A DNA stretch of 47,192 bases from Candidatus Peribacteraceae bacterium (GTDB lineage Bacteria; Patescibacteriota; Gracilibacteria; Peribacterales; Peribacteraceae): the NCBI GenBank assembly GCA_030750465.1, contig JASMHZ010000001.1:1-47192 (forward strand), written 5' to 3'. A model generated the notes under the pieces. That model did not search any database. It saw only the letters and a list, made by a program, of their open reading frames with translations, and had not been told where the DNA came from. Positions 1 to 47,192 of the stretch are shown one piece after another. The translations under genes and the position numbers were made by a program. Position 1 is the stretch's first letter; every line of letters begins with the position of its first letter.

Positions 1-1407
1 GGCGAACTTGCCGAGGGAAAATACAGCGAAAGAGCCTTAGCCATCATTGATGCTATCACAGCATGTGACTATTTGGAGTATGGGGAGTTTGAAGGAAAAC
101 CAACATGTGATGGTGAGGCACTCGTAGTGCTTGCTCTATTGGGCGACAAAGATGCACAGAACGCAGTTGCAAACAAAGTAGAGTCCTTGCGTTACTTTGA
201 GCAGCAACAAAGAGAGCATCAAGCCAGAGAGCAGTCGCTAGATCGGTCAGAGGCTGAGCCACTAAACCCAGAGGAACTCTGTGTTGTCCATGCAACCCAA
301 TACAAGCCAGAGAATCAAGGGGATGGAAAGTTTGCAGTGCGTACTACATTTGATGCCACCAAAGGAAATGTACCGAGAAATTCAATCCACACTACCCTCA
401 ATCACAAGGTTGAGAGTCACATGTATGGCTCTTGGGAGGGGGCAGGATATGTATTGGTGTCTCCTTTCAATGACATGGTGCAGTCAAACGATGTGCCAGC
501 CGTTCTCAATACAGTTGATACATACTGGACATGCAATCCTGGTGAATCGCTAGAATTTTCAAATGCGGTTCTTATAGCACCAGCAGGTGATACAGGGGAA
601 ACACTCTTTCAGAGTAAAGGTGATACTGTGGAATTCAAATCAGAGGGTTTCGGCCTCAGAGATTTGAAGGAAACAAGGGAAATGCTAACTCATGGTCGTG
701 AGGAAGGTGCTCTTGATCGTGATATTGAGAGTACAGTCTTTGATTACTTCCAATTAGACTTTGGTAAAGCCAGAGATGACTTTGATTGTGAAGCTGCGAC
801 ACAGCATCTCGGAGACTATTTTTATGACGATTCAAATAGGCAGCACACACCTGCGATTTTACTAAAATTGATTGATTGCATAGGTGATGAAAGCTCTGAT
901 GATGTGCCTTCTATCAGTGAGGTGTTACAAGACCTCCTCGTTGAGGCTGGAATGAAAGATTGTGTAACAAGTGGCGATCAAGACAGTGCAGTATCAAAAG
1001 CTGCAAATGAGCTGGCTGAGGAGGTAGGTGCTAAGTTGGTTGGACATATAAGCCGCATTGCAACCAATCATGCTATTTCAGAAAAGGGGTTTTCGGTCAA
1101 ATCAGGAGGAATGTGGGCTTGGGGAGATTCGTTTGATGTCACACATCAAACCCACGCATTAGCGAGTAAGTTAGGGATACTAAGCGGTGCTCATACGGGG
1201 CAAGTGGACAGTCAGATAACAGATAGCTGGCAGAGAGCTAAGTTTGCTGCCACCGAGGGAGACAAAGAGAATGCTGAGTTTGATTGGAAAAAATTTGATC
1301 CAGCTTTGGAGAAACTTATACCAGAGCTTGATGGTGCTTCAAGGAGGATGCTCTATGCGTCAGGACTGCTCAATGCAGCTTCAAGGAGCCATTCAGAGGT
1401 AAATTGA
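1..1407 (+). CDS. Unknown protein, 5' end beyond the window
   Basis: The frame is open from base 1 with no stop, so the gene starts left of the window. At least 468 residues are present. I do not recognise the family. The N-terminal part (to about residue 100) is helical and charged. A middle block of about 120 residues is rich in His, Thr and aromatic residues (SIHTTLNH, then HMYGSW and YVLVSPF) and looks like a folded, possibly enzymatic domain. The C-terminal half is acidic and helical. No signal peptide or membrane segment is visible in the part present. A decayed recombinase and a tRNA gene lie just downstream, so the gene may sit at the edge of an integrated element; that is inference. 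Confidence 0.6.
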   Translation, partial: GELAEGKYSERALAIIDAITACDYLEYGEFEGKPTCDGEALVVLALLGDKDAQNAVANKVESLRYFEQQQREHQAREQSLDRSEAEPLNPEELCVVHATQYKPENQGDGKFAVRTTFDATKGNVPRNSIHTTLNHKVESHMYGSWEGAGYVLVSPFNDMVQSNDVPAVLNTVDTYWTCNPGESLEFSNAVLIAPAGDTGETLFQSKGDTVEFKSEGFGLRDLKETREMLTHGREEGALDRDIESTVFDYFQLDFGKARDDFDCEAATQHLGDYFYDDSNRQHTPAILLKLIDCIGDESSDDVPSISEVLQDLLVEAGMKDCVTSGDQDSAVSKAANELAEEVGAKLVGHISRIATNHAISEKGFSVKSGGMWAWGDSFDVTHQTHALASKLGILSGAHTGQVDSQITDSWQRAKFAATEGDKENAEFDWKKFDPALEKLIPELDGASRRMLYASGLLNAASRSHSEVN

Positions 1408-1468
1408 TACGTGGAGACCGTACAATTCCTTTTCCTAGGAGTTTCTGTCCATGAGACACCTCTCCTAA

Positions 1469-2097
1469 GAATTTAGATACAATTTGGAAGTGCCTTCTAC
1501 ACTTGCCCTCATCAAGAAAGACCAACCGCAGGAAGCGGTGGAGACTGAGCTGCAATACCTGGACCGTGTCCGTCAGGAAGCGTATTGGAAGCTGTACTGA
1601 ACAACAATCAGGGGAGCTATAAGGAAACCGTTAAGAAGATTGATACGCTTGTAGATCGTCAGCTTAGTGAGACAACAAGGCTGCCTGAGGAGATCTTCAC
1701 TGAGAAGCTGAAAAAGCTACGAACAGAACAGCAGAGACTCAAAAATCTTGTGGATGACTTTGATGCTTCTGCCAAGCAGTGGACAGATGACATTGTGGAT
1801 GAACTCAACTTCACACTAAAACTCAAAGAGCGTTTTGCGGAGAGTGGCAGAGACAAGAGGCTGGAAATCCTGCACCGCATCGGTCAGGTTATACAACTGA
1901 TAGATGGAGAGCTAGATTTCCGCGTCAGAGAGCCATATTCCTCGTTTACTGAGTGCATGAAGGAGACACAGTCCATTCTGGGTGATATACAACTGAGAAA
2001 AACCCTCGCAAAACCGCTAAGTGAAGTAGAATCTGACGTTATTCGGAGTGTTGAATCTTGTTGGAGCGGGCGAGCGGAATCGAACCGCCGTCTCTAG
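1469..2097 (+). pseudogene. Serine recombinase C-terminal remnant
   Basis: Two open pieces in different frames join into the C-terminal coiled coil of a large serine recombinase. The first (1469-1599) reads ELQYLDRVRQEAYWKL, then stops. The second (from 1585) continues YKETVKKIDTLVDRQL and runs through the pattern of this family's tail, EKLKKLRTEQQRL then KERFAESGRDKRLEILHRIG. The catalytic resolvase domain, the recombinase domain and the zinc ribbon are missing. The last residues read into the tRNA-Gly gene on the other strand, so the original end is also lost. It is best read as the scar of an element that integrated next to the tRNA. The family call rests on pattern only. Confidence 0.6.
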
Positions 2098-2136
2098 GTT
2101 GGAAACCTAGGGTAATAACCATTATACGACGCCCGC
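2062..2136 (-). tRNA. tRNA-Gly (anticodon TCC)
   Basis: On the minus strand the acceptor stem GCGGGCG pairs with CGCCCGC, followed by discriminator T and an encoded CCA. The anticodon arm is CTAGG / loop TTTCCAA / CCTAG, giving anticodon TCC, which reads GGA. The T arm is GGCGG TTCGATT CCGCT. All arms are intact, so it should be functional. A recombinase remnant abuts its 3' end on the opposite strand, which suits use of the gene as an integration site. Confidence 0.95.
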
Positions 2137-2238
2137 ATAAGGTGGAAGAATTGTACAAATATCCTGTTAATTTGAAAAGCACTTACTTAAAAGATATTAC
2201 TTGAGTATTTGCTAAACAAACACTAGACTTCACGATCC

Positions 2239-2502
2239 ATGGCAGATGACATAACCAACAAAGTGCTTCTGGAACATATGCAAGGTATGAAAGCTGAGTT
2301 ACTAGAACTCATACTAGACATTAAATCTGAGCTTAAGGAGGTTAAATTTGAGCTTAATGGAAAAATAGATACCCTAGAAAAGAAAGTGGATCGAGGATTT
2401 GAAGATGCCAGAAAACACAGACAAGCTATTCAAGAAGACCTGGATGCTTCAATAGTTATGCTTGGAAAACATCAGGCAAAACTAGAAAAGGTATCGGTCT
2501 AG
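2239..2502 (+). CDS. Small coiled-coil protein
   Basis: An 87-residue, highly charged protein starting MADDITNK. Residues 8 to about 60 show heptad-like spacing of Leu, Ile and Val (ELLELILDIKSELKEVKFEL), typical of a parallel coiled coil. It has no cysteine, signal peptide or membrane segment, so it is probably cytoplasmic and oligomeric. The ATG lies in a CCATGG context without a Shine-Dalgarno. It converges on the membrane-protein gene at 2510. I cannot assign a function. Confidence 0.7.
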   Translation: MADDITNKVLLEHMQGMKAELLELILDIKSELKEVKFELNGKIDTLEKKVDRGFEDARKHRQAIQEDLDASIVMLGKHQAKLEKVSV

Positions 2503-2509
2503 TTTTTAT

Positions 2510-2875
2510 TCACCCCCAAATACCCAAAGATACTCCGATTATCTCCACTACTCCATACAAAAAGATGACGTAGCCAATTATTCCGACAAGCAGAGTTACG
2601 AGGGCTGTATTGATAATTTCATTCTTACGTCTTTTGGCTTGATCTAAAGTACATACTCCTTTGTGCCTGAAGTAGATAACAAGGCTCGCAATCAAAGCTA
2701 ACAATCCAATCGATCTAAATACCCATTTGTAAGTGCCATAAAGAGTATCTGCAAGTGAGCTTGCGAAGCTGACGGTGCTCACTCCGACCAAAACTAAGAT
2801 TACCGGACTTAAACAGCACAAGGACGCGAAGACTACCGGAGCGCTGATGATTTTGAGGATTGCTTTGGTTTTCAT
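2510..2875 (-). CDS. Small membrane protein coupled to the DUF3179 gene
   Basis: A 121-residue protein with three hydrophobic segments (about residues 8-40, 50-68 and 88-118). A Cys-Cys pair lies in the first segment and a further Cys in the loop (HKGVCTLDQAKRRKN). Cysteine pairs in a first membrane helix recall MerT/MerC-type metal transport proteins, but the similarity is loose and I do not claim that function. Its ATG overlaps the TGA of the DUF3179 gene (ATGA at 2872-2875), which implies translational coupling and a shared role in the envelope. Confidence 0.7.
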   Translation of the reverse strand: MKTKAILKIISAPVVFASLCCLSPVILVLVGVSTVSFASSLADTLYGTYKWVFRSIGLLALIASLVIYFRHKGVCTLDQAKRRKNEIINTALVTLLVGIIGYVIFLYGVVEIIGVSLGIWG

Positions 2876-3888
2876 TGGAAGAATGCGGGGTAAACAAATG
2901 AAAATGCGGCTGAAGCTGGAAGCTCATTGTTTTCTTCGTACATTCTAACTGATTGAAGCTCATCATCCCATCGCACTGCAACTGTTCGATCTCCTATTTT
3001 TTTAACTAAACTTCCCAGCTCCTCAACATCTTTCCATCTTATTCCCAAATGTATTCCAGAAAACTCATTAACTGGAGTTTGGGAATTCTGTTCCCAGTAA
3101 TAAGAAACAATATCTTTTATTTGGCCCTGAACTTTTTCTGAGTTTCTTACCGGGAATATCAAATCATCATTGGTGTAGTAAGTTCCGTATGGGTATCTGA
3201 AGTAATCACGATCATGTCCCGTATCAATTGTCATGACCATTGTGTTTGGATTCTCTTTGACCCAAGAACCGAGAGTAGTTCTGGTTGCAGGATATCGCTT
3301 AAGTTCTTCATTAACTTGTTCACCAACTACTCCCATCCCCCACGGCTGGCTCCAAAGAGTATCCGAGGCTCTGTCGTACATTACCAAGCATGATTGGAAT
3401 AGCTTACCGCTGACTCCGAAGGTAGTTGCCTGACCTTTTAGACTGCGATCATAAACGATTCCCGTATCACAGAGCGGACAATACGTGATGCTAACTGGTA
3501 TTCCTCCGACTTCGTCGTTAACAATCTCGTGCTAGTTTAAGATTCCATAAGGATAAGCTTTGGCTTCATCATTGATTACAACTCCAAGTATTAATTCGTC
3601 GTCTTCGAATGGAGAATCCTTAGCTGACTCGAATTTTGGATCGTCAACCGAAGGTATGCCGTCTTTTGGAGGGCCTCCGGAAAGTAAGTCATCCAAATCT
3701 ATTCTGGAATTATTTTTTTCAACTGACTTAAGATCTTTATCCAAACTCGGAAGCAGAGGATTGTTTTCTATGGTTCCAAGGCCCCAAATTCTAGTCAGAC
3801 GTAATTTAATATCATCCCAGTCACGAGCGACTAACACTCCGGGGATAATCAGTATAACCAGCACAATTATGATCGATCGTCTTTCCAT
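2872..3888 (-). pseudogene. DUF3179 protein with an in-frame amber stop
   Basis: Two parts lie in one frame, separated by a single TAG at about 3532-3534. The upstream part (3532-3888, 118 codons) has an N-terminal membrane anchor (IIIVLVILIIPGVLVA) and ends AKAYPYGILN. The downstream part continues HEIVNDEVGG, then the family's YCPLCDTG block and SDTLWSQPWG. In DUF3179 proteins the residue after ILN is normally Trp (NWHEIVND), so the stop is one base from TGG. Length with read-through is 338 residues, normal for the family, and everything downstream looks intact. It may be a recent nonsense mutation, a sequencing error or suppression. A TATTAT box 9 bases before the ATG supports this start. 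Confidence 0.8.
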
Positions 3889-3968
3889 GTCCTCAAGATA
3901 ATACTCTTAAATGCACTTTTCTGTGATCCTTTTCACATCGCTTAGATAATCTTTGACTTAATAATCAA

Positions 3969-4697
3969 TTACCCAATCTCCATAACTTCCCTGACCCCGC
4001 TTTCAGTCAGGTGAATTTGCTTGCGATTGATGCGGATCATTCCGGCTTTCTCTAATTCATTTAATTGCTTGGTAACTGTTTCGCGCGTGAGCCCAGTCAT
4101 ATTCCCAAGCTTTTCATGTGTTATCTTAGTTGGACGTTTGAGTACGTCTGGCAGAATGCTTTCGGAGTCTTTCTGATTGACGAGTCTGACTGTTGCAAGG
4201 ATCCTATCCTTTGCCTGAAGAGTAGAGAGTGCTTTTATTTGCGCTTCATATTGGGACAAGCGTTTGCTTAGAACTTTCAGAGCCCTGAGTGCAACCTCGG
4301 GACGCTTTTTTAGAATTTGAAGAAAGTAACTGGATGGAAGCGTACAGATGTATGCCTTCTCTGTAATCTCGGCATAATGTCTGTCTGACCCTTCCGCATC
4401 GAATCCAATATTTCCAAAGACTGAACCTGGCTTGAGGATATCTAGAACTACTCTTTTGCCGTCGACCGACTTGTATAGTGTCACCTCTCCTTCTTTGAGT
4501 ACATAAACATTCTCCACAAGATCCTGGGGAGTGTAGATAAACTCTTTCTTATCCATCTGCTTATCTATAACGCCGGACACCAATTCGTGCATTTCCTCCT
4601 CGCTTATTCCAGTGAAGAGTTCAACACTCTTCAGATACCAAAGTGGTGGGCGGGGCACAGTGAAATAATATAAAGAATTACTTGATGTGTCACGCAT
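3969..4697 (-). CDS. Crp/Fnr-family transcriptional regulator
   Basis: A 242-residue protein with the usual two-domain order. Residues 24-140 are a cyclic-nucleotide-type sensor barrel (FIYTPQDLVENVYVLKEGEV, then KPGSVFGNIGF). A dimer helix follows, and residues 185-235 form a winged helix with recognition-helix pattern GLTRETVTKQLNELEKAGMI. The Fnr iron-sulfur cysteines are absent, and the barrel lacks a clear cAMP-binding Arg motif, so the signal is unknown. The 650-base upstream gap is rich in inverted repeats. It lies next to the DUF3179 pair on the same strand; whether it controls them cannot be told from sequence. Confidence 0.9.
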   Translation of the reverse strand: MRDTSSNSLYYFTVPRPPLWYLKSVELFTGISEEEMHELVSGVIDKQMDKKEFIYTPQDLVENVYVLKEGEVTLYKSVDGKRVVLDILKPGSVFGNIGFDAEGSDRHYAEITEKAYICTLPSSYFLQILKKRPEVALRALKVLSKRLSQYEAQIKALSTLQAKDRILATVRLVNQKDSESILPDVLKRPTKITHEKLGNMTGLTRETVTKQLNELEKAGMIRINRKQIHLTESGVREVMEIG

Positions 4698-4741
4698 AAT
4701 GCAAAGAAAGAGAACAAATATACTGCCATTTTTCCATATCT

Positions 4742-4780
4742 CCTCTCCCCCTCAGAAGGGGGAGAGGGTAGGGTGAGGGG
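4742..4780 (+). repeat. REP-like hairpin, copy 1
   Basis: An 11-base stem, CCTCTCCCCCT paired with AGGGGGAGAGG (4742-4767), is followed by a GGGTGAGGGG tail. A near-identical copy sits at 43110-43148, and related stems form the composite at 4907-5010. Confidence 0.8.
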
Positions 4781-4906
4781 CTATCACTCAACAATCTACC
4801 CACCGATAAATCTGATGCTGTGTATGCGACTTGCATTGCAACTGCAATGATACTGTCTGACTAAATTTGTATCTGTGAGGGAGATTACATAATAAACCCT
4901 CATCCT

Positions 4907-5010
4907 GACCTCACCCCCTAACCCCCTCTCCTCTGCTGAGGAGAGGGGGAACTATGCCAATTGCAAAGCTCCCCTCTCCTGCTCACAGGAGAGGGGCCGG
5001 GGGTGAGGTC
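4907..5010. repeat. REPIN-like pair of inverted hairpins
   Basis: A 104-base unit bounded by 12-base perfect inverted ends, GACCTCACCCCC at 4907-4918 and GGGGGTGAGGTC at 4999-5010. Inside are two stems in opposite orientation, built on CCCCTCTCC and GGAGAGGGG. Two REP hairpins facing each other is the form mobilised by REP-associated (RAYT) transposases, and a broken RAYT gene lies at 39034. Confidence 0.75.
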
Positions 5011-5056
5011 GAATAAGAACTCAACAAAAATCCAACATACAAAAACATGGGTAGAT

Positions 5057-5119
5057 AGCAAAATAGCCAACCGTGAGGATGGCTACTTTGCTAGTTCTTC
5101 CCAAATAAATTGGGGAGGA
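5057..5119. other. Two consecutive hairpins, possible structured RNA
   Basis: The first hairpin (5057-5092) has 12 pairs and one mismatch, arms AGCAAAATAGCCA and TGGCTACTTTGCT. The second (5095-5119) has about 10 pairs including G-T pairs, closing an ATAAA-type loop. Neither carries a T-run that would make a standard terminator. It could be the end of the 2H transcript or a leader of the Crp-type gene, both on the minus strand. Confidence 0.4.
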
Positions 5120-5347
5120 CGAGTCAACAATTCATAAATAAAATAAATTAATTAATCATTGAAGACACCAATATTATAACAAATTTGACCCCATTTCTCA
5201 ATGCCCTTGGGTCTTTCTGAAACCGGATTTAGGCTCTTACAGGCTCTAGTGTACAAAATTTAGCGTTTTTAATGATTTACAAAAAAGGCCCTTTAAGGTA
5301 GCATCCCCCGCCTGAGTTCGCACACTTTTCTAGAAAAACGCCGAAAA

Positions 5348-5995
5348 TTAGATAACGACCTGATCAGTCACTTTATCCAAAAACCTATGTTTGTAATGCA
5401 CCATCTTTAGGCTATCTACTTTCAAAGTTCCAACTTCAAAGCTCTTTAGCTCCTCGCAAATGTTTCTAAGCTTCTCTCTCCCCTCTTCATCAATCTTATT
5501 TACTCTTCCAATAATGCATTTAATGGTTTTCCCGCCAAACTTTAGAGGGCTTACACCCGTGAGCTGACCAATCTTCCCACGAAACCTTTGAAGTTCCGGC
5601 GAGTCGGATACATTTAGTGCGACTGCCCCCATCCCAAGTATAGATATTCCCTGAATACTAAGTCCAAATCCCTTGAATTCATTAAATATCTCTATGAGCT
5701 CAGGTACTTTTTCCTCCATCGCATGCCAAGACTCCTCTCCACGATATTCGGAAGGTATGACAAGCCCGTAAACAGTCACGTGAAATGCGGAAGCATCTTT
5801 CCTCCACTTTATATCGATATCTGACCCGACTTTTTCTTTAAGTTCCTTGAACTTATCCAAAACTGACGCAGGAAACGGGCATCCAATCACAAGCGACACA
5901 CCGGAGGACTCTTGCATATCCTTCTTTAGGTTCTTCTCTAAGTTTTCACTAAGCTTTTCTATCGGAAAAGCCCAAAATTCATTCGATGAAGGCAT
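5348..5995 (-). CDS. 2H phosphoesterase-like protein
   Basis: A 215-residue cytoplasmic protein. The motif FHVTVYGLV (about residue 72) matches the first HxT signature of the 2H superfamily (RNA 2',3'-cyclic phosphodiesterases, LigT/AKAP7-like). The second signature is reduced to MVHYKHRF near the C-terminus, where an HxT/S motif is expected, so catalysis is uncertain. The middle holds the usual beta-strand pattern (FGLSIQGISILGMGAVALNV). The start codon abuts the MscS stop codon directly (TAA then ATG at 5998-5993), so the two are co-transcribed and probably coupled. Substrate unknown. Confidence 0.6.
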   Translation of the reverse strand: MPSSNEFWAFPIEKLSENLEKNLKKDMQESSGVSLVIGCPFPASVLDKFKELKEKVGSDIDIKWRKDASAFHVTVYGLVIPSEYRGEESWHAMEEKVPELIEIFNEFKGFGLSIQGISILGMGAVALNVSDSPELQRFRGKIGQLTGVSPLKFGGKTIKCIIGRVNKIDEEGREKLRNICEELKSFEVGTLKVDSLKMVHYKHRFLDKVTDQVVI

Positions 5996-7060
5996 TTACT
6001 TTACTACGTGAACAGTCCTCGTCGGGAACGCCATCTCGATCCCCTCTTGTGCAAACTCATTCAAAATCGAAATGTTCATCTTTTGTTGTGCATCAACATA
6101 ATCGATGTATTCCTTGGATTCTATGTAGTAAACAATCTCGTAATTTAAGTTTGAATCTCCAAACTCAACAAAGTGGCAGCGATCAAATTCCGTTTTTCCC
6201 GCACTTTTGATGCATTGCTTAATAATATTCGGAATCTTCTCGAGTTTTTCGGTTGGAGTTCCATATTCAACTCCCACAGTGAATACAACCCTTCTTTTTT
6301 TGAGCTTTCTATAGTTCTGTACACGCGCAGTTGTAAGTTCCGTATTGGAAATAACAATCTCTTCTCCTTCCAAAGCTTCAAGCCTAGTGGTTTTGATACC
6401 AACATGTTTAACCGTTCCTTTGTTATCTCCAACCACGATAAAGTCCCCTTCCTGAAACGGCTTATCAACTGCAATCGATAGTGAACTGAACATATCTCCC
6501 AGAACATTTTGAAGCGCAAGCGAAATCGCCAAGCCTCCAATACCTAAGCCTGCGATCAGCGATGTAACATCGAAACCTAAGTTGCTTAATATCAGAAGCG
6601 AACCAATTGACCATAATCCAAACTTAATAAAAATTGAAAAGACACCCGATATCTTCGCCTCTTCCGATGCACTCATATCCCTATTCTTAGACTGCATACC
6701 CTTTACCAAGGAGTAATGTATCACTCGATCTGCAAGTTTTATTATCTCGGAAACAACAGCAATCAGAAATACTGCTTTGATAATAGTCCCTACTGCAGGC
6801 GAAAGAGCAAGAGACTGAACCGAAACAAAAAGAGCGATTGCTATATAAAATAATTGCCCAACTCCTTCCAATACATCCAGAACTACATCATCAGCCTTCA
6901 TCTGCGTTTTCTTAGCTATTATACGTAAACGTTTAAGCAAAACCTTCCAAAAAATCGTAAGAGCTATGTAAACAACGATAAAAGTGATAATCGCTATCAG
7001 CATAGATTGAATGGTGTTTGGACCAATAGATTTGGTCAGGATGTCAGCATAGTTTTCCAT
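5996..7060 (-). CDS. MscS-family mechanosensitive channel
   Basis: A pore protein that opens under membrane tension to release solutes. It has four to five hydrophobic segments in the first 170 residues, ending in the Gly/Ala-rich pore helix (SLIAGLGIGGLAISLALQNV). The conserved MscS beta domain follows (FQEGDFIVVGDNKGTVKHVG, TRLEALEGEEIVISN) and then a C-terminal alpha/beta domain. I chose the ATG at 7060 (MENYADIL): TATAAT at 7075-7070 lies 9 bases upstream. The longer reading to 7135 would encode part of a 7-mer repeat. The stop touches the 2H gene start. Length (354 residues) is usual for small MscS channels. Confidence 0.9.
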   Translation of the reverse strand: MENYADILTKSIGPNTIQSMLIAIITFIVVYIALTIFWKVLLKRLRIIAKKTQMKADDVVLDVLEGVGQLFYIAIALFVSVQSLALSPAVGTIIKAVFLIAVVSEIIKLADRVIHYSLVKGMQSKNRDMSASEEAKISGVFSIFIKFGLWSIGSLLILSNLGFDVTSLIAGLGIGGLAISLALQNVLGDMFSSLSIAVDKPFQEGDFIVVGDNKGTVKHVGIKTTRLEALEGEEIVISNTELTTARVQNYRKLKKRRVVFTVGVEYGTPTEKLEKIPNIIKQCIKSAGKTEFDRCHFVEFGDSNLNYEIVYYIESKEYIDYVDAQQKMNISILNEFAQEGIEMAFPTRTVHVVK

Positions 7061-7069
7061 ATGGCGCTG

Positions 7070-7075
7070 ATTATA
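7070..7075 (-). promoter_or_regulatory. -10 box of the MscS gene
   Basis: TATAAT on the minus strand, 9 bases before the chosen ATG at 7060. This puts the transcript start at or within a base or two of the start codon, so the mRNA would be leaderless. No Shine-Dalgarno is present. Confidence 0.6.
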
Positions 7076-7110
7076 CAGACCTGTACGTAAAAGCAAACTT
7101 GCTTCGTTAT

Positions 7111-7142
7111 ACAATTGACAATTGACAATTGACAATTGACAG
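7111..7142. repeat. 7-mer tandem array between MscS and idi
   Basis: More than four head-to-tail copies of CAATTGA, ending two bases before the idi start. The unit contains TTGACA, identical to a consensus -35 box. The same unit recurs at 29241 and, inverted, inside hmgR at 10713. Confidence 0.9.
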
Positions 7143-7143
7143 T

Positions 7144-7671
7144 ATGCTTATGCGACATGTTCTGCTTTGTGATGCTGATGGAAACATCCTAGAGGCCTGT
7201 GACAGACAAATTGCTCACGAAGGTGATGGTAAATTACATAGAGCATTCTCTATATTCATATTTAGAGATAATTGGAAGCAATTACTGATACAGAAAAGAT
7301 CCGATCGGAAACTATTCGGCGGATTGTGGGCAAATACATGTTGTTCTCACTTCCAGGAAAAGGAAGATCTAGAGATCCAAGCTGAAAAAAGGCTTGAGGA
7401 AGAATGTGGCTTTACTTGTGATCTAACTGAGTGCTCCTCCTTTGTATATCAGGCAAAAGATCCTAAGGGCAAAGGGGCCGAGTATGAATACGACACAATA
7501 TTTGTAGGAGAAGTTGATGGGGATATTGAGTTTAAATTGGATCCAGAAGAAGTTGAGGAGGCCAAATGGATAAATATAGATGAACTTATGAAGGATATTG
7601 ATGAACATAATGAAAATTACAGTCCATGGTTACCCTTAGCCTTAAAACATATACTCGAAACTGATCAATGA
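7144..7671 (+). CDS. idi: Isopentenyl-diphosphate isomerase, type I
   Basis: Interconverts isopentenyl and dimethylallyl diphosphate in the cytoplasm. It is a 175-residue Nudix-fold protein with LHRAFSIFIF, the catalytic Cys in NTCCSH (about residue 66) and the acidic block EYEYDTIF supplying the metal- and acid-base Glu. The ATG at 7144 (MLMRHVLL) is preferred; an upstream TTG would start inside the 7-mer array. It is the first gene of the isoprenoid run, and its TGA overlaps the uppS ATG (ATGA), so translation is coupled. Length fits the short bacterial form. Confidence 0.93.
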   Translation: MLMRHVLLCDADGNILEACDRQIAHEGDGKLHRAFSIFIFRDNWKQLLIQKRSDRKLFGGLWANTCCSHFQEKEDLEIQAEKRLEEECGFTCDLTECSSFVYQAKDPKGKGAEYEYDTIFVGEVDGDIEFKLDPEEVEEAKWINIDELMKDIDEHNENYSPWLPLALKHILETDQ

Positions 7672-8333
7672 ATAATGATAATGCAATCCATTTAGGCATT
7701 ATTCCTGACGGTAATAGGCGCTGGGCAAAATCGCGCAGTCTAAATCCCTGGAAAGGGCATGAGCAGGCTATTGAAAACTTCAAAGCACTAACTGAGTGGT
7801 GCAGAAACGACGAGAGAATTTCTGTTCTGACTGTTTGGTGCTTCTCGACCGAGAACTGGAAGCGCGAAAGACAAGAGATTGAAATGCTCATGAAGATGCT
7901 CGAGGATTATTTGAGGAAAGAACAAGAAAACTTCATCGAAAACAAGACTAAGTTTTGCCATTCCGGAAGAAAAGATCGAATCCCCTCTTCTTTAGCAGAG
8001 CTTATAAAGGAGGCAGAGGAAAAAACTTCTGACCAAACTGATTTCACACTTCATCTTGCAGTTGATTACGGAGGAAAAGATGAAATTGAGAGAGCTGCAA
8101 GAAAAATTTCCCCTGAATCTCCACTGAAGGAAAATCTTGATCACCCAGAACTGCCTGACATTGATATTATCATCCGAACTTCCGGCGAAAAACGAACTTC
8201 TAACTTCTTCATGTGGCAGGCGGCATACGCAGAGTGGATTTTTGAGGATAAATTGTTCCCTGACTTTTCTATTGACGATCTCCAAGTCGCTGTTGACAAT
8301 TTTTCTGACCGAAACCGCCGATTTGGAGAATGA
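7668..8333 (+). CDS. uppS: Undecaprenyl diphosphate synthase
   Basis: Cis-prenyltransferase that extends farnesyl diphosphate to the C55 lipid carrier for peptidoglycan and other wall polymers. All family motifs are present: IPDGNRRWAK with catalytic Asp14, FSTENWKR, VDYGGKDEI, and IIRTSGEKRTSNFFMWQ with the diphosphate-binding Arg, followed by YAEWIF. Length 221 residues is slightly short of the usual 240-250. Both ends overlap neighbours by ATGA (idi before, mvk after). Placing the main isoprenoid consumer inside the mevalonate operon ties the pathway to wall synthesis. Confidence 0.93.
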   Translation: MNNDNAIHLGIIPDGNRRWAKSRSLNPWKGHEQAIENFKALTEWCRNDERISVLTVWCFSTENWKRERQEIEMLMKMLEDYLRKEQENFIENKTKFCHSGRKDRIPSSLAELIKEAEEKTSDQTDFTLHLAVDYGGKDEIERAARKISPESPLKENLDHPELPDIDIIIRTSGEKRTSNFFMWQAAYAEWIFEDKLFPDFSIDDLQVAVDNFSDRNRRFGE

Positions 8334-9193
8334 AAACTACCGGTTCAGCTCCGGGAAAGATAATTCTTGCTGGCGAGTATGCAGTTGTATTCGGATATCC
8401 CGGAATCGCAGTCCCCTCTTTGCCAAGAATGAAGACCGAATTTGAAGAAGATAGAAATTGTGAGGAAATTGAGATTGAGTGGGAAGGCATTAAAGGAGAT
8501 CGCCATTGGGATGCCTATTTAAGAGATATTCTAAGCCAAATTCAGAAGTTCAAAGGCAAGATTTTGGAGGGACACCTGACAATATCGAACCAAATTCCTC
8601 TTGGGAAAGGTATGGGTTCATCGACTTCTCTTGTAATTGCAGTCAGCAGATGCCTACTCGGTGAAGATTGCCGATCCGAAGCTCTCGCAATTGAAAAAGG
8701 CTTAAGTCCCCACAACAGCGGAATCGATTTCAATGTAATTTGGGAAGACTCTCCTATCCTTTATAAGAAAGATGAGGGATGTAAACCAATTGAGTTGCCC
8801 AATGACATACTTAAGGATGCGATTTTGATTGATACAGGAAAGCCAAATGAAACGACGAGTGAATTGATTGAATTTGTTGATAATCGTCGTTCATCTGAGC
8901 CGGATATATACAAAGCGCTGGAAGAAATTGGAGCGTGCACACAAAGACTTATCGACAAAGATGATTTTGAATCAATTATTAAAGATAATTATCAATCACA
9001 ACTAATTCTTGAAATCGTTCCACCAGAAGTACAGAGTCTGATCGAAGAAATTGAATCATCCGGAGGTGCATCCAAGGTTTTGGGAGCCGGAGGAAGGACC
9101 GGAGGAGGAGGAATGGTATTGGCTATCACCAAAAAACCTGAGATTTTTCAAGTAATACTAGACAAACACCAGTTAAAATATATCCAAGTATAA
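8330..9193 (+). CDS. mvk: Mevalonate kinase (GHMP family)
   Basis: Phosphorylates mevalonate at the 5-hydroxyl. GHMP motifs are in order: SAPGKIILAGEYAVVFG (residues 6-22), the phosphate loop IPLGKGMGSSTS (89-100), HNSGIDFNVIW with the catalytic Asp133, and the C-terminal glycine loop (GAGGRTGGGGMVLAI). The SGID block favours mevalonate kinase, while AGEYAVV also occurs in phosphomevalonate kinases, so that activity is the main alternative. At 287 residues it is on the short side. It overlaps uppS by ATGA and precedes mvaD by 37 bases. Confidence 0.8.
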   Translation: MKTTGSAPGKIILAGEYAVVFGYPGIAVPSLPRMKTEFEEDRNCEEIEIEWEGIKGDRHWDAYLRDILSQIQKFKGKILEGHLTISNQIPLGKGMGSSTSLVIAVSRCLLGEDCRSEALAIEKGLSPHNSGIDFNVIWEDSPILYKKDEGCKPIELPNDILKDAILIDTGKPNETTSELIEFVDNRRSSEPDIYKALEEIGACTQRLIDKDDFESIIKDNYQSQLILEIVPPEVQSLIEEIESSGGASKVLGAGGRTGGGGMVLAITKKPEIFQVILDKHQLKYIQV

Positions 9194-9230
9194 GAAATCA
9201 TTCTCAATTATCCATTTTCCATTCTCAATT

Positions 9231-10280
9231 ATGATCACAGCATCCTCCTCCCCCAACTCCGCATGGATTAAGTACTGGGGAAACCGAAATGATCCGCTTA
9301 GAATTCCAATGGCCGATTCATTCTCTATGAGTTTGGACGGTCCAAATGTAGAGATTGATATTGATCATTCGCCTGAGCTTGTTGTGCATTCCTTTAATCC
9401 AGATGGCACAGAAAAGATTCTTGGAGAGAAGCACGTGGCTCGGTTTGGAAAGACTCTGGAAAACGTAAAGACGTATCTGGCCAAGCTTGAAGCACCTGAC
9501 GCTATTCCTGCATCATGTAATATTACAGTCAGATCAAATATTCCATCTGCCGTAGGTCTTGCTTCTTCATCCGCAGTCTTCAGCTGTCTCGCAAAAGCAA
9601 TACAAGGTTTGATTGCAGAAACTATCGAACTCACTGACGACCAAGCTAGTGTTATTGGAAGACTTGGATCCGGTTCCGCAGGGCGAAGTGTGCACGGAGG
9701 ATTTGTTGCACTTGTTGCAGGCGAAGGAGAAGAAATCGACAGTGCATACGGAAAGCAATTTGCAGATGAGAATCATTGGCCCCTGCATGACATTATTGTT
9801 GTTCCAACAATGATCGAGAAAAAAATCGGTTCAACAGAAGGCCATCCAACTGCACACAGTAGTCCTCACTACAAAGACCGTGTTGATGCCATCATGAACT
9901 GCAGACAAAAGGAGTGCATCGATGCGGTGCTCGCAAAAGATTTCGAAAAACTTACATACGTTTGCGAAGAAGACGTTCTGGACATGCATATGGTGATGCA
10001 AACCTCAACTCCTGCGCTTCATTACTTAACTGACGACACTCATCGCATCACAGAAGGGATAATTGAACTTAGAAATGCTGAGCATCTCCCCGTTTTTTAC
10101 ACAATGGATGCAGGACCAACTGTTCAGTTGATTTGTACCGATGAGTCAGTCGACCGAGTTCGTGAGTTTGCCTACGCGCAGGAAGGATGCAAAGTGTTTG
10201 AAGCAAAGACCGGTGCGGGAGCAAAGATCATTAAGGAATTAGTTCACACTGAGCGCAGTCGAAGTGCTACCGTTGCTTAA
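9231..10280 (+). CDS. mvaD: Diphosphomevalonate (or phosphomevalonate) decarboxylase
   Basis: A GHMP-family decarboxylase that yields isopentenyl diphosphate, or isopentenyl phosphate if it is the phosphomevalonate type. Motifs seen: IKYWGNRNDPLRIP near residue 13, NIPSAVGLASSSAVF (phosphate loop), GSGSAGRSVHGGFV, IGSTEGH, MHMVMQTSTPALHYL and FYTMDAGPT with the catalytic Asp. Classic enzymes have KYWGKR where this one has KYWGNR. Because no phosphomevalonate kinase of the usual kind is seen nearby, the substrate (mono- or diphosphate) is open. Length 349 residues is normal. The 36-base spacer before it is a CATTCTCAATTAT duplication. Confidence 0.8.
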   Translation: MITASSSPNSAWIKYWGNRNDPLRIPMADSFSMSLDGPNVEIDIDHSPELVVHSFNPDGTEKILGEKHVARFGKTLENVKTYLAKLEAPDAIPASCNITVRSNIPSAVGLASSSAVFSCLAKAIQGLIAETIELTDDQASVIGRLGSGSAGRSVHGGFVALVAGEGEEIDSAYGKQFADENHWPLHDIIVVPTMIEKKIGSTEGHPTAHSSPHYKDRVDAIMNCRQKECIDAVLAKDFEKLTYVCEEDVLDMHMVMQTSTPALHYLTDDTHRITEGIIELRNAEHLPVFYTMDAGPTVQLICTDESVDRVREFAYAQEGCKVFEAKTGAGAKIIKELVHTERSRSATVA

Positions 10281-10301
10281 GCTTTTATTCGTTGTATATA
10301 C

Positions 10302-10345
10302 CTGCCTGCCGGCAGGCAGGCACTGTATGTACAATGTACATACAA
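10302..10345. repeat. Two palindromes before hmgR
   Basis: A perfect 20-base palindrome (CCTGCCTGCC and its complement, 10302-10321) is followed by a TGTATGTACA / TGTACATACA inverted repeat (about 10324-10344). The second ends four bases before the hmgR ATG. Either could be a hairpin controlling hmgR translation or part of the dispersed hairpin family. Confidence 0.7.
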
Positions 10346-10348
10346 TCT

Positions 10349-11533
10349 ATGGACCTTAGAACTCTGCCAACAGGCTTAAATTCCTTCGACCGTTGCGACG
10401 AACGACGCAAGACCATAGAAAGAGAGCTAGGAGCGGATTTAGGAGCATTATCTGTTGACCCCAGTAAGCTTGGAAACGCTGAAGAGAAGAACTGTGAGCA
10501 AATGTTCGGGCACGTTCCGATTCCGGTCGGTCTTGCAGGACCTCTTAACGTTCAATTCTCTTCAGGCAAGACTGCTGATATCCATCTTCCCCTTGCAACA
10601 ACTGAAGGTGCACTTGTCGCAAGCGTTAATAGAGGATGTAAAGCCTTGAACTTAGCTGGTGGCGTAAAAACTTCATCGACATATCACGGAATAACTCGCT
10701 CTTTGGCTTTCCGAATTGTCAATTGTCAATTGTCAATTGTCAATTCGTTACAAAAACTAGAATCGAAATGGAAACAGATCGGAGAAAGTACCAGTAACCA
10801 CCTTAAGATAATTAGTTTTTGCATTGATGAAGCTGATGATCATATTTTTCTGACAATTAACTGCGATACAGACGAAGCAATGGGAATGAACATGGTGACA
10901 ATCGCGGCGCAAGCAATTGGAGAATGGTTGCAGTCTAATATTGAAGGACTTGAGTTCGTAACAGTTGCAGGAAATGTAGACTCGGATAAAAAACCAAGTA
11001 AAAGAACACACGACTTGGGTAGAGGTTACGAAGTAATTGCGGAAGCTGAGCTTTCCGAAGATGTCATCAGAGAAGTTTTGAAGTCTGATTCTGAGTCACT
11101 CACAAAAACTGCCCATGCCAAACTTGATGTCGGATCAAAGTTAGCCGGAGCACTTGGTTCAAACCTTCACGCCACCAACATCATCTCCGCCTTGTACCTT
11201 GCAACCGGTCAAGACTCTGCGCATGTTGTTGAAGGCTCGTTGACTGATACGACAATCGACACGTCCGCCAAGGCGGACTCTCAACAATCAACAATCAACA
11301 TAAGAGTCCGTTGTCCTGCAATACTTATTGGAGTGCGAGGTGGAGGAACTCAGTTACCTGCTCAAAAACAATGTCTTGATCTTATTCTCAAGTCGATTGT
11401 CGATTGTCGATTGTCGAAGGCCAGACAACTGGCCGAGATTGTAGGAGCTGCCGTTCTGGCAGGCGAAATATCACTCTTAGCTGCTCAAGCAACGCATACC
11501 TTGGCTAAGGCACATGGAAAGCTTGGAAGGTAA
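10349..11533 (+). CDS. hmgA: HMG-CoA reductase (class I) with three repeat-derived insertions
   Basis: Reduces HMG-CoA to mevalonate with NADPH. Motifs: EQMFGHVPIPVGLAGPL, ATTEGALVASVNRG with catalytic Glu86, DEAMGMNM, AGNVDSDKKPS with catalytic Lys, GSNLHATNII, and the C-terminal TLAKAHGKLG with catalytic His. The start is at 10349 (MDLRTLP); the longer reading would translate the palindromes. Three stretches match the dispersed repeats and keep the frame: residues 122-133 (10713-10746), about 301-318 (11250-11302, including a hairpin) and about 349-357 (11393-11419). All lie between conserved blocks, and every catalytic motif is intact, so the enzyme is probably active. At 394 residues it is near family size. 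Confidence 0.92.
   Translation: MDLRTLPTGLNSFDRCDERRKTIERELGADLGALSVDPSKLGNAEEKNCEQMFGHVPIPVGLAGPLNVQFSSGKTADIHLPLATTEGALVASVNRGCKALNLAGGVKTSSTYHGITRSLAFRIVNCQLSIVNSLQKLESKWKQIGESTSNHLKIISFCIDEADDHIFLTINCDTDEAMGMNMVTIAAQAIGEWLQSNIEGLEFVTVAGNVDSDKKPSKRTHDLGRGYEVIAEAELSEDVIREVLKSDSESLTKTAHAKLDVGSKLAGALGSNLHATNIISALYLATGQDSAHVVEGSLTDTTIDTSAKADSQQSTINIRVRCPAILIGVRGGGTQLPAQKQCLDLILKSIVDCRLSKARQLAEIVGAAVLAGEISLLAAQATHTLAKAHGKLGR
10713..10746. repeat. 7-mer array inside hmgR (1)
   Basis: Four copies of AATTGTC plus AATT, the reverse complement of the array before idi. It is read in frame as residues 122-133 (RIVNCQLSIVNS). Confidence 0.9.
11250..11302. repeat. 7-mers around a hairpin inside hmgR (2)
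   Basis: A GTCCGCC/GGCGGAC hairpin (11263-11278) is flanked by CAATCGA-type and ACAATCA-type 7-mers. It is read in frame as a Thr/Ser/Asp/Gln-rich segment between the VEGSL block and the GGGTQLP block. Confidence 0.85.
11393..11419. repeat. 7-mer array inside hmgR (3)
   Basis: Three and a half copies of TCGATTG, in frame, encoding SIVDCRLSK just before the helix carrying ARQLAEIVG. Confidence 0.85.
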
Positions 11534-11540
11534 AGTATTA

Positions 11541-11568
11541 TTGACAATCACCAATTTTAAGCTATAAT
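11541..11568 (+). promoter_or_regulatory. Sigma70-type promoter of the 11699 gene
   Basis: TTGACA at 11541-11546 and TATAAT at 11563-11568, both perfect consensus, with a 16-base spacer. Transcription would begin near 11575, giving a 5' leader of about 125 bases. The -35 lies in TTGACAATCA, similar to the dispersed 7-mers. Confidence 0.8.
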
Positions 11569-11623
11569 TCTTCAGTCATTCTCGCATTGAGAATGTGATC
11601 ATTTATACATCGAACAGATAACC

Positions 11624-11670
11624 GGAAGCGGCAATTTTCTGCATCAATTGTGCCGAGTATTGCCGTTTCC
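11624..11670 (+). promoter_or_regulatory. Leader hairpin of the 11699 gene
   Basis: Arms GGAAGCGGCAAT (11624-11635) and ATTGCCGTTTCC (11659-11670) form 12 pairs with one G-U. It ends 28 bases before the ATG, with an AGGAG ribosome site in between. It may stabilise the mRNA or regulate translation. Confidence 0.6.
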
Positions 11671-11698
11671 AAGTGAGTCTCAAACCCAGGAGTCCGAG

Positions 11699-12103
11699 AT
11701 GAAAAAACTTGCTAGCTACATTGTCGTTCTCGTTGTCACGGCGGCTGCTGCATACCTACTGGGTGCTCAGGACGCCAAGAATGAACGAAACCAGGAGCTC
11801 GAGGAGAAGGTCAAACTCTACGCGGGCATGGTCGTGTTCTATCAGCATGAAGACGAACGCGAAGATATCATGGATGATATCGAGAAATGTCTGGTGGAGT
11901 GGGATTCTGCCTCGAAACCTCCCGCGGATGAGTCTGAAGGCCTGCGCAACGTGAAGGCACTCACCCTCCTGCTGGACACGAAAATGAATCTGAACAATAG
12001 GATCGAAAGCTTCAACGATAGGATAGAAGCGCTCGACCTGACAACCAAGGAAGGAGTGCCTCCGGGAGAAAAACCGCTGGTTGAAATTCCCAGCATCGAC
12101 TGA
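11699..12103 (+). CDS. Single-pass membrane protein in its own transcription unit
   Basis: A 134-residue protein. Residues 4-22 form a membrane segment or uncleaved signal (ASYIVVLVVTAAAAYLLGA). The rest is a charged helical domain (ELEEKVKLYAG, then DEREDIMDDIEKCLVEW) facing outside, with a Pro-rich tail. Family unknown. It starts at ATG 11699 after an AGGAG site, unlike most genes here. It has a consensus promoter, a structured leader and its own terminator, and its composition is more GC-rich than its neighbours. It thus looks like an independent, well-expressed unit placed between hmgR and hmgS. Confidence 0.8.
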   Translation: MKKLASYIVVLVVTAAAAYLLGAQDAKNERNQELEEKVKLYAGMVVFYQHEDEREDIMDDIEKCLVEWDSASKPPADESEGLRNVKALTLLLDTKMNLNNRIESFNDRIEALDLTTKEGVPPGEKPLVEIPSID

Positions 12104-12159
12104 TCGTCTCCTCCTCACTCCTCTGCTTTGATTTTTTCTCTGTTCGATTGTCACCCCTC

Positions 12160-12191
12160 CTCCGCCTCACCGGTGGAGGCGAGGCCTTTTT
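12160..12191 (+). terminator. Intrinsic terminator after the 11699 gene
   Basis: Stem CGCCTC (12163-12168) with GAGGCG (12176-12181), extendable with one bulge, then AGGCC and a T-run. It separates the 11699 unit from hmgS. Confidence 0.85.
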
Positions 12192-12239
12192 ATTATTCTT
12201 TTTTGTTTTTATGTGTCTGTTTTCCTATAAAATTATCTC

Positions 12240-13259
12240 GTGACACACAGTGCAATAATCAGTTTCGGCCAATACATCCCTTCAAAGAGAATTAAAACTG
12301 AAGAGATTGCGAAAAGTCATAACCAAGATCCTGCTTCGTACATAAAAGGACTGGGTGTGACGGAAAAAACTGTTCCTGACCACGGGGAAGATGCATTTAC
12401 GATGGCAGTTGAGGCCGGACGAGTTGCATTGGATACATCCGAATTAAAATCGAGTCAGATCTCCGCAGTTTTTGTAGGATCTGAGAGTCACCCGTACGCA
12501 GTTAAACCAACAAGTGGAATGGTTGCCTCTGCTCTTGAGTGCCATTCGTTTTCACATTGTGCTGACCTGGAGTTTGCATGCAAAGCAGGAACAGCCGGAA
12601 TGCAGATTGTGGACAGCATGGTCAGGTCAGGTCAGATAGAGTACGGACTTGCAATCGGCTCAGACACAGCACAAGGCAAACCCGGTGATGCGCTTGAGTA
12701 CACAGCGGCCGCAGGTGCCGGTGCAATAATTATCGGTCCTGAGAATGACAAAAATGCCATTTGCAGACTCGAAAAGACTCTGAGCTTTACAACAGACACT
12801 CCGGACTTCTGGAGAGCGTCTGATAAGAAGTATCCGGAGCACGCCGGAAGGTTTACAGGCGAACCCGCTTACTTCCGCCACGTTGAAGAAGCACTTAAAG
12901 GGATTTTGGAAGTTTCTGAACTTAAGGTTTCTGACATTGATCACGCAATCTTTCACATGCCAAATGCAAAATTCCCATCAAAAGTTGCTAAAAAGTTTAA
13001 TCTGAACAAAGAACAAATGAAGCACGGTTTTATAGTTCCCGAAATTGGAAACACATATTCAGCTTGCTCCCTTTTGGGACTGATTAATGTCCTTCAGAAT
13101 GCAAAAAAGAATGAGAAAATACTGCTTGTAAGCTATGGATCAGGAGCAGGATCCGATGCATTTGTGTTTACAATGCTCAAAGACGGAATACCCCTCCCTT
13201 CAGATACAAGAAATAATGAATATATTAGTTATGGCGAATATCTGAAATGCACCTCCTAG
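12240..13259 (+). CDS. hmgS: HMG-CoA synthase, archaeal type
   Basis: Condenses acetyl-CoA with acetoacetyl-CoA. Signatures of the archaeal branch: SESHPYAVKPTSGM with the catalytic Glu, EFACKAGTAG with nucleophile Cys114, GRFTGEPAYFRHV, and IFHMPNAKFP with the catalytic His. It starts at GTG 12240; TATAAA lies 8 bases upstream, so the mRNA is probably leaderless. At 339 residues it is about ten shorter than usual. It ends ISYGEYLK then CTS, and the stop lies at the edge of the next repeat, so the last residues may have been replaced by repeat sequence. Thiolase and the DUF35 fusion follow, the gene set that forms a substrate-channelling complex in archaea. Confidence 0.9.
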   Translation: MTHSAIISFGQYIPSKRIKTEEIAKSHNQDPASYIKGLGVTEKTVPDHGEDAFTMAVEAGRVALDTSELKSSQISAVFVGSESHPYAVKPTSGMVASALECHSFSHCADLEFACKAGTAGMQIVDSMVRSGQIEYGLAIGSDTAQGKPGDALEYTAAAGAGAIIIGPENDKNAICRLEKTLSFTTDTPDFWRASDKKYPEHAGRFTGEPAYFRHVEEALKGILEVSELKVSDIDHAIFHMPNAKFPSKVAKKFNLNKEQMKHGFIVPEIGNTYSACSLLGLINVLQNAKKNEKILLVSYGSGAGSDAFVFTMLKDGIPLPSDTRNNEYISYGEYLKCTS

Positions 13260-13403
13260 GAAACAGAAGAACCAGAGGATTAAGAGGAAACAGAAGAGTA
13301 AACTGAGTGTGCCTTTATTAACTGATTTATTAACAAATCCTCTGTTTCCTCTGTTTCTTTTGTTTCTTCTGTTTCCTCTATTTTGCTTCTTCTGTTTCCT
13401 TTT
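13259..13403. repeat. Inverted short-repeat arrays between hmgS and thiolase
   Basis: The left arm carries GGAAACAGAAGA-type units (13259-13305). The right arm carries at least five units of a 9-base TCTGTTTCC/T pattern (about 13338-13402). The arms are complementary and could fold into a long imperfect hairpin, as in the other gap elements. Confidence 0.8.
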
Positions 13404-13421
13404 AGTAGGATACTCACAAAT

Positions 13422-14531
13422 ATGAACCAGGATGTGTTTATTGTAGGTACAGGCCAAACGCCTTTTGGCGAGCATTGGGACAAAAGCCTAAAGGACTTGA
13501 TGGGCGAAGCAGTAACTTCTGCCATCGATAACTCGGATCTGACCGCACTTGATATCGATTTCATCATTGTTTCTAACATGCTTGGCGAAAGAACTAACGA
13601 TCAAGCTCATTTAGGCGCAATGGCATCCGCATTACTTCCCCATCGTCCTCCTGCACTTAGAACCGAAGCTGCCTGCGCATCAGGATCCGTTGCAGTTCAC
13701 ACCGCAATAAGTCTGCTTGAAAGCGGAAGAGCAGAAAATGTATTGGTAATAGGGGTCGAGAAGATGACCGACGTTTCATCCGAAGAAATTTCTTTAAGCT
13801 TAATGGGGGCAGCTGATGCCGAGAAGGATATTCCGACAGGCCTGACCTTTCCTGGAATCTTCGGACTGATCACAAACAGATATATGCATGAATACGGACT
13901 AACGAGAGAGAAACTTAATAAGGTTAGTGCCAAACATCACGCAAATGCCGCGAAAAATCCGAATGCACAGTTTAGAAATGCAATTCCTGAGGAAAAAATT
14001 TCACAAAGTCCATCAATTGCAGACCCTTTGTGCTTACTGGACTGCTCACCAATTTCTGACGGAGCTTCTGCAGTCATCCTATCTTCAACCAATGAGTCCC
14101 CTATCAAGATCAAAGCTTCCCAAGTGAGCACGGATACTCTTAGCATTGCCGAGCGCCCTTCCATTACATCATTCCCCGCAACACGAGACGCTATGGATAG
14201 AGCTTTGGATGAGGCCGAAATTACGCGCGACGACATCGCACATCTGGAAACACATGATTGTTTCTCTATCGCAGCTGTAATTAATCTGGAAGATCTTGGA
14301 TTTGCAGCCCCTGGCAGAGGAATACGCTTATATGAGAGTGATTCAAAACCCTCTGTAAACGCATCTGGAGGATTGAAGGCCTGTGGACATCCTGTTGGAG
14401 CAACCGGCATCAAGCAAATTGTTGATCTGATTAAACAACTCAAGTCTTCGAATGAGAAATATGCACTTGCTCATAATTTTGGAGGAGCCGGCGCCACTTG
14501 TTGTATTCATATTTTAGAAAATGTCAGTTAA
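13422..14531 (+). CDS. Acetoacetyl-CoA thiolase, archaeal/SCP-x type
   Basis: Condenses two acetyl-CoA to acetoacetyl-CoA. The nucleophile is Cys85 in EAACASGSVAVH. The C-terminal active-site blocks are ETHDCFSIAAV and GGLKACGHPVGATG with the catalytic His. The lack of the extra loop of bacterial biosynthetic thiolases and the HDCF motif place it in the SCP-x/archaeal group. The start is ATG 13422 (MNQDVFIVG); the upstream frame would translate repeat sequence. Length 369 residues. It follows hmgS and precedes the DUF35 fusion. Unfavourable thiolase equilibrium is normally overcome by close coupling to HMG-CoA synthase. Confidence 0.9.
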   Translation: MNQDVFIVGTGQTPFGEHWDKSLKDLMGEAVTSAIDNSDLTALDIDFIIVSNMLGERTNDQAHLGAMASALLPHRPPALRTEAACASGSVAVHTAISLLESGRAENVLVIGVEKMTDVSSEEISLSLMGAADAEKDIPTGLTFPGIFGLITNRYMHEYGLTREKLNKVSAKHHANAAKNPNAQFRNAIPEEKISQSPSIADPLCLLDCSPISDGASAVILSSTNESPIKIKASQVSTDTLSIAERPSITSFPATRDAMDRALDEAEITRDDIAHLETHDCFSIAAVINLEDLGFAAPGRGIRLYESDSKPSVNASGGLKACGHPVGATGIKQIVDLIKQLKSSNEKYALAHNFGGAGATCCIHILENVS

Positions 14532-14570
14532 TTTCTTAGCTATCCTTGACTGGCCAACACGCTGCGCTGT

Positions 14571-14697
14571 CGACAATCAACAATCGACACGCGCACTATG
14601 TGCGCTTTCAACAAGTAGTCGATTGTTGAGAGCTCAGCCATGCACCAGAGCGAAGCGATCGGTGCATGGCGAACGTGTTGATTGTCGATTGTTAAAT
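14571..14697. repeat. 7-mer/hairpin composite, copy A
   Basis: Order: CGACAATCAACAATCGAC 7-mers, a GCGCAC/GTGCGC hairpin, GTCGATTGTTGA 7-mers, a 34-base hairpin (14637-14670, arms GCCATGCACC and GGTGCATGGC), then TTGATTGTCGATTG 7-mers. The 34-base hairpin recurs at 21055-21088 with one change. It ends one base before the next ATG. Confidence 0.9.
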
Positions 14698-14698
14698 C

Positions 14699-15613
14699 AT
14701 GCCTGACACACCTTCCACAATCCACCGAGCCCAAAAGAATATCCGCAAAAAAATGCAGGAAGGCACTGTCATATCCTTCACAACCATAGTTCATCCTCCC
14801 AAAGGGTTTGGAAAGGAGCCAAGAACTGTTGGAATTATTGAATTAGACGATGGAATGAAAACAATAGGACAACTTACAAGCTCGAAAGTGAGTATCGGAC
14901 AGAGAGTGACTCCACGCATGAGACTAATGAGAGTAAATGAGCAGGGACTTAGAACTTATGATGTTTGTTTCGAGCCGATGGAAGGTGAGCTAGTCCAGGA
15001 AAAAGAATTCACAGGATACATAATTGCATTAACAGGACCATCCGGAGTCGGAAAAACAACTATCAGTAAAATTCTAACCACCAAAGTCGGTGACTACGCT
15101 GCAAAAGTACCAATTCTAACAACGCGCGAGCCGTCTGATCAGGATGAAGATGAATATGAATACATCGACCCAAAAAAATTCGAGATTCTAAAGAAGCAAG
15201 GCCGTCTTGCATCGTGTTCCCGCATCCCCTCTTCCACTCAAAGCAGATGGTACGGGTATCGAAAATCTGATATTGAGGCCATTTGGGAAGAACACAAAGT
15301 CCCTGTTGTAATTACAGAGATGGGACTGCTGCAAGACTTGGTTAGAACCTATAGCCGAAGATCAATTCTGTCTTTCGGACTTCTGCCTCCTGGTAAAAGC
15401 AAAAGACTGATGCTCAGTTGCCTTCTCCATAGACTTCGTACCAGAGGTAGGGATACCGATGCTTCGATTGATGAAAGGATGAAGAATGCCGAACGCGATC
15501 TGGACTTCTTTGAGCAGAAAAAACATCTGTTTGATGACCTGATAGTGAATGATGACTTGGACTCCGTTGTTGGACTACTGAAAGGTAGAATTATGGCTGA
15601 AGTAAGAACTTAA
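14699..15613 (+). CDS. DUF35 OB-fold fused to a guanylate-kinase-like P-loop kinase
   Basis: A 304-residue two-domain protein. Residues 20-95 match the DUF35 OB-fold (GTVISFTTIVHPPKGFG, then VGIIELDDG and IGQRVTPRMRLMRV); the Cys zinc ribbon that often precedes it is missing. Residues 105-300 match guanylate kinase: P-loop GPSGVGKT (113-120), TTRE (141-144), a YEYIDPKKFEIL segment, a degenerate YG-type nucleotide site (RWYGYRKSDIEAIW), the lid region and a C-terminal NDDLDSVVGLL. In archaea DUF35 bridges thiolase and HMG-CoA synthase, whose genes directly precede this one. I infer the same bridging role, with the kinase acting on a pathway intermediate, GMP or nothing at all. Confidence 0.8.
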   Translation: MPDTPSTIHRAQKNIRKKMQEGTVISFTTIVHPPKGFGKEPRTVGIIELDDGMKTIGQLTSSKVSIGQRVTPRMRLMRVNEQGLRTYDVCFEPMEGELVQEKEFTGYIIALTGPSGVGKTTISKILTTKVGDYAAKVPILTTREPSDQDEDEYEYIDPKKFEILKKQGRLASCSRIPSSTQSRWYGYRKSDIEAIWEEHKVPVVITEMGLLQDLVRTYSRRSILSFGLLPPGKSKRLMLSCLLHRLRTRGRDTDASIDERMKNAERDLDFFEQKKHLFDDLIVNDDLDSVVGLLKGRIMAEVRT

Positions 15614-15655
15614 GGATTGCTAACAATTGCGTAAAAAACAGGATATACTTTTTTT

Positions 15656-16603
15656 ATGCCCAAGAAGCCCCGCACTCGTCGCTCCCGCAGCACCACGTTG
15701 GGTGCACGGCCTCGCGCTCCAACGCGGGGTAAAAAAACAAAGAAGCGCATACAGTACGGCGGTATTGAATCTATATTTATTGCTGGTATTGCCATAACTA
15801 TAGTCGCCGCAACGGGCAATCTGGTAAAAGATATGGTTGAATCAGATTATTTTGCGGATAATAGAGAGATGATTCAGAGCACCGGAAATTTGACTGGGCA
15901 ATTGGCAGAAGAAGAGCAGGAAATTAAAGCTCTAACTGACGATGAACGAAGAAAAAAATCCATTGGTTTTTTTCTAAGAAGAAAAAGCAAGCACAGAGCT
16001 CTTCTACTTTACAGGCACGATGAAGAATTACGCCGAATAGAGAAAAAAGATTACTTGAAGGGGTGTAGAAATGATGTACGCAAATCAAATTCGAATATCA
16101 GGCTTCCAATAATGCTCAGATGTTACCGAGGAGAACTAACTTTGGACTTGGAAGACATACGAAAGGAACGCGCTTTTTTATATAAACTTCCTGGAACATC
16201 AGATGAAGCCAAAGAGAGAATTAATACAAGTATTGTCCCGCTAATGGATTCAATTACTGCAGTTATCGACGGTATTGATGCTGGAGTTTATACGACCGAA
16301 GAAGGGCTGGTTGAAACAAAGAAGAATTTGACCGAGCGATATAAAGCTCCTTATTGGCTTTCGGTTTCAGCTCTTAGAGCCGACGGACTCCTGTCATGGA
16401 CATCGCATTTGATACGACAGATAGATTTGATTATGGTTGGAACGGAAGATTCCGATGAAGATGATCTGAAGAATACAAGGGGCTGCTATGAAGATGCGGA
16501 GCTTATGCTTTTGGAAATCCCATTCTTCATTGATCACGCAGTCGCCAGAGAGAAGTTGCAGAGAGGTGTGGAGATGATTGAATCTTGTATTGGTACTGAG
16601 TAA
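15656..16603 (+). CDS. Membrane-anchored unknown protein
   Basis: A 315-residue protein with a very basic N-terminus (about 35 residues of Arg, Lys and Pro), one hydrophobic segment (about 40-58, IFIAGIAITIVAATG) and a long charged helical domain. The basic side should stay in the cytoplasm and the helical part face outward. TATACT at 15644-15649 lies 6 bases before the ATG, so the mRNA is probably leaderless. It stands between the DUF35 fusion and a dispersed 165-base element. I do not recognise the family. Confidence 0.7.
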   Translation: MPKKPRTRRSRSTTLGARPRAPTRGKKTKKRIQYGGIESIFIAGIAITIVAATGNLVKDMVESDYFADNREMIQSTGNLTGQLAEEEQEIKALTDDERRKKSIGFFLRRKSKHRALLLYRHDEELRRIEKKDYLKGCRNDVRKSNSNIRLPIMLRCYRGELTLDLEDIRKERAFLYKLPGTSDEAKERINTSIVPLMDSITAVIDGIDAGVYTTEEGLVETKKNLTERYKAPYWLSVSALRADGLLSWTSHLIRQIDLIMVGTEDSDEDDLKNTRGCYEDAELMLLEIPFFIDHAVAREKLQRGVEMIESCIGTE

Positions 16604-16620
16604 TTCTTAACATTAAGATA

Positions 16621-16784
16621 CACCCGCCCCCCAGGGGTGGGTTAGTGGCGAGGGTGGGTGGGTGGTAAGTTTATATGGTGATCTTCTAAAACTTGACGTC
16701 AATACACTCTCAAAAAAATCTTTTCACGAATCCCACTTTTGATCTATTCAAAGCCCCCAAAGACGTTCCGCCCTCAAGCGGAAC
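16621..16784 (+). repeat. 165-base dispersed element, copy a
   Basis: Shares a block order with copies at 23311 and 43626: a C-rich start (CACCC), G-tracts (GGGGTGGG, then GGGTGGGTGGG), TATATGGTG, CTC followed by an A-run and CTTTT, and a final hairpin (GTTCCGC 16765-16771 with GCGGAAC 16778-16784). This copy has the strongest G-quadruplex potential. Confidence 0.85.
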
Positions 16785-16873
16785 AGTTATAATTAAATCA
16801 ATTCTATATTTGTCAAAGCTCTGACTGTCCGAATCAAAGCATGTTGACAGCCAATGTTATACTACCTCTCTCC

Positions 16874-17572
16874 ATGGCTTCAAAACGAATCCGCCACAGG
16901 GTAGAACATACCAGAAACAAGCATTCCCGCGCAGTTTTTCGCGATGGAACCATTGTGATCAGGCTTGCCAAAAACCTGACTCGAATGGAGCAGGAAGAGC
17001 ACATATCTGACCTTCTAAGACGCATGACCAGGCAGATACTAGAAGATGAACAGATGAAGCTGATTGACCCCTTCAGACCTCTCCTAGAGGGCTCAGAGAG
17101 CCTTACAGTAAGAACAGCCACCGGCAAAGCCTATCACTTCACACTTAAAGCAGGGGAAAAGACGCGTGCCAGAAGAAATTTCAGAGGATGGACCGTTACA
17201 ATCAGCCCTCACGTCAGAAGAAGAGCCCTGCATGCATTCCTTTGGGACCTTTTAAGTAGTGCTGAGGAACGCCGAGTACGAATGCTGGTGCATGAGCTTA
17301 ATGATTTGCAATATTGCTTTCCTCTAAGGAAAATCAGGCTCAAATTCGCTTCTTCCCAATGGGGCAGTTGCAGTCCAAAAAAAATTATAATGCTAAATTC
17401 TGCGCTATTATTTGTTCCGCCCTCGGTGCTCAAATATGTGATAGTTCATGAGCTTGCGCACCTTAAACACTGCAATCATTCAAAGACATATTGGAATACA
17501 GTGGGCAAGGGAATGCCAAGATACAAGAGGGCCAGGGAAATTTTGAAAGAATACCGACTTCCCTCAATTTAA
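16874..17572 (+). CDS. YgjP-like zinc metalloprotease
   Basis: A soluble metallopeptidase-like protein of the YgjP/DUF45 (SprT-related) family, 232 residues. The diagnostic blocks are FASSQWGSCSPKK, IIMLNSALLFVPPSVLKYVIVHELAHLKHCNHS (quoted here only for its core VIVHELAHLKH), with the HExxH zinc site and a third ligand region near the following NHS. The first half is basic and helical. I prefer ATG 16874 because TATACT at 16858-16863 lies 10 bases upstream; the frame also opens at 16841. Its substrate is unknown. Copy a of the 165-base element is directly upstream. Confidence 0.85.
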   Translation: MASKRIRHRVEHTRNKHSRAVFRDGTIVIRLAKNLTRMEQEEHISDLLRRMTRQILEDEQMKLIDPFRPLLEGSESLTVRTATGKAYHFTLKAGEKTRARRNFRGWTVTISPHVRRRALHAFLWDLLSSAEERRVRMLVHELNDLQYCFPLRKIRLKFASSQWGSCSPKKIIMLNSALLFVPPSVLKYVIVHELAHLKHCNHSKTYWNTVGKGMPRYKRAREILKEYRLPSI

Positions 17573-17613
17573 AATATTTACTATTCTATATTCATCCATT
17601 CCCCCCTTACCCT

Positions 17614-17754
17614 ATGTGGTTCGATGATGACGATGATGATGATAACGATGATACTAAGGATGATCGCATTTTCGAAAGCGGTGACTACGAGGACAAAGGC
17701 GACGACTTCACCCTTGTCGGAGATGGGAAAGATCCCGATGCCGAGCCGGTATGA
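17614..17754 (+). CDS. 46-residue very acidic protein
   Basis: Begins MWFDDDDDDDNDD and contains about 20 Asp/Glu in 46 residues, with no hydrophobic core, so it is probably disordered. Its stop overlaps the next start (ATGA at 17751-17754), the same coupling seen in idi-uppS-mvk, which is the main evidence that it is translated. It may act as a leader peptide or an acidic partner of the phosphatase. It could also be a simple-repeat artefact. Confidence 0.5.
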   Translation: MWFDDDDDDDNDDTKDDRIFESGDYEDKGDDFTLVGDGKDPDAEPV

Positions 17755-18572
17755 GCGAGCTTGATCTTGATTTGGCTTTGAACTTTGCTTTAATAACAGC
17801 AAAGAAAGGTGCAGATCTTGCCGTTGAATATCACAAAAAGGGCATCGATTTAGATATAAAAAATAAGTCTCCCCGCGACTTTGTTACAGAGGCCGATTTT
17901 GACGTTCAGAATTTGATCATTGGTGAGATTAAAAAGAATTATCCAGACCATCGAGTTGTAGCCGAGGAGGAAGGAGCTGACAATATTGGAGATCCCGACT
18001 CACCATACAGATGGGTAATTGATCCGATTGATGGTACAAAGCCTTTTATGCATGGTCGTGAAGAGTTTGGAGTAATACTTGGATTGATGAAAAATGATGA
18101 AATTATTCTGGGTGTCATGATCTTGCCTCTTCAAAATGATGAGTTTAAGTGTATCAAAGGCCAGGGAGTTTTTTATGACAATAAACCTGTGGTACTTCGC
18201 AAAACAAAAGATATGAACGAAGCAATGATTTGCACAAATTTCCGCGGAAGAGAAGAAATTATTGATGGTGTTCCTCGCGTTCCCGTTCCCCTCTGTGCAA
18301 GCATTGAGAACTACGGCTGCGCCGCCGATGAACTTGGTAAGATTCTAAAGGGCCAAAATGATGGTGCAACTTTTCATGGCCCCCGCATTTGGGACCTTGC
18401 TGTCGGCTTTATGATGATAGAAGAAGCAGGCGGAAAAGCAGAATGGCAATTGGATGATCCTGATGATGTTCGCTCAGCTGTCCTTGGTTGTGCTTCAACT
18501 GAACCTATTTTTGATGAGCTTAGGGAATTTACATTCGAGAAAATTGCCAAGATCGAGTCCAAGATAGATTGA
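17751..18572 (+). CDS. Inositol monophosphatase-family phosphatase
   Basis: A metal-dependent sugar-phosphatase fold of 273 residues. Motifs: DFVTEADFDVQN, the EEEG metal Glu (about residue 73), WVIDPIDGTKPFMHG (the DPIDGT metal site) and IWDLAVGFMMIEEAGG. All Mg-binding acids are present, so it should be active. Substrates in the family include inositol phosphates, fructose-1,6-bisphosphate, histidinol phosphate and 3'-phosphoadenosine 5'-phosphate; nothing here decides between them. It overlaps the acidic 46-residue ORF upstream, and its end overlaps an upstream-extended frame of the next gene. Confidence 0.9.
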   Translation: MSELDLDLALNFALITAKKGADLAVEYHKKGIDLDIKNKSPRDFVTEADFDVQNLIIGEIKKNYPDHRVVAEEEGADNIGDPDSPYRWVIDPIDGTKPFMHGREEFGVILGLMKNDEIILGVMILPLQNDEFKCIKGQGVFYDNKPVVLRKTKDMNEAMICTNFRGREEIIDGVPRVPVPLCASIENYGCAADELGKILKGQNDGATFHGPRIWDLAVGFMMIEEAGGKAEWQLDDPDDVRSAVLGCASTEPIFDELREFTFEKIAKIESKID

Positions 18573-18604
18573 CTTGTATTTTCCGTATGATACTGTCGCC
18601 GACA

Positions 18605-20401
18605 ATGCTTAAATATACCAGCAAAGAAGGTATTGTATGGCTTGCAGCAGTCGTTTTGGTACTATCGGGATGCAACCTGACTGCGCAAGTCACACAAGAT
18701 AATATTTCATTTGATAACGAGGCAATACCGATTCTCTCTCAGGAAGACAAACATTACTTTATTACTGTCGCTCAGACTTCTGTTTCTGACTTTTTTAGTG
18801 GGAAAGTAGAGGCGGAGCACACTTGGCCTGCGCGTTATGATGGTGTTAATAACACTGTATTTATCGCTTTTCGTCTTCAGGGCAAAAAGAAGGGATCGTG
18901 GTCTGCACGAGAGAATAATCTTGCAAGTAGTATCTACATAGCAACACAGCGTACTCTCAAGGATCAACGATATAATGGATCAATCGAAGAAAAAGATATT
19001 CCGAATCTTAAAATCGAAATGTTTATTCTTGGGAAAAACCATCCTTACAATAGTACATATGAGCCCGGTATACATGGGATTAAATTTAAGAAAGGCAACA
19101 AAGTAGCTGTATACTATAACGACGTAGCAATTGAGTTGAATCACAATACTGCAAAACTTCTTGAGAGCCTATGCAAGAAGGCAAAGTTACCTGAAGACTG
19201 TGCTGGTGATCCGAATGTAGAAAAATACATTTTCCGAACGCTGCATTTTGGAACGACACATCTATCGCCTGAAATCGTTACATTTTACAGGGGTAATACT
19301 CCTGCGCTTGAAGTGAACAGTACAAAAGATCGTATTCAGAAGTCTCTTGATTTGGCATTTGTGTGGTTTAAGAGACATATAAAAAAGAACGGAACGTTTG
19401 AGTATATATACAATCCATCGAACGAAAAATATTCTGATAAAAATACCATTCCGCGCCAACTAATGGCATCAGTCGTATTAGCAAAGCTCAGCCAGGATAA
19501 TCCGAACTACCTCGATACACACCGAAAAAACCTAAATTACATCTTCGATAATTGGTATCGTGAAGATGGAGACAAGGGGTACATTTACAACAACAAATGG
19601 TCGAGTCTCGGTTCCAACAGTATGGCTATACGCGCACTTAGCTATAGCCCGCTTTTTGATGAGTATAAAGATAAGGCTGATAAACTCGCGAACACGATCA
19701 TGTCAATGCAGCATGAGGACGGTTCATTTGATGCGTTCTATGCTTATACAGGTACTGTCAATAATGAAAACTGGCATCTGGCTTACTCCTCCGGTGGGGC
19801 AATTTTGGGAATGTCAGAACTTTACGAACGCACAAAAGAGCAATCATATCTAGAAACCGCGCACAAAGCACAAGACTTCTACTTAGTCGAATACGTCGAC
19901 AAGATAGATGAGAACTATTATCCGGGGTATGTTCCTTGGCACACAATGTCTTTGTCGACACTATTCAAGATCACAGGAGATGAGAAATATATTGCTCCCA
20001 TTTTTACTATAAATGACAAACTGATTGAGATGCAGAATACTGATGGTCGTCCGTATATGGACTATCTAGGAAGTTTCTTTAATCCGAAAATCAAAGGATA
20101 TCAAATTCCATATTCCACAACTAATGCTGTGATTGTTGAAGGGCTTGCATATGCGTATGAAATTGCACGTGATGCAGGCGATGTTGCTCGTACCGAAAAA
20201 TATAGAAATTCTGTTCTACTTGGAGCTCACAACCTGATGAATCTTCAATTCGCCGGTCCAAATATGTATTACATGCAAAAACCCGAGCGAGCAGAAGGAG
20301 GATTTCACTATAATGCTTACGATAATCGCATTCGAATAGACGCAATACAACATACCATCGATGCCTTTACAAAGATTATTGCTCTCGAGCTCACGGAATA
20401 A
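18605..20401 (+). CDS. Lipoprotein: AMMECR1-like domain plus alpha/alpha-barrel domain
   Basis: A 598-residue envelope protein. The start at 18605 (MLKYTSKEG) gives a signal peptide with lipobox LVLSGC, lipidated Cys23. Residues 60-230 resemble AMMECR1 (GSWSARENNLASSI, DQRY, PNLKIEMFILG, YEPGIHGIKF, LCKKAKL), although the LRGCxG signature is degenerate. Residues 255-590 are repeated helical hairpins with aromatic and Gly patterns of six- or seven-hairpin glycosidase/epimerase barrels (RQLMASVVLAKL, MQHEDGSFDAFYAYTG, YVPWHTMSLSTLFKITG). The role is probably sugar or polymer processing on the outer face of the membrane. Its last 11 bases overlap maf tail to tail. Confidence 0.7.
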   Translation: MLKYTSKEGIVWLAAVVLVLSGCNLTAQVTQDNISFDNEAIPILSQEDKHYFITVAQTSVSDFFSGKVEAEHTWPARYDGVNNTVFIAFRLQGKKKGSWSARENNLASSIYIATQRTLKDQRYNGSIEEKDIPNLKIEMFILGKNHPYNSTYEPGIHGIKFKKGNKVAVYYNDVAIELNHNTAKLLESLCKKAKLPEDCAGDPNVEKYIFRTLHFGTTHLSPEIVTFYRGNTPALEVNSTKDRIQKSLDLAFVWFKRHIKKNGTFEYIYNPSNEKYSDKNTIPRQLMASVVLAKLSQDNPNYLDTHRKNLNYIFDNWYREDGDKGYIYNNKWSSLGSNSMAIRALSYSPLFDEYKDKADKLANTIMSMQHEDGSFDAFYAYTGTVNNENWHLAYSSGGAILGMSELYERTKEQSYLETAHKAQDFYLVEYVDKIDENYYPGYVPWHTMSLSTLFKITGDEKYIAPIFTINDKLIEMQNTDGRPYMDYLGSFFNPKIKGYQIPYSTTNAVIVEGLAYAYEIARDAGDVARTEKYRNSVLLGAHNLMNLQFAGPNMYYMQKPERAEGGFHYNAYDNRIRIDAIQHTIDAFTKIIALELTE

Positions 20402-20960
20402 TAAATCCAGAATCCCTGAATAACTTGCTGAGCAAACTGATTGGAAGACCTACTACCCCGCTAAAATCACCCTCAAACTTTTCAATAAGCTTCTGACCAT
20501 CCCCTTCTATCTGGAATGAACCGGAACGATCCTCCCAGAGCCCCGTCGAAATCCACCAATCAAGATCTTCATCAGTAAGTTTTCTGAAGTGAACAAGTGA
20601 AGTTGATATATCTTCATGTTTTTTTGAATCCGGAGTTATCAAACTGATTGCCGAGTGGACTTGAGACGCTCCCCCGCTCTGTTCTCTGAGCATTTCACGA
20701 GCATGAGATTCATCAGATGGCTTTTCAAGTAGATTTCCAGCTGACGAAACCACCAAAGTATCGCTCCCAATTACCCAAGCACCTGAATATTGGCGTGAAA
20801 CATCCTCTGCCTTGAGCCGAGCAAGAAGCTTGGCACGCTCAATTGGATCTTCCAGAATAACTTCCGCCTCATTGATTGAACTGGGTATTATTTCAAACTC
20901 AACACCTAACTCCTTCAATAACCGCTGACGCTGAGGACTGGAGGATGCGAGTATAAGCAT
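20391..20960 (-). CDS. maf: Maf-family nucleotide pyrophosphatase
   Basis: A 189-residue cytoplasmic protein that hydrolyses non-canonical or pyrimidine NTPs to NMPs. Motifs: LILASSSPQRQRLLKELG at the N-terminus, KAEDVS, VIGSDTLVV with the catalytic Asp, LEKPSDESHAREML and the C-terminal GVVGLPISLL. Near the C-terminus GSFQIEGDG replaces the usual GAY-IQG form, with the conserved core kept. It is convergent with the lipoprotein gene, sharing 11 bases. Confidence 0.92.
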   Translation of the reverse strand: MLILASSSPQRQRLLKELGVEFEIIPSSINEAEVILEDPIERAKLLARLKAEDVSRQYSGAWVIGSDTLVVSSAGNLLEKPSDESHAREMLREQSGGASQVHSAISLITPDSKKHEDISTSLVHFRKLTDEDLDWWISTGLWEDRSGSFQIEGDGQKLIEKFEGDFSGVVGLPISLLSKLFRDSGFIIP

Positions 20961-20994
20961 GTATTGAGATTAGCAATAACTAACGGTAATACCA

Positions 20995-21111
20995 ACATTA
21001 ACAATCAACTATCAACAGTCAACCATCAACACTAAGTTGATTGTTGAAAGCTCAGCCATGCATCAGAGCGAAGCGATCGGTGCATGGCGAGCGTGTTGAT
21101 TGTTGATTGTC
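20995..21111. repeat. 7-mer/hairpin composite, copy B
   Basis: ACAATCAAC/TATCAAC/CATCAAC 7-mers, then TTGATTGTTGA, then the 34-base hairpin (21055-21088, arms GCCATGCATC and GGTGCATGGC), then TTGATTGTTGATTG. It shares at least 60 aligned bases with the composite at 14571. It fills the gap between maf and the 21112 gene, which end and start at its borders. Confidence 0.9.
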
Positions 21112-21810
21112 TTATTTAATATATGGAGTCGGCCTTCCAGGACTCGTATTCTCTTTCCTGTTTGACCTGTCCAGCGCTTGCTTAAGCATCTGCATTCTTA
21201 ACTTCATTGTTGGAGCAGATGACTTTTTATCACGATTCATCCATTGTCTTGGATTTAGGAGCCCACGGCGCGCTTGGGTTGTGGGATTTTTTGTTACAGA
21301 CTTACAAAGATTGTAAAAACCAGCCAGACCATAATTAACCAGTGTATCAGGACAATTATTGGCCCGTTGATATCTGCGAAGAAGATGTCTTTCTTTTTCT
21401 CCCAACTCCTCAACCTGCAAACTACTTACTCCCTCCTCTCCCGCCGAACCATGTACTTCCTCTTTTGACTGAGCAGGAAGCTGTTTATCTCGTATGTAGA
21501 AAAGAATTGACTGGTAATCATTCACATCCGGAGGAACCAAACCTTCTTCCCCGTCTCTAATCCTATACTGATATTTTTTCATAGCATTCCAGTACTCTCT
21601 TTGCTGTTTTCTCTGGCTTGCACGACTTTTTATTGCACCGACCCTGTTGGGAATACGGGATTCCATGTTGCTTATGTCACCAACAGTTCCTCCAAATTCC
21701 CCATTCCTTTGAATAGTCGCAAGAATATTCATAGCGAGAGGCGCAGACATTATTACTATCAGCGATGCTGCGATGGCTCGCCTTCTGGTATTGAGCTTAA
21801 TTTTTTTCAT
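21112..21810 (-). CDS. Secreted or anchored basic protein of unknown family
   Basis: Read from ATG 21810 (MKKIKLNTRRRAIAASLIV) it is 232 residues: a basic start, one hydrophobic stretch (AIAASLIVIMSAPLAMNILA) serving as signal or anchor, then a soluble basic Gln/Arg-rich domain with few hydrophobics. The frame extends 18 codons further upstream, but that start would bury the signal. The C-terminal end (GRPTPYIK) touches the dispersed composite repeat. I do not recognise it. Confidence 0.6.
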   Translation of the reverse strand: MKKIKLNTRRRAIAASLIVIMSAPLAMNILATIQRNGEFGGTVGDISNMESRIPNRVGAIKSRASQRKQQREYWNAMKKYQYRIRDGEEGLVPPDVNDYQSILFYIRDKQLPAQSKEEVHGSAGEEGVSSLQVEELGEKERHLLRRYQRANNCPDTLVNYGLAGFYNLCKSVTKNPTTQARRGLLNPRQWMNRDKKSSAPTMKLRMQMLKQALDRSNRKENTSPGRPTPYIK

Positions 21811-21873
21811 GGATTTGTTTGTTATGAATCCGATTATTATAGCAAAATTCTGCCTTTTATTCAATTTCCTACC

Positions 21874-22269
21874 CTACTTAAATTTAGCGTATTCGAAGAA
21901 CTTTTTTTGATGCTCCTGCCCTCTTTTGGCAATATCATGCTTGATTGCGCAGGAATACAATTCTGTCATATTTACCGTAGCTTTGGCATATGCAACAACA
22001 GCATTCCCATATCCGCAATAAATACATCCCACATGCTGAAACCAATTAAGTTTTTTTAGCTCATCTCTATCTAACACCAAGAACTCTTTGAATGGAATCT
22101 TAGGGATGCCAATTATGGAAAAATACACGGCCTGATGAATCCAGGCCGCAAAGTGCATTATGAATAGAAATACACACTCAAGACACATAAATATCATTGC
22201 AAAAATTACCAGAGGCCAACATGGCCATTTGACCTTCTTTTTTGTGACAGTAAACATCCCTTTGTCCAT
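21874..22269 (-). CDS. Membrane protein with a CxYC motif
   Basis: About 131 residues. A hydrophobic N-terminal hairpin (WPLVIFAMIFMCLECVFLFIM) is followed by a conserved-looking soluble block, NWFQHVGCIYCGYGN, then TELYSCAIKHD. The CxxC plus a later Cys-x-Ile-Lys-His recurs in small bacterial membrane proteins of unknown role and suggests metal binding. I prefer the ATG at 22269: TATAAT at 22284-22279 directly abuts the first ATG (22278) and lies 9 bases from the second, matching the leaderless spacing seen elsewhere. Confidence 0.65.
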   Translation of the reverse strand: MDKGMFTVTKKKVKWPCWPLVIFAMIFMCLECVFLFIMHFAAWIHQAVYFSIIGIPKIPFKEFLVLDRDELKKLNWFQHVGCIYCGYGNAVVAYAKATVNMTELYSCAIKHDIAKRGQEHQKKFFEYAKFK

Positions 22270-22296
22270 AATAAGCATATTATACCATTTTATGCC

Positions 22297-23253
22297 TTAT
22301 AGGCCAATAGCAGGCCTAACCCTTTCCATAGTAGATTTGGCAACTTTCTCCGCCCTCTCTTTACCAGACTCAAGCACTTCTTTGACCTTCTTATCAGTCA
22401 ATTTTTCCCTTTTCTCCCTCATTGGACCAAAGAAATCCATCATATCTTCAAAAAGCCTATTTTTTGCATCTCCATAAGGAATTCCATTCTTATATTCATC
22501 TGCTAATTTACCTGCGTCAGAATCGGAAAGAACTAGCTTATGTATCGTAAAAATCACTGACTTTTCCGGATCCTTGGGATCATTCGCTCCGGCTGAATCT
22601 GTGACCATTCCCATTACTGCTTTCTCGATCGCCTTCTCTTCCCCGAATATTGGAATCGTATTCCCATAGCTCTTGCTCATCTTGCGTCCATCGGTCCCAG
22701 GGACGACTGCTACTTCTTCCTGAATAACGGGTTCAGGCAAAGTTAGTAGATCTTTTCCAAAAGTATTATTGAACTTTTGTGCTATATCGCGAACCATTTC
22801 CACATGTTGCTTTTGATCTTTTCCAACTGGAACATGTGTGATGTCATAAAGAAGAATGTCAGCGGCCATCAGAACCGGATATGTAAATAAACCGACTGAT
22901 GCATCGATACCTTGTTTTATTTTATCCTTGAAACTGACAGCCCTTTCAAGAAGACCCATTGGGGTGACACAACTCAAAATCCAAGTTAGCTCCGTATGTT
23001 CTTTGACATCAGATTGAGCGAATAAAACTGCTTTTTCCGGATCAAATCCAATGGCCAGGCAATCTTTTACCGCATTCAGTCTTGCTTTCCTAAGTTCTTC
23101 GCCATTATGCAATGTGGTAAGTGCATGAAGATCAACAATCATGTAATAACTTTGTTCAGATTTTGACACAAACTCCTGATTTGGTTTCATCGAACCAAAG
23201 TAGTTGCCTATATGTAGTTGGCCCGATGGTTGGATACCGGATAGGACTCGCAT
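22297..23253 (-). CDS. trpS: Tryptophanyl-tRNA synthetase
   Basis: A class I synthetase charging tRNA-Trp, 318 residues, normal for the bacterial enzyme. Signatures: SGIQPSGQLHIGNYFG with the HIGN motif at the start, DLHAL, PVGKDQKQHVEM for tRNA/ATP binding, and GRKMSKSYGN (KMSKS). The C-terminal helical anticodon domain is present and complete. TATAAG at 23267-23262 lies 8 bases before the ATG, again suggesting a leaderless mRNA. The 352-base gap upstream holds copy b of the dispersed element. Confidence 0.97.
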   Translation of the reverse strand: MRVLSGIQPSGQLHIGNYFGSMKPNQEFVSKSEQSYYMIVDLHALTTLHNGEELRKARLNAVKDCLAIGFDPEKAVLFAQSDVKEHTELTWILSCVTPMGLLERAVSFKDKIKQGIDASVGLFTYPVLMAADILLYDITHVPVGKDQKQHVEMVRDIAQKFNNTFGKDLLTLPEPVIQEEVAVVPGTDGRKMSKSYGNTIPIFGEEKAIEKAVMGMVTDSAGANDPKDPEKSVIFTIHKLVLSDSDAGKLADEYKNGIPYGDAKNRLFEDMMDFFGPMREKREKLTDKKVKEVLESGKERAEKVAKSTMERVRPAIGL

Positions 23254-23310
23254 GGGGGTATCTTATAGATTGAATAGAGATTTCGAAAGGGGTTTGAAGT
23301 GAAGCCTAGA

Positions 23311-23483
23311 TGCACCCTCCCCCCTGGGGTGGGTTAAGCTTCAGGGTGGCGGGGCGGTAGTTATATATGGTGGTTCTCTCAAAAAACACAGTCAACCCCT
23401 CCTCAAAAAAAACTTTTATCAACTTCAACTTTTCAGCACCACTTAGCCCCGTAAGATGTTCCAGCCTTCGCATAGCGGAGGCT
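23311..23483 (+). repeat. 165-base dispersed element, copy b
   Basis: Same block order as copies a and c; its first 65 bases are almost identical to copy c. The closing hairpin has changed sequence but kept pairing: AGCCTTCGC with GCGGAGGCT around ATA (23463-23483). This compensating change is evidence for an RNA or DNA fold under selection. Confidence 0.85.
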
Positions 23484-23590
23484 GCCATCCGAAGCCGCGA
23501 CCTGCCCCTCGTAGCCTTGGCGTAGTGGGGAGCGCGTAGGATGGCGTCTCTAGCACTGAGACGCTATGGCTACGGCTGGCAGGCCATCCA
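23484..23590. repeat. Nested hairpin tract after copy b
   Basis: GCCATCC (23484) pairs with GGATGGC (about 23539), and GCGTCTC pairs with GAGACGC (about 23544-23564). The tract GTAGCCTTGGCGTAGTGGGG recalls Gly/Arg-rich REP sequences. No gene is visible between trpS and the RluA-type gene. Confidence 0.6.
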
Positions 23591-23605
23591 CAAACGGAAC
23601 ATTAT

Positions 23606-24238
23606 CTATGCCAGATTATTAAGAAAGTCATTGAACACCTTCGGCATCGGAGCCTCAATTGCAATCCTCTTCCCCGTCACAGGATGCTCCATCTCGATTC
23701 TGACAGCATGCAAAAAGAATTTTTTTAAGCGAAATCTTCTGGAAAACTTCGAATATTGTCTCTCATTTCCATATACCTGATCCAAGACAAGAGGATGTCC
23801 GATACTTGCAAAGTGTTTTCTGATTTGATGATGCCTTCCGGTCTCTATCTCGGCCTCAACGTAACTTGCGTCTTTGAATTTTCTAAGCACATTATAGCGT
23901 GTCATTGCTTCAACCTCTCCACCGGTACGCGCCGGAAGTTTTTTACTTATAACTCCACGGTTATTTTTCATTCGTCCAATCACAACCGTTCTATAAATTT
24001 TCTTCGCCTTTATTAATTCAGTATCTTTTGATTTTCCGAACACCACTACACCAGAAGTTTCGAAATCTAACCGATGCAAAACCTTTAGCCCCGGATAATC
24101 CTTCTTTAAATAATCAAACAACGAAAGTTTTTGTACTTTTCCTCGTCCTTTAACAACCAGCTCGCAACTAAGCTTATTAACGCCCAAAAGATGATCATCT
24201 TCGTATAAAATTCTCTTTGAATAGAGTGACATAGGCAC
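23606..24238 (-). CDS. RluA-family pseudouridine synthase
   Basis: Isomerises uridine to pseudouridine in rRNA or tRNA. The catalytic motif is VLHRLDFETSGVVVFG with the Asp in HRLDxxTSG; YRTVVIGRM, ETGRHHQIRKHFASIGHPLVLDQVYG and LHAVRIEMEHPVTGK follow in family order. At 210 residues it lacks an N-terminal S4 domain, as in the RluA/TruC/YqcB-like minimal forms. The target base cannot be told from sequence. The start may be ATG 24238 or ATG 24232. It is divergent from the ZIP gene, with 26 bases between. Confidence 0.9.
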   Translation of the reverse strand: MPMSLYSKRILYEDDHLLGVNKLSCELVVKGRGKVQKLSLFDYLKKDYPGLKVLHRLDFETSGVVVFGKSKDTELIKAKKIYRTVVIGRMKNNRGVISKKLPARTGGEVEAMTRYNVLRKFKDASYVEAEIETGRHHQIRKHFASIGHPLVLDQVYGNERQYSKFSRRFRLKKFFLHAVRIEMEHPVTGKRIAIEAPMPKVFNDFLNNLA

Positions 24239-24264
24239 ATCTTACATGTATTCTTACTCGGAAT

Positions 24265-25071
24265 ATGAATTTATACGCGTATATTTTCGGCTCAATACTG
24301 CTGGTCAGCTTGATTTCCCTTGCAGGGATACTGCTTCTTTCCATCAGCAAAAAAGCTACAAATAAAATACTTTTATACCTTGTAAGTTTCTCTACTGGAG
24401 CATTGCTGAGTACGGTTTTTCTGCATTTCTTTCCGGAAATAATTGAAATTGAACCATATCCCATACGCGCATCATGGCTTCTTCTTGGAAGCATTCTTTT
24501 CTCCTTTGTAATGGAGCGCTTTATTCACTGGAGGCACTGCCATGCAGTAGATGATGAATGCCACATACATCCGGTCGGACCAATGATGCTTCTGGCTGAC
24601 GCGATTCATAACATTCTTGATGGAGTTCTGATTGCCGCGAGCTACTTGATAAGTATTCCACTTGGAATCGCCACAACTCTTGCTGTTATGTTCCACGAAA
24701 TACCGCAGGAAATTGGAGACTTTGCAGTCCTATTACATAGTGGGTATTCAAAGAAGAAAGCTCTTGTACTAAACTTGCTGACCGCTCTTACTGCTTTTAT
24801 CGGAGCATTATTAGTTCTCTGGATTAACGTTACTATGAGCGGCATCGCCACAATCCTCTTGCCCATCGCCGCAGGTAACTTCCTTTATATAGCAACAGCC
24901 GACTTGATTCCCGAGCTTCATAAAGAAACAAGCTTCAAAAAATCATTTATGCAATTCATATTCCTACTCCTCGGAGTTGGTGTTATGACTCTACTCGCTC
25001 TTGCCGAACCTGGGCACGGATCTGTGCAAGAAGAGGCTCCTGAAGCAGTTCCTGAGGTGCCATTAACATAA
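24265..25071 (+). CDS. ZIP-family metal transporter
   Basis: An inner-membrane importer of Zn, Fe or Mn, 268 residues with eight hydrophobic segments. The metal-binding signatures are in helix 4 (LADAIHNILDGVLIA) and helix 5 (AVMFHEIPQEIGDFAVLL). A His-rich loop (HWRHCHAVDDECHIH) lies between helices 3 and 4, as usual. The short Glu/Pro-rich C-terminal tail is less usual. The helix 4-5 form resembles the bacterial ZupT/GufA group. The metal is not decided by sequence. Confidence 0.92.
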   Translation: MNLYAYIFGSILLVSLISLAGILLLSISKKATNKILLYLVSFSTGALLSTVFLHFFPEIIEIEPYPIRASWLLLGSILFSFVMERFIHWRHCHAVDDECHIHPVGPMMLLADAIHNILDGVLIAASYLISIPLGIATTLAVMFHEIPQEIGDFAVLLHSGYSKKKALVLNLLTALTAFIGALLVLWINVTMSGIATILLPIAAGNFLYIATADLIPELHKETSFKKSFMQFIFLLLGVGVMTLLALAEPGHGSVQEEAPEAVPEVPLT

Positions 25072-25143
25072 GAGGCTTTGTGTGGCAGAATTTACTCTAA
25101 AAAAGCCTACGTTGCCGTCGTTTATGAAGAATGAAAGTTTGAT

Positions 25144-25932
25144 TTAGCCACCATCCGTATGTCCTTTCTTTGCTCTCATTCTCCATGTTCTCCCAGCAGG
25201 CTGATTATCATCCGGCATTGAGTTCGCATGAGAAAGCAAATGTTCAACAGCACTTAGAATCTTATCATCTCCTATATCTCGGGCTTTTTCATGAATTAGA
25301 TAGCCTCTTACATTTTCAGGAGTGACAGATTCTCCAAAACCTTCTCTTTCTATAACTGTTTCAATAACACTTTGAATTACATCATCCGGAATAAATGTTG
25401 CCAATCTCCATTTTCCATCAAGCATTTTTGGTAATCCCTCGCTTGCCATCAATATCTCTTGTGCAGCTTCTTCAATTTCAGCTTGCAGGTCCAGAACCAA
25501 TGATTCTGGTACCATAGACTGCAACGCAAAATCTGGATGAGCCTCGCACAATTGCTTAATCCGAGTTCCCAATCTTGTCCTCATCGAATCAGTCTTTCCA
25601 ACTACAACACTAGGAGTAGTAACGTCGTGCTTTTCCAAAAAAGCTGCAATTGATCCAGCACTTATTCTGTTATTAATCGCAGTGGGAACACAGTCTACAT
25701 ATTTCCTAAGTTCATCATTTATTGCTTGTCTAAATAATTCGGGGTCATCAATTTCGCAGCTGCACCACCTTTCAAGCATTCTACTGTGTATAGCTGTCGA
25801 AAGCCTTGCGATAGTTGTGTGCTTAGTTACATTCGGCAATATCTCTGCCATTCTTTCCTTTACATATTTTTTCTTAAACCAATCTGGGACGGGTTCGGCT
25901 TCTATAGCCTCTTGAAATTGATCAGCTATCAT
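25144..25932 (-). CDS. Unknown helical cytoplasmic protein
   Basis: A 262-residue protein with no signal or membrane segment. It is mostly helical, with two clusters of charged helices (KYVKERMAEILPNVTKHTT and EIEEAAQEILMASEGLP) and a C-terminal block (ENVRGYLIHEKARDIGDDK). Cysteines in ERWCSCEIDD and YVDCVP are not arranged as a standard metal site. I do not recognise the family. Downstream it converges on the ZIP gene, upstream lies the tRNA-Val locus. Confidence 0.65.
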   Translation of the reverse strand: MIADQFQEAIEAEPVPDWFKKKYVKERMAEILPNVTKHTTIARLSTAIHSRMLERWCSCEIDDPELFRQAINDELRKYVDCVPTAINNRISAGSIAAFLEKHDVTTPSVVVGKTDSMRTRLGTRIKQLCEAHPDFALQSMVPESLVLDLQAEIEEAAQEILMASEGLPKMLDGKWRLATFIPDDVIQSVIETVIEREGFGESVTPENVRGYLIHEKARDIGDDKILSAVEHLLSHANSMPDDNQPAGRTWRMRAKKGHTDGG

Positions 25933-26019
25933 GCATATACTTTAATGTATTATAAATATTTGTCAATACTCTAATTATGTGTTCTTACGGCTAATAAGTG
26001 CTATATTTCCACTATCCTT

Positions 26020-26273
26020 GGACGATTAGCTCAGTTGGTTACCCGCCTTCGCTACAGCACAAAGTTTGGACAGCTAGCTCAGTTGGTTAGAGCGTTCGGT
26101 TCACATCCGAAAGGTCACAGGTTCGATTCCTGTGCTGTCCACCATCAAGAAGTGCTGCAGCTATGGACGGGCAAGGAGCGTACGGCTTGCCACTCGAAGC
26201 TCCGAATGAAGTGAGGAGCGAAGTGTGGTTCACATCCGTAAGGTCACTGGTTCGATTCCAGTATCGTCCACCA
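26020..26273 (+). pseudogene. Second tRNA-Val (CAC) gene, split
   Basis: The 5' piece at 26020-26041 (GGACGATTAGCTCAGTTGGTTA) covers the acceptor 5' strand and the D arm; the quoted piece is at most 22 bases and its key part is GGACGAT. The 3' piece at about 26221-26273 holds an anticodon arm with loop TTCACAT (anticodon CAC), a T arm and ATCGTCC then ACCA. GGACGAT pairs perfectly with ATCGTCC, so they once formed one gene. About 180 bases, including the intact tRNA-Val, now lie inside the D loop. No known tRNA splicing would join these halves, so I call it a relic. Confidence 0.7.
26068..26144 (+). tRNA. tRNA-Val (anticodon CAC)
   Basis: Acceptor GGACAGC pairs with GCTGTCC, discriminator A and an encoded CCA. 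The anticodon arm is TTCGG / TTCACAT / CCGAA, giving CAC, which reads GUG. The D arm has GGTTA and the T arm ACAGG TTCGATT CCTGT. All arms are intact. It lies inside the split copy described separately. Confidence 0.95.
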
Positions 26274-26277
26274 TTCC

Positions 26278-26862
26278 TCAATTAACAAACTCAGGGTCCG
26301 AACTGAGCCTGCTTTCCTCCGGCAAAACTTGATTCTGATACTTGCTATGGGGCTTTGAATGGTACGGAGTTTGGGCAGGACTTGTCATTTGCTCAAATGC
26401 AATCTGGCAAACTCGCATTCCGGGATACAAAGCAATAGGAAGTCGATTGAGATTGGAGATTTCTAAAGTGATAGTGCCGGAAAAACCCGGATCAACAAAA
26501 CCTGCTGTAGAGTGAACAATGATTCCAAGACGACCAAGTGAACTTCTCCCCTCCACTCTTACAACTAAATCGTCCGGAACTGTAATTTGTTCTTCAGTGA
26601 CACCCAAAACAAATTCCCCCGGCTGAACAATGAACGGATCACCTTCATTAATCTGAAGAGTACGAACATTTCCGGAAAGTGTTTTTGGGTCTTTTGGATC
26701 AAGAAGTGGAAACTTGCTGTGCTCATAAAGCTTGAAAGTCTCACCCAAGTGTAAATCCATTGAACTAGCATGTATATATGGAACGTAATCTGGCTGATGG
26801 CTATTAATAATAACCCGACCGGAGTCGATTGCCTGATGGATGTCTCTGTCTGATAAGATCAT
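26278..26862 (-). CDS. dcd: dCTP deaminase
   Basis: Deaminates dCTP to dUTP, or directly to dUMP if bifunctional, feeding dTMP synthesis. A 194-residue trimeric beta-barrel protein with MILSDRDIHQAI at the N-terminus, SSMDLHLG, VEGRSSLGRLGIIVHSTAGFVDPGFSG (core given as RSSLGRLG and AGFVDPGF) with the catalytic Glu region, and MRVCQIAFE. TATCAT lies 8 bases before the ATG (26876-26871), a leaderless arrangement. The C-terminal tail (YQNQVLPEESR) is normal for the family. Confidence 0.94.
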   Translation of the reverse strand: MILSDRDIHQAIDSGRVIINSHQPDYVPYIHASSMDLHLGETFKLYEHSKFPLLDPKDPKTLSGNVRTLQINEGDPFIVQPGEFVLGVTEEQITVPDDLVVRVEGRSSLGRLGIIVHSTAGFVDPGFSGTITLEISNLNRLPIALYPGMRVCQIAFEQMTSPAQTPYHSKPHSKYQNQVLPEESRLSSDPEFVN

Positions 26863-26927
26863 GGACGCTGATGATAGCTATTTTTCTTTAGCATCGCCAT
26901 TGAAACCATTAAATATACTAGTAGAAT

Positions 26928-28631
26928 ATGTCGGCAATGCCATCCAGTACTACTCTCCATAGCAGCCGTTTCAGCTCCATAAGCGATGATTCCTCTGGGG
27001 AAGACGGTATTATAGATAAGGATGAACTTGAGAAGGATATAAAGTGCGAAAAGTTAAAGAGGAAGTGCCTGGATCATGTCGCCAGTTTGATGGCCGGATT
27101 CCCGCTGTATACAAAGAAAGACTTCGAATTGGAAGAACGAGGCCTGAGTATGTTTGAGTCTGAGGGAAAAGTAGAGGAACTAGAAAAAAGTATTAGTAAA
27201 CTTCCCGGAATTGAACAAAGGCTTTCGCGGGCTGAATTTGATTTTCGACGCCAGGTATCCGAAGCGCAGTCAAAGGGATACTTAACTCAAGGCACCGCCA
27301 ATTATTGGCTAAAGAAAATGTACTCAAGCAAAATACACTGGTCCGATAAGGAACGGTTTATTTATGGCAAATTCCCGAGCTTGGTAAAAAACTGGGCAAG
27401 AATGAACAAAGATATTAAAAAAATAAAAGACGAAGCCAGAAAAGATCCTGCCCTTAAACTGGTTCCAGAAGTTAAAAAGATACTCACCGGCGATGGTCTA
27501 AAGGGATATAAAGAATGGCGAAATGCGGTTGACCTTGCCTTGGGAGCACTGGAAGCTCACAAAAGAGGTAGTACTGCACTTTATAAGGAAGCTAAAAACA
27601 TATTGGAGTGGGCTGCAAAATCGCAGAATGTTCTTTCCGAAAATAAAATTGGTACTTGGATGCATAGAATTTTCAAAAGCAGTACTTCAAACGAGAATAT
27701 TAGAAAATTTGTACAAGGAAGCGACTCCAAATCATTGCGCGGAATGATAGTGAGATGGACTGATGTTAAAACTAAGTATGACAATATAGAAAACAAGAGG
27801 AATAAGAAGGGAACGCCTCGCGCTTTTCATTTTGTGACTACAAACAAGTTCCTTGAGTGGCATTACACCAAACGCCTTGCCTATGTGAATGAGGCTAATC
27901 AGAGATTTGCCGATTTCGCCAAAGAAAAACCAATCTTTTTGGACATCAGAAGAGAACTGGATATGGAAGATTGGGATTCTGCGCAAGTTTTAATAGATAA
28001 AGCTGAAGGTATGGATCTGAATATTGATGATCAAAATAAATTGAAGTCGCTTAGGTGGTATTTGCGCGAACATAGAACCGAAGAAGTAGGAATCAAATCG
28101 GAAAAAAATGATGAAATGGATCATCCAGGGCTTGAATTGAATAGGCTGTTAAGCCTGGTTCCAACCAGCCTGCAGACTCTCTATAGAAATTCTATCAAAG
28201 CCGGCAAGTGGGATTGCCTAAAGGCATTGATGTATAACCGTGTTTGGTGCCACGAAAAAGGAAGGGCTTTGGATGAAAACAGAGAAGCGGAATTGGAAGA
28301 TCACGCATCTGAGGTAACAAAAAACCGAATTGATCAGGGTGATCAGGGTAACCATACATTGTGCGATGTGGATCAATTTCAAAACCCATCAATTCGTGGC
28401 TACGCCAATACAGGAATTAACAAGTCTCAGATTCTTTTTGCAAGTCCCACAGGTTACGATTCAATAATAAACAAAATGAATCAGGAGGACTGCTGGAGGT
28501 TTAGATACTGGACCACACTTATTCCCAAAGGCATAAGCTTTGGAACACATTCATATGTTGTTAAAAAGCTTAATCACCAAATAAGCAGTGTTTTAAGAAA
28601 GATGAGTTCTGACGATTATAAATGGAATTAA
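26928..28631 (+). CDS. Large unknown helical protein
   Basis: A 567-residue, charged, largely helical protein with no signal peptide or membrane segment. A Ser-rich N-terminus (about 35 residues) is followed by long helices rich in Lys, Glu, Trp and Leu. The C-terminal part has a patterned segment, DQGDQGNHTLCDVDQF, that may be a loop. TATACT at 26914-26919 lies 8 bases before the ATG, so the mRNA is probably leaderless. It is followed at 18 bases by a lipoprotein gene, with which it may be co-transcribed. No family recognised. Confidence 0.7.
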   Translation: MSAMPSSTTLHSSRFSSISDDSSGEDGIIDKDELEKDIKCEKLKRKCLDHVASLMAGFPLYTKKDFELEERGLSMFESEGKVEELEKSISKLPGIEQRLSRAEFDFRRQVSEAQSKGYLTQGTANYWLKKMYSSKIHWSDKERFIYGKFPSLVKNWARMNKDIKKIKDEARKDPALKLVPEVKKILTGDGLKGYKEWRNAVDLALGALEAHKRGSTALYKEAKNILEWAAKSQNVLSENKIGTWMHRIFKSSTSNENIRKFVQGSDSKSLRGMIVRWTDVKTKYDNIENKRNKKGTPRAFHFVTTNKFLEWHYTKRLAYVNEANQRFADFAKEKPIFLDIRRELDMEDWDSAQVLIDKAEGMDLNIDDQNKLKSLRWYLREHRTEEVGIKSEKNDEMDHPGLELNRLLSLVPTSLQTLYRNSIKAGKWDCLKALMYNRVWCHEKGRALDENREAELEDHASEVTKNRIDQGDQGNHTLCDVDQFQNPSIRGYANTGINKSQILFASPTGYDSIINKMNQEDCWRFRYWTTLIPKGISFGTHSYVVKKLNHQISSVLRKMSSDDYKWN

Positions 28632-28648
28632 TTACCTATTCTTTTCCT

Positions 28649-29236
28649 ATGAAAAAATTAATTATTCTTTGCCTAGCGCTCGCCGCTTGTGCCCCATTCC
28701 AACCAAGCAATCCTGATCCGGCTTCCGTACCTCTTGATGAAAGGATGAAAAATCCTCTCTTTGCTCAAGAATATGCAAAAGAGATGGTTAATAGATTAAC
28801 TGAACTGGAAATTTCTAAAGATCCGATACTGGAAGACGAGAAAATGGCTGAATATGTCCAAAAAACTAAACGTGAGTGGAAAAACAAAGATCGGTCAGCC
28901 CGTAAATTAAAACGTATGGGTATCTACGGGAGTTTTATAGGAGTCGATGAACATGTAGTCGGAGATTCTCTTCTTATGCAGAACTATCTATACATGGGTA
29001 TGAACTTTATATCGGCACCCGGACCCGACTTGCATGTATTTTTATCAGAAGAAGTAGATCCGCGTGACGTAAATTTTCCCGATCCGACCAGCGTTGATTT
29101 AGGATTAATGGAATCACCATTCGGAGCACATCGATATAGTGTTCCAATTGTAGAAAATATTAATAGGCTTAGAACTGCAGTTCTCTGGGACATGAAACTT
29201 AATAGGCTTTATGGCTTTGCACAGTTAAGTCCTTAA
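28649..29236 (+). CDS. DM13-domain lipoprotein
   Basis: A 195-residue exported protein starting at ATG 28649 (MKKLIILC), with lipobox LALAAC and a lipidated Cys at about residue 14. Residues 85-195 match the DM13 domain: GIYGSFIGVDEHVVGDSLL, FISAPGPDLHVFLSEEVDP, LGLMESPFGAHRYSVP and TAVLWDMKLNRLYGFAQL. DM13 domains are thought to act in extracellular redox or electron transfer. The Cys usually seen after the Trp (IWC) is Asp here, so redox activity is doubtful. It follows the 567-residue gene closely. Confidence 0.75.
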   Translation: MKKLIILCLALAACAPFQPSNPDPASVPLDERMKNPLFAQEYAKEMVNRLTELEISKDPILEDEKMAEYVQKTKREWKNKDRSARKLKRMGIYGSFIGVDEHVVGDSLLMQNYLYMGMNFISAPGPDLHVFLSEEVDPRDVNFPDPTSVDLGLMESPFGAHRYSVPIVENINRLRTAVLWDMKLNRLYGFAQLSP

Positions 29237-29355
29237 CAACAATTGACAATTGACACGCTCAGACTCGCTTTGCGAGTCTTCGCTTTTAACAGTTAACAAT
29301 TTCATTATACTGTATGACAAGGAGTCAATTGTTAATTGTTAATTGTCCATTGTTT
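29237..29355. repeat. 7-mer/hairpin composite between the DM13 and DsbA genes
   Basis: CAATTGA 7-mers, a hairpin AGACTCGC/GCGAGTCT (29261-29279), a short spacer with TATACT, then AATTGTT 7-mers (29325-29346). It lies between convergent genes, so it may serve both as a transcription end. Confidence 0.85.
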
Positions 29356-29934
29356 TTATAGCCTTTGTTTTAACTGCTCAATCCTCTGCTCAATAATTAA
29401 GCCTAGTTGATTAGTCGGGACTTGTTTGCCATCAACAAAGAAGGTTGGAGTTCCACCAACACCCATATCTCTTCCCTCTTTGTAATCACTAAGTGCAATT
29501 CCTTTTTTAGCATTAGACTTACTGCAACGTTCAAACAATTCCATATCCAATTTTAGTTCTCCGGCCCATGCAATTAGTGAATCAGGACTCAACTCACTTT
29601 GATGTTCAAAAATCTTATCGATGTATACCCAAAACTTGCCCTGATCTGCGGCACACTCGCTGGCTTGGGCTGCAGCCATAGCATAACGATGTGATTGCAG
29701 AGGGAAGTGCTTCCATTCAAAGCGGATAACGTTTCCATATTGCTGCAGAAGCGGTGTTGATACCTTTGCATGCGCAACTCGGCATGCAGGGCATTGCAAA
29801 TCGGAAAACTCCTGAACCAAAATCACACCATCAGGATTACCAGCTGGCGGCCTACTGGATTCTTTGGAAATTCCTCCGTTTGAGCAGGCTGATAGAAATA
29901 TAGATAATGCTAGAACTAAATGTATATGCTTCAT
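29356..29934 (-). CDS. DsbA-like thiol oxidoreductase lipoprotein
   Basis: A 192-residue exported disulfide-forming or isomerising protein. From ATG 29934 (MKHIHLV) a signal peptide ends in lipobox IFLSAC, then a thioredoxin-fold DsbA/DSBA-like domain: QEFSDLQCPACRVAH with active-site CPAC, an inserted helical domain, and the cis-Pro loop VGGTPTFFVDG. A second Cys pair (SECAAD and ERCSKS) may form a structural disulfide. The fold resembles DsbA-family proteins with a single CxxC. The frame extends five codons upstream, but MKHIHL fits a signal peptide better. Confidence 0.92.
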   Translation of the reverse strand: MKHIHLVLALSIFLSACSNGGISKESSRPPAGNPDGVILVQEFSDLQCPACRVAHAKVSTPLLQQYGNVIRFEWKHFPLQSHRYAMAAAQASECAADQGKFWVYIDKIFEHQSELSPDSLIAWAGELKLDMELFERCSKSNAKKGIALSDYKEGRDMGVGGTPTFFVDGKQVPTNQLGLIIEQRIEQLKQRL

Positions 29935-30026
29935 AAGCCAAGAATACATGAAAAAAGAAAATTAAATAATGAATAAAGGGGGAAATTATGCTCAGTTGTA
30001 ATATCAGGTATAATGACCGACCTAAC

Positions 30027-31562
30027 ATGTCCCTTTATCGCAAATATCGCCCACAGGCCTTTGCCGAAGTCGTAGGACAGGATGCTGTGGTAACAACATT
30101 GGAACAGGCTGCAGAGTCTGACAAATTAGCCCATGCATTCTTGTTTGCAGGAAGTCGTGGAACCGGCAAAACTTCAGTAGCCCGTATTTTGGCAAAAATA
30201 TTGATGACTAAAGGGATCGATGACAAAAAAATTGCCGCTCAGATTATTAAAGGTGTTGAAGAAGGCAATATTGTAGACCTTCTGGAGATAGATGCTGCAA
30301 GCAACAGAGGAATTGATGACGTTCGAGACCTTATCGAGAAGATTCAGTTCTCCCCAGTGATTGCAAATAACAAGGTTTACATAATTGATGAGGTCCACAT
30401 GCTTACGAAAGAAGCGTTTAATGCATTACTTAAGACATTGGAAGAGCCACCGCCATATGCATACTTTATTTTGGCAACTACAGAGCTTAATAAAATACCT
30501 CCGACTATCCAATCCCGATGCCAGTGCTTCCCATTCCGTTCAATTCCGGAAGAAGATCTAATAAGAAGACTTCAATTAATCGCAGACCAAGAACATATCA
30601 CTGTTGAAAGGGATGCGCTTAGAACAATTGCACATTACGGCCAAGGAAGCATGCGCGATGCTATCTCTATGCTGGATCAGATGCGGTCCTTGTCGAATAT
30701 AACTGTGGAAGAGGTTGAACAAAGAATGGGAAAGAGTGGAAGTGAGTATTTGGAACCTTTGTTTGAAGCAATTGATAAAAAAGATCGCAAAGAAATTTTG
30801 GATATTGTAAAAAAGATTGAAGAAGCAGGCATAGCCCTTGATGTATTTCTTAGAATGCTTCTCTCGACAGTACGTTCAATGCTCCATCAGGCAATAGAAA
30901 AGAAGAAGGACACGGAATATCTGAAGGTAATACTGGATAATTTACTGCAAGCTATAAGAGATGTCCGCATTTCTCCGCTTCCGGGCCTTGTATTGGAGTC
31001 AGCTCTACTTTCTTTGTGCACCAAGCCAGAAGATGGAAAGAAGAAATCAGAAGAAATTAAGTTAAGTACGACTAAAGAGGAGGGCAAGAAAGATAAAAAG
31101 AAGGAGAAAAAAGATAAAAAAGAGACAAAGGATTCGAAAGAACTAAAGGCTGAAGAGATTTCTGATGACAAAGAAGTAGCAGAAGACAAAAAGCCCGAGG
31201 GGATTGAGGAAAAAGAATCCATAAAAGAAGCGAGTGTAGAAGCAGTTGAACTGACATTGGAAAGCCTAAAGGAGTATTGGCCCGAAATCGTGAATGAAAC
31301 AAAGCCAGCATCGGTAAAAATGTCTCTTAAGAACGGACATCTGATCGAAGTAAGCGATAAAGCAGTTACAGTCGGCTTTTCGTCATCATTCCATAAGGGA
31401 AAAGTGGCGAATCCGGAGGCATCAAGAGCTATAGAAGAAATAATGAATAGATTATTGAAGAGATCGCTTAAACTTGAATGCGTAATAGGAGAAGAAAGCT
31501 CTGAAGAAATTAAACCTCAACCGGAGGTTGACCTTGCAGAAGCTGCAGCAGAGATTTTTTAA
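30027..31562 (+). CDS. dnaX: DNA polymerase III gamma/tau subunit
   Basis: Clamp-loader ATPase subunit, 511 residues. N-terminus MSLYRKYRPQAFAEVVGQ, Walker A GSRGTGKTS, Walker B and DEVHMLTKEAFNALLKTLEEPP, sensor ATTELNKIPPTIQSRCQCF. Between Walker A and IDAASNRGIDDVR the four zinc Cys of typical DnaX are missing; that stretch reads MTKGIDDKKIAAQIIKG. A Lys/Glu-rich linker (about residues 350-410) precedes a C-terminal domain with SLKEYWPEIV. The ATG at 30027 is chosen for the motif and for TATAAT at 30009-30014, 12 bases upstream. Confidence 0.95.
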   Translation: MSLYRKYRPQAFAEVVGQDAVVTTLEQAAESDKLAHAFLFAGSRGTGKTSVARILAKILMTKGIDDKKIAAQIIKGVEEGNIVDLLEIDAASNRGIDDVRDLIEKIQFSPVIANNKVYIIDEVHMLTKEAFNALLKTLEEPPPYAYFILATTELNKIPPTIQSRCQCFPFRSIPEEDLIRRLQLIADQEHITVERDALRTIAHYGQGSMRDAISMLDQMRSLSNITVEEVEQRMGKSGSEYLEPLFEAIDKKDRKEILDIVKKIEEAGIALDVFLRMLLSTVRSMLHQAIEKKKDTEYLKVILDNLLQAIRDVRISPLPGLVLESALLSLCTKPEDGKKKSEEIKLSTTKEEGKKDKKKEKKDKKETKDSKELKAEEISDDKEVAEDKKPEGIEEKESIKEASVEAVELTLESLKEYWPEIVNETKPASVKMSLKNGHLIEVSDKAVTVGFSSSFHKGKVANPEASRAIEEIMNRLLKRSLKLECVIGEESSEEIKPQPEVDLAEAAAEIF

Positions 31563-31573
31563 GCTTAAATTGA

Positions 31574-31579
31574 TATAAT
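31574..31579 (+). promoter_or_regulatory. -10 box of the 5-FCL gene
   Basis: TATAAT, 8 bases before ATG 31588. No Shine-Dalgarno separates them, so the transcript start would coincide with the start codon. Confidence 0.6.
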
Positions 31580-31587
31580 CTTTTCGT

Positions 31588-32157
31588 ATGCACATTGATG
31601 AAGCTAAATCTAAACTCAGAGATTCCATTTCGGAGCGCTTGTCCCGCATGTCTGACCGCGATCGAGGTGAAGAAAGCGGATCAATATGCAAAAGATTGCT
31701 CGAAATGATTCCTGAGGGTTCATCAGTATGTGTTTACAGTGCACTTAAGACTGAACCTGACCTGAATAAATTTATTAGAACACTGTGGGAGCGAGGTGAT
31801 CGGGTTTTTTATCCGTTTTTTGAAGGCGATCACTTTAACTTTAGAGAAGCTAACGATTTTTCCGAGTTGAAACCCGGCAAATTAAAAATCTTGGAGCCTC
31901 CCCCATCATCACCGGAAGCCGATTCCAAGAAAATTGATTTCGTAATAGTTCCCGCTAGAGCCTTTGATCGAAATATGAACAGACTCGGCAGAGGAAACGG
32001 TGGTTACGACTATTGGATTAAAAAACAAAGGCAAACTAATCCTAAAACAAAGATGATTGGAGTTGCTTTTGAGTGCCAAGTCGTAAATGAAGTGCCTGTC
32101 GACGCTCATGATGAGAAGGTAGATGAGGTTGTGACCGATAGAGGATCGATCGTCTAA
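31588..32157 (+). CDS. 5-formyltetrahydrofolate cyclo-ligase
   Basis: ATP-dependent enzyme converting 5-formyl-THF to 5,10-methenyl-THF, rescuing an inhibitory folate form. A 189-residue protein; motifs are VCVYSALKTEPDL, FYPFF, FVIVPARAFDRNMNRLGRGNGGYDYWI (the GRGxGxYD nucleotide loop) and GVAFECQVVNEVPVDAHDEKVDEVVTDRG (core DAHDEKVD), all in family order. The next gene is glyA, whose side reaction produces 5-formyl-THF, so the pairing is metabolically sensible. Confidence 0.92.
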   Translation: MHIDEAKSKLRDSISERLSRMSDRDRGEESGSICKRLLEMIPEGSSVCVYSALKTEPDLNKFIRTLWERGDRVFYPFFEGDHFNFREANDFSELKPGKLKILEPPPSSPEADSKKIDFVIVPARAFDRNMNRLGRGNGGYDYWIKKQRQTNPKTKMIGVAFECQVVNEVPVDAHDEKVDEVVTDRGSIV

Positions 32158-32214
32158 TAAAAGTGCTCATAATCCTTGTCGAAAGAGCTTATTATTCGCT
32201 AATCTGAAGACCTC

Positions 32215-33522
32215 ATGACCACTGCCACTATCCCCTCCCCAACCAGAACAATGACCTACCTTCCAGCCCTCAAAAAAACAGATCCAAAGATAAGGGATCT
32301 GATTTTGCAAGAAGAAAAACGCGAGTTTGAAAAACTAAGGCTGATTCCTTCCGAAAACTACGCTTCGCATGCAGTTAAGGAAGCAACAGGAGGCATATTT
32401 ACCAACAAGTACTCCGAGGGGTATCCGAATAAGAGGTATTACGAAGGTCAACAGCTTACGGATCAGGTAGAATCCCTCGCCCAAGAGAGGGCTAAGCAGA
32501 TTTTCGGAGCAGACCATGTCAATGTTCAACCGCACTCAGGAAGTCCTGCCAATATGGCATCATACCGAGCAGTACTTAAGCCGGGGGACACGATAATGGG
32601 GCTTAGCTTACCACATGGAGGCCACCTAACTCATGGCTGGAAAGCGAACTTTTCCGGATCACTTTACAATTCAGTTCCTTATGAATTGGATCCCGAAACA
32701 GAGATGCTGAATTACGATATGATTTTGAAGCAAGCACGTGAGTTCAAGCCTCAATTAATCATTGCAGGTTACACCGCATATCCAAGGAAGATTGATTGGA
32801 CCAAGTTCCGCGAGATTTGCGATGAAGTTGGAGCTAAGTTCCATGCAGATACTTCACATATCACGGGCTTAATTGCTGGAGGAGAACACGCAAATCCATT
32901 TCCAATAGCTGATATCGGAATCACGACAACTCACAAGACCTTGCGAGGCCCAAGAGGTGCAATGATTATGTGCAAAGAAGAAAATGCCGAGGCTGTGAAC
33001 AAAGCAATCATACCCGGAATACAAGGCGGACCTCATATTCACACAATTTCAGCTATTGCTGTAGCACTTCAGGAAGCTACCACTCCCGAGTTCAAGTCAT
33101 ACGCACAACAAGTTGTTAAGAACGCCAAAGCTCTTGCCGAAAGACTTCTAAGTCACGGCTTCAGGCTTGTTACAGGAGGTACGGATAATCATCTTATACT
33201 GATGGAAGTATTTGAGTCTAAGGGCATTCCAGGACGCGAAGCTTCCAAGGCACTAGATAAAGCTGGAATCGTGTGCAACTGCAATATGGTTCCGTTTGAT
33301 AAGAGGACTCCGTTCAATCCGTCGGGGATAAGAATTGGAACTCCGTCCATGTCTTCCAGAGGAATGAAAGAAACCGAGATGGAGAAGCTGGGCGATTGGA
33401 TAAATGAGGCGATCCAGAATGCAGAAGATGATGCGGTGCTTTCCAGAATAGCCGGCGAAGTAAAAGCTATGTGTGTACAATTCCCTGCCCCAGGTATAGA
33501 TCCAACAAAATGGAGTGAATAG
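32215..33522 (+). CDS. glyA: Serine hydroxymethyltransferase
   Basis: PLP enzyme interconverting serine and glycine with transfer of a one-carbon unit to THF. 435 residues. Motifs: LRLIPSENYAS, YPNKRYYEG, VNVQPHSGSPANM, DTSHITGLIAGG, and TTTHKTLRGPRGAM with the PLP Lys. It lacks no active-site block; bacterial enzymes begin nearer MTYLPAL, 12 codons into this frame (32251), so the true start could be either ATG. The 7-mer-type tract (33523-33606) begins directly at the stop. It follows the 5-FCL gene by 57 bases. Confidence 0.97.
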   Translation: MTTATIPSPTRTMTYLPALKKTDPKIRDLILQEEKREFEKLRLIPSENYASHAVKEATGGIFTNKYSEGYPNKRYYEGQQLTDQVESLAQERAKQIFGADHVNVQPHSGSPANMASYRAVLKPGDTIMGLSLPHGGHLTHGWKANFSGSLYNSVPYELDPETEMLNYDMILKQAREFKPQLIIAGYTAYPRKIDWTKFREICDEVGAKFHADTSHITGLIAGGEHANPFPIADIGITTTHKTLRGPRGAMIMCKEENAEAVNKAIIPGIQGGPHIHTISAIAVALQEATTPEFKSYAQQVVKNAKALAERLLSHGFRLVTGGTDNHLILMEVFESKGIPGREASKALDKAGIVCNCNMVPFDKRTPFNPSGIRIGTPSMSSRGMKETEMEKLGDWINEAIQNAEDDAVLSRIAGEVKAMCVQFPAPGIDPTKWSE

Positions 33523-33606
33523 TGAAAAGTGAAGAGTGAAAAGTTACTAAAGAGAACTCGATAATATTTAAAACACTTTTAACTTTTAACTTTTAACTTT
33601 ACACTT
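33523..33606. repeat. Inverted 7-mer arrays between glyA and the permease
   Basis: TGAAAAG-type 7-mers directly after the glyA stop face CTTTTAA 7-mers (about 33577-33598), then CTTTACACTTC. The arms are partly complementary. The unit differs from the CAATTGA type, but the arrangement is the same. Confidence 0.8.
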
Positions 33607-33611
33607 CATAT

Positions 33612-34826
33612 ATGCCTACTCTCAAACGCAGATTAACTCTTCCACTTTTCACTTTCTACGGTCTTGGATCTATTTTAGGTGCCGGTATCTATGCTCTTGT
33701 AGGGAAAGTTGCCGGTGAAGCTGGGATGTTTACTCCAATTTCGTTTCTGATCGCAGCTTCGCTTGCTGCTTTGACCGGATTTTCTTATGCGGAGCTTTCT
33801 TCGCGGTATCCAAAGAGCGGTGGCGAGGCGATTTATGTTTCAAAAGCATTTGGAATTAAGCAATTTTCAACTTTGATCGGACTTTTGGTCGTCTTATCCG
33901 CAATTGTTTCATCTTCCGCACTGATGAATGCATTCTTTGGCTATCTGGAAGTCTTTATCCCAGCCCAAAGAGACCTGACGATTATTATCGTTTCACTTGC
34001 AGCTGCCGGAATTGCTATTTGGGGAATCAAAGAGTCAGCTATGGCCGCAACAATTCTCACTCTAATAGAAATTGGCGGACTATTTATCATCATATGGGTT
34101 GGAAGACATGCACTTATGAGTTTCCCATCGCAATTTTCTTCCTTTGTACCTACATCGGATAGTGCAGTATGGGTCGGGGTCCTGACTGGAGCCTTTGTCG
34201 CTTTCTATGCGTCAATAGGATTCGAAGACATGGCTAATGTCGCCGAGGAAGTTAAAGATCCGCATAGAAACCTGCCTCTTGGGATAATGCTGGCAATTGT
34301 CGGTTCCACGCTTCTCTACTGCATTGTCTCTGTAGTTGCTGTCCTTAGCCTGCCGCCTGAAGTTTTAAGTTCAACAGATGCACCTCTTGCAATGGTTTAC
34401 GAGAATGCAACAGGATCAAAGCCTGTGATAATCACGTTTATAGGACTCTTTGCAGTCGCTAATGGAATATTGGTGCAAATTGTTATGGGTTCCAGGATTC
34501 TTTATGGGCTAAGCAAGAAAGATATGCTCCCTGACGTGCTCTCTAAAGTTAATTCAAAGACTCACACTCCAATTGTTGCAACAGGACTCGTGACTTTTGT
34601 AATTTTAGTCCTTGCACTGTGGTTCGATCTCTCCAGACTTGCTCAAATAACAAGTCTTATAGTCCTAATCATCTTCGCGATAGTTAACCTTGCTTGCATG
34701 AGAGTAAAACTTAAGGATCCACATCCCAAAGACGTGCAAACGTTCCCGTTTGTAATCCCTCTTTTGGGATTCGTCTCGATCGTTCTCTTCGTGATCTACA
34801 GAGCTTACATTTACTTCGGAGGATAA
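33612..34826 (+). CDS. APC-family amino acid permease
   Basis: A 12-helix secondary transporter of 404 residues. Helix 1 has the unwound substrate motif GLGSILGAGIYALVG. Helix 6 region reads TGAFVAFYASIGFEDMANVAEEVKDPHRNLP, core FYASIGFEDMANVAEE, a hallmark of the APC superfamily. The C-terminal helices are complete and the protein ends in YRAYIYFGG. Closest in character to cationic or neutral amino acid permeases; substrate undecided. An upstream 7-mer tract leaves 5 bases before the ATG. Confidence 0.93.
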   Translation: MPTLKRRLTLPLFTFYGLGSILGAGIYALVGKVAGEAGMFTPISFLIAASLAALTGFSYAELSSRYPKSGGEAIYVSKAFGIKQFSTLIGLLVVLSAIVSSSALMNAFFGYLEVFIPAQRDLTIIIVSLAAAGIAIWGIKESAMAATILTLIEIGGLFIIIWVGRHALMSFPSQFSSFVPTSDSAVWVGVLTGAFVAFYASIGFEDMANVAEEVKDPHRNLPLGIMLAIVGSTLLYCIVSVVAVLSLPPEVLSSTDAPLAMVYENATGSKPVIITFIGLFAVANGILVQIVMGSRILYGLSKKDMLPDVLSKVNSKTHTPIVATGLVTFVILVLALWFDLSRLAQITSLIVLIIFAIVNLACMRVKLKDPHPKDVQTFPFVIPLLGFVSIVLFVIYRAYIYFGG

Positions 34827-34905
34827 CTAATTAGTTAGACCATAACTGTCACCTCGTTTTATACAACTATTATTCTGGGGACAGCGACAACTTCTTGCTG
34901 GGTAT

Positions 34906-36939
34906 TCAATTATCAAGACAATGATCTTTGCATTGATCTAAGGCTTTCTTCGACATATCATCATCATTAACTAGACTGCCGCAAACTTCTCGTAGGCAAT
35001 CCTTGCATTTTGGATTGTCAGATTGCTTATGCTGATCAACACAAGAAACATATGGAGGATAAACATCAATGCAATGCTCCTTGCACTCTTCCATAGATTT
35101 ATCAGCACCATCCTTCTGGTTCTTATACTCTTCGCACATTTCTCCAAGGCATTCTTTGCACCTTGGAAGATTGGAATTACTGCCCTGCTCCACACATTCA
35201 TTATCATCATCGTCGTCTCCTTCGTCATCGTCATCATCTCCTTGAACTACAGGGCAAAGTTCTCCGGAGCAACAACAATCTAATCCTTTGGGCCCGTAGT
35301 CATCGAACCAGATTCCATCACAGTCGCTCTCTTTCGATTCAGAACATTGATACTCTCCCAAAGTTGGACATACGTCCCCCCATGGTACACATTCATCTTT
35401 GTAGCAAGTCTTGCCCGAAGCACAATCTTCATCCTCTTCACAACTACCACAATCTTCTTCGCAATTACACTCATCCTCGCCTTCATCGCATGTATCATTC
35501 CCGCAAGTAAGTTTTTCTACGCAAACACCTTCTGAACCATTTTTCGGAACTTCGCATCCCCATGGTCTTATCTTCAGATCATCGCAACAAAGCTTCGGCC
35601 CGGGAACACTATCGCCATACACAACCTCTCCCTTCTTTGCGCATGGGGTTTCTCCAACAATACTGAATGCATGTTCAGATGCTACTTCATCTAGCAATTC
35701 GCCTTTAGAATTCTTTATCAGTACCTTGTAATTATAAGTACCAGATTCATCTTCAGTAAACTTGCGCTTTCCGCTCCATTTGTAATTTGGCTCATCCTTC
35801 ATTGGCTTTTTCTCCATTGGAACGGTTACATAGACATCACCAGAAGTATTTTGAGTTATTCCATTATTATCAATGTAGAATTTCTGTTTAGCCAATATTT
35901 CAACTTCTGAATCTGAGGAAATATTCTTGATATTCGAAATACCAAAAGCTGCATAGGGCCCAACTTTTTTGCCCTGCAATGGTCCTATCTTGTGTATAAT
36001 TTTACCAATTTCGATTTCTACACATGCGCCATTTTCGCAACCATATTTGCAATCCTCTACATCCGATATTGGTTTATTACCGCTACATAAACCCTCTACC
36101 ACTTGATCACCATCACAGCTATCGGGTTGTTTCTTTATTTCCCCATTTTTATTGATTACCAATATATATCCAGCACCCTCTTTGTCGTCCCCGTCTGAGT
36201 CGTAGCACTTATATCGGCACTTATGGCATCCATCATCTGGCTTTTCGGGGCCAAGATCACATTGCTCATCGCCTTCTCTCTTTTTATTCCCACAATCTGC
36301 AACAGGCTTAAGAGGCCTAAGCATTACAGCATCTACAGTCATTTTTTGCCCGCTAGGCGCAAGAAGATAAACCCGCGTTTGTTTATTGGGATTCAAAACA
36401 AATGTAGATCCTATCTTCTTCCATTTTACACCGCCGTAATCTAGGTCGGATGGCGCGGAAGCTTGGCTAAATATTACATTTTTAACAAGATAATCCCATC
36501 TGTTTCTACTATTTTTGTGCAAAACGTAGGCACTTATAGTTTTTGAAAGCCCTTTGTTATTGGGCCATGTTACATACAATTCAAATTTCTGGTTATTTGC
36601 GGTTACAGGTACTCCCTTTTTCCAATCCCAATAAGCATAACCTCTTTCATTTACATAAGTAGTAGTCCTCTTTCTTGTCCTATAATTGTAACGCCTTCTT
36701 GCAGTCCTCTTTGGTGTAAAACTCATATGACTCTCTTTGTACCCACCTTTGACTGGATTCCATGTGTTTCCATATTTACGCAGATTTTTACTTAAATTAT
36801 CACCAATGGTGATGGACGATCCTTTAGTTGTACTTGTCTGGCCTACTAGATCGCCAGCAATCGGCACCAAAACTGGAACTACAAAAAGCGCAGCTGCGAC
36901 TACAGAGAGCAGGGCAAACTTTGTCTTGAATTCTGACAT
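34906..36939 (-). CDS. Secreted Cys-rich modular protein
   Basis: A 677-residue exported protein. The N-terminal signal or anchor is LLSVVAAALFVVPVLVPIAG. A first beta-type region (to about residue 200) contains repeated Tyr/Arg/Trp segments. From residue 215 Cys-rich modules follow (CGNKKREGDEQCDLG, CGNDTCDEGEDECNCEEDCGSC core CDEGEDEC, CASGKTCYKDEC) of the Myxococcus-type Cys repeat, with a beta domain near 330-440. The tail has two similar CxDC-type units (PRCKECLGEMCEEY and PKCKDCLREVCGSL). It is probably a surface or extracellular adhesion or binding protein stabilised by disulfides. Confidence 0.75.
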   Translation of the reverse strand: MSEFKTKFALLSVVAAALFVVPVLVPIAGDLVGQTSTTKGSSITIGDNLSKNLRKYGNTWNPVKGGYKESHMSFTPKRTARRRYNYRTRKRTTTYVNERGYAYWDWKKGVPVTANNQKFELYVTWPNNKGLSKTISAYVLHKNSRNRWDYLVKNVIFSQASAPSDLDYGGVKWKKIGSTFVLNPNKQTRVYLLAPSGQKMTVDAVMLRPLKPVADCGNKKREGDEQCDLGPEKPDDGCHKCRYKCYDSDGDDKEGAGYILVINKNGEIKKQPDSCDGDQVVEGLCSGNKPISDVEDCKYGCENGACVEIEIGKIIHKIGPLQGKKVGPYAAFGISNIKNISSDSEVEILAKQKFYIDNNGITQNTSGDVYVTVPMEKKPMKDEPNYKWSGKRKFTEDESGTYNYKVLIKNSKGELLDEVASEHAFSIVGETPCAKKGEVVYGDSVPGPKLCCDDLKIRPWGCEVPKNGSEGVCVEKLTCGNDTCDEGEDECNCEEDCGSCEEDEDCASGKTCYKDECVPWGDVCPTLGEYQCSESKESDCDGIWFDDYGPKGLDCCCSGELCPVVQGDDDDDEGDDDDDNECVEQGSNSNLPRCKECLGEMCEEYKNQKDGADKSMEECKEHCIDVYPPYVSCVDQHKQSDNPKCKDCLREVCGSLVNDDDMSKKALDQCKDHCLDN

Positions 36940-37002
36940 ATTTAAAGGGGAGTATTTGGAACAAGTGTAAGAAATTACTTACTATTAGCCAAATTATTAA
37001 TG

Positions 37003-37030
37003 TTGACTGTGTTAATCAAACATTCATAAT
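37003..37030 (+). promoter_or_regulatory. Promoter of the SNase lipoprotein gene
   Basis: TTGACT at 37003-37008 and CATAAT at 37025-37030, spacer 16. ATG 37038 is only 7 bases downstream, so the mRNA is probably leaderless. Confidence 0.65.
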
Positions 37031-37037
37031 ACAATTC

Positions 37038-37505
37038 ATGCTCGGGAAAAAATATATCATTTTATTTTCGCTACTCTTGGTAAGCTGTAGCACATCAAAA
37101 GCAATAGTTATTTCTGATGAATATAAAGTGATTCGAATTGTAGATGGAGATACTGCTAAAGTTAATTACGGAAACAAACCAGAGTATGTTCGTATTATTG
37201 GAATTGATGCTCCGGAGAAAGAGGAATGCTTTAGCAAAGAATCGACTGAGCGGTTGAATGAGCTAATTAAAGAAGAAACCGTGACACTCATATCTAAACC
37301 TGACGAAGATAGGGATAAATATAACAGATTGCTTAGATATGTAGTTGTTGGAGACAGAGATATCGGTGCAGAACTGATTAAAGGAGGATTTGCTAGAAAT
37401 TATCCATGGTTCCCCCACCCAAAACTTGATGAATATGGGACTTATGAAAGCAAAGCACGTGAAAATAATTTGGGCCTTTGGGCAGAGTGCGAAAACGACA
37501 ATTGA
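37038..37505 (+). CDS. Thermonuclease (SNase)-like lipoprotein
   Basis: A 155-residue exported nuclease of the staphylococcal nuclease fold. The signal peptide ends in lipobox LLLVSC. Active-site elements: IRIVDGDTAKV (Asp for Ca), RIIGIDAPEKEE with Arg and Glu-like acid, and DRDKYNRLLRYVVV with the second Arg. Near the C-terminus NYPWFPHPKLDEY and ENNLGLW fit the family. It would degrade extracellular DNA or RNA, a plausible nucleotide source for an organism with little biosynthesis. Its TGA stop (37503-37505) lies within an ACAATTGAC repeat unit. Confidence 0.93.
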   Translation: MLGKKYIILFSLLLVSCSTSKAIVISDEYKVIRIVDGDTAKVNYGNKPEYVRIIGIDAPEKEECFSKESTERLNELIKEETVTLISKPDEDRDKYNRLLRYVVVGDRDIGAELIKGGFARNYPWFPHPKLDEYGTYESKARENNLGLWAECENDN

Positions 37506-37618
37506 CCAGCCTTCGCCAAAGCTTCGGCTGGCAGGCACGCTTCGCTATCAACAATCAACGTCCAACTATTTTATATAATGGCAAGAGTTGATTGTTGATT
37601 GTCGATTGTTGACTGTTA
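37498..37618. repeat. 7-mer/hairpin composite between the SNase and 37599 genes
   Basis: GACAATTGACC, then a hairpin with arms CCAGCC and GGCTGG (37506-37531), CAACAATCAACG 7-mers, a TATATAAT-like spacer, then TTGATTGTTGATTGTCGATT 7-mers. It supplies the stop of one gene and the apparent start of the next. Confidence 0.85.
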
Positions 37619-38153
37619 TTATCACTCTCCTCTGAATCGCTTCCTGTTATTTGCCGGCTTGATGATGTTAACTGTTATTCCCGCAAGTGCGCGGACGGAC
37701 TGTGATACTGTAAAAGAAGAAGATGGGCGAGATGCTTATGAAATATGCAAAGCCAAAGAAGACGAAGATAAGGTTAAGGATGATATTAAGGATTTCGAGA
37801 AAGAAATGGAGGATGAACGTGAAAGAATTGAGGATTTTTATCAGGATCTCCTCGATAGGATTGAAGATAAGAAAAAGCGAATAGACCGGGATTTGGAGCG
37901 AAAAGAAGATGATGAGGATGATGAATATAGAGATATGAGAGATGACGATGCGGATAAGGATGAGTTAAGTCTGCAAAAACTTAAGCTCAAGGAAGTGCAA
38001 AATGAGCGTAAGGCAGCAAAGAAATACTTCGATACCTGGATTAAGATCATTAAATCAAGGGAGAAATATGAGGATTCTTTGATAGACCTCAAGGAAGTTG
38101 AATACGAGTACGAGAAGAGGGGCGGTGATACTGACACCATTAAGTGGTACTAA
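37599..38153 (+). CDS. Secreted acidic coiled-coil protein
   Basis: A 184-residue protein with signal peptide FLLFAGLMMLTVIPASA, then a mature part that is almost entirely charged helix (DIKDFEKEMEDERERIEDF and KKKRIDRDLERKEDDED). The only candidate start with a full signal peptide is TTG 37599, which lies in the repeat so that MSIVDCYY is repeat-encoded; ATGs downstream would cut the signal. Cys at DCDTV and YEICKA may form a disulfide. Structural or scaffold role possible; no family. Confidence 0.65.
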   Translation: MSIVDCYYHSPLNRFLLFAGLMMLTVIPASARTDCDTVKEEDGRDAYEICKAKEDEDKVKDDIKDFEKEMEDERERIEDFYQDLLDRIEDKKKRIDRDLERKEDDEDDEYRDMRDDDADKDELSLQKLKLKEVQNERKAAKKYFDTWIKIIKSREKYEDSLIDLKEVEYEYEKRGGDTDTIKWY

Positions 38154-38226
38154 ATATGGCTTACCATGTTAACTAAAAGTTACCCAATTGAACATCAATG
38201 AGTCCTTTGTCTATGCTCTAGATATC

Positions 38227-38268
38227 CTCTGCTTCTTTTGTTTCTTCTGATTCTTCTGCTTCTTAATT
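38227..38268. repeat. CTTCTGTTTCT-type short repeat tract
   Basis: Pyrimidine-rich units of about 9 bases (TTCTTCTGATTCTTCTGC), similar to the right arm at 13338-13402. Confidence 0.65.
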
Positions 38269-38403
38269 CGAGCTTGAATAAGCATCATAGCACCAATTTT
38301 TTTGACGTCATAAACCGTATACATTTTATACTCACAATACACACCCGAGCCCTAGTCTATGCCTAAAAGTTGCATGTTTTTTCTGTGGAAGTACACTTAT
38401 GTG

Positions 38404-38457
38404 ATTTGTCCCTAGCCTAATTCTTCCTCACCAATCTGGAAGGGACTAGGGACAAAT
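38404..38457. repeat. 12-pair inverted repeat
   Basis: ATTTGTCCCTAG (38404-38415) and CTAGGGACAAAT (38446-38457) are perfectly complementary, with CTTCC/GGAAG in the loop. It may be a hairpin RNA or a protein-binding palindrome; no T-run follows. Confidence 0.7.
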
Positions 38458-38498
38458 TCACCTCAAAGATTGACCCTTCAAACCACAGGTCGTTTACA

Positions 38499-38731
38499 AG
38501 AGCAGATGGGAGGGGAGCCACCCCTAAAAAACAAAAACAAATAAACATTCTCACCGCTTTTTTACTCCTCTCGAGGGACTAAAAGGCTACGAGATTTGTA
38601 ACTCATAGATAGATTCGCCTTTCACATTTTCCGCCCAGTCACGCTTACCTTCTACATTTTGGTACTTGCTGGGGATCTGGAAATTAAAAGGTAAGAAATT
38701 ATATCGGATGGCTCCCATCCTCTCTGCTCTG
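38499..38731. mobile_element. MITE-like unit with imperfect inverted ends
   Basis: The left end (AGAGCAGATGGGAGGGGAGC) and the reverse complement of the right end (AGAGCAGAGAGGATGGGAGC) share 24-26 imperfect bases. Inside, a minus-strand frame reads NFQIPSKYQNVEGKRDWAEN before stopping at about 38597, possibly the tail of a lost gene. No transposase lies inside. It could also be a structured RNA. Confidence 0.4.
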
Positions 38732-38972
38732 CGATGACGCTCCGTTTATGTGAGGTTGTTTTACGGGGTGCATCCACTTACTCCCCATGTATGCCTTCGC
38801 TTCGGCGATGTTTTGTGTACTGGTCGGGGACTTCGTTCGGTTGCGAGGAGAAACAAGAAACCTAAGCAAGGCAGGGATTCGAGGGCTCCTCCCCTTAGTC
38901 CGCATCCGCTTAATCCCGTCTCAGTTAGCCTACAGTGCTTCTGATAGTCGGAGGACGCGAGACAAAACAAAC

Positions 38973-39009
38973 ACAAAAAGGCCATTAAGTATACCTATGG
39001 TCTTTTTGT
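38973..39009. terminator. Bidirectional hairpin before the RAYT gene
   Basis: ACAAAAAGGCC (38973-38983) pairs with GGTCTTTTTGT (38999-39009) with one G-T pair, ending in T-runs on both strands. Confidence 0.5.
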
Positions 39010-39306
39010 TTATGGTACAGTTTTAGGCTTTATATGCCTCAGATTCATTATTCACAACATGGCACATTCCACATCGTTACAAATGCAAAAGATGGTATTC
39101 CTTGGTGTACATACGATGGCATTCCGGAAATATTGATTGATAATCTTGTGATGACAAGAAATATTCAGAAGGCGAGGATATTTGCGTTCTGTATACTGCC
39201 AGATCATATGCATGTTTTGATATGTCCGAGTGAACTGGGATTGAGTAAGTTTATGCAGTCATTCAAATGCAATAGCTCACGTGATGTCAGGCGACACATA
39301 TTGACC

Positions 39307-39336
39307 CGAAGCAGCGACGCCGGCGTCGCTGCTTCG
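39307..39336. repeat. 30-base perfect palindrome inside the RAYT gene
   Basis: CGAAGCAGCGACGCC followed directly by its complement. It is a multiple of three and keeps the reading frame. Confidence 0.9.
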
Positions 39337-39440
39337 ACTGACGATATATTTTGGCAAAAAGGATATTACGACGAACACATCAAATCATCTGCGCAACGAT
39401 CACGCGTCACCAGATACATTCGGAATAATCCTGTGAAGCT

Positions 39441-39552
39441 CCACGGCTTTGAAAGCCGTGGCTTCTAAAAGGTTCATAGAAATCTTGATGCGGAACCCTG
39501 CGTAGCCATTCAAACAACAAATACGCATTCATCTCCGGCTTAAAAGCCGGAG
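39441..39552. repeat. Two REP-like hairpins at the RAYT break
   Basis: CCACGGCTTT/AAAGCCGTGG (39441-39461) and CTCCGGCTT/AAGCCGGAG (39533-39552) face the same way around a 70-base spacer. The first supplies the last codons and stop of the truncated frame. Confidence 0.85.
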
Positions 39553-39660
39553 CGTACTGCGAAGCGGGGTTAATCACAAACTTGTAGATGATGTGACCAA
39601 ATGGCCTTGGATCTCCCTGCAATATCAAAACCTAATGGATGAAATGGATATTTGGCCTGA

Positions 39661-42363
39661 TTAACCCGCTTTTTTCTCCCTTTTTTCCTTCATTGCAATC
39701 ATCGTCTTACTTGGCTCCGGCACTCCCCCACTGTCTTGTAGTTTTTTCTCGAGCTCAGCCCTAGACTTGACCTCCTCTTCTGACAATGCCTCGCCCATAA
39801 ACTCCTTTTTCCTGATCATGTTGAAGTCATTTACCCACATTTCGCGATCGCGCCATGCGCGGTATTCATCCAGCTTCATTCCTTTCTTTCTGGCCTTTTT
39901 GACTTCCTCCTCTTCCTTCTCTTTTGCTTTTCCGGCTTTCTTGGCATCTTTCTTTGCAGCTGACGAGGCCTGGGCCCATTTGAAAATATTATCTTCCACA
40001 ACCTTTCGATCACGAGTGTATCTCTCGCGGGAAAGAGTCCTTATTTTATCTGTGCGACCCTCATCTTGTTGCCAAGCTGGAGGAGGCAGAGTAGATACAG
40101 AGAATGGCTTGGAGTTAACTCCGTCAATCATCAGTCTGATGTATGCGTGATACTTTGGCAGACTGAGGATGTCTTTGACTGATACTGCTTCTTCGAACTG
40201 CAAACTGATATCCTCGGCATCATCTGACCCCACTTGGAAGCTGACGATAGTTCCAACGTTTCCAAACACCGCATCTCTGAGCGACGTGTTTTTATCATCT
40301 ATTAAAAGCTGTGCCACGTACTGGTTTGCCATTGTTAAACTGAGTTTATATTTTCGAGCCTCAGATAAAATCGTCGCAAAGGACTCAGTTGCAAAGTTTT
40401 GGAACTCATCAACATACAGATAGAAGTCTTTTCGATCTTTTTCCGGAATATCCGCTCTACCCATGGCATCTATCTGGAACTTAGTTACAAGCATCGCTCC
40501 AAGGAAGGCGGAGATGTCTTCTCCGAGCTTTCCTTTGCTCAAATTCACAATGATTATCTTGCCGGTGTCCATTGCATGCCTAACGTCGAGCGTGCTTTTA
40601 ACTTGTCCGACTATATTTCTCATTACGGGAGTTGTAAGAAGTTGCCCAACTTTGTTTTGAATGGCAGAAATTGCTTCGGTTCTATATTTTTCTGACCAAA
40701 CGGCATACTCATCTTCCCAGAAGCTCTTAACCAACGGATCCGTAACCTTTGCCACGACCTTCTCTCGATATGCATCATCTGCAAACATGCGCATTATTCC
40801 AAGCATGGATGAACCTTGATACTCGATTAGTGCCAAAAGAACATTTCTTAAGATGTGTTTCATTCTTTCACTCCATACGTCCGGCCATAGCTTCTCGAAG
40901 ACTGACATTAATCCCGATGCGACTATTGCATACTGATCCGGATTATTACACTCAAGCATATTAAAGGAGAGTGGAAAATCCTTGTCTGCAGGATCGAAGA
41001 TAACTACGTCATTAGAGCGCTCCTTTGGAATAAAACTAATAGCCGAGTCAGCCAAATCTCCGTGAGGATCAATTACAGCAAGACCCTTGCCAGCATGAAT
41101 GTCACTGAAAATCATGTTTTCCAAAATAGTCGTTTTACCCATACCTGTTTTTCCTATCACATATACATGACGTCGCCTGTCGTCCGGTCGAATGCCGAAC
41201 TTTGTTCTCTGCCCTCTGTATACAGCTTCACCGAGAACAGTCACATCATCGTCATCTGATAATGGAAGTTCGATAGGCGGCTCCAGTTTCTTTGAAATCA
41301 CCCAATCTATATTCGGCGTTTGTACCAATATATTCGGAATATGCCAAAGAGTTGCAATTTCTTCCGCTGATAGAATGTACGGACGTATTTTAATTCCGTG
41401 GGCAACTGTTGATGACTGTTTGGAACTGAGCATTTTGAACGCATTGCATTCAGGTAGAGAAAACTGGCTGAAGCTTCCTGACATTTCATCAAGTTTAATG
41501 AGCGCCTGCTCTTTATTTCCCTTTGGAACTATTACGCTGACTCTGACGTTGCATGAGAATAGCAATCTGTTGACCTTATCGACGGCAGCAGTCACTGGAT
41601 TTTCTCTGTCATGAGTTCTGGCGCTCGCCGCTTGCATCTCCGCTTCATCCGGATCGGAAGACATAATCATTTCACCAGTCTTCATATCTATAGGAGCAGT
41701 AAAATATTTGTTAAACCCCGGCCAAGCCCTAAATCCTCCAAGAAAAGAAGCAATTGGAAAGAATATGATTCTTCTCCATCCCCGTGCCAATTGCATGCGC
41801 GTGAAAAAAGTAGCAAATCGCTTGGATATCGAAGGCATTCCCTTCTGAAGAAGAGGAACAAACCTAAGCGCGCGCCTCCTGTATTCTCTTTTAAGTGGCT
41901 TCATTACAATCTGTACATGCCCGCGCATTCCTTTAACTGGAACACGAGCGAAGCTTGAAGTTATACCGGCAATTGGATCTACATTAACGCGCGTTAACAT
42001 ATCATCAAATTGCGGATGACGTTTTATTGGGAAGATTTCCGGATCAACAAAACTCAAATCTGCATAATATACTTCCTCGTCCTCATTAGCTTTAAATGGA
42101 TCTTCCGTGAGAATCTCAATATCGACATCAGGATACTGTGCATATATCTGGCTCTCGGCAAGTCTGGCTCCCCTTTCGGTTCCACGGACGTAAAAACTGA
42201 TCTTACTATCCCGGCCCATACCAATCTCCATGCTTATTTCCCGGTCATTTCCCTTTAATGAGTGCAATGCCGAAACTGCAGGTTCCATATATAGCGGACC
42301 TCTGTGCAATTTTTCATCAGGGTCTTCCTGAGCCGGTCTGATTTTTAGCAATGTTTCTGACAT
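39661..42363 (-). CDS. TraG/VirD4-like membrane-associated ATPase
   Basis: A 900-residue AAA+-like ATPase of the type IV coupling/DUF87 group, common in Patescibacteria. Walker A VIGKTGMGKTT at about residue 403, then VIDPHGDLADSAI, a middle all-helical domain, Walker B FYLYVDEFQNFATE at about 650, and LTMANQYVAQL arginine-finger region. The N-terminal 380 residues are a mixed domain (ARLAESQIYAQYPDVDIEI), with a hydrophobic patch near residue 200. The C-terminal 130 residues are Lys/Glu helix. No other conjugation genes are nearby, so a role in pilus or DNA transport is inference. Confidence 0.85.
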   Translation of the reverse strand: MSETLLKIRPAQEDPDEKLHRGPLYMEPAVSALHSLKGNDREISMEIGMGRDSKISFYVRGTERGARLAESQIYAQYPDVDIEILTEDPFKANEDEEVYYADLSFVDPEIFPIKRHPQFDDMLTRVNVDPIAGITSSFARVPVKGMRGHVQIVMKPLKREYRRRALRFVPLLQKGMPSISKRFATFFTRMQLARGWRRIIFFPIASFLGGFRAWPGFNKYFTAPIDMKTGEMIMSSDPDEAEMQAASARTHDRENPVTAAVDKVNRLLFSCNVRVSVIVPKGNKEQALIKLDEMSGSFSQFSLPECNAFKMLSSKQSSTVAHGIKIRPYILSAEEIATLWHIPNILVQTPNIDWVISKKLEPPIELPLSDDDDVTVLGEAVYRGQRTKFGIRPDDRRRHVYVIGKTGMGKTTILENMIFSDIHAGKGLAVIDPHGDLADSAISFIPKERSNDVVIFDPADKDFPLSFNMLECNNPDQYAIVASGLMSVFEKLWPDVWSERMKHILRNVLLALIEYQGSSMLGIMRMFADDAYREKVVAKVTDPLVKSFWEDEYAVWSEKYRTEAISAIQNKVGQLLTTPVMRNIVGQVKSTLDVRHAMDTGKIIIVNLSKGKLGEDISAFLGAMLVTKFQIDAMGRADIPEKDRKDFYLYVDEFQNFATESFATILSEARKYKLSLTMANQYVAQLLIDDKNTSLRDAVFGNVGTIVSFQVGSDDAEDISLQFEEAVSVKDILSLPKYHAYIRLMIDGVNSKPFSVSTLPPPAWQQDEGRTDKIRTLSRERYTRDRKVVEDNIFKWAQASSAAKKDAKKAGKAKEKEEEEVKKARKKGMKLDEYRAWRDREMWVNDFNMIRKKEFMGEALSEEEVKSRAELEKKLQDSGGVPEPSKTMIAMKEKREKKAG

Positions 42364-42369
42364 TTAATT

Positions 42370-43083
42370 TTATGAATAAGATCTTAGAAGATCTGCGACC
42401 ATATCTAAAGCAACAGTATTATACGCATAATCCATCCTCATGGGACCCAATACTCCTATCACCCCCCTCTGGTCTCTGACTTTGTATTCGGTGACCATCA
42501 TGCTGCAACTTTGGATGTTTCCCAGGATATGCTCATCTCCAATGTAATATCTGACCTTGTCATCAACTTCTACCTGATCTAGTAAATCGCTTAGCCCCTT
42601 TTCAAGAAGTTCTGCCACATCGCTCGCAAGCAACGGATTCGATTGGAATTCAGGTTGCTTGAGCACATTGGCAAGACCCATGTAATACACACGATCTTTA
42701 TGAGGAACAGAAGCGAATGCTACATTAGGTATCATTCGTGCCATAAGAGCTACTGCTTCATATACTCTCTCCTGATCTTTGCGTTGGAAATACTGCTCTC
42801 TGAGAGATTCGAATCTTTTTTTGACCGTCTTTTCTCGCGCCGAAGGCTTCATAAAATCCCTTACATACATCCGATATCCGATAGCAGTCGGAATTCTTCC
42901 TGAAGAAATATGCGGCTGTTCCAAAAATCCCTCATCCTCCAACTGCCCCATCTCGTTTCGGATAGTCGCGGAAGAGCAGATAAATTCGCCTGATTCGAGT
43001 AGTTTCTTTGACCCCACCGGAAGCGCTGTCTCTATAAATTGGTCTATAATTGCAGCCAGAAGCTTACTTTGGCGCTCATTCAT
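42370..43083 (-). CDS. hrcA: Heat-inducible transcription repressor HrcA
   Basis: Represses chaperone operons by binding CIRCE elements. N-terminal winged helix: MNERQSKLLAAIIDQFI, SSATIRNEMGQLEDEGFLEQPHISSGRIPTAIGYRMYV (core SSATIRNEM, QPHISSGRIPT). A reduced GAF-like effector domain follows with RGVIGVLGPMRMDY near the end. At 237 residues it is about 100 shorter than most HrcA, lacking part of the middle dimer domain. The start MNERQ (43083) is preferred over 43092. No CIRCE element is visible in the window, so the target operon lies elsewhere. Confidence 0.9.
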   Translation of the reverse strand: MNERQSKLLAAIIDQFIETALPVGSKKLLESGEFICSSATIRNEMGQLEDEGFLEQPHISSGRIPTAIGYRMYVRDFMKPSAREKTVKKRFESLREQYFQRKDQERVYEAVALMARMIPNVAFASVPHKDRVYYMGLANVLKQPEFQSNPLLASDVAELLEKGLSDLLDQVEVDDKVRYYIGDEHILGNIQSCSMMVTEYKVRDQRGVIGVLGPMRMDYAYNTVALDMVADLLRSYS

Positions 43084-43109
43084 AAGATTCAAATTAGTAG
43101 TCCTTTTCT

Positions 43110-43148
43110 CCTCTCCCCCTTAGAAGGGGGAGAGGTTGGGTGAGGGGC
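43110..43148 (+). repeat. REP-like hairpin, copy 2
   Basis: CCTCTCCCCCT/AGGGGGAGAGG (43110-43135) then GGGTGAGGGGC, matching 4742-4780 in stem and tail with a few differences in the loop. Confidence 0.85.
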
Positions 43149-43251
43149 GGCAACTGATAATCTGACCAACCTCATAATTCGGTCTAATAATAGCATTCAA
43201 AGGACCTGAGTGCCAGCAATATTTGCATTTTGGGGCGTATTTGCCTAATAC

Positions 43252-43279
43252 TTGACTATTTGGCATTTTCTGCTATTTT
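43252..43279 (+). promoter_or_regulatory. Promoter of the small repeat-built unit
   Basis: TTGACT (43252-43257) and TATTTT (43274-43279), spacer 16. Transcription would start near 43286, about 55 bases before the ATG at 43342. Confidence 0.65.
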
Positions 43280-43341
43280 ACCGCCATTGTGAGTTAGTTG
43301 TAAGAACTTCTTTTTTGCCCTTTCGCATAGGAGTGGACGAG

Positions 43342-43530
43342 ATGCATACCAGAAAGCGTCATGTTGTTGTTGCACGAAGTAGTCTTCCGGAAGTACAAAG
43401 GAGGAAGCCCCGAATAGAAAGGGGGCGCTACGTAGTGGTGGCACCAAGCAGCCTGCCAGGAGCAGTGCAAAGAAGGCCCCGAATAGAAAGGGGGCGCTTC
43501 GTGGTCGTGGTACCAAGCAGACTGCCGTAA
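43342..43530 (+). CDS. 62-residue basic repeat protein (or repeat RNA)
   Basis: Begins MHTRKRHVVV after an AGGAG site 8 bases upstream. It consists of two and a half units of the pattern VVVxPSSLP then QRRxPRIERGR. The DNA unit of about 70 bases holds an exact 20-base segment repeated in both units, with a GCCCC/GGGGC hairpin. The DNA is thus at least as conserved as the protein, so the product could be an RNA with repeated hairpins. Promoter, ribosome site and terminator all fit an independent transcript. Basic, without membrane segment; nucleic-acid binding is a possibility. Confidence 0.55.
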   Translation: MHTRKRHVVVARSSLPEVQRRKPRIERGRYVVVAPSSLPGAVQRRPRIERGRFVVVVPSRLP

Positions 43531-43579
43531 GTTTGCAGGCGGAGTAGGTAGAAAGGATTCTATCAGAACAATTCACAAA

Positions 43580-43607
43580 GCCGGCTAACACCAAGCCGGC
43601 CTTTTAA
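43580..43607 (+). terminator. Intrinsic terminator of the small unit
   Basis: GCCGGCT (43580-43586) and AGCCGGC (43594-43600) close a 7-base loop, followed by CTTTTAATAA. Confidence 0.85.
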
Positions 43608-43625
43608 TAATATCTTGCCACTAAG

Positions 43626-43791
43626 TGCACCCTCCCCCCAAGGGTGGGTTAAGCTTCAGGGTGGCGGGGCGGTAGTTATATATGGTGATCCTCCAAAAAA
43701 TGATGTCAATACCTCCTCAAAAAAAACTTTTGCTGACCTCAACTTTTCTGCTTCAGCTAAATCCGTAAGACGTTCCGCTTCGAAGCGGAAC
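43626..43791 (+). repeat. 165-base dispersed element, copy c
   Basis: First 65 bases almost identical to copy b, closing hairpin (GTTCCGCTTCGAAGCGGAAC, 43772-43791) like copy a. It follows the terminator of the small unit by 20 bases and precedes a convergent gene. Confidence 0.9.
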
Positions 43792-43839
43792 ACTTAAAAT
43801 ACAACATTCTTCAATAAAGCCTAAGTCCTAAGCTCTAAT

Positions 43840-44148
43840 CTATCTATCTACCCTATTTTTCTGCTGCATAGTCAATTGTTGCTCCATCACCCCAGCTCTT
43901 CTGCTTCGATCTTCATAATGATCAAAACCTTCAAGCCATAACAATCCGGATGGGTCAGTGTAATATACCGACGCACTTGAATTCTGCATTTGTGACGGCC
44001 TTTCAACCAACATGACTCCGCTGTCTGGAAATCTGTTTCCTATTGCTTTTCTTACTTGATCAACATTTTTACCTAAATGATCCCTTACAAATTCAGCAAC
44101 CGATGCGTCTTGCCCGCCTATTAAAATAAATTCCTGCTGTCTATCCAT
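43840..44148 (-). CDS. Small unknown soluble protein
   Basis: A 102-residue protein, MDRQQEFILIGGQ, with an alpha/beta pattern (VAEFVRDHLGKNVDQVRKAIG, then SGVMLVERP, and VYYTDPSGLLWLEGFDHYE) and a Gln/Arg-rich tail. No signal or membrane segment. It lies 53 bases downstream of rpmE on the same strand and may be co-transcribed with it. No family recognised. Confidence 0.6.
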   Translation of the reverse strand: MDRQQEFILIGGQDASVAEFVRDHLGKNVDQVRKAIGNRFPDSGVMLVERPSQMQNSSASVYYTDPSGLLWLEGFDHYEDRSRRAGVMEQQLTMQQKNRVDR

Positions 44149-44201
44149 ATAAAAATTGTCATATTAAACAACCAATTATTCAGTATTTTAAACTACCAGT
44201 T

Positions 44202-44420
44202 CTACTCCTTCTTCCTCCCTGCAGCCATCCTCTTGCGGAATCTCTCCACTCTTCCACCCTTCATTTCCTTTCTTTGTTTGCCGGTATAAACAGGATGACA
44301 TTTGGAACAGGTCTCGATTGATATTTCTTCAGCCGTGCTTGGAATCTCGAAAACCGCATTACACGTGGAGCAAGTTGCCTTAGTCTTTTTGTGGACCTGT
44401 GGATGAATGCCTTGTTTCAT
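44202..44420 (-). CDS. rpmE: Ribosomal protein L31
   Basis: A 72-residue protein of the large subunit. It has MKQGIHPQV at the start, the zinc Cys pairs CSTC and CSKCHP, the signature [10 protein letters not shown] and [10 protein letters not shown] near the end. Two CxxC pairs define the zinc-binding (C+) form. A promoter with TTGAAA and TAAAAT lies between gyrA and this gene, only 9 bases from the ATG. Confidence 0.96.
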
Positions 44421-44429
44421 GACTGAGGG

Positions 44430-44457
44430 ATTTTACAGTGTTAATAGTCCTTTTCAA
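44430..44457 (-). promoter_or_regulatory. Promoter of rpmE
   Basis: On the minus strand TTGAAA (44457-44452) and TAAAAT (44435-44430), spacer 16. The ATG at 44420 is 9 bases downstream, so a leaderless message is predicted. Confidence 0.75.
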
Positions 44458-44461
44458 CGAT

Positions 44462-47192
44462 TTATCGCTTTTTCTTTGAAGGCTTCTTGGCAGGCTTCTT
44501 TTTTGGTGGAGTCTTCTTCTTTGGCTTCGGTTTTGCCTTTGGCTTGGCCTTAGGCTTTGGCTTTGGCTTAGCTTTGGGTTTCGCTTTTGGTTTAGGTTTC
44601 GGTTTCGGTTTCAGAGCTGGTTTAGACTTAGCCTTAGCCTTAGGTTTCGGGGCCGGCTTCTCTTTCTTATCCTCTAAGGGTAGCTTTTGCTGTTTGACTG
44701 CACCCGCACTCACCCCAACAGGCACCTTAACCTTAACCTTCGACGCCCTTTTAACTCTTCTCTCCTCCTTCTTGATCTTCTCGACTTCTGTCTCCCTCTG
44801 CTCTTCCGCAGCTTGAATTACAGCTTCTTCTTCCTCTTTGTCTTCCATTACAACACTAACTGTTGAAACTTTGTCGCGTGCCTTAAGCCTCATAACTATA
44901 ACTCCTTGTGTTGCGCGTCCGCGCTGAGGAATGTCACCGAGTTTCATGCGGATTGCTTGTCCTTGTTTACTCAAACAAATCAGATCTCCTTCATCGCCCT
45001 GTGTTAGAACGCAACCTCCTACAATGTCGCCGGTCTTTGCAGTTAGTTGCGCTGCTTTTACACCAGAACCTCCTCTGTTTTGGAATCTGTACTCATTAAC
45101 TGATGTCATTTTCCCCAGACCATTCTCCATCACAACTAGCAAACGGCTCTTATTTGGATCATCGACTGCAGCTGCCTCCACTACCCTATCGCCCTCAGAT
45201 AATTTGATACCTCTTACACCTGCCGCCGCTCTTCCCATGTCACGTACATCTTCTTCTTTGAACCTGATAGCCTTGCCTTTCTTTGAAACAATAATGATTT
45301 CATTCTTACCTGAAGTTGCAAGCACCCAACAAAGTTCATCTCCCTTTGGCATTTTTTGTGCAATAAGACCGCTTCGTCGGATATTTTCGAACTGCTCCAT
45401 TTCCGTACGCTTAACCGTTCCACCACGAGTAACCATGAACAGATGATTTTTATCCTCAAGTTCTGCCTTGAGTATTGCACTAACTTTTTCCTCCGGCTGA
45501 AGCTGAAGAAGATTAACTATAGCTTGTCCCTTTGCAATTCTGGACCCCTGAGGCAACTCATATGCCGGAAGCTTGAAGACTCGACCGGTATTTGTGAAGA
45601 ACAAGAGGTCATCATGATTCATCACATGAAGAACCGAAAGAGTTTCATCCTCCTCTTTAATATCCATACCCTTTACACCCTTGCCTCCGCGTGCCTGAGC
45701 CTTGAATTGCATGGGACTTAATCGCTTAACGTAACCTGAACGCGTAAGAGAAACGATCATTGGCGCATTCGGGATAGTATCTTTCGCACTGAACTCCCCT
45801 ACTGCATGCTTAACAATTGTTGTTCGACGTCCATCTTCATACTTTGCCTTAATATCCATAAGTTCATCTTTAATAATTAGATCCATCTTAGTCTGGCTTT
45901 TGAGCAATGCTTCACAGTGAGCAATGAATTCTCTCTTCTCTTTCAATTCATCTTCCACTTTCTTTCTTTCCAGTCCTACTAAGGTTTGCAAACGCATTTG
46001 AAGTATTGCTACTGCCTGAATTTCAGTCAGTTTAAACTTCTTCATTAAATTATCCCTCGCAATTTCTTTGGTTTCGCTCTTCTTAATTGTCTGAACAACG
46101 GCATCGATATTATCAAGTGCGATACACAATCCTTCTAATATGTGAGCTCTCTCTTTTGCGCGATCACGTTCATAAGTTATTCTTCTTCGGGTTACTACCC
46201 GTCGATGATCTACAAATATTTGTAGCATCTCTTGCAGATTGAGCAAACGCGGTTGGATTCCATCTGATAATGAAATCATGTTGTAGCCAAAACTTGATTG
46301 AAGCTCGGTATGCTTAAAGAGTTGGTTCAATATTTTCTGCGGATATGATTCTTTTTTAAGATCAATAATGATTCTAATCCCATTTCTATCCGACACATCA
46401 CGAATATCAGAAATTCCTTGAATGACCTTGTCCGTAACCAACTTCGCCATCTTCTCGATCATCGTAGATTTGTTTACTTGATAAGGTATTTCGGAAATAC
46501 GAATTTGGTAACGCCCGTTTTTAGCCTCTTCAATTTCCGCTTTGCCCCTAATAGCAATGGAGCCGCGACCTGTTAGATACGCCTGCTCCAGCTGGTCTTT
46601 GTTGTATACAATTCCTCTGGTTGGAAAGTCCGGCCCTTGAATGAATTTAAGTAGATCTTCTACAGTTGAATCCGGATTATCAATCAAATGAACTGTTGCA
46701 TCTATAACTTCTCCCAAATTATGTGGAGGAATATTTGTCGCCATTCCAACCGCGATTCCAACTGATCCATTAACCAGTAGATTCGGGACCTTGGCAGGCA
46801 AAACTGAAGGTTCGTTTCGAGTATTATCATAGTTTGGAATGTAATCAACAGTATCCTTATCCAAATCCCTAAGCATCTCCTCGGTTAACTTAGTCATTTT
46901 GGCTTCCGTATATCGCATTGCAGCCGGGGCATCACCATCAATTGATCCGAAGTTTCCTTGTCCCAATACAAGCGGATGACGAAGAGAGAAATCTTGAGCA
47001 AGTCTTGCGAGAGTTGGATATACAATGGCTTCTCCATGAGGATGATAGTTACCACTAACGTCACCACAGATTTTCGCACACTTTCTAAACCGCCCTCCTG
47101 GACGAAGTCCAAGATCGCCAAGGGTTACAAGGATTCGCCTTTGAACAGGTTTGAGTCCGTCTCTTGTATCAGGCAAGGCGCGTGCAACGATG
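44462..47192 (-). CDS. gyrA: DNA gyrase subunit A, 5' end beyond the window
   Basis: Cuts and rejoins DNA to introduce negative supercoils. The fragment begins [19 protein letters not shown], so about 35 residues lie beyond the right edge. Catalytic Tyr in [13 protein letters not shown]; tower and coiled-coil regions are complete. The six-bladed C-terminal barrel has the GyrA-box [10 protein letters not shown], which separates gyrase from topoisomerase IV. After the barrel comes a tail of about 130 residues: an acidic then basic helix, then about 75 residues of [12 protein letters not shown] and [10 protein letters not shown] type, like histone H1 tails. No acid C-terminus of the usual gyrase form is seen. 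rpmE follows at 42 bases. Confidence 0.97.

Follow-up and report, generated by a model that had tools for sequence, protein, structure and literature searches.

Why does the reading frame of a RAYT transposase gene end early in this genome, leaving its C-terminal codons stranded beyond two hairpins? Could the enzyme have placed its own REPs, or a REPIN, in its own gene and so inactivated itself, as a first-pass annotation of this DNA proposed? We analysed the whole stretch of 47,192 nucleotides (contig JASMHZ010000001.1, positions 1 to 47,192; hereafter the window) and compared the gene with its relatives. Very probably, the gene has kept a self-embedded REP and was broken by something separate, a 136-bp insertion of IS200/IS605-like design. 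Comparison of sequences carries this reading: it reveals the empty site, the ends of the insert, its family of copies, a palindrome in intact homologs, and the match of that palindrome to flanking and scattered REPs.

On this reading, the RAYT of a Candidatus Peribacter-like CPR bacterium would have carried its own REP in frame for much of the history of the family, in a surface loop, presumably disordered, that joins the HuH half of the protein to the Tyr half. Separately, a 136-bp element that is absent from the compared congener would have entered the gene on the opposite strand, immediately 3' to a TTYAC target, shifting the frame after residue 135 and removing a conserved C-terminal segment. 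An IS200/605-type TnpA may have mobilised the element in trans, and the 144-aa product would be inactive. The features concerned are:

39034–39468, plus strand: truncated RAYT (TnpA_REP) ORF, 144 aa, matching PF01797 and NCBIfam NF047646
39205–39213, plus strand: HuH motif codons H58-M-H60, invariant alignment columns across the family
39307–39336, plus strand: perfect 30-bp palindrome, in frame (RSSDAGVAAS), putative self-embedded cognate REP in the alphaC-beta4 loop, with feet GAAG/CTTC, not GTAG/CTAC
39415–39417, plus strand: catalytic tyrosine codon Y128, invariant column, upstream of the break
39433–39568, minus strand: inserted non-autonomous element, 136 bp, IS200/IS605-like design, delimited by the empty ortholog site and by family copies
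39435–39465, minus strand: right-end hairpin (GAAGCCACGGCTTTCAAAGCCGTGGAGCTTC on the minus strand), followed by right-end CTTCAC
39533–39552, minus strand: left-end hairpin within the conserved frame CTTCGCAG...GATGAATGCG
39569–39573, minus strand: target flank TTAAC, on the left side of the element, without duplication; TTTAC at the empty site of the ortholog
39575–39664, plus strand: displaced RAYT C-terminus, 29 codons and stop (HKLVDDVTKWPWISLQYQNLMDEMDIWPD; codons 39575–39661, stop 39662–39664)

The RAYT gene and its intact ortholog

The truncated ORF is recognised as Y1_Tnp by Pfam (PF01797, E 1e-12) and reaches 80.3 bits against the NCBIfam model REP_Tyr_transpos (NF047646, cut-off 80), a cut-off that its relatives also exceed. 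The IS200 transposase model scores below its own cut-off on the same ORF, which places the gene closer to REP_Tyr_transpos than to the IS200 transposases. The HuH motif and single tyrosine of a Y1 HUH transposase are both present, with H58, H60 and Y128 invariant. An AlphaFold model of the intact ortholog (mean pLDDT 90) has its best PDB match in the REP-bound E. coli RAYT 4er8 (Foldseek E 2.5e-9; Z 16.3 over 136 residues). Domain, family and fold matches alike thus bear out the first-pass annotation in calling the gene a RAYT.

A syntenic ortholog with shared neighbours on both sides and 76% amino acid identity is found in Ca. Peribacter sp. UBA2144 (G003:C64), and its frame stays open to the natural end NNPVNHKLVDDASKWPWSSLHYENLMDEMDIWPD. 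Relative to this gene, the window has a net 136 bp extra between NNPV and HKLVDD: the ortholog reads CCT-GTAAA-TCAC, the window CCT-(136 bp)-GTTAA-TCAC. Given this empty site, the C-terminus was displaced by one insertion, at 39433–39568, which throws the gene out of frame after residue 135 and brings in the stop at 39466–39468, the final nine residues of the truncated ORF (LHGFESRGF) coming from the insert. Looking for the unbroken gene in relatives was a check that the first-pass annotation had suggested; the intact syntenic ortholog upholds its claims that the RAYT is broken and that the displaced segment is the true C-terminus, and the two hairpins that it described between NNPVK and the displaced HKLVDDVTKWPW are indeed there. 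Measured against the ortholog, dN/dS is 0.115 before the insert and 0.10 after it; the displaced codons have not decayed further, which fits a recent insertion.

Might the break instead be a chimeric join, produced during metagenome assembly or binning? The source genome (G000), the one genome of its species in the comparison, is a draft of 64 contigs that is 82% complete, and a faulty join would not be out of place in such a draft. Both flanks of the break are collinear with the ortholog, however, and the insert has both ends of a complete family member, its edges coinciding with the target rule of that family. An artefact of this kind is extremely improbable.

What would become of the truncated protein? 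The predicted 144-aa product keeps HuH and Tyr, loses a folded and conserved C-terminus, and is probably defective. In the ortholog model the segment lost from the window has a pLDDT of 94–98, the last residues excepted, and in the family alignment it carries invariant H, W and S columns. E. coli TnpA_REP deprived of 21 or 34 C-terminal residues has serious defects in both binding and cleavage (PMC8266576). Retention of HuH and Tyr would suit a protein that still works as a RAYT or has a regulatory role, as would the low dN/dS on either side of the insert, although the history recorded there mostly predates the insertion. Set against the invariant residues and confident fold of the lost part, and against the E. 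coli deletions, a working 144-aa protein is improbable.

An in-frame palindrome kept in the RAYT gene

The palindrome at 39307–39336 is perfect and in frame, just as first described, and is the longest in the 47-kb window. First-order shuffles lead one to expect, per window, about 0.05 palindromes with 12-bp arms and none with 15-bp arms. At the corresponding codons the ortholog is also perfectly palindromic, with AGCAGCGACCCGCGGGTCGCTGCT in place of the AGCAGCGACGCCGGCGTCGCTGCT of the window. Between them 4/24 bases differ, all as two complementary (mirror) pairs, so that both sequences remain perfect palindromes; synonymous sites of the two genes are near saturation. A third allele, AGCAGCGAGCCATGGCTCGCTGCT in genome G035, is likewise still palindromic.

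How widespread is such a palindrome? We surveyed the 28 nearest Peribacteria homologs together with the window gene (n = 29 CDSs) for palindromes whose arms span 9 bp or more. An in-CDS palindrome is present in 17/29, always starting at codons 87–103, and the in-gene palindromes of Peribacteria RAYTs reach 44 nt. Among shuffled CDSs, 78/5800 (1.3%) had a comparable one. For a RAYT tree we kept the alignment columns with residues in 80% or more of rows, and so dropped most of the variable loop; on this tree 3 changes suffice to explain where the in-gene REP occurs. Shuffled presence gives a mean of 9.6 changes, and 0/500 shuffles were as low. Its frequency among homologs, fixed position and few changes on the tree argue that the palindrome is old and kept, not sporadic damage. 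Judged from these alignments, it is no lesion: it is tolerated, and is kept palindromic while its sequence changes. The first-pass annotation had named the presence of hairpin-coded residues in intact homologs as grounds for abandoning self-inactivation; intact homologs do share the palindrome.

In the ortholog model, the loop encoded by the palindrome follows helix 70–94 (after HuH), precedes strand 122–126 (before the Tyr helix), and has a pLDDT of about 55. RAYT genes use the REP in the reading frames CGT-AGC or GTA-GC (codons read by eye); the third frame would give the stop TAG. Rfam matches to FinP and osmY around the palindrome were set aside, as they lie below the gathering scores and any strong hairpin gives them. 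A distant RAYT with a 394-aa frame (L025, G010:C34) has a 44-nt perfect coding palindrome (1610–1653) at a similar position, +32 to +46 after HuH.

Flanking hairpins accompany the RAYT genes L079–L082, L086, L087, L098, L101 and L103. For L079, L080, L086, L101 and L103, the in-gene palindrome is identical to a hairpin beside the same gene; where the gene has no internal palindrome, the hairpin often stands upstream and/or downstream, as for L081, L082, L087 and L098. Pattern searches, on which all REP counts here are based, found the same REP family dispersed in G000, G001, G002, G003 and G035, with one further exact copy in the window genome (C16:182), and, among the matches listed, multiple copies of GTAGC..GCTAC REPs in G023 and G035. 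This match to flanking and scattered REP hairpins (GTAGC..GCTAC) suggests that the palindrome is a self-embedded cognate REP. Double-foot REPs of the type GTAG..CTAC are present in the Peribacteria set, for example GTAGCGGAAGATCGCGATCTTCCGCTAC, and the form GTAGCAGCGAC..GTCGCTGCTAC is a candidate RAYT substrate. The window palindrome stands apart from it with feet GAAG..CTTC instead, which makes recognition of this copy by the RAYT doubtful.

Could the internal REP be a working part of the gene, serving as the substrate of its own enzyme or as a self-binding hairpin in the coding strand? We consider this possible, though on present evidence we would sooner doubt it. Were it true, the REP could provide autoregulation or keep enzyme and REP matched, and selection would act on palindromicity rather than on sequence. 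Selection may keep up the palindromicity, as may template-switch correction or re-seeding from other REPs; for telling selection for a self-embedded REP from mere re-seeding, the Peribacteria set offers a clean comparative system.

A related arrangement is known. In TnpA_REP subclass 2.4, double-foot REPs occur together with REPs in frame within the tnpA_REP gene, reported as a unique feature of that subclass, with its variable insertion domain placed after beta3 and before alphaC (Quentin et al. 2018, PMC6006769). The Peribacteria genes resemble subclass 2.4 both in REPs whose two feet read GTAG and CTAC (PMC6006769) and in a cognate REP in frame between HuH and Tyr, here in 17/29 genes. Unlike in subclass 2.4, their palindrome lies 34–43 residues after HuH, between alphaC and beta4. 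In the ortholog (L077) and some further genes that have extra insertions, it sits slightly later in the same loop; the outgroups L155 and L133 show the beta3-alphaC position, 14–25 residues after HuH. A term search of the main text of PMC6006769 found no mention of candidate phyla. An in-frame self-REP is thus a known habit; by these comparisons, what is new is a different loop and a lineage that the paper does not name.

The hairpin family also enters other genes. Two REP palindromes lie in frame within uvrC of G003 (L055, G003:C74, 1467–1524), a site at which the window genome has none (LNRGANLSGEPCLEEQ). Two G023 genes that we take from their translations to be cysS and uppS (L178 and L182) each have one in-frame REP, GTAGCCGGCGGTTTAAACCGCCGGCTAC (GSRRFKPPAT), near-identical copies of which number at least about ten in that genome. 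We know of no dedicated transposase for the Rickettsia palindromic elements; the present hairpin family, in contrast, is physically tied to a RAYT, and in-frame palindromes in housekeeping genes (uvrC, cysS, uppS) are thereby linked to the RAYT of the same lineage. Intragenic GTAG REPs in repair genes were already known (PMC3733652), and they have been reviewed along with the Rickettsia elements (PMC10969869). Like both, the Peribacteria REPs form short in-frame palindromes in repair and tRNA-synthetase genes, here uvrC (two), cysS and uppS.

The 136-bp inserted element

What, then, broke the gene? Relatives of the insert were gathered by DNA and pattern search, aligned and folded, and the alignment of seven founding copies reveals compensatory base pairs in which both sides have changed. 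A covariance model search of 74 genomes from the taxonomic family finds about 52 copies in 25 of them, with 9 as the highest number in any one genome. The window element matches model R1 at 39433–39573 (129 bits, E 1.3e-29). This is the single R1 match in its genome, where a DNA search turned up no second copy of the insert, whereas G203 and G204 carry more R1 copies; the exact pattern of the insert was also not found in viral contigs. On the minus strand, a TTYAY flank on the left is followed by CCCGCCTTCGCAG-hairpin-GATGAATGCG; then come a middle part that closes with GGGTTYCGC, another hairpin and, as right end, GGAGCTTYAY. In 12/14 scored copies the left flank and the right end agree in the final base of TTYAY. 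The left flank in the window, TTAAC, departs from the TTYAC rule by one base.

IS200/IS605 elements retain their target on the left and repeat it at the right end, with no duplication, and have a hairpin near each end. The present family shows a fixed short target without duplication, repetition of that target at the right end, and subterminal hairpins at both ends. No autonomous TnpA-encoding partner with shared ends was found beside 30 copies, and an IS200-like TnpA in the window genome (C5:24707) was rejected as mobiliser, its flanks lacking the end motifs of the element. Because neither neighbourhood yielded a partner, membership in IS200/IS605 is what we infer from the design. The element resembles the MITEs and PATEs derived from IS200/IS605 in its length of about 140 bp, its hairpin near each end, its placement 3' to a fixed short target, and the recurrence of that target at the right end without duplication. 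Unlike these, it forms a distinct sequence family with a strongly conserved interior and compensatory pairs. The copies L211–L240 are mostly 113–181 bp long and structured, and their interior is too conserved for a plain MITE.

Owing to this conserved internal sequence, the element may amount to more than a MITE and be, for instance, a guide-RNA-like gene. A solo guide-RNA (omegaRNA-like) unit of an IS605/IS607 TnpB or IscB transposon, its interior conserved for RNA function, would account for the internal motifs CTTCGCAG, GATGAATGCG and GGGTTYCGC, for the compensatory base pairs, and for a right end that abuts the flank, placed, we presume, as a TnpB guide RNA scaffold would be. Its transcript would end exactly at GGAGCTTCAC. 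Yet the insert matched no Rfam family, HEARO included, even at a permissive E-value, which tells against HEARO and other known RNAs, and a crude motif scan saw no TnpB-like ORF beside 30 copies. We give the guide-RNA unit a minority share of our belief. With no Rfam match, and no description in the limited literature compared, the 136-bp family appears to be undescribed.

The opening question can now be put to the element itself. Had the RAYT inactivated itself, a cognate REP inside the gene would be expected, and one does sit there; the two hairpins at the break, about 70 bp apart, are superficially REPIN-like as well. That REP, however, is in frame and common to intact orthologs. The insert has no sequence match to the cognate REP and no GTAG foot, and its family targets TTYAY and occurs in G006, G022, G024 and G032, where no match to this RAYT was detected. 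Since the palindrome is common to intact homologs and the breaking element is unrelated to REP, self-inactivation is unsupported, and we regard it as very improbable. The idea that these hairpins are of the kind mobilised by RAYTs survives for the in-frame palindrome, which matches the REPs, and fails for the two breaking hairpins, which belong to a different, 136-bp family. The preferred reading, a kept REP and a separate insertion, tells two look-alikes apart: harmless REP hairpins in their own transposase gene and a foreign, gene-breaking mini-element.

Other features of the window

Just upstream of the RAYT gene, about 300 non-coding nucleotides (38706–39010, plus strand) end in a terminator-like hairpin. 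Over 308 bases their identity to the congener is 97%, higher than that of the RAYT, and matches occur in 34/59 relatives, all of the same taxonomic family and mostly with one or two copies. The core is GAGGAGAAACAAGAAACC..AGCAAGGCAG. A search of Rfam gave no match to this region, which is a candidate undescribed structured RNA.

A second hairpin family, of the type CCCCTCTCC..GGAGAGGGG, is unrelated to the RAYT hairpins. It occurs in the window at 4742–4767, 4922–4949, 4971–4996 and 43110–43135, with similar copies in L006 and L057.

Finally, a run of genes at 7129–14531 resembles, by its translations, a mevalonate pathway in a CPR genome; from these translations we take the genes to encode IPP isomerase, UPP synthase, a kinase, a decarboxylase, HMG-CoA reductase, HMG-CoA synthase and a thiolase.
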